DNA of 21,621 bases, taken from IMG/VR virus record IMGVR_UViG_3300027734_000345, positions 1 to 21,621 of that record. One strand, 5' to 3'. The translations under genes and the position numbers were made by a program. The notes below the pieces were generated by a model that searched no databases, was not told the origin of the DNA, and worked only from the letters and a program-made list of their open reading frames with translations. This document shows, piece by piece, positions 1-21,621 of the stretch (position 1 is its first letter; each line of letters begins with the position of its first letter). The DNA is from a virus.

Positions 1-14
1 CAGAAGTGTTCAGC

Positions 15-197
15 ATGAGAGACATCATTGCTGCGGAGCAAGCAAAAGCAAGGAAGATGCGGGATGCAGAATCATGGCTACGAAAGGAAAGGGAGCGTCT
101 CCTAGCAGAAAAGCAAGCATACCTGTTGGTAACTTTCCTATTCCTAATATACCTATGGATGGTAATAGGTCTGGTAAGCAAGATTGGGAGAACGTAG
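15..197 (+). CDS. Possible small membrane protein, 5' end uncertain
   Basis: The frame is open to the left edge of the window; the first ATG is at 15, with a weak AGAAG about eight bases upstream, giving 60 residues. The N-terminal half is a charged helix rich in Lys, Arg and Glu, followed by one hydrophobic segment (about residues 39-57). It overlaps the next frame (74-361), which also encodes a membrane segment, by more than 100 bases, so possibly only one of the two is translated. No family recognised. Confidence 0.35.
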   Translation: MRDIIAAEQAKARKMRDAESWLRKERERLLAEKQAYLLVTFLFLIYLWMVIGLVSKIGRT

Positions 198-361
198 TGG
201 GATGGATTGCTGCTTGTGTTCTTGTCGTATTGTTGTTACCTGTTTTGGGTATGCTTTACATGGATATATTGCAAACCAAGAATGAAGCACAAGAACAGGT
301 TCAGAAGGTTGAGAAACTCAGAAGGCAGATTGAACAAAAGGAAAGGGAGAAGGTGAAATGA
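74..361 (+). CDS. Small single-pass membrane protein with C-terminal coiled coil
   Basis: 95 residues: a polar N-terminus, one transmembrane segment at about residues 42-63, then a charged Lys/Glu/Gln helix likely to form a coiled coil. The stop overlaps the next start (ATGA at 358), so it is coupled to the following lipoprotein gene. The start is weak: no clear ribosome binding site precedes 74, and an in-frame ATG at 155 would give a 68-residue protein that still keeps the membrane segment. Its place directly before lysis genes makes a holin-type or accessory lysis role possible, but nothing in the sequence proves it. Confidence 0.55.
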   Translation: MATKGKGASPSRKASIPVGNFPIPNIPMDGNRSGKQDWENVVGWIAACVLVVLLLPVLGMLYMDILQTKNEAQEQVQKVEKLRRQIEQKEREKVK

Positions 362-543
362 ATATTTACTGTATTTGGTGCTTATCTATCCTGTTGGTAC
401 TGCTGACGGGTTGTGATGACCGCTTCCGCTACAAGTGCCAAGACCCAAAGAACTGGAGTGAGCCAGAGTGCAAACCCCCAATCTGTACTGCTACAGGTAC
501 TTGTCCAGAGATGTTAGTTAAACCCGAACAGGAGAAGAAATGA
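358..543 (+). CDS. Small lipoprotein
   Basis: 61 residues with a classical lipoprotein signal: hydrophobic stretch from residue 3 and lipobox LTGC with the acylated cysteine at position 19. The mature part is short and rich in Cys and Pro, with motifs such as KPPICTATGTCPE, so disulfides are likely in the periplasm. The Asp after Cys19 (CDD) would, by the E. coli +2 rule, favour retention at the inner membrane. It overlaps both neighbours by four bases (ATGA), so it belongs to the lysis operon. It is not the Rz1 partner, since a separate Rz1 candidate lies downstream. Function unknown. Confidence 0.7.
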   Translation: MNIYCIWCLSILLVLLTGCDDRFRYKCQDPKNWSEPECKPPICTATGTCPEMLVKPEQEKK

Positions 544-863
544 TGCCTACAGTTGGATACAAACCTAATAACCGCATGACTGCTGAAGAAATTGAAGCTA
601 GGGTGTGGGCTTTTGTGATTGTTTGTTTGATATTGATTCTTCTTGGCTCTGTAGCCATGTTTCTCTACGCATTAACTTACGTCACTCAGCCGATGGCTGG
701 AATGGCTCCAATAGACAAGGTTTATACACAGCAAATCAGCACCATTATGGTGTTCATCACTGGTGTGTTGGGTGGTGTTGCTGGTAGGTCTGGTGTCAAG
801 GCAATAGCTACAGCTACAGCCAAGGCAGAAGCCATTGACAACGATGAGCCCCCAAAGCCATGA
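540..863 (+). CDS. Two-pass membrane protein, holin candidate
   Basis: 107 residues. Two hydrophobic segments are visible, about residues 22-47 and 67-82 (the second is Gly-rich), followed by an Ala/Thr/Lys-rich polar tail ending in EPPKP. The gene sits directly before Rz and overlaps both neighbours by four bases. Size, two membrane passes and position fit a small phage holin, but holins share little sequence and no family motif is recognised, so the role is inferred from context only. Confidence 0.65.
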   Translation: MMPTVGYKPNNRMTAEEIEARVWAFVIVCLILILLGSVAMFLYALTYVTQPMAGMAPIDKVYTQQISTIMVFITGVLGGVAGRSGVKAIATATAKAEAIDNDEPPKP

Positions 864-1342
864 GTTTGTTTAATCCTTGGGTGCTTTTGGGCATCCTTAT
901 GGCGGTAGTTGGGTCGTTTGGTAGCGGTTATTACAAGGGGTCAGATGATGAACTTACTCGTCAACAACTTGAAATTGCTGCACTAAATGCTGAAGCTAGG
1001 GTGAAGGAACAAGCCCTAATAACTGCTGTTCAGACCCAATCTACTAAACTTCAAAAGGCAAATCAAGATGCAAAACTTGCTCAACAAAAGCGCAATTCTG
1101 ACATTGAGTCTGGCGCTCTCAAGTTGCGGCTTTCTGTCAAAGCCCCCGTCTGCCCCGTACATACCGCCTCAGATGCCCCCATTACCAGCGGAGATAGCGT
1201 TCAAACAACAACCGAACTTGACCCAGCGTTTGCTCGATCTCTTGTCGCCATCACAGACGATGGAGACAAAGCCATCAGGCAATTGAACGCTTGCATAGAG
1301 GCTTACAACAGTGTTTATCAAACTTTGAACAAATCACGTTAA
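860..1342 (+). CDS. Rz: Rz-like inner-membrane spanin
   Basis: 160 residues. One N-terminal signal-anchor helix (about residues 5-24) is followed by a long charged, Ala/Gln-rich helix (about 30-90) expected to be a periplasmic coiled coil. The C-terminal stretch LNACIEAYNSVY resembles the end of Rz proteins. Spanins fuse inner and outer membranes in the last step of lysis of Gram-negative hosts. Strong support comes from a second frame nested inside it (1068-1286) that encodes a lipoprotein of Rz1 type, the classic lambda-like arrangement. It overlaps the upstream gene by four bases. Confidence 0.82.
   Translation: MSLFNPWVLLGILMAVVGSFGSGYYKGSDDELTRQQLEIAALNAEARVKEQALITAVQTQSTKLQKANQDAKLAQQKRNSDIESGALKLRLSVKAPVCPVHTASDAPITSGDSVQTTTELDPAFARSLVAITDDGDKAIRQLNACIEAYNSVYQTLNKSR
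1068..1286 (+). CDS. Rz1: Rz1-like outer-membrane spanin lipoprotein, nested in Rz
   Basis: 72 residues read in the +1 frame relative to Rz and lying wholly within it. The N-terminus is a lipoprotein signal with lipobox LSSC and acylated Cys at residue 20. The mature part is strongly proline-rich (KPPSAPYIPPQMPPLP), as expected of Rz1. AAAAGG at 1053-1058 gives a ribosome binding site nine bases before the ATG. The product should sit in the inner leaflet of the outer membrane and bind Rz across the periplasm. Nested Rz1 genes are often missed by gene callers. Confidence 0.82.
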   Translation: MQNLLNKSAILTLSLALSSCGFLSKPPSAPYIPPQMPPLPAEIAFKQQPNLTQRLLDLLSPSQTMETKPSGN

Positions 1343-1399
1343 GATTCACGCTGTTGTCATTGATTTAGTTTACTTTAGGGCAACTTCACTGGAGTTGTC

Positions 1400-2353
1400 A
1401 TGACAAAACTATCAGACAAAGAGTTTCTTGAGTTATGGGCAACACATCAATCTGCATCTGTAATTGCAAAAATTATGGACATGGATTTACGTTCAATCCA
1501 AAAACGTAGACGTCATTTAGAAGTTAAATTTGGACAATCTCTTAGCCCAAAACTTTTACCTGTTACTTTAAGCAAACCCGAAAATCCAGCAAGAAAAGAA
1601 CTTGGGATAGAGAATGGCGTTGTTATTGTTTTTAGTGATGCTCACTTCTGGCCTAGCATCCACACAACGGCGTATAAGGGACTTCTTTGGGCAATTAAAG
1701 AGTTTCAGCCAAAGGCTGTTATTGCCAATGGAGATATATTTGATGGCGCTAGTATTAGCCGTTTTCCTCGTATTGGATGGGATTCAACGCCATCGGTAAT
1801 ACAAGAGTTGAAAGCCTGTGAATTGGCAATGGGTGAGATTGAAGAAGCCGCCAAGAAAGCAAGACACAATGTAAACCTAGTGTGGACACTTGGTAACCAT
1901 GACGCAAGGTTTGAGAACCGCCTAGCTGCCAATGCCCCTCAATATGAGCAAGTCAAAGGCTTTTCTCTGAAAGACCATTTCCCTGCTTGGCATCCATGCT
2001 GGAGTTGTTGGCCTACCGAGGAAGTAGCTGTTAAACATCGCTGGAAAGGTGGCATTCACGCCACACACAACAATACAGTCAATGCTGGTGTAAGCATAGT
2101 TACAGGGCATCTACACAGCCTCAAAGTCACTCCTTATGCTGACTACAACGGCAACAGGTTTGGGGTCGATACAGGCACATTGGCAGAGACTGATGGCCCT
2201 CAGTTTGTCAACTACCTAGAAGATTCGCCTGTCAATTGGAGATCAGGGTTTGCTGTACTGACATTTCATAATGGGAAATTGCTTTGGCCTGAGTTAGTGC
2301 ATAAGTGGGATGATGGACAAATTGAGTTTAGGGGCAAGGTTTATGACGTATGA
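1400..2353 (+). CDS. Calcineurin-like metallophosphoesterase with N-terminal HTH-like region
   Basis: 317 residues. All hallmark metal-binding motifs of the calcineurin-like superfamily are present in order: DAH at 80-82, GDIFD at 111-115, GNHD at 165-168, a His near 220-223 and GHLH at 236-239. The first 45 residues look like a helix-turn-helix followed by a basic stretch (SIQKRRRHLE), suggesting nucleic-acid binding. GGAG lies five bases before the ATG. Relatives act on phosphodiesters, phosphoproteins or DNA ends; the substrate cannot be told here. Its position between spanins and endolysin is unexpected for a DNA enzyme. The fold is clear, the role unknown. Confidence 0.85.
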   Translation: MTKLSDKEFLELWATHQSASVIAKIMDMDLRSIQKRRRHLEVKFGQSLSPKLLPVTLSKPENPARKELGIENGVVIVFSDAHFWPSIHTTAYKGLLWAIKEFQPKAVIANGDIFDGASISRFPRIGWDSTPSVIQELKACELAMGEIEEAAKKARHNVNLVWTLGNHDARFENRLAANAPQYEQVKGFSLKDHFPAWHPCWSCWPTEEVAVKHRWKGGIHATHNNTVNAGVSIVTGHLHSLKVTPYADYNGNRFGVDTGTLAETDGPQFVNYLEDSPVNWRSGFAVLTFHNGKLLWPELVHKWDDGQIEFRGKVYDV

Positions 2354-2555
2354 CCTTGTAGCTTATCTCAGATCTGAAATAAAAGAACTACATCACATTT
2401 TGCATGAAACTCAGCTTGCTTTGGCGCAAGCAAATGTCAGGCTTAACAGACGTTCTGAACCCTTAACTGAGGAACGTATCTATACCTTGTATAGACGTAG
2501 CTTGGACTGGCGTAAGTTGGCTAGAGACATTGAAGCAGAGCACGATATTGAATAA
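2343..2555 (+). CDS. Small basic helical protein of unknown function
   Basis: 70 residues, mostly helical, with Arg/Lys/Glu-rich heptad-like spacing and the C-terminal stretch SLDWRKLARDIEAEHDIE. An upstream in-frame start at 2310 exists, but the ATG at 2343 is preceded by AGGGGCAAGG at good spacing and reduces overlap with the phosphoesterase gene to 11 bases, so it is preferred. Probably co-translated with that gene. No family recognised. Confidence 0.6.
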   Translation: MTYDLVAYLRSEIKELHHILHETQLALAQANVRLNRRSEPLTEERIYTLYRRSLDWRKLARDIEAEHDIE

Positions 2556-2580
2556 AAAAAGGGGAGTCCTAAGACCCCCC
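2554..2580 (-). terminator. Rho-independent terminator for the acidic-protein gene
   Basis: Read on the - strand, a stem of about eight pairs with one mismatch (GGGGAGTC at 2561-2568 against 2573-2580) and loop of four is followed by a run of seven T. On the + strand the A-run precedes the hairpin, so the polarity fits the gene ending at 2604. Confidence 0.7.
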
Positions 2581-2603
2581 TGTTAAGGTCAACTGCACTT
2601 AAA

Positions 2604-2888
2604 TTATGCCACACGTTCCCAGACTAAGCCATCTTCGTCTTCTACGATCTCTCCGATTTCGTATTCGTCGGATTCTGCGTCTTCGTCGGTTTCGTCTTCT
2701 TCGTCAGTTTCTTCATCGCACTGATATTCGTAGTCTTCGGTAACGTCATAGTCAACGCACCAGTCATGGTTTTTTTGGAATTCGATGAATTCCTGAATGA
2801 TTGCAATCTTGTCAAACTCCATTGTCTCAACAGTCACCTTGTCTGAACCAAAATCCCAATCTGCAATGTCAATCTCAATCTTGTACAT
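2604..2888 (-). CDS. Highly acidic small protein, possible nucleic-acid mimic
   Basis: 94 residues from the ATG at 2888, chosen because AAGGGGAA lies at good spacing upstream; a longer frame to 2957 lacks such a site. By my count 37 residues are Asp/Glu and only five Lys/Arg, with the densest acidic run at about residues 51-86. The N-terminal third looks like a folded beta/alpha unit (MYKIEIDIADWDFG). It is the only - strand gene within the otherwise + strand lysis region and has its own terminator at 2554-2580, so it is probably transcribed separately. Strong negative charge is typical of phage DNA-mimic inhibitors, but also of other small proteins; function is not established. Confidence 0.7.
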   Translation of the reverse strand: MYKIEIDIADWDFGSDKVTVETMEFDKIAIIQEFIEFQKNHDWCVDYDVTEDYEYQCDEETDEEDETDEDAESDEYEIGEIVEDEDGLVWERVA

Positions 2889-2898
2889 GATGTTCCCC

Positions 2899-2926
2899 TT
2901 GTTATGGCATGATCGCCAAGTAAAAT
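2899..2926 (+). promoter_or_regulatory. Possible sigma70-type promoter for the endolysin gene
   Basis: TTGTTA at 2899-2904 and TAAAAT at 2921-2926 are separated by 16 bases and lie 67 bases before the endolysin ATG, in the gap between that gene and the oppositely oriented acidic-protein gene. By eye only. Confidence 0.3.
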
Positions 2927-2992
2927 AGTATCTTTGATTTATGACAGTCTCTAGCAATAATCCATCAATTTTTACAACGAAAGGTTAAAGAA

Positions 2993-3457
2993 ATGAATTT
3001 ATCAGCCAATTTTTCTTTGAAAGAACTAACGAAATCTGACACTGCTACCCGCCTTGGGATTGATAACACACCTGATGATGAGGCCATTGACAATCTGAAG
3101 ACTTTGTGTGAAAAGGTGCTTCAGCCTGTTCGTGAGCATTTTGGCAAGTCTGTGACTATTAATTCAGCTTATCGTAGCCCTGAGTCTAATGCTGCTGTTG
3201 GTGGCTCTAAGACTTCAGACCATTGCAAGGGTCAAGCCGCTGATATTGAGATTGCTGGCATTGCCAATGCTGATCTTGCCCAATGGATTATGGATAATTT
3301 GGACTATACACAACTAATCCTTGAATTCTACACACAGGGTATACCCGACTCTGGTTGGGTTCATGTGTCTTATGACCCTAATAACCTTAAGAAGCAGGAA
3401 TTGACTGCTGTTAAGGTGGCAGGGAAGACTCAGTATCTGAATGGACTACAGGCTTGA
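2993..3457 (+). CDS. M15-family D-Ala-D-Ala carboxypeptidase-like endolysin
   Basis: 154 residues. The zinc site of the M15 family is visible: His77 in SDHCKGQAAD, Asp84 in the same motif, and His124 in GWVHVSY; SAYRSPESNAAVGG (58-71) is the usual preceding motif. No signal peptide is seen, so release to the periplasm would need the holin candidate upstream. Such enzymes cut peptidoglycan cross-link peptides. A purine-rich site with AAAGG lies before the ATG. The 3' end overlaps a convergent - strand gene by 47 bases. Confidence 0.88.
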   Translation: MNLSANFSLKELTKSDTATRLGIDNTPDDEAIDNLKTLCEKVLQPVREHFGKSVTINSAYRSPESNAAVGGSKTSDHCKGQAADIEIAGIANADLAQWIMDNLDYTQLILEFYTQGIPDSGWVHVSYDPNNLKKQELTAVKVAGKTQYLNGLQA

Positions 3458-3614
3458 TTTGAGTCTTACAGAAGTGTTTGGGGACAAGGTGTTCAAAGAA
3501 GATCACTTCCCCGCACTTCTCACATAGCCATGCTTCACCTCGGTCTACAGTGGTTACTTTATTGCCACGTTGACCATTACGTCTGCCGTAGAAGGTTCTT
3601 ATCTTGCGAATCAT
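3411..3614 (-). CDS. Small putative zinc-finger protein
   Basis: 67 residues. The N-terminus is strongly basic (MIRKIRTFYGRRNGQRGNK) and the middle carries CEKCGEV followed by HLVPKHFC, a pattern able to bind one zinc ion. This suggests nucleic-acid binding. The start overlaps the stop of the preceding 57-residue gene (ATGA at 3611-3614), placing it last in a - strand operon. Its last 47 bases overlap the endolysin gene on the other strand, so the C-terminus may be unconstrained. Confidence 0.6.
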   Translation of the reverse strand: MIRKIRTFYGRRNGQRGNKVTTVDRGEAWLCEKCGEVIFFEHLVPKHFCKTQIKPVVHSDTESSLPP

Positions 3615-3784
3615 TTACCAATTTTAGCCTTTGAATAGATAAAAAAATCACGCTTTTCTGTCAACGCAATACGCTCTCTTGCGTTTTTACCAAAGGCTTG
3701 ACCAGCAGCAAATTGCCTAAGTTCTTTGTCTCTTGTCCAAATACTAGGCTCTCCTCGCCAATCAAATACGTTTTTCTTAATCAT
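3611..3784 (-). CDS. 57-residue basic protein of unknown function
   Basis: A short frame beginning MIKKNVFDWRGEPSIWTRD and ending KAKIGK. It overlaps the upstream gene by eight bases and the downstream gene by four (ATGA), which is strong contextual support for translation. Composition is basic and aromatic-rich; no transmembrane segment and no family recognised. Confidence 0.6.
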   Translation of the reverse strand: MIKKNVFDWRGEPSIWTRDKELRQFAAGQAFGKNARERIALTEKRDFFIYSKAKIGK

Positions 3785-3977
3785 CTTTACCCCATCGTTT
3801 ACATAATTGCTTTATTGTTTTACTTTGCTTCTTAGGCTTTTCACACACTTCACTCACAGATTTATCTTTTGCTTTTGCCTGTAATTGTGGAGAAGTCAGA
3901 GGTTTAGGTGTATCAGGAAAGAGATTAGTCCATCCTGACACCCCCATAACTATACCGATAATAAGTCGGTCAATCAT
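3777..3977 (-). CDS. Small protein with N-terminal hydrophobic anchor
   Basis: 66 residues. Residues 3-20 form a hydrophobic signal-anchor (RLIIGIVMGVSGWTNLF), followed by a Pro/Lys/Ser-rich tail with two cysteines. Its ATG overlaps the stop of the 39-residue membrane peptide upstream, and its stop overlaps the next gene's start. Likely an inner-membrane or secreted small protein; function unknown. Confidence 0.55.
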   Translation of the reverse strand: MIDRLIIGIVMGVSGWTNLFPDTPKPLTSPQLQAKAKDKSVSEVCEKPKKQSKTIKQLCKRWGKDD

Positions 3978-4093
3978 TCATTATCAACTTCGTTTTGTAG
4001 GAAATAAAGTACCCAAACAAGGATGACCCCAAAGGCAATCACTGCAAAACCGCCAAAAGCCATTAACATAAAAGTTACGAGTACATCCCACAT
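3974..4093 (-). CDS. 39-residue single-pass membrane peptide
   Basis: The frame reads MWDVLVTFMLMAFGGFAVIA and continues hydrophobic to a short acidic tail (QNEVDNE). It is coupled at both ends: TAATG with the winged-helix gene upstream and ATGA with the next gene downstream. Function unknown. The two couplings make it more credible than its length alone would. Confidence 0.6.
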   Translation of the reverse strand: MWDVLVTFMLMAFGGFAVIAFGVILVWVLYFLQNEVDNE

Positions 4094-4428
4094 TAGACTG
4101 CCCTCCACTCACGTTCATTACGCCCTGCTGAAGACTTAACTGTTCTGCCTGTCAACTCAATCAGGTTCATCTTCTGCAACTCGTTTAAACGCCTTGCAAC
4201 CTGATTTGCCTCTAACCCGCTATGTCTGGCTATCCCATCTTTTCCAAGCGAGCCATAAGCCTTTAAACAGTCCACAATGGTGCTGAAGTGCTTTGAGGCC
4301 AAGTCTTTGGCAGCATCAGCGGCTTCATAGCTGGTTACTGGGTCGATACATCTCACCCTGTTAAATATTGGTAAATCAAAAAACTTCTTCACTTCACCAC
4401 CAAAATGCGTTTTGTCTAACAAATCCAT
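4093..4428 (-). CDS. Winged-helix DNA-binding protein
   Basis: 111 residues from the ATG at 4428, which is preceded by AGGAG at proper spacing; an upstream TTG at 4434 is not needed. The C-terminal half looks like a winged helix: ARHSGLEANQVARRLNELQK (about 67-86) is a convincing helix-turn-helix, followed by a short wing (GRTVKSSAGRNEREW). The N-terminal part may mediate dimers. It is second in a - strand operon, 12 bases after the AT-rich gene. A transcription regulator of phage genes is the natural guess; targets unknown. Confidence 0.7.
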   Translation of the reverse strand: MDLLDKTHFGGEVKKFFDLPIFNRVRCIDPVTSYEAADAAKDLASKHFSTIVDCLKAYGSLGKDGIARHSGLEANQVARRLNELQKMNLIELTGRTVKSSAGRNEREWRAV

Positions 4429-4440
4429 TATCAACTCCTG

Positions 4441-4872
4441 TTAAGTTAGTTTAATCAACACCATATCTTTTAAATTTACTTTAAAAAACTTCTCTCCACT
4501 TTCAACATATTTATTTTTTGATTCTTGTAAGTCTGATGCCAAGACTCTTTTTGCTGTGCAAATAAAAGCCATTGAACCATTCTTGTTAACCGAAATGAAA
4601 TACGTCTTCATGTTGTTTATCAATAATTTTCTTTTTCTCTCTGGAACATTTAGTGTGTCAAAAGGAAATAAATCTGTCTTCCATGAATTCCTTACCTCAA
4701 CTTCAACATAACCTATCTTCTTGTTATCCTTGTAAGCGACCAAATCCACACCATAAATGTCTTCATTTTCTACAAGTTTTATCTTGTAGTGCTTATCAAA
4801 CAATGCAATAACTTTGTCTTTTCCAAATTTATCGTACTGTTCGTGTAAGTTTTTATCGAACTTTTTATCCAT
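4441..4872 (-). CDS. Putative PD-(D/E)XK-like nuclease-fold protein, AT-rich moron candidate
   Basis: 143 residues, Lys-rich. The segment YGVDLVAYKDNKKIGYVEVEV (about 40-60) has the spacing of the Asp and Glu-x-Glu strands of restriction-endonuclease-like folds, although the usual catalytic Lys is not in the standard place. Base composition is clearly lower in G+C than its neighbours (about 23-30 % in the lines I counted), suggesting separate acquisition. No Shine-Dalgarno site precedes the ATG; instead a GTTAGT-N4-ACT motif directly abuts it, so initiation may be leaderless or controlled. Nuclease function is inference. Confidence 0.6.
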   Translation of the reverse strand: MDKKFDKNLHEQYDKFGKDKVIALFDKHYKIKLVENEDIYGVDLVAYKDNKKIGYVEVEVRNSWKTDLFPFDTLNVPERKRKLLINNMKTYFISVNKNGSMAFICTAKRVLASDLQESKNKYVESGEKFFKVNLKDMVLIKLT

Positions 4873-4888
4873 GTTAGTGTGTACTTAC
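4873..4888 (+). promoter_or_regulatory. GTTAGT-N4-ACT dyad motif, copy 1
   Basis: GTTAGT, four bases, ACTTAC: near-symmetric halves. It lies immediately upstream of the - strand ATG at 4872. One of eight copies in the window, all intergenic. Confidence 0.55.
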
Positions 4889-4971
4889 TTACAAATGCAG
4901 TCTCTCCCGCTGTCACCACCTCTGTATATTCACCCTGTGGTTAGATTTGTGCCTTGGAAGGCTGTGTCGAC

Positions 4972-5006
4972 TGTCTGCAATTGACTAATAAGGGGAATTG
5001 CAGACA
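4972..5006. repeat. Perfect 11-bp inverted repeat
   Basis: TGTCTGCAATT (4972-4982) and AATTGCAGACA (4996-5006) flank a 13-base spacer that itself contains ACTAAT, close to the ACTAAC half-site. It lies in the 182-base gap between the SSB-like gene and the AT-rich gene. No T-run follows on either strand, so it is not a typical terminator; an operator or RNA hairpin is more likely. Confidence 0.65.
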
Positions 5007-5054
5007 AACACATATACAAGATGCAATTCTCTCACCCCTTAATTCTGTAAAACA

Positions 5055-5297
5055 TCAAAATGGAATATCTTCATCCATGTCTTCAATGGAAGACTTACTC
5101 TTTGGTGAGGAAGTGTTCATTTCTTCTTTAGGGCTTACTGCTAACCCCATGAACTTTCCTGTTTTGCCTTCTTTAATCCAAGCTGACAGCCAGTAGGGTT
5201 TGCCATTGACTGTAATGTTCCCTTTGTAATCGGGATGATTTGGTGTTTTTTTGTCTTGCTCTTTAAAAAGTACACCTGAGTTATCACGCTGTTCCAT
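5055..5297 (-). CDS. Single-stranded-DNA-binding-like protein
   Basis: 80 residues. A beta-rich core (GNITVNGKPYWLSAWIKEGK) is followed by a Ser/Lys linker and the acidic C-terminal tip DMDEDIPF, which closely matches the partner-binding tail of SSB proteins. AAAGG lies at good spacing before the ATG. It is the last gene of a recombination operon with exonuclease and ERF, where an SSB is expected. The core is shorter than a canonical OB-fold SSB, so it may be a divergent or functional analogue. Confidence 0.7.
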   Translation of the reverse strand: MEQRDNSGVLFKEQDKKTPNHPDYKGNITVNGKPYWLSAWIKEGKTGKFMGLAVSPKEEMNTSSPKSKSSIEDMDEDIPF

Positions 5298-5299
5298 GT

Positions 5300-5920
5300 T
5301 TAAACCTTTATTTCATTGAGTTTTTTAACTTTGTCATCCACTTCTGAGAGAAACTGGATAACCTCTTGTTCGAGTTCTGCAATATACCTATCATTGCGCT
5401 CGATTCTTTTGACAAACAAATGTAAGTGTTCAGGCATTCGTGGGTCGAAACTCACAAAGTCGCACCAACTTCTGTTTGTACACGCCATTTGCCATTGCAT
5501 TTGGTCGTAATACTTTTTTGCTGGCTCATCACCAAGTAGTGTGTCAATGTGGGTTGCTGTATTGGGACACTTAATCTCTAAGCATCCATCATCACCCACC
5601 AAGCCATCAGGAGAGGCAGCAGACATGGTAATGCGTGGATGGTCAATAGCACCTACCTGATCTACCATATTGCCTGATTTAGCCTCGTATGCGGCTCTAG
5701 CAAAGGGTTCATTCTCAATACCCCATTCCATAGCCGCATTGGTGTATGACTCTGCTACTTGGTTTGTCATACGCTCGACTACCAGTTGCGCCATGTAGTT
5801 AGCCCTGCTGGTGCTGTAGCCTGTCTTTGTTTTGGCAACAATGTCAGAGATACGAGAAGCAGTAGCTTTGCCGCAACGCTGTGCAAACCATTCGGGTGTG
5901 CCTTGTTCAATATCACTCAT
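5300..5920 (-). CDS. YqaJ/lambda-exonuclease-like recombination nuclease
   Basis: 206 residues, usual size for the family. The N-terminal motif QGTPEWFAQRCGKATASRI, the GIENEPFAR motif (about 67-75), Asp105 in ASPDG and Glu115-Ile-Lys117 in GCLEIKCP form the expected active site of a PD-(D/E)XK exonuclease. Such enzymes resect double-stranded ends to give 3' single strands for an annealing protein. It overlaps the ERF gene by four bases (ATGA at 5917-5920) and is followed by the SSB-like gene two bases on, forming a compact strand-annealing system. Confidence 0.88.
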   Translation of the reverse strand: MSDIEQGTPEWFAQRCGKATASRISDIVAKTKTGYSTSRANYMAQLVVERMTNQVAESYTNAAMEWGIENEPFARAAYEAKSGNMVDQVGAIDHPRITMSAASPDGLVGDDGCLEIKCPNTATHIDTLLGDEPAKKYYDQMQWQMACTNRSWCDFVSFDPRMPEHLHLFVKRIERNDRYIAELEQEVIQFLSEVDDKVKKLNEIKV

Positions 5921-6498
5921 TTCAATGCTCCTTTACGCTTTTCTTTGGCATCAATCACTTTCTTTTGCCAATTTTTATCACCAGCGCAAGCAGAGTAAGC
6001 AGTGCTGTATACATTTTTGAGTTCCTCTAAAGCTGATGCAGCTTCAATAGCCGCTAAGTGGTCGATCATCATTCCTACATCAATCGTTTCGATGTTGCCT
6101 GAACCTGTTGTTGAATCAAGCGCATCGTGTTCTAAAAGTTCAAGCACAAGGGTATAAAGGTAACGGCGGTTATAGGTCTGACAAGCGCCCATGTTTTGCA
6201 CTTCATGGCAACCTTTGAGAGCCGCAGAACCAAAGGGGCAAGTAAAGACAATCTCACCACCACCATCTATATCGACTACGCAAAGTTCTGCTTGTTCTTT
6301 GGTAAACGACACAATGCTAATCAGACCGAGTTGGTCAAAGATTTCGAGTGCTGGATGCAGGAAGTCACCAAGTTCAAAGTAGTTATACCCTGCAAATTTG
6401 TTGTGTCCTGATTTCTTTAATGTGCGTGACCGCATCATCTTTCGGGCATCAGCCAGTTTCTTGTAAACGCCCATGTTGGCTTTGCTTTTTTCGTTCAT
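5917..6498 (-). CDS. erf: ERF-family single-strand annealing recombinase
   Basis: 193 residues from the ATG at 6498, preceded by AGGAG at five bases; an upstream GTG at 6504 is too close to that site. ERF hallmarks are visible: KFAGYNYFELGDFLHPAL near residue 34 and GACQTYNRRYLYTLVLEL near residue 104, followed by HDALD. The protein should anneal complementary single strands made by the adjacent exonuclease, aiding phage recombination and repair. The C-terminal region is variable in this family and ends in a Lys-rich tail. Confidence 0.88.
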   Translation of the reverse strand: MNEKSKANMGVYKKLADARKMMRSRTLKKSGHNKFAGYNYFELGDFLHPALEIFDQLGLISIVSFTKEQAELCVVDIDGGGEIVFTCPFGSAALKGCHEVQNMGACQTYNRRYLYTLVLELLEHDALDSTTGSGNIETIDVGMMIDHLAAIEAASALEELKNVYSTAYSACAGDKNWQKKVIDAKEKRKGALK

Positions 6499-6500
6499 AT

Positions 6501-6584
6501 TCACTCCTGTTTAAACTTCTTGAATGTTATTGAAATGTCTGTATGAATTGAGTTCGTGTAAACAAACTCAGATTTCTTGTCCAT
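6501..6584 (-). CDS. Possible 27-residue peptide
   Basis: A short frame (MDKKSEFVYTNSIHTDISIT then a basic end) fills the gap between the zinc-binding gene and ERF. It overlaps the upstream gene by 17 bases and its stop lies inside the ERF ribosome binding site. It matches the packing style of the operon, but has no convincing ribosome binding site of its own. Confidence 0.25.
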   Translation of the reverse strand: MDKKSEFVYTNSIHTDISITFKKFKQE

Positions 6585-6795
6585 CAGTCTTTTGGTCGGG
6601 TACACCTTTCTGTAAGTTAAAAATTGTTTTGGCAATACTGAATTGGGTATCAAAATCAAAGTAGCGTAATTTGAACCAATTTCCTGATTGGTCGCAACAG
6701 TCGATCTCATCGCCTTTAGGCTTTGTGCAAAACGGGCAAAAAAGTTCATCTTGGTTCTCCTCAAGGATTGCGGCAATAGTGTGTTTGAGTCTCAT
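6568..6795 (-). CDS. Small zinc-ribbon-like protein
   Basis: 75 residues from the ATG at 6795, preceded by AAGGGGG and overlapping the upstream stop by four bases (ATGA). CPFC near residue 20 and a CC pair near residue 33 could form a metal-binding ribbon; the rest is helical and aromatic-rich (GNWFKLRYFDFD). It lies inside the recombination operon. Function unknown. Confidence 0.65.
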   Translation of the reverse strand: MRLKHTIAAILEENQDELFCPFCTKPKGDEIDCCDQSGNWFKLRYFDFDTQFSIAKTIFNLQKGVPDQKTDGQEI

Positions 6796-7073
6796 TTGTC
6801 CCCCTTGTATTCGTTTTTCAACCAAATGGTACGCAATTTGCGTAGTTCATCATCATCATCAATCAATGGGGTTTTGACGACTCTGTAGAGTTCAAGTTCA
6901 GCCCTGCGAGTCATTTTGTTGTCAATGCGATCTTTGATGAATTCAAAGGCATAGTCCCAGTTACCTGATTTGATGGCGAGAGGGATAGCCACAGAGCCAG
7001 CAATGGCCTCCATGATGTCATCGTCATTGAGTTGTTGGTAAGCCTCCCACATGGCTTTATTAAATGCTGCCAT
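6792..7073 (-). CDS. 93-residue protein of unknown function
   Basis: Starts at the ATG at 7073, chosen because GAGGAG lies seven bases upstream; a longer frame to 7142 would overlap the previous gene much more. Mostly helical, with mixed charge, an Ala/Gly hydrophobic stretch (EAIAGSVAIPLAIKSG) and an acidic patch IDDDDE before a basic C-terminus. It overlaps the upstream gene by 14 bases and the downstream gene by four. No family recognised. Confidence 0.6.
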   Translation of the reverse strand: MAAFNKAMWEAYQQLNDDDIMEAIAGSVAIPLAIKSGNWDYAFEFIKDRIDNKMTRRAELELYRVVKTPLIDDDDELRKLRTIWLKNEYKGDK

Positions 7074-7287
7074 CGATAGACTCCTCAATCTGTTTTTCAA
7101 TTGATTTGCACTCCTTGGCAGAGAGTTCGTCTGTAATGTCAATGCGAGTGTTGCCTACTTGTAAGTAGACCACCCAAATGAATTTATCGTAGACTCCATC
7201 TTCAGGAGAGTAGTCGGGGTCAGAGTCCCATTCAACCCATGTCTTGATCTCTATGTCAAGATCGTAAAGTTCTATATCGAATTCCAT
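7060..7287 (-). CDS. Acidic beta-rich small protein, first gene of the recombination operon
   Basis: 75 residues from the ATG at 7287, preceded by TTTGAAAGGCTTCAAC, the same leader type used by later - strand genes. Strongly acidic, with alternating hydrophobic strands (MEFDIELYDLDIEIKTWVEW) and a C-terminal helix rich in Glu/Lys. The divergent control region lies directly upstream. Function unknown. Confidence 0.62.
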   Translation of the reverse strand: MEFDIELYDLDIEIKTWVEWDSDPDYSPEDGVYDKFIWVVYLQVGNTRIDITDELSAKECKSIEKQIEESIDGSI

Positions 7288-7318
7288 GTTGAAGCCTTTC
7301 AAAGTGTTGGTAGAGAAG

Positions 7319-7393
7319 TTGTAGTGTTACACAGATTGTAGTGTTGTACACTAGGATATACCCTAATTGTGGTTTATGTTAAACACTACACAA
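7319..7393. promoter_or_regulatory. Divergent control region with TGTAGTGTT operator-like boxes
   Basis: TTGTAGTGTT occurs at 7319-7328 and 7336-7345 (17 bases apart), and its reverse complement AACACTACA at 7382-7390. TAGTGT/ACACTA at 7340-7345 and 7349-7354 forms a local dyad, and GTGTTACAC at 7324-7332 is another. The region separates the - strand recombination operon from the + strand regulator gene at 7404, so these are good candidate binding sites for that regulator. No promoter boxes could be fixed with confidence. Confidence 0.55.
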
Positions 7394-7403
7394 TCCACGC
7401 TCT

Positions 7404-7565
7404 ATGCCACGCCCAAAAACTGAAATGACCAAAAGCGGCAAGACCATTGCTGTAAGAGCCACCATGAGTGAGTGGAATATGTTTAAACAACTTGGAGGTA
7501 CTAAATGGTTGAGACAACTTTTAGCCACTTCAATTGAAAAACATCAACAAACAAAGAAAAGTTAA
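7404..7565 (+). CDS. Ribbon-helix-helix-like small regulator
   Basis: 53 residues, too short for many gene callers. The layout matches Arc/CopG-type proteins: a basic N-terminus (MPRPKTEMTKSGK), a short beta strand TIAVRAT, helix MSEWNMFKQLGG, then helix TKWLRQLLATSIEK and a basic tail. Such proteins bind operators as dimers of ribbons. It is the first + strand gene after the divergent control region containing repeated TGTAGTGTT boxes, so it may autoregulate and set the switch between the two operons. No strong ribosome binding site is seen. Confidence 0.65.
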   Translation: MPRPKTEMTKSGKTIAVRATMSEWNMFKQLGGTKWLRQLLATSIEKHQQTKKS

Positions 7566-7668
7566 GATATAGTTGAGGCATGGCTACCTTTAGCGGGGGA
7601 AAAGGCGATTCATCACCGTCCTGCCAATGCTTCTTTTTGTGATGATGACCAACGATGTGAGGTTTATT

Positions 7669-8394
7669 ATGAAACTTATACCCAAAAATTGGGCTGTATT
7701 CCAGCACTATAAAGATCGTAATCCACCTTGGATAAAACTCCATCGTGAGACATTAAATGACAGAACATTTATGACCTTGCCTATCGCTAGCAAGGCGCTA
7801 GCACCATTGATGTGGTTGCTAGCATCAGAGTCCAAAAATGGTGTTTTTGATGGGTCAGTCGATGACCTCATGTTCAGACTACATATAACTAAGAAGGAAT
7901 ATGATGATGGTGTTAAGCCATTGATTGATAAGGGATTCTTTGAGATTGCCAGCGGAGTGCTAGCAGACTGCCAGCAAGATGCTAGACCAGAGACAGAGAC
8001 AGAGAGAGAGACAAAGAGAGAGACAGAAGCAAAAAAGTCCACAAGAGGCTCACGCCTCTCTGCTGATTTTGTTTTGCCAACAGAATGGGCAGACTGGGCT
8101 AAACAGGAAAGACCCGATCTAGACTTGCGGAGCGTAGGAGAGCAGTTTAGAGACTACTGGAGCGCAAAAGCGGGTTCAGGCTCCACAAAGCTTGACTGGC
8201 AAGCAACATGGCGCAACTGGGTGAGAAACCAAAAGCAAGTGTTTAAACAGGCTGACATTGCTAGAACGACAGTGCCATCAAGCTCATTGCGTGATCCTGC
8301 CCTTGCTAAACTTGATGAAGATATGAAGAATGCCAAGCCAAACCCTGAAATACTTGCCAAAATCAAAGAAGCATTGAAAGGAAAGGTGGCATGA
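7669..8394 (+). CDS. Phage replication initiator-like protein with DnaT-type C-terminal domain
   Basis: 241 residues from the ATG at 7669, preceded by TGAGGT. The N-terminal domain (about 1-100) resembles winged-helix domains of phage replication proteins (NWAVFQHYKDRNPPWIKLHR). A low-complexity linker (about 107-122) of repeated Glu-Thr-Glu/Arg-Glu-Thr follows, encoded by a purine-rich GAGACA-type DNA repeat at about 7985-8030. The C-terminal part has the W-rich pattern EWADWAK, FRDYW, LDWQATWRNWV seen in DnaT-like DNA-binding domains. A role in loading replication proteins at the phage origin is likely. Confidence 0.75.
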   Translation: MKLIPKNWAVFQHYKDRNPPWIKLHRETLNDRTFMTLPIASKALAPLMWLLASESKNGVFDGSVDDLMFRLHITKKEYDDGVKPLIDKGFFEIASGVLADCQQDARPETETERETKRETEAKKSTRGSRLSADFVLPTEWADWAKQERPDLDLRSVGEQFRDYWSAKAGSGSTKLDWQATWRNWVRNQKQVFKQADIARTTVPSSSLRDPALAKLDEDMKNAKPNPEILAKIKEALKGKVA

Positions 8395-9089
8395 ATGAGT
8401 TGGCTCTTTTCGCAGGCGCTGGTGGTGGAATACTTGGGGGAAAACTTCTTGGATGGCGAACAGTCTGCGCCGTTGAGTGGGAACCCTACCCAGCAAGCGT
8501 ATTGTGTGCCCGACAAAATGATGGACTTCTCCCGCCTTTCCCGATTTGGGATGACGTTCAAACCTTTGACGGAAAGCCTTGGGCAGGAATTGTTGACGTT
8601 GTATCTGGCGGATTTCCATGCCAAGACATCAGCGCAGCAGGAAAAGGCGCAGGAATTGATGGAGAACGATCAGGAATGTGGGGAGAAATGGCACGCATCA
8701 TTTGTGAAGTACGACCCAAATTCGTCTTTGTGGAGAACTCACCAATGCTCACTTCTAGGGGACTTGGAACAGTTCTCGGAAACTTGGCCTCAATGGGGTT
8801 TGATGCAAGATGGGGAGTGTTGGGAGCAGCAGATGTTGGAGCAAGACATAAACGAAACAGAATTTGGATTGTGGCCCACTCCAACCACACCAACTGGCGG
8901 TGGAAATTTCGGGGGTTCAGGGGCTTACAAAAATGCAATCAAGAATGGCACTCACATTCCACATTCAATCAACCCGAACCTTTACGAATGGTTGATGGGG
9001 TGGCCGCTAGGGTGGACAGACTTAAAGCCATTGGAAATGGACAAGTCCCATTGTGTGCAGCAACAGCATGGAGAATCCTAAATGACTAG
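8391..9089 (+). CDS. DNA C5-cytosine methyltransferase
   Basis: 232 residues with the main motifs in order: motif I FAGAGGG (7-13), catalytic motif IV GGFPCQD with Cys77, motif VI ENS (115-117), motif VIII RHKRNRIW (152-159) and motif X IGNGQVP (214-220). The target-recognition region between VIII and X is very short, so this is a compact enzyme. It should methylate cytosines in phage DNA and may protect against host restriction. It overlaps the upstream gene by four bases. A second long frame runs through the whole gene (8395-9081). Confidence 0.88.
   Translation: MNELALFAGAGGGILGGKLLGWRTVCAVEWEPYPASVLCARQNDGLLPPFPIWDDVQTFDGKPWAGIVDVVSGGFPCQDISAAGKGAGIDGERSGMWGEMARIICEVRPKFVFVENSPMLTSRGLGTVLGNLASMGFDARWGVLGAADVGARHKRNRIWIVAHSNHTNWRWKFRGFRGLQKCNQEWHSHSTFNQPEPLRMVDGVAARVDRLKAIGNGQVPLCAATAWRILND
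8395..9081 (+). CDS. Overprinted frame within the methyltransferase gene, protein-like
   Basis: 228 residues open in the +1 frame, covering almost the whole methyltransferase. It is not low-complexity: it is Trp-rich and has ordered segments such as DPNSSLWRTHQCSLLGDLEQ, ETWPQWGLMQDGECWE, EFGLWPTP and YEWLMGWPLGWTDLKPLEMD. From memory these patterns occur in stand-alone phage proteins annotated as hypothetical or methylase-associated; I could not check. The ATG lies four bases after the methyltransferase start and shares its ribosome binding site. Either the locus is dual-coding, or the frame is kept open by constraint on the enzyme. Confidence 0.45.
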   Translation: MSWLFSQALVVEYLGENFLDGEQSAPLSGNPTQQAYCVPDKMMDFSRLSRFGMTFKPLTESLGQELLTLYLADFHAKTSAQQEKAQELMENDQECGEKWHASFVKYDPNSSLWRTHQCSLLGDLEQFSETWPQWGLMQDGECWEQQMLEQDINETEFGLWPTPTTPTGGGNFGGSGAYKNAIKNGTHIPHSINPNLYEWLMGWPLGWTDLKPLEMDKSHCVQQQHGES

Positions 9090-9261
9090 AGAAGAAGCCA
9101 ATCAACTGTTGGACAACCTAAAAGATGGCAAACCGCATCCGCAAATTCTTATCAACAGAGCCCTTTTTGTATCAGGCGACCTTAGCGCATTTGATTTGGA
9201 TGGCGAAACAACCTGCTGCCAAGGAATATGCTTGGCATCGGGCGAAAGAATTGGATGCTGA
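9082..9261 (+). CDS. 59-residue protein of unknown function
   Basis: Begins MTREEANQLLDNLKDG and contains QILINRALFVSGDL; the C-terminal part is Cys-rich (ETTCCQGICLASGERIGC). GGAG lies at good spacing before the ATG, and the start overlaps the methyltransferase stop by eight bases, fitting operon style. It overlaps the following frame, so one of the two may start later or be untranslated. No family assigned. Confidence 0.55.
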   Translation: MTREEANQLLDNLKDGKPHPQILINRALFVSGDLSAFDLDGETTCCQGICLASGERIGC

Positions 9262-9340
9262 TTTGGAATGTCTATGGGTCGGAATCAAAGACGATTTAGT
9301 CAAAAACATGAAGGAAATCAATGATCTACATAGGGATTGA
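9125..9340 (+). CDS. Small basic/aromatic protein of unknown function, start uncertain
   Basis: 71 residues if begun at 9125, or 46 from the in-frame ATG at 9200, which reduces overlap with the 59-residue frame before it. The second half (KEYAWHRAKELDADLECLW then GIKDDLVKNM) has the look of a small phage protein; the first half may be an artefact. Neither start has a clear ribosome binding site. It overlaps the resolvase gene by 20 bases. Confidence 0.5.
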   Translation: MANRIRKFLSTEPFLYQATLAHLIWMAKQPAAKEYAWHRAKELDADLECLWVGIKDDLVKNMKEINDLHRD

Positions 9341-9779
9341 CGCTGGTTCAGTAAGTGGCGCACTTGGGGCAATAGACCATGACTCAAATTATGTCAGTTC
9401 TTTCATGATAGACCATAAGGACAAGCACATTCTCGCTTTAGTGTTTAAGAGTCGAATCCTATCTATTGTCGATCCCAAGGAAGGGGCGCAAATTTGTATG
9501 GAACAGGTTCACGCTATGCCAAAACAAGGCATATCGTCAACATGGAATTTTGCAAGGGCTGTAGGTGTTATTAGCGCAGTTTGCGAATTGACTAACTACC
9601 CTTTTCACTTGGTCAGTCCTCAAAAGTGGAAAAAACACTTTAACCTTACCGCCGACAAAAATGAAGCCTTAGACCTTGCCCGTAAATTGTTTCCAGCAGC
9701 TAAGTTGAAGCTAAAAAAGGACATAAATAGGGCAGAAGCCCTATTAATTGCTGAATATTGGAGACAAGCCAATGTCTGA
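9321..9779 (+). CDS. RuvC-like Holliday-junction resolvase
   Basis: 152 residues, normal for the family. The RNase H-like fold acidic residues are visible: Asp7 in GIDAGSVSGALGAID, Glu61 in MEQVHAMP, and Asp134/Glu139 in KDINRAEALLIAEY. The segment SPQKWKKHF and the DKNEALDLARKLFP stretch also fit phage RuvC-like enzymes. The protein should cleave branched DNA during recombination, replication or packaging. AAGGA lies five bases before the ATG. It is in the replication operon on the opposite strand to the ERF/exonuclease module. Confidence 0.82.
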   Translation: MIYIGIDAGSVSGALGAIDHDSNYVSSFMIDHKDKHILALVFKSRILSIVDPKEGAQICMEQVHAMPKQGISSTWNFARAVGVISAVCELTNYPFHLVSPQKWKKHFNLTADKNEALDLARKLFPAAKLKLKKDINRAEALLIAEYWRQANV

Positions 9780-9969
9780 GGTTGAAGAAAAAAAAGGTGT
9801 AGTTATCAAATTTGATAACACTGAATACGAGGCACTTAGGGCAATTGGTGACGGAAACCTAAGCGAAGGGTTTCGGATTTGCTTACGTTGGGCAGTGCAT
9901 TTCCATGCCATTGGTTTGAGGTCTGATGATGACTTGGACTATGTTGGGCTTTGCACAGTGGCAGATTAA
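9772..9969 (+). CDS. Small protein with ribbon-helix-helix-like pattern
   Basis: 65 residues from the ATG at 9772, preceded by GGAGA and overlapping the resolvase stop. A strand VVIKFDN followed by helices TEYEALRAIG and LSEGFRICLRWAVHFHAIG recalls ribbon-helix-helix proteins, but the match is loose. It closes the + strand replication cluster. Function unknown. Confidence 0.6.
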   Translation: MSEVEEKKGVVIKFDNTEYEALRAIGDGNLSEGFRICLRWAVHFHAIGLRSDDDLDYVGLCTVAD

Positions 9970-9980
9970 TACTTGGGAAG

Positions 9981-10001
9981 GCTTTAAAAGTGCCTTAAAG
10001 C
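9981..10001 (+). terminator. Weak candidate hairpin after the replication cluster
   Basis: GCTTTAA and TTAAAGC form seven pairs with a seven-base loop, 12 bases after the last + strand stop. There is no T-run, so it may be a weak or factor-assisted terminator or an RNA-stabilising hairpin. Confidence 0.3.
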
Positions 10002-10043
10002 GATTATTTAGGGCTTGGCAATAGCAGGGTAGCAGTAGGCAAG

Positions 10044-10063
10044 AAAAAAGCCCCGAAGGGCTT
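10044..10063 (-). terminator. Rho-independent terminator of the - strand small-gene cluster
   Basis: On the - strand, AAGCCC-TTCG-GGGCTT followed by a T-run: six pairs with an unusually stable UUCG tetraloop. It lies about 70 bases beyond the stop of the last gene at 10134. Confidence 0.85.
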
Positions 10064-10070
10064 GAGATTT

Positions 10071-10086
10071 GTAAGTGGGTACTAAC
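10071..10086 (-). promoter_or_regulatory. GTTAGT-N4-ACT dyad motif, copy 2
   Basis: On the - strand GTTAGT, ACCC, ACTTAC. It sits between two convergent gene groups, next to the terminator, so it cannot be a simple promoter operator for an annotated gene. Confidence 0.5.
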
Positions 10087-10133
10087 TTACTTTCGGAGGA
10101 TTATTTTTAGAAGTAGTGCAATTGTGGCGTATA

Positions 10134-10466
10134 TCATGCGACTAACTCGTCGCAGCACTCTAAGCAGCCCTCGTAGTCTGTTTTTTCGTTTTGTTCTTCA
10201 ACAAAATGCTCTAATTCTGAATATTCCTCAAATTCTGTTTCATGCCCACAATTAGGACAAGACCACACCCAAAACACATCAAAGCCAATAGAGCAAGCCA
10301 CACAACCAGTCCATGATTCATCCCACAACCACACATTGCCAGAAGATTCATTCACCCCTGCTTGTGTGTATTTGGATGTTTTAAGCCCTGCTTTTTTTGC
10401 AGCGTTTAAACAGTCTGCTAGTCTTTCCAAGTCTGCACCTTGGAATTGTTCAAAAAAGTTTTCCAT
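10134..10466 (-). CDS. Cys-rich putative zinc-binding protein
   Basis: 110 residues from the ATG at 10466, which follows the shared TTTTGAAAGGCTTAAAA leader. The N-terminal third is helical (MENFFEQFQGADLERLADCL). Cysteine motifs follow: GCVACS, SCPNCGHETEF and GCLECCDE, enough for one or two zinc sites. Acidic overall. It is the last gene of the - strand cluster, ahead of the terminator at 10044-10063. A stem-loop-rich leader of about 70 bases separates it from the 27-residue peptide. Function unknown. Confidence 0.65.
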   Translation of the reverse strand: MENFFEQFQGADLERLADCLNAAKKAGLKTSKYTQAGVNESSGNVWLWDESWTGCVACSIGFDVFWVWSCPNCGHETEFEEYSELEHFVEEQNEKTDYEGCLECCDELVA

Positions 10467-10525
10467 TTTTAAGCCTTTCAAAACCTTGCAAAAGTGCAAG
10501 CCCAAGGGGACAGAATCCCCAAGGG
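10467..10525 (-). promoter_or_regulatory. Two-hairpin plus AAAGGCTTAAA leader
   Basis: Hairpin CTTGCA/TGCAAG (10485-10500, loop four) and hairpin GGGGA/TCCCC (10506-10520, loop five) with an outer CCC/GGG pairing across a symmetric AA/AA internal loop. TTTTGAAAGGCTTAAA then leads into the start codon. The same layout precedes the gene at 11162 and, less clearly, the one at 11430. Confidence 0.5.
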
Positions 10526-10534
10526 TTTGGACTC

Positions 10535-10618
10535 TTAACCTCGGTAAGCCAATAAAAAGCCAATATAAGCAAAGACAACAACGCAAGCAATAGCCCAAAG
10601 AATTTCGCTTTTGTTCAT
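10535..10618 (-). CDS. 27-residue membrane peptide
   Basis: Begins MNKSEILWAIACVVVFAYIG and ends LLAYRG: a single membrane-spanning helix with a basic end. Its ATG overlaps the previous gene's stop (ATGA) and GAGGTG lies at good spacing inside the end of that gene, which supports translation despite the length. Function unknown. Confidence 0.55.
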   Translation of the reverse strand: MNKSEILWAIACVVVFAYIGFLLAYRG

Positions 10619-10968
10619 GCTGTCACCTCATTACGCAAAGCGAACAGTTTTTCAAGGTTTTGGTTTGCCTCAGCAATGGCATTGTTTACCATGTCGTCGT
10701 AGTATTCTGACTCTTTGACAAATTGCATGGGTGAATCGTAAAGACAACCCCCAAGATAATCAGAAGCCAAAAGAATGCCTTGCTGGTAAACCTCTACCCT
10801 TGCACAAAACCATGAATAGACCCCTCTATCTATTTTGTCGCAAAGGTCTGCCAGTTCTTCTTCTGTGTAGTCGAAGCAGTCCCGAGGATGAAAATCTTCA
10901 GGTGTGACACTGAAGATGACATGAAAGCCTCTAGTATCTTCTGTGTGGATTGTTTCGTAATGTTTCAT
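10615..10968 (-). CDS. Conserved-looking phage protein of unknown function
   Basis: 117 residues from the ATG at 10968, preceded by AGGGGTG and overlapping the upstream stop by four bases. Segments such as HPRDCFDYTEEELADLCDKI, YSWFCARVEVY and DYLGGCLYDSP look like a well-folded acidic protein; from memory similar small proteins occur in many phages without known function. No membrane segment. Confidence 0.65.
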   Translation of the reverse strand: MKHYETIHTEDTRGFHVIFSVTPEDFHPRDCFDYTEEELADLCDKIDRGVYSWFCARVEVYQQGILLASDYLGGCLYDSPMQFVKESEYYDDMVNNAIAEANQNLEKLFALRNEVTA

Positions 10969-11162
10969 GCTGACACCCCTAGGATAACTGGTGAGTCGCT
11001 GCAAATACAAACTATGCGGACAAACTTAGGTGCATCTTCTAAACTGTGAACAATTATATTGCGCCCAGTGTGTGTGTAGCTTTCAACCCGCATAGGTTGA
11101 CCTTGCACTGTGATGATTTGCCCAATGGTGTACTGGGCTTTGGGGATAAATGCAAATCTCAT
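10965..11162 (-). CDS. 65-residue beta-rich protein of unknown function
   Basis: Starts at the ATG at 11162 behind the TTTTGAAAGGCTTAAAT leader; an upstream in-frame start at 11177 would begin inside the leader. Sequence suggests a small beta barrel (YTIGQIITVQGQPMRVESYT, then NIIVHSLEDAPKFVRIV). It is coupled by ATGA to the next gene. Function unknown. Confidence 0.6.
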   Translation of the reverse strand: MRFAFIPKAQYTIGQIITVQGQPMRVESYTHTGRNIIVHSLEDAPKFVRIVCICSDSPVILGVSA

Positions 11163-11223
11163 ATTTAAGCCTTTCAAAATCTAGCAAAATCGCTAGGTGT
11201 AATGGCACTGTTTCCAATGCCAT
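11163..11223 (-). promoter_or_regulatory. Two-hairpin plus AAAGGCTTAAA leader
   Basis: CTAGC/GCTAG (11181-11185, 11192-11196) and ATGGCA/TGCCAT (11202-11207, 11218-11223) precede TTTTGAAAGGCTTAAAT and the start codon. Hairpin sequences differ from the leader at 10467-10525 while the arrangement is kept. Confidence 0.5.
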
Positions 11224-11235
11224 AAACCCTAGAAT

Positions 11236-11430
11236 TTAACTTGTATGGTGATTGAGCAGAATTTCCTCGATACTGTTCAAAATCAATTTTGCTTGTCTCA
11301 GCTGACGTGTAACAATGTTTTCAATCATTACATCATTCCTAGTGTGGCTATTCTCTAATTCAATAATTCTGTTTCCTAGAATCACTGACAATTCTGATAA
11401 TTCTGCAATTTGGAGATTAAGTGTTTTCAT
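11236..11430 (-). CDS. Small helical protein, first gene of the - strand cluster
   Basis: 64 residues from the ATG at 11430, which follows TTTAAAGGCTTAAAT. Nearly all helical with leucine/isoleucine spacing of a coiled coil (LNLQIAELSELSVILGNRII, then QLRQAKLILNSIEEILLNHH). A longer frame upstream to 11493 would run through the leader. Could be a small dimeric regulator or structural peptide; no family recognised. Confidence 0.55.
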   Translation of the reverse strand: MKTLNLQIAELSELSVILGNRIIELENSHTRNDVMIENIVTRQLRQAKLILNSIEEILLNHHTS

Positions 11431-11531
11431 ATTTAAGCCTTTAAAAAATGTTGAATGATTTGCCCTGAGGCATTTTACTAATGCACATACCATGCCAATT
11501 TTGCACTTCCAGCAAAATCAAGCTAATCAAT

Positions 11532-11547
11532 GATAGTACTTACTAAC
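11532..11547 (-). promoter_or_regulatory. GTTAGT-N4-ACT dyad motif, copy 3
   Basis: On the - strand GTTAGT, AAGT, ACTATC: the best dyad of the set, five of six outer bases matching across the axis. It lies upstream of the - strand cluster that begins at 11430. Confidence 0.55.
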
Positions 11548-11553
11548 GAAGCG

Positions 11554-11628
11554 CACCAAAAAGGTGATGTTAGTAAACACTCTGCCCCAAAAAAGGGATG
11601 TTAGTAGACGCTATTCACCAACATGGTG
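11554..11628 (+). repeat. 31-bp tandem units, each starting with a hairpin
   Basis: Units begin at 11554, 11585 and 11616. Units 1 and 2 match at 24 of 31 positions; each has a short stem with an A-rich loop, then ATGTTAGT. Unit 3 keeps only the hairpin (CACC-AACAT-GGTG). Stem bases 2 and 12 change together from A-T in unit 1 to C-G in unit 2. Copies 4 (11569-11584) and 5 (11600-11615) of the GTTAGT motif lie inside units 1 and 2. Confidence 0.6.
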
Positions 11629-11652
11629 CAATTCCATAATGTGAAACAATTA

Positions 11653-11681
11653 TTTACATTTCGTATTGTGGAATGTATTTA
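11653..11681 (+). promoter_or_regulatory. Possible sigma70-type promoter towards the terminase operon
   Basis: TTTACA (11653-11658), spacer of 17, TATTTA (11676-11681). It would start transcription upstream of the two GTTAGT motifs at 11819 and 11844. By eye only; AT-rich DNA produces such pairs by chance. Confidence 0.3.
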
Positions 11682-11710
11682 ATGACTGACTGGTCAGTAT
11701 CCCCAAGATG

Positions 11711-11757
11711 GTGCATAACCCTTATATGCAATATAGTGCAGTGCATTATTGTGCATA
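11711..11757. repeat. GTGCAT-rich cluster
   Basis: GTGCAT occurs at 11711, 11741 and 11751, with further TGCA cores between them, in AT-rich DNA. Short clustered repeats like this resemble iterons, but the spacing is uneven. Confidence 0.4.
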
Positions 11758-11811
11758 GTCATTACCCGACCGCTTGGTCGCTTAACTCATTCCGCATTAT
11801 GAAACGTGTCT

Positions 11812-11856
11812 TATGTTAGTTAGTGCTCACTTCGCCTATGTTAGTTAGTGCTTACT
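11812..11856 (+). repeat. Direct repeat carrying two GTTAGT motifs, copies 6 and 7
   Basis: TATGTTAGTTAGTGCTYACT occurs at 11812-11831 and 11837-11856, one mismatch, period 25. Each contains GTTAGT, GCTY, ACT (motifs from 11819 and 11844). Confidence 0.7.
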
Positions 11857-11974
11857 GGGGGGAGGGGTGCTGTGCTGTGTGTAAATATTTGTGTACCCTC
11901 CGCCACACTGGAAAAGCCAATCGTAGTGTTAACAGTTAACAAGGGACTTTAATTAGTTGACGAACAGGAGTAGA

Positions 11975-12169
11975 CACCCGTGAGTGGGGGTGATCCTTTT
12001 AAAGGAGAGCCTCTCGTTTATCTAAGTTAGAGAAGGTTGTCAGTCCTTACTCTCCACGCTACAAGCCCCGTTCAAGATTACTCTTTACTTGAGAACTACA
12101 TGGTTCACTACGTTTATCCTACTTGGTCGGCTCAACCGCATAGAGGGGTGGGTGATGCCCCCGTTTGAG
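11975..12169 (+). ncRNA. Candidate structured RNA or leader before terminase
   Basis: Complementary segments in order: CACCC/GGGTG (11975-11992); a three-way junction at 12004-12055 with outer stem GGAGAG/CTCTCC and inner arms CTCT/AGAG and AAGG/CCTT; TCAAG/CTTGA (12072-12092); GAAC/GTTC (12093-12106); and CTCAA/TTGAG with inner GGGG/CCCC (12131-12169). It could be a terminase-operon leader, a phage small RNA, or DNA structure used in packaging. It is not a tRNA. Energy was not calculated. Confidence 0.35.
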
Positions 12170-12197
12170 TTCACTATACAAGAAAACAATTCTCATG

Positions 12198-12213
12198 TAA
12201 AGTATGCACTAAC
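12198..12213 (-). promoter_or_regulatory. GTTAGT-N4-ACT dyad motif, copy 8
   Basis: On the - strand GTTAGT, GCAT, ACTTTA. It ends 20 bases before the terS start codon, a position fit to control the morphogenesis operon. Confidence 0.5.
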
Positions 12214-12233
12214 TTCCCTCTTGTGGACAAAAG

Positions 12234-12629
12234 ATGAACGTAGTAGATGCACTCCCTGAACAACTGAAAAAACAAAAAGGTCGCCCAAAGGGTTCGGGTA
12301 AGTTAACTATGGCAAAGTATGCTGATGCCAAGCCATTAGCTATGTTGCCTAAGACTGAGAACCAAAGGGTCAGAGAACTCAAGGATTTGTTGATAAACAG
12401 TGCTGGAGTCAATGTTGTCCAAAAGACTGTTCAGATTGCCCTTGATGATGACCACCCTGCACAGATGGCAGCTTTGAAGCTGTGTATGGATAGGATGCTT
12501 CCTGTCACTTTGTTTGAAAAAGAGAAGAATCAGAGAAGTGCTGTAAACATTACGATTTCAGGCATTGGTGGCCTAACCATTGGTGAAAACACTGTAGATG
12601 CAGAGGATATAGAAAGCAAAGATGTCTGA
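12234..12629 (+). CDS. terS: Terminase small subunit-like DNA-packaging protein
   Basis: 131 residues, directly upstream of and overlapping terL by eight bases, the usual terS place. The N-terminus holds KGRPKGSGK, an AT-hook-like minor-groove motif; the middle is helical (residues about 42-90); the C-terminal part contains AVNITISGIGG, beta-rich as in phage small terminases. It should recognise the packaging site and hand DNA to TerL. Only a weak purine-rich site precedes the ATG. Identity rests on context more than motifs. Confidence 0.7.
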   Translation: MNVVDALPEQLKKQKGRPKGSGKLTMAKYADAKPLAMLPKTENQRVRELKDLLINSAGVNVVQKTVQIALDDDHPAQMAALKLCMDRMLPVTLFEKEKNQRSAVNITISGIGGLTIGENTVDAEDIESKDV

Positions 12630-13881
12630 TCTAAACTTTAGCCTCCTTCCTTGGCAACAAGAGGTATTTGCTGATAAAACAAGGTTTAAAGTTATTGCGG
12701 CAGGGCGGCGTTGCGGTAAGTCAAGACTCTCAGCCATAACCCTGTTAATTGAGGGTTTGCAGTGTAGTGCAGGGTCTGCTGTGCTTTATGTTGCACCTAC
12801 CAATGGTCAGGCTCGTCAGATTATTTGGGATGTATTAATGGAGTTGGGTAGAGACGTTATCTCTGCTAGTCACATCAATAACATGGACATTACCTTGATA
12901 AACGGAGCAAAGATCTATGTCCGAGGTGCTGATAGACCAGATACTTTGCGAGGAGTGTCGCTCACCTACGCTGTGCTTGACGAGGTTGCAGACATCAAAC
13001 CTGAAGCATGGGAACAGGTTATTCGTGCTTCTCTGTCAGACAAAAAGGGCAGAGCAATGTTCATCGGCACTCCCAAGGGTCGCAACTTCTTCTATGACAT
13101 CTTTAAACTTGGACAGTCAGAGGAAGATGAAGATTGGAAAGCATGGCATTTCACCACCAAAGACAACCCTTTAATCGACCCTGATGAAATTGAAAGTGCG
13201 AAGAAAACCCTAAGTTCATTCGCCTTTAAGCAAGAGTATATGGCATCCTTTGACAATGCGGGGTCAGATGTCTTCAAGGAAGAATGGATTAAGTACGGGG
13301 AAGAACCTGAGCATGGTTCTTACTTCATAGCCTGTGACTTAGCTGGATTTGAGGAAGTAGCTAGACAGGCGGCTAACTCTAAGAAGCGACTAGACCAGAC
13401 AGCCATTGCTGTGGTTAAGGTGACTGATGAGGGTAAGTGGTTTGTAAAAGAGATTGCTTTTGGGCGTTGGGACATCAGGGAGACTGCTGCTACGATTCTG
13501 CTAAAGATGCGGGAATACCGACCTTTAAGCGTTGGAATTGAGCGTGGAGCATTAAAAAACGCTGTTTTGCCGTATTTGTCAGACTTAATGCGAAAAAATA
13601 ATGTATATTCGCACATAGTTGACTTAACGCATGGCAACAGGAAAAAGACTGACAGGATTATCTGGAGTCTCCAAGGAAGGTTTGAGCATGGGCGTATTGT
13701 GCTGAACTCTGAGGAAGATTGGGATGAATTCAAAGATCAACTCTTGATGTTCCCCGCCCAAGGTGTTCACGATGACTTACCCGATGCTCTTTCCTACATT
13801 GACCAACTGGCGGTTACCTCATACTTTTCTGATGACCAAGAAGATGAGTGGGAACCGCTAGACATTATTTCGGGGATATAA
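12622..13881 (+). CDS. terL: Terminase large subunit
   Basis: 419 residues. ATPase motifs: Walker A AAGRRCGKS (26-34), Walker B VLDE (118-121) and coupling motif GTPKG (149-153). Nuclease domain acidic residues: Asp239 in ACDLAG, Glu306 in GIERGAL and the Asp cluster in HDDLPDAL (382-389). The protein pumps DNA into the prohead and cuts it. It is complete in both domains. Its stop directly adjoins the portal start. Confidence 0.95.
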   Translation: MSDLNFSLLPWQQEVFADKTRFKVIAAGRRCGKSRLSAITLLIEGLQCSAGSAVLYVAPTNGQARQIIWDVLMELGRDVISASHINNMDITLINGAKIYVRGADRPDTLRGVSLTYAVLDEVADIKPEAWEQVIRASLSDKKGRAMFIGTPKGRNFFYDIFKLGQSEEDEDWKAWHFTTKDNPLIDPDEIESAKKTLSSFAFKQEYMASFDNAGSDVFKEEWIKYGEEPEHGSYFIACDLAGFEEVARQAANSKKRLDQTAIAVVKVTDEGKWFVKEIAFGRWDIRETAATILLKMREYRPLSVGIERGALKNAVLPYLSDLMRKNNVYSHIVDLTHGNRKKTDRIIWSLQGRFEHGRIVLNSEEDWDEFKDQLLMFPAQGVHDDLPDALSYIDQLAVTSYFSDDQEDEWEPLDIISGI

Positions 13882-15942
13882 ATGGCAACAGACAAAGAAG
13901 TCAAGCTAGAACAAAACGAGTTTTATGAGCCTACTGAGGCTGATAAAGAACTGACCGACTTTGTTACCGACCACTGCAACAAGTGGCGTGACTATAGAGA
14001 TACAAACTTTCTTCCCGATTGGCTTGAGTATGAACGCATCTTCCGAGGTCAATGGGCTTCTGAAGACAAGACCCGTGAGTCTGAGCGTAGCCGTATTGTT
14101 ACCCCTGCCACACAACAAGCTGTTGAGACTCGCCATGCCGAGATCATGGAAGCAATCTTTGGTCAAGGCGACTTTTTTGACATTGAAGACAATATTCAAG
14201 ACATAGGTGGAAACCCTATAGATGTTGAAGTAATCAAGAATCAGTTGATGGAAGACTTCAAGAAGGACAAGATTCGCAAGAGTATTGACCAGATTGAGTT
14301 GATGGCTGAAATTTATGGCACAGGTATTGGCGAGATCATTGTCAAGACTGAGAAAGAGTATGTACCTTCTACTCAAGCTATTCCTAATCAGCAAGGTCAA
14401 GCAGCTATTGGAGTGATGGAGAGAGACAGGATTTCTGTCAAAATCATGCCTATCAACCCCAAGAACTTCCTGTTTGACCCAAATGGGACAAGCATTGATG
14501 ACTGTATGGGTGTGGCTATTGAGAAGTATGTTTCTATCCACAAAGTTGTTCAAGGCATTGAAAAGGGCATCTATCGTAAGGTGGACATTGGTACAGCCAG
14601 TGAAGATACCGACCTAGAGCCTACCCAAGAGGTATCTCAGTACCAAGACGAGAAGGTTTTATTGTTGACGTATTACGGGTTAGTACCCCGTGAGTATTTG
14701 AACAATCTTGAGGAAAACAAAGACATTGTTGAGTTATTCCCTGAGAACTCTGCCGCTGAAGACTACTCAGACATGGTAGAAGCCATTGTCGTAATTGCCA
14801 ACGATGGTCAATTGCTCAAGGCTGAAGAAAACCCTTACATGATGAAAGACAGACCTGTGTTGTCGTACCAAGACGATACAGTGCCTAATCGCTTGTTGGG
14901 GCGAGGTACAGTGGAAAAAGCCTTCAATATGCAGAAAGCTATTGATGCTCAGACTAGGGCTCACTTGGATTCACTCGCTTTGACCACTGCCCCAATGGTT
15001 GCTATGGATGCCACACGTTTGCCCCGTGGCATGAAGTTTGAGATTAAGGCTGGTAAAGCTATTCTCACCAATGGCAATCCCAATGAAATCCTCTATCCCT
15101 TCAAGTTTGGTCAGAGTGACCCAAATAACCTAGCAACTGCCAAAGACTTTGAGCGAATGTTGCTACAAGCTACTGGTACGCTTGACTCAAACGGCATGGT
15201 TTCCCAATCTAGCCGTGATGGGGGTGGTATGTCGATGGCGGTTGCATCCATCATCAAGAAGTACAAGCGTACATTGGTCAACTTCCAAGAAGATTTCCTT
15301 GTGCCTTTCATCAAAAAGGCGGCTTTCAGGTTCATGCAATTCGATCCAGAGCGTTATCCTTCTGTAGACATGAACTTCATACCCACTGCAACCCTTGGCA
15401 TTATTGCTCGTGAGTATGAACAACAGCAATTTATTGGTTTGTTGCAGACTCTTGGCCCCAATACCCCTGTTTTGCCTGTGATTCTCAAAGGAATCATTGC
15501 TAATTCAAGTTTGAGCAACAGATACGAGATGATGGCGGCTTTGGATGAGATGAGCAAGCCTAATCCAGAGGCACAACAGATGCAACAAATGCAACAAGAA
15601 TTGGCAATGCAAGCTGCACAAGCTAATATTGCTGTTCAGACTAGCCAAGCAGAGCAAAACAAAGCTGAAGCTATCAAATTGTCTGTTGAGGCACAGTTAA
15701 TGCCACAGGAAATACAGGCAAAGAACATGGCGGCAATGACCAAGAACCTTCCTAATCAAGATAATCAAGCATCTGCGGAATTTGATAAACGTGTCAAGAT
15801 TGCTGAATTGATGCTTAAAGAGGCGGACATTAAGAACAAGAGTAAGATTGTTGAATTGCAAATGGCTGATAAAGTTGATTCACAGAATAAAGTCAAACAA
15901 GATTTCCTAACAAGGCTTACAGATGGACTGAAGAATGGCTAA
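13882..15942 (+). CDS. Portal protein
   Basis: 686 residues, the size of large podovirus-type portals. It immediately follows terL. The N-terminal region (WLEYERIFRGQWASEDKTRE, then RSRIVTPATQQAVETRHAEI) and the central core (DRPVLSYQDDTVPNRLLGRG, near residue 330) are typical of portal or head-tail connector proteins. The last 140 residues are a Gln/Met/Ala-rich coiled coil, which could form the crown or barrel facing the capsid interior. It forms the ring at the vertex through which DNA passes. It overlaps the next gene by eight bases. Confidence 0.88.
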   Translation: MATDKEVKLEQNEFYEPTEADKELTDFVTDHCNKWRDYRDTNFLPDWLEYERIFRGQWASEDKTRESERSRIVTPATQQAVETRHAEIMEAIFGQGDFFDIEDNIQDIGGNPIDVEVIKNQLMEDFKKDKIRKSIDQIELMAEIYGTGIGEIIVKTEKEYVPSTQAIPNQQGQAAIGVMERDRISVKIMPINPKNFLFDPNGTSIDDCMGVAIEKYVSIHKVVQGIEKGIYRKVDIGTASEDTDLEPTQEVSQYQDEKVLLLTYYGLVPREYLNNLEENKDIVELFPENSAAEDYSDMVEAIVVIANDGQLLKAEENPYMMKDRPVLSYQDDTVPNRLLGRGTVEKAFNMQKAIDAQTRAHLDSLALTTAPMVAMDATRLPRGMKFEIKAGKAILTNGNPNEILYPFKFGQSDPNNLATAKDFERMLLQATGTLDSNGMVSQSSRDGGGMSMAVASIIKKYKRTLVNFQEDFLVPFIKKAAFRFMQFDPERYPSVDMNFIPTATLGIIAREYEQQQFIGLLQTLGPNTPVLPVILKGIIANSSLSNRYEMMAALDEMSKPNPEAQQMQQMQQELAMQAAQANIAVQTSQAEQNKAEAIKLSVEAQLMPQEIQAKNMAAMTKNLPNQDNQASAEFDKRVKIAELMLKEADIKNKSKIVELQMADKVDSQNKVKQDFLTRLTDGLKNG

Positions 15943-16639
15943 TATAAAAGAACTTATTAAAAGCATACAGTCATCAGACTCATCTTTTGATGAGAAGTTA
16001 TATGCTATTAATACTATGGAAGAAACTCTTGTTGCGATGCGACAGCAAGAAGAAAAGGCTGTTCAAGACAATGTAGATTTGATAGTTGAGGCTATCAAAG
16101 TCATGGAAAACAAGGTTTCTACCCAACTAGAGATTGCCAAAGCCATAGTTCCACAAAAAGGGGATAAGGGCGACAAAGGCGACAAGGGTGCTGATGGTAG
16201 ACAAGGCATAGATGGTAAGAATGGTCGGGATGGTCAGGATGGAAAAGACGGATTTGATGGAAAAGATGGTGTTTCTGTCTTAAATGCCCAAATTGACTTT
16301 GATGGATCGTTAGTCATTACTCTCTCTACGGGTCAGCAAATCAACGTGGGTGAGGTTGTAGCACCTGAGTTACAAGAAAGAATTAAACTTGTGACTTCTG
16401 GGGGTGCTGGTACAACCCTACCCTCTCAAACAAGCAATTCGGGAAAGTTTTTAACGACTGATGGAACAAATACATCATGGGCAACACCAACTGTAAATTC
16501 TCTTACAACAACAAACTTCACAATTGAAGAATCGGGCGGAAAGTTGATATTTAAGTATGGTGCAACTACAATTGCATCAATGTCTTCAACTGGAATGATT
16601 ACATCAGCAACTAATATTGTTGCAAATGGAACACCATAA
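15935..16639 (+). CDS. Collagen-like fibre protein
   Basis: 234 residues. An N-terminal helical coiled coil (1-72) leads into about 12 uninterrupted Gly-X-Y triplets from residue 76 (GDKGDKGDKGADGRQGIDGK and onwards), then a beta-rich region with GKFLTTDGTNTSWATPT, a repeat style common in phage fibres. Collagen-like repeats usually form trimeric stalks. Lying right after the portal, it is probably a short tail or head fibre. The triplet region is encoded by a GGCGACAAR-type DNA repeat that may change length. Confidence 0.8.
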   Translation: MANIKELIKSIQSSDSSFDEKLYAINTMEETLVAMRQQEEKAVQDNVDLIVEAIKVMENKVSTQLEIAKAIVPQKGDKGDKGDKGADGRQGIDGKNGRDGQDGKDGFDGKDGVSVLNAQIDFDGSLVITLSTGQQINVGEVVAPELQERIKLVTSGGAGTTLPSQTSNSGKFLTTDGTNTSWATPTVNSLTTTNFTIEESGGKLIFKYGATTIASMSSTGMITSATNIVANGTP

Positions 16640-16648
16640 AGGAAAAAT

Positions 16649-17311
16649 ATGGCAACGTCAGTAACCCTAAAAGCTAATGCGATTGATATTTCTGGCACTA
16701 CGTCAGGGACTGTAACACTACAAGCCCCTTCCGTAGCTGGAACTACAACGATTACTTTGCCATCAACCAGTGGCACACTTTTAACAAGTGCAAGTACAGC
16801 AACTACATCAACCAATTTGGCGGGTGGATCAAACGGGACAATTCCTTACCAATCAGCAAGTGGCACAACTCAGATGTTGGCAGTTGGTACTAGCGGTCAA
16901 CTCTTGCAAACAAATGGGGCTGGCGCACCAACTTGGGTAACGCCTACTGGTGCTTCTGGAGGCGATGCAACTAATAATATTGGTTATTTAAACATTCCAC
17001 AGAATAGCCAATCTGCCGCATATACACTTGTTTTGGGAGATTCTGGAAAACACATCTTTCACCCATCAGGTGATGCTAATGCAAGGACATACACAATCCC
17101 TGCAAATAGTTCTGTAGCCTATCCAATTGGAACTGCAATTACATTTATCAACATGACTTCTCAAGTGGTGACTATTGCAATCACCACTGACACAATGTAT
17201 TTAAGTAGTGCTGGTACAACTGGCTCACGCAGTTTGGCGCAATATGGTTCTGCTACAGCAATCAAAATGACTTCAACAACTTGGTTAATTTCAGGGAGTG
17301 GATTGACATGA
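16649..17311 (+). CDS. Beta-structured fibre or decoration protein
   Basis: 220 residues, low in charge and very rich in Thr, Ser, Gly and Ala. TTTITLPSTSGTLLTSAST and GQLLQTNGAGAPTWVTPTG are typical of phage fibre stalk repeats and echo the end of the preceding protein. The C-terminal part looks like a small beta sandwich (KHIFHPSGDANARTYTIPAN). AAAGGA lies five bases before the ATG; the stop overlaps the next start (ATGA). Likely part of the same fibre assembly. Confidence 0.75.
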   Translation: MATSVTLKANAIDISGTTSGTVTLQAPSVAGTTTITLPSTSGTLLTSASTATTSTNLAGGSNGTIPYQSASGTTQMLAVGTSGQLLQTNGAGAPTWVTPTGASGGDATNNIGYLNIPQNSQSAAYTLVLGDSGKHIFHPSGDANARTYTIPANSSVAYPIGTAITFINMTSQVVTIAITTDTMYLSSAGTTGSRSLAQYGSATAIKMTSTTWLISGSGLT

Positions 17312-17955
17312 GTGGTGCTTTACAAGCGGTTTTTCAAAATCAAAGAAGTTTTGGTTTAACTATTGGCGCTGCATTTGGTGGCGGTTTCTTTGCGGGTCAA
17401 ATTTCTACGGCTGGTAATGGCATAGCTGATTACAACCTAGTTGTTGGCCCTGCGGCATCCGCACAAACTTCAACAATACAATATAAAAACGCAAACACAG
17501 ATACACCCGGTATAAACAGCCTTATTGATGGCCCCCAACTTACAGCGGATGCAGTTGCCGATGGTAATGCAACTGTTTATCCTGCCGCACACTTCTGCAA
17601 TGATTTAGTGATTGGTGGATTTAGTGATTGGTATTTACCCGCTCGGAACGAACTGGAAGTTTGCTATTTCAATTTAAAACCCACAACACAATCAAACAGT
17701 ACAAGTTACGGCATAAATGTAAATGCTGTTCCCGCAAGAGCAAGTAACTATACAACTGGGACACCTTCTCAAACATCAGCAACAGATTTTAGGTCTACAG
17801 GCGCAGAAGATTTTCTTGTTAACCAACGATATTGGAGTAGTACAAAGGTTAGCGCTTTGGGTGTAATATGTCAATATTTTAACGATGGTTATGGCGCAGA
17901 ATACGGAAAAATAAACGTATTTAACCTTAGAGCCATCCGCAGAGTCGCAGTTTAA
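17308..17955 (+). CDS. Fibre tip protein with DUF1566/C-type-lectin-like domain
   Basis: 215 residues from the ATG at 17308, preceded by GGAG and overlapping the previous stop. The N-terminal part (GLTIGAAFGGGFFAGQIS) and the motif IGGFSDWYLPARNELEVCYF near residue 108 are typical of phage proteins with a DUF1566-type domain. The C-terminus reads YWSSTKVSALGVICQYFNDG and ends LRAIRRVAV, as in lectin-like domains used for receptor binding, some of which are diversified by retroelements. It probably contacts the host surface. No reverse transcriptase or template repeat is seen in the window. Confidence 0.75.
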   Translation: MSGALQAVFQNQRSFGLTIGAAFGGGFFAGQISTAGNGIADYNLVVGPAASAQTSTIQYKNANTDTPGINSLIDGPQLTADAVADGNATVYPAAHFCNDLVIGGFSDWYLPARNELEVCYFNLKPTTQSNSTSYGINVNAVPARASNYTTGTPSQTSATDFRSTGAEDFLVNQRYWSSTKVSALGVICQYFNDGYGAEYGKINVFNLRAIRRVAV

Positions 17956-17973
17956 TTTTCAAGGTGCATCACA

Positions 17974-18399
17974 ATGTACATTTGCATAACTGAAGTAGAC
18001 GCAGTAACGAAAATAGTCTGCACATCAGAGCCACAACGCACAGGCCCATCAATGCCTGCTGTTAAGGGTTGGACTCACATATGGCACGACAGTTCTACTT
18101 GGCCTGTTGAAGTGGCATCAGATGGCACATACCTCAGAGCGCCAAGATACTACGGCACTTGCGATGACGATGCCGACACAACCATTGCTGGTGTTTTGCA
18201 AGTCTTAACAGAAGCAGAATACACCGCTGCAAGAACCGCAGAACATGAAGCCCGTAAGCCTTACCCATCTTGGGTTGGCTACATTGACACTATGACTTGG
18301 GCTGCACCTGTAGCAAGACCCGCTGATGCTGTTATGAATGGCGGTAATGTGCGTTACCAGTGGGATGAGGCAACAGTCAACTGGATTGCACAGGCATGA
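17974..18399 (+). CDS. Fibre-associated protein of unknown function
   Basis: 141 residues, Trp-rich. WTHIWHDSSTWPV near residue 33 and the C-terminal KPYPSWVGYIDTMTW and RYQWDEATVNW recall small proteins next to phage fibre genes, sometimes annotated as assembly proteins. A helical TEAEYTAARTAEHEARKP stretch lies between them. It overlaps the sulfotransferase gene by four bases. Function is inferred from neighbours only. Confidence 0.6.
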   Translation: MYICITEVDAVTKIVCTSEPQRTGPSMPAVKGWTHIWHDSSTWPVEVASDGTYLRAPRYYGTCDDDADTTIAGVLQVLTEAEYTAARTAEHEARKPYPSWVGYIDTMTWAAPVARPADAVMNGGNVRYQWDEATVNWIAQA

Positions 18400-19217
18400 A
18401 AGAGTTCTTCTTCATCTCTGGTTTGCCAAGGTCAGGCTCTACCTTGCTCTCGGCTATCTTGCGCCAGAACCCTGAGTTCTATGCAGACATTTCCTCACCA
18501 GTACAAGGATTGGTTACATCAACCATCAACGTCATCACGGGCAGTGAGAGCAATCACCTGATTGATGAAAATAGACGCAAACAAATACTGAAAGACGTAT
18601 TTGAGGCTTACTACAAAGCAGTCACTCCAAACACTGTGTTTGACACCAGCAGGGGCTGGACTGCCAAGACATCACTCCTCAAAGACCTGTATCCACAGAC
18701 CAAGATCATTTGCTGTGTGCGTGACTTGCCTTGGATACTAGACAGCTTTGAGCGTATTTCAGCCAAGAACTCCCTGTACGGCGCAACGCTGACAGATGAT
18801 GAGGCACGACAGACAGTCACCACAAGGTGCGATGCCCTGATGGATGTCAAGAAAGAGGGTCAAGTAGTCAAACCTTATTACTTCTTGGAAGAAGGTTTGT
18901 TGCTAAATCCCGACATGATCCAACTGGTTGAGTACGAGTCTCTGTGCAAGCAGCCTGAGAGCGTCATGCGGGAGATATACCAGTTCATCGGCAAACCCTA
19001 CTTTGACCATGACTTTAAGAACGTGGAGTACGAGAACGAAGTGTTTGACAAAGCCTTGAACATGAAGAGTCTGCACACTGTACGCAAGGAAGTCACTTGG
19101 CAAGAGCGCCCATCTATCCTGCCAAAGTCAGTTTGGGAGAAGTACGCAGGAAAAGACTTCTGGCGCACACCAGCACCAGACTTTGCTGTCAAACAACTGT
19201 ACAAGGTCAAGGGATGA
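18396..19217 (+). CDS. Sulfotransferase
   Basis: 273 residues. The 5'-phosphosulfate-binding loop SGLPRSGSTLL (8-18) and the 3'-phosphate-binding segment CCVRDLPWILDSF (106-118, with Arg109 and Ser117) fit PAPS-dependent sulfotransferases. Such enzymes move sulfate from PAPS to a hydroxyl or amine on sugars, lipids, proteins or small molecules; the acceptor cannot be read from sequence. It is flanked by fibre genes upstream and, with a four-base overlap, by an APS-kinase-like gene downstream. No signal peptide, so it acts in the cytoplasm. Confidence 0.85.
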   Translation: MKEFFFISGLPRSGSTLLSAILRQNPEFYADISSPVQGLVTSTINVITGSESNHLIDENRRKQILKDVFEAYYKAVTPNTVFDTSRGWTAKTSLLKDLYPQTKIICCVRDLPWILDSFERISAKNSLYGATLTDDEARQTVTTRCDALMDVKKEGQVVKPYYFLEEGLLLNPDMIQLVEYESLCKQPESVMREIYQFIGKPYFDHDFKNVEYENEVFDKALNMKSLHTVRKEVTWQERPSILPKSVWEKYAGKDFWRTPAPDFAVKQLYKVKG

Positions 19218-19648
19218 AAATACTAATTATGGGGTTGCCTAGTTCGGGTAAGACTACCTTGGCTACAGCTTTGGCTAGGGAACTTTCCTGCGTTCACTTC
19301 AATGCTGATGAAATCCGCAAAGAAATCAACAAAGACCTTGGTTTTAGCGTAGCTGACCGCATAGAACAGGCTAGGCGTATGGGTGTTTTGTGCGATATAG
19401 CGTCTAGATATGGCGCTCATGTCATTGCCGATTTTGTTTGTCCTACCCCTGAAACACGGGAAGCCTTTGGCGCTCACTTCATTGTTTGGGTAGACCGCAT
19501 CAAAGAAGGCCCATTTGAGGACACAAACAAGCTATTTGTATCCCCAGAAAATCACGATGTACGGGTTGATGGCAAGTTTGGTATGCAGTATTACGCAGAA
19601 GAAATTGCCAAGATGATTGCACCAAAAAAGAAAAAGTTTGCCTTTTAG
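19214..19648 (+). CDS. cysC: Adenylylsulfate (APS) kinase-like protein
   Basis: 144 residues from the ATG at 19214; a longer frame exists upstream but lies inside the sulfotransferase gene. Walker A GLPSSGKT (7-14) and the segment ADEIRKEINKDLGFSVADRI (31-50), then QARRMG, match the CysC signature region; FEDTNKLFVSPENHDVRV (101-118) resembles the lid region. CysC phosphorylates APS to PAPS, the donor needed by the gene just upstream. It is shorter than bacterial CysC (about 200 residues), so a related small-molecule kinase is possible. Start and stop of the pair overlap (ATGA). Confidence 0.75.
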   Translation: MKILIMGLPSSGKTTLATALARELSCVHFNADEIRKEINKDLGFSVADRIEQARRMGVLCDIASRYGAHVIADFVCPTPETREAFGAHFIVWVDRIKEGPFEDTNKLFVSPENHDVRVDGKFGMQYYAEEIAKMIAPKKKKFAF

Positions 19649-19655
19649 GATCACC

Positions 19656-19763
19656 ATGACCCCAGAACTTCAAAAATACTACGAAAGCCGATTTGACATG
19701 ATGTCAGGTGGTATGACCCCAGAACTTCAAAAATACTATGAGAGCCGATTTGACATGATGTCA
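19656..19763 (+). repeat. 57-bp in-frame tandem duplication
   Basis: Copies begin at 19656 and 19713; over the first 51 bases they differ at two positions (both third-codon, silent: TAC/TAT and GAA/GAG), after which they diverge. The duplicated segment includes the start codon. Confidence 0.85.
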
Positions 19764-19952
19764 AACGAGGGTTGGAAGGATTTGACTATAGATATTGACA
19801 TTATGATAGAGTCGCTTAATAATCTGAGCGTTATTCCTGATGAAAAGACCTTAATGTTCAAAAAAGGTGAACTTTCCATCTTGACTTGGCTGCAAACCTT
19901 GAAAGAGGTCAGCGAAAGAGCATACGAGGAATTGAATGAAAAGAATGTTTGA
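19656..19952 (+). CDS. Small phage protein with duplicated N-terminus
   Basis: 98 residues from the ATG at 19656 (AGGA five bases upstream). The first 19 codons are repeated in tandem: MTPELQKYYESRFDMMS occurs at residues 1 and 20. The second copy also starts with ATG (19713) preceded by AGGTGG, so a 79-residue protein may be the ancestral or alternative product. The remainder (GWKDLTIDIDIMIESLNNLS and GELSILTWLQTLKEVSERAY) is a helical protein of a type common near podovirus head genes. Function unknown. Confidence 0.7.
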   Translation: MTPELQKYYESRFDMMSGGMTPELQKYYESRFDMMSNEGWKDLTIDIDIMIESLNNLSVIPDEKTLMFKKGELSILTWLQTLKEVSERAYEELNEKNV

Positions 19953-20163
19953 TTTTGCCTGTGCAAACGGGCATAAAACCGAAAGACTTGTCAATTATGA
20001 GTTGATGAGTTTTAGGTGTGAGTGCGGAGAAACAGCTAACCGCATTTTGTCTGCTCCTAACTTTAAGTTAGAAGGGTGGTCTGGTTCTTTTCCATCAGAG
20101 CATGGAAAGTTCGAGAAAAAACACCTAGATCAACTGAAGTGGGAGCAAAAGCACAACTCATAA
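19936..20163 (+). CDS. Small zinc-ribbon protein, FmdB-like
   Basis: 75 residues. MFDFACANGHKTERLV and FRCECGETANRILSAPNF give a C..H plus C-x-C pattern like the small FmdB/zinc-ribbon regulators found in phage structural clusters. GAGGA lies before the ATG at 19936; it overlaps the previous gene by 17 bases. Ends in a charged helix. Function unknown. Confidence 0.65.
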   Translation: MKRMFDFACANGHKTERLVNYELMSFRCECGETANRILSAPNFKLEGWSGSFPSEHGKFEKKHLDQLKWEQKHNS

Positions 20164-20219
20164 GCAGAAATGCCGAGTTGAATGTCCTAGAACCGATAAC
20201 GGCAGGAAAAGGAAGAAAT

Positions 20220-20975
20220 ATGTTGATTGACAATGAAGATGAGACGCAAAGTGAGTTAGATGCAGTCGAGCAAAAGAAGCAACTACCTGAGACTGAGCCC
20301 TTATCCGAGATGCCTGATAAATACAGGAATAAATCTTTGGAAGAAGTGGTCAAAATGCACCAAGAAGTTGAAAAACTTATGGGCAGACAGGCGCAAGAAG
20401 TTGGGGAAGTGCGTAAGCTGGCAGATGAACTCATAAAGCAAAACCTCTCCTCTAGGCAACAACCTATTGAAAAAGAGCCAGAAGTAGATTTTTTTGAGAA
20501 TCCACAAGAGGCAGTTCGTAGAACAGTTGATAACCATCCCGATGTACTTGCGGCTAGACAAGCTGGTCAAGAGTTCAAAAAGATGCAGATTCAACAAAAG
20601 CTGGCGCAAGAGCATCCTGATTTTGGTCAGATTGCTCAAGATACAGACTTTGTGAATTGGGTGAAATCTTCACCTATTCGCCTTGGTTTGTATGCAAAAG
20701 CTGATGGTGAGTTTGATTACGACAGTGCAAATGAATTGTTAAGTACCTATAAACAGTTGCGTGGTGTTAAGGCAAGACAGACTACAGATGCAGGGGAAAC
20801 TCAGCGAAAGTCAAACCTTAAGGCAGCAAGTGTTGATGTAGGTGGAAGTGGGGAGTCTGGAAAGAGGGTCTATAGAAGGGCTGATCTAATTCGGCTGAAA
20901 ATGACCGACCCAGATCGTTACGATCAGTTAAGCGGAGAAATCATGCAGGCTTATCAAGACGGACGGGTCAAATAA
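20220..20975 (+). CDS. Scaffolding protein
   Basis: 251 residues from the ATG at 20220, preceded by AAAAGGAAG; a longer frame to 20076 overlaps the previous gene and lacks such a site. Highly charged and helical: acidic Glu/Gln-rich N-terminus, coiled coil LEEVVKMHQEVEKLMGRQAQ near residue 42, and a basic C-terminal region with KRVYRRADLIRLKM near residue 215, the part that usually binds coat protein. It lies directly before the capsid gene, as scaffolds do. It should guide prohead assembly and then leave. Confidence 0.8.
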   Translation: MLIDNEDETQSELDAVEQKKQLPETEPLSEMPDKYRNKSLEEVVKMHQEVEKLMGRQAQEVGEVRKLADELIKQNLSSRQQPIEKEPEVDFFENPQEAVRRTVDNHPDVLAARQAGQEFKKMQIQQKLAQEHPDFGQIAQDTDFVNWVKSSPIRLGLYAKADGEFDYDSANELLSTYKQLRGVKARQTTDAGETQRKSNLKAASVDVGGSGESGKRVYRRADLIRLKMTDPDRYDQLSGEIMQAYQDGRVK

Positions 20976-21004
20976 TTTAACCTATCGTTTTTTGGAGATT
21001 TAAC

Positions 21005-21621
21005 ATGGCAACCTCATTTTCCCCCACCAATTCGGTGACAGTAACCACAGCAGCTAATTTCATCCCTGAAATTTGGTCAGATGAAATCGTAGCTGCCTAC
21101 AAGAAAAACTTGGTTCTTGCGAACCTCATTATGAAGATGAACTTTAAGGGCAAGAAGGGTGATGTAATTCACATTCCCGCACCTACCCGTGGTTCTGCTT
21201 CTGCTAAAGCCGCTGAAACAGCAGTCACCTTGATTGCCGCTACAGAGTCTGAAGTTCAAGTTTCTATCAATAAGCATTACGAATACAGCCGTTTGATTGA
21301 AGATATTGTTGAAGCCCAAGCCCTGAACAGCTTGCGTAACTTCTATACTTCTGATGCTGGTTATGCTCTGGCTAAACAAGTTGATACTGACTTGGTTCAG
21401 TTGGGTCGTTCTACCAATGGCGGTGCTGGTACAAACGCATATGCGACTGGGGCTTTCATTGGTGGTGATGGTACTACTGCTTATGTTGCTGGTAGCAACA
21501 ATGAGTCAGCATTGACCGATGCCGCTATTCGCCGCACTATTCAGCGTCTTGACGACACTGATACCCCAATGGATCAGCGTTTCTTCTTGATTCCTCCCTC
21601 AAGCCGTAACACGCTGATGGG
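21005..21621 (+). CDS. Major capsid protein, 3' end outside the window
   Basis: 205 codons are visible before the window ends, with no stop. It begins MATSFSPTNSVTVTTAANFI; EIWSDEIVAAYKKNLVLANL and GDVIHIPAPTRGSASAKAAE are typical of P22-type/HK97-fold coat proteins of podoviruses. GGAG lies seven bases before the ATG. Position after the scaffold supports the call. Thr/Ala/Gly-rich as usual for coat proteins. Confidence 0.88.
   Translation, partial: MATSFSPTNSVTVTTAANFIPEIWSDEIVAAYKKNLVLANLIMKMNFKGKKGDVIHIPAPTRGSASAKAAETAVTLIAATESEVQVSINKHYEYSRLIEDIVEAQALNSLRNFYTSDAGYALAKQVDTDLVQLGRSTNGGAGTNAYATGAFIGGDGTTAYVAGSNNESALTDAAIRRTIQRLDDTDTPMDQRFFLIPPSSRNTLM

Follow-up and report, generated by a model that had tools for sequence, protein, structure and literature searches.

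The locus analysed here raises a simple question: why should a viral C5-cytosine methyltransferase gene be readable almost from end to end in a second frame, and what would the second product do? The window, by which we mean the whole stretch of DNA analysed, is 21,621 nucleotides of the IMG/VR virus record IMGVR_UViG_3300027734_000345.

Two reading frames in one gene

Two ORFs share the same DNA, alpha and, in the +1 frame, beta. Both had been pointed out in a sequence-only reading of the window and are present at the positions below; the two Trp-rich motifs quoted in that reading were found in the beta product. Beta starts 4 bases downstream of the alpha start and covers ~98% of alpha (228 of 232 codons).

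8377–8389, + strand: AAAGGAAAGGTGG, purine-rich, possible ribosome-binding site(s) for both starts, judged from sequence only
8391–8397, + strand: ATGAATG start cluster, with the alpha ATG (8391–8393), the upstream TGA (8392–8394) and the beta ATG (8395–8397)
8391–9089, + strand: alpha, 232 aa, catalytic subunit of a C5-cytosine methyltransferase, with motifs I–VIII and X, lacking both motif IX and a target-recognition domain
8395–9081, + strand: beta, 228 aa, +1-frame protein, putative specificity subunit

The TGA within the start cluster is the stop codon of an upstream replication gene (7627–8394). A scan for promoters and terminators around the alpha/beta gene found sites no commoner than in shuffled sequence.

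To judge beta's length, the synonymous codons of alpha were shuffled 20,000 times and the longest +1 run was scored. A run of at least 228 codons occurred in 0.125% of the shuffles. For this single gene the result is less extreme than the chance of order 1e-5 that had been estimated earlier, and a lone case would not be astonishing, since about 1 in 800 shuffles of one gene reaches this length. The relatives of the gene weigh against chance. Eighty viral relatives were gathered using the alpha protein alone, so that the sample is unselected for beta. Their +1 frame is open in 80/80 cases and stays so until at most 25 codons before alpha ends; the sole earlier +1 stop, the TGA of ATGA, lies at codon 0, ahead of beta's start. 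Under synonymous shuffling, each relative is expected to contain a mean of ~5.6 stops and to be open with a probability of ~0.1%; the +2 frame of the same 80 relatives has 10–23 stops. In a comparison set of 30 ordinary single-chain C5 methyltransferases from Pseudomonadota genomes, the +1 frame contains 5–35 stops (median 13) and is open in 0/30, and no match to beta was found in these 30 genes. The search for +1 stops in homologous methyltransferases, suggested earlier as a way of exposing a chance frame, thus favours coding, because the relatives are all open and the ordinary enzymes carry stops.

The position of the beta ATG is kept in all 178 unique viral relatives, 92 of which have ATGAATG, while the codon at alpha's start position varies among the 178 and in some is not a start codon of any kind. 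The conservation of both frames confirms that beta is a real coding sequence. The dual coding suggested earlier is thus borne out by the open frames, the invariant beta ATG and the selection in both frames described below.

Probable division of the enzyme between the two chains

Alpha matches PF00145 (Pfam, E=6.9e-33) and phrog_363 (1.7e-64), and the core of the PF00145 class is present in it, namely motifs I, IV (PCQ), VI (ENS) and VIII. The features along the two frames are as follows.

8607–8624, + strand: alpha motif IV, GGFPCQ, with the catalytic Cys77 (invariant)
8733–8741, + strand: alpha motif VI, ENS (E115 and N116 invariant)
8871–8984, + strand: alpha residues 161–198, unconstrained in alpha, with beta-dominated selection; overlaps the predicted disorder at 171–210
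8872–8967, + strand: beta residues 160–191, variable region with a single WPTP cassette, WPTPTTPTGGGNFGGSGAYKNAIKNGTHIPHS, putative target-recognition module
8983–9024, + strand: beta residues 197–210, YEWLMGWPLGWTDL, motif-IX-like (M201, G202, P204 and W207 invariant in a 114-sequence alignment)
9024–9068, + strand: alpha residues 212–226, motif X region, KAIGNGQVPLCAATA, with alpha-dominated selection

Besides C77, E115 and N116, residues R155 and R157 of alpha are invariant. The target-recognition domain and motif IX, which are expected of a single-chain PF00145 enzyme, are absent from alpha. In its AlphaFold model, the catalytic domain is confidently predicted, residues 171–210 fall below pLDDT 50 and the C-terminus forms a helix. 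Foldseek aligned the model with M.HhaI and M.HaeIII over ~172 columns of their 324–327 residues, covering the large domain only. Since the match is limited to the large domain and residues 171–210 are predicted to be disordered, alpha itself seems to lack a small domain.

Selection was followed in 82 independent pairs, with every possible change sorted by what it does in each of the two frames and with terminase genes from related phages as the single-coding control. Over alpha residues 6–160 selection is alpha-dominated (NN/SN 0.17–0.24), and beta-altering changes that are synonymous in alpha are still depleted (SN/SS 0.24–0.26 vs 0.78 in the control). Over residues 161–198, alpha is unconstrained (NN/SN 1.10, 1.02–1.20) and beta is constrained (NN/NS 0.53, 0.44–0.62). 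Opposite the LMGWPxGW motif, at alpha residues 199–211, the constraint on beta is very strong (NN/NS 0.15, 0.10–0.21; control 0.95), and at motif X (alpha 212–226) the constraint is back on alpha (NN/SN 0.09). Selection is therefore relayed from alpha motifs I–VIII to the beta variable region and LMGWPxGW, and then to alpha motif X. Twenty pairs of genome loci, compared by substitutions per codon position, display the same relay; a higher transition bias raises NN/NS in the genes and the control alike and leaves the pattern unchanged.

No family in Pfam or NCBIfam matched beta, which does have PHROG matches: phrog_1008 (1.3e-20) and two small families, phrog_26627 and phrog_35493. The invariant beta residues M201, G202, P204 and W207 fall within (E)WLMGWPxGW, which looks like motif IX of ordinary methyltransferases (LMGFPDTF, LMGLPDSY, LQGFPDDF). 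When the beta profile was compared with the 30 ordinary enzymes, just the eight core positions of motif IX aligned, and the alignment is not significant. The order of elements along the chain appears to be the stronger argument. In two loci, L231 (a Spirochaetia MAG) and L229 (Paraburkholderia), alpha stops directly past motif VIII, and beta, an intact ORF from its 5' start, proceeds from WPTP modules via LMGWPxGW into a stretch that can be recognised as motif X (alpha model 213–253, E 9e-9). Pattern and chain order together suggest that LMGWPxGW is equivalent to motif IX. The AlphaFold model of beta is poor (pLDDT 60, pTM 0.25) and found no fold match with Foldseek, and the beta profile, searched against the PDB sequences, retrieved no solved structure and only a weak, chance-like villin match. 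A fold that depends on the partner would be a candidate explanation for the poor prediction of beta alone.

The domain missing from alpha, the co-occurrence of alpha and beta, the conserved frames and the selection relay were computed directly. We consider it highly probable that the locus encodes a split, two-subunit C5-cytosine methyltransferase, both subunits of which derive from the same DNA, with beta responsible for target recognition and motif IX. Beta is likely the missing specificity part of the same enzyme. This model is favoured because beta is open in all alpha-fetched relatives, absent from ordinary methyltransferases and invariant in its ATG; because the constraint passes to beta where alpha is unconstrained and disordered; because LMGWPxGW resembles motif IX and the beta of L229 and L231 reaches motif X; and because natural two-polypeptide C5 methyltransferases exist, M.EcoHK31I and M.AquI (PMC3404938). 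It is weakened by the poor beta model with no fold, PDB or Pfam match, by the lack of significance of the motif IX alignment, and by the fact that the beta protein is a prediction.

In the split enzyme, both proteins would be translated from adjacent starts behind the replication gene, as the geometry and the conserved ATG suggest. Alpha, according to its model and homology, would fold as the catalytic domain, which binds SAM and holds motif X along with the catalytic Cys. Beta may bind alpha and fill the place of the small domain, and the pair would assemble on DNA, the alpha stretch that faces the recognition region of beta being perhaps merely a tolerated linker. By analogy with C5 methyltransferases in general, the beta cassette would pick the site, motif IX would pack the recognition part and alpha would methylate the cytosine at C5. 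The usual role of orphan phage methyltransferases is to protect phage DNA from host restriction, and the pair may likewise shield the DNA of this phage.

The alternative with the best standing, though an improbable one, is that beta is a true overprinted protein with a function apart from methylation, for example an inhibitor, an anti-restriction protein or a regulator. Neither fold nor profile comparison detected a match between beta and methyltransferase parts, and overprinted viral genes are often accessory (PMC8227390). However, the constraint shifts to beta exactly where alpha is without a recognition domain and motif IX, the LMGWPxGW motif resembles the latter, beta is essentially never present without alpha, and the motif X carried by beta in L229 and L231 would be needless for an unrelated protein. 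Less probable still is programmed ribosomal frameshifting, by which alpha motifs I–VIII would be fused to the recognition region and motif IX of beta. A single shift past motif VIII would indeed place the motifs up to IX in nearly canonical order, but motif X lies in the alpha frame, so that a second shift back would be required. We set frameshifting aside, given that beta also has its own invariant ATG, a constrained N-terminal half (by the depleted SN/SS above) and an intact ORF in L229 and L231. Least probable of all is a chance open frame favoured by the amino-acid and codon composition of alpha, which is ruled out by the open relatives, the invariant ATG and purifying selection in the beta frame, the retention of beta down to ~30% identity across phages, bacteria and an archaeal MAG, and its absence from ordinary methyltransferases.

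Distribution and modular variation of beta

Homologues of beta occur in phages of Pseudomonas, Acinetobacter, Salmonella, Klebsiella, Vibrio, Stenotrophomonas, Microcystis, Synechococcus and Mycobacterium, on plasmids of Acinetobacter, Leptospira and Bacteroides, and in E. coli prophages. At least 80 genome contigs carry beta, including those of Pseudomonadota, Akkermansia, Spirochaetia, Actinobacteria, Patescibacteria and an archaeal MAG, as do 17 of 299 genomes sampled from the phylum of a Pseudomonas. Among 370 beta domains collected at E up to 1e-5 (253 viral, 100 from genome contigs and 17 from phages or plasmids), 364 overlap alpha matches, exclusively in phase +1. The remaining six belong to the AquI-like loci L229 and L231 and the indel loci L234 and L255. 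Searches through phrog_1008 and phrog_26627 added 51 beta domains, with alpha overlapping in 51/51.

No stand-alone beta was found in the genomes, phages, plasmids or these two PHROG families, alpha overlapping in essentially every case. Apparent stand-alone entries reflect annotators who called one of the two frames; the CDS of PP083311, for example, begins at beta's ATG. The sequence-only reading thus stands with respect to dual coding and to a recurrent overprinted family, the beta matches overlapping alpha in phages, plasmids and bacterial genomes alike. Its mention of stand-alone phage homologues is unsupported, because beta overlaps alpha essentially everywhere, and the likely function of beta had escaped it.

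Public records usually list one frame or the other, so that many phage methyltransferases are annotated as lacking a target-recognition domain, with the partner absent. An exception is the Paenibacillus phage Bloom, both nested genes of which are annotated as "DNA cytosine methyltransferase". In Paenibacillus phages of this type (e.g. Bloom genes 56/57), beta is nested in alpha in phase +1, as in the window, and carries LMGFPIGW; unlike in the window, the internal start is ~200 bases downstream and alpha is longer. A literature search, with most subscription papers outside its reach, found no published account of phage nested pairs.

Some loci depart from the usual layout. Four of them (L189, L191, L217 and L219) have one in-frame stop in alpha and an open beta, which may reflect decay or a sequencing error; in L219 the stop may instead fall within alpha's linker. 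In the Mycobacterium phage Seabastian (L457, ~1800, genes 75/76), an apparent indel exchanges the two frames: the N-terminal part of alpha ends, and its C-terminal part runs on in frame with the N-terminal part of beta. The gene may be broken, or the tails may have been exchanged naturally. The E. coli PT62 prophage (L455) contains a second, distant C5 methyltransferase gene (43–1029), which precedes the beta-type one and is separated from it by a few genes. This second gene has a beta-like +1 frame as well (E 2.8e-16, LMGLPRAW), and further methyltransferase groups may thus share the nested arrangement.

Between the conserved block and motif IX, beta is composed of pieces headed by WPTPxAxD-like starts, mostly one to four per protein and one in the window. 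From 249 beta sequences, mostly of environmental phage contigs related to the window, we obtained 458 pieces of 112 types, a simple pattern having served to delimit the modules; of the 37 types that have at least three members, 34 were found in at least two different neighbourhoods. By their sequences, the pieces look like shuffled target-recognition modules, which suggests swappable specificity. The multispecific C5 methyltransferases of Bacillus phages such as SPR and phi3T carry several exchangeable recognition modules in tandem. The WPTP cassettes suggest a similar organization, with multispecificity as a candidate property; unlike the SPR and phi3T enzymes, which are built of one chain in one frame, the cassettes here lie on a second polypeptide in an overlapping frame. 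Evenly balanced, in our estimation, is the broader proposal of a widespread and largely unrecognised superfamily of nested, multispecific phage and prophage methyltransferases, in which the +1 subunit is a shuffled cassette array that re-aims a near-constant catalytic subunit.

Comparison with known split enzymes, and other features of the window

M.EcoHK31I is part of a restriction-modification system, and the gene for its large chain also encodes the small chain, in an alternative frame. The target of M.EcoHK31I is YGGCCR, and that of M.AquI is CYCGRG. In M.EcoHK31I, motifs I–VIII and X lie on the large chain, to which the predicted recognition domain is reportedly assigned as well, and motif IX lies on the smaller second chain; in M.AquI, another two-polypeptide enzyme, motifs IX and X lie on the second chain (PMC3404938). 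Like the large chain of M.EcoHK31I, alpha has motifs I–VIII and X. The location of motif IX on the small chain would agree with beta by its pattern, invariance and chain order, the profile match not being significant. The second chain is likewise read in an alternative frame inside the gene of the large one. In contrast to M.EcoHK31I, beta starts 4 bases past alpha and overlaps nearly all of it; the recognition region appears to lie on beta, the matching alpha stretch being unconstrained and disordered; and the gene belongs to a phage, where none of the adjoining ORFs examined in the window was recognised as an endonuclease gene. An EcoHK31I-like pair was not identifiable on plasmids or in E. 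coli. The division between catalysis and recognition resembles M.AquI as well, and L229 and L231 share with it a second chain bearing motifs IX and X; unlike in M.AquI, motif X of the window stays on alpha and the genes overlap almost completely. The locus is most likely a nested split C5 methyltransferase that is known in kind, more completely overlapped than the described example and widespread, with the cassette-built beta as its most novel element.

If this is true, two parts of an enzyme share one stretch of DNA nearly end to end, with selection passing to the second frame and then returning to the first. Such pairs would also be natural split enzymes for targeted methylation, a use to which M.EcoHK31I has already been put (PMC3439449).

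The window contains a second nested pair in different frames, in which a small lipoprotein-like ORF (1068–1286, + strand; SLALSSCGF, Pro-rich) lies inside a spanin-like ORF (860–1342, + strand), presumably the usual Rz/Rz1 arrangement. Downstream of tail-fibre-like genes, a sulfotransferase gene (18396–19217, + strand; PF13469, 2e-17) adjoins an APS kinase gene (19097–19648, + strand; PF01583, 2e-15), a possible phage sulfation pair. The ORF at 19617–19952 (+ strand) contains a near-exact tandem duplication, MTPELQKYYESRFDMMSGG / MTPELQKYYESRFDMMSNE.
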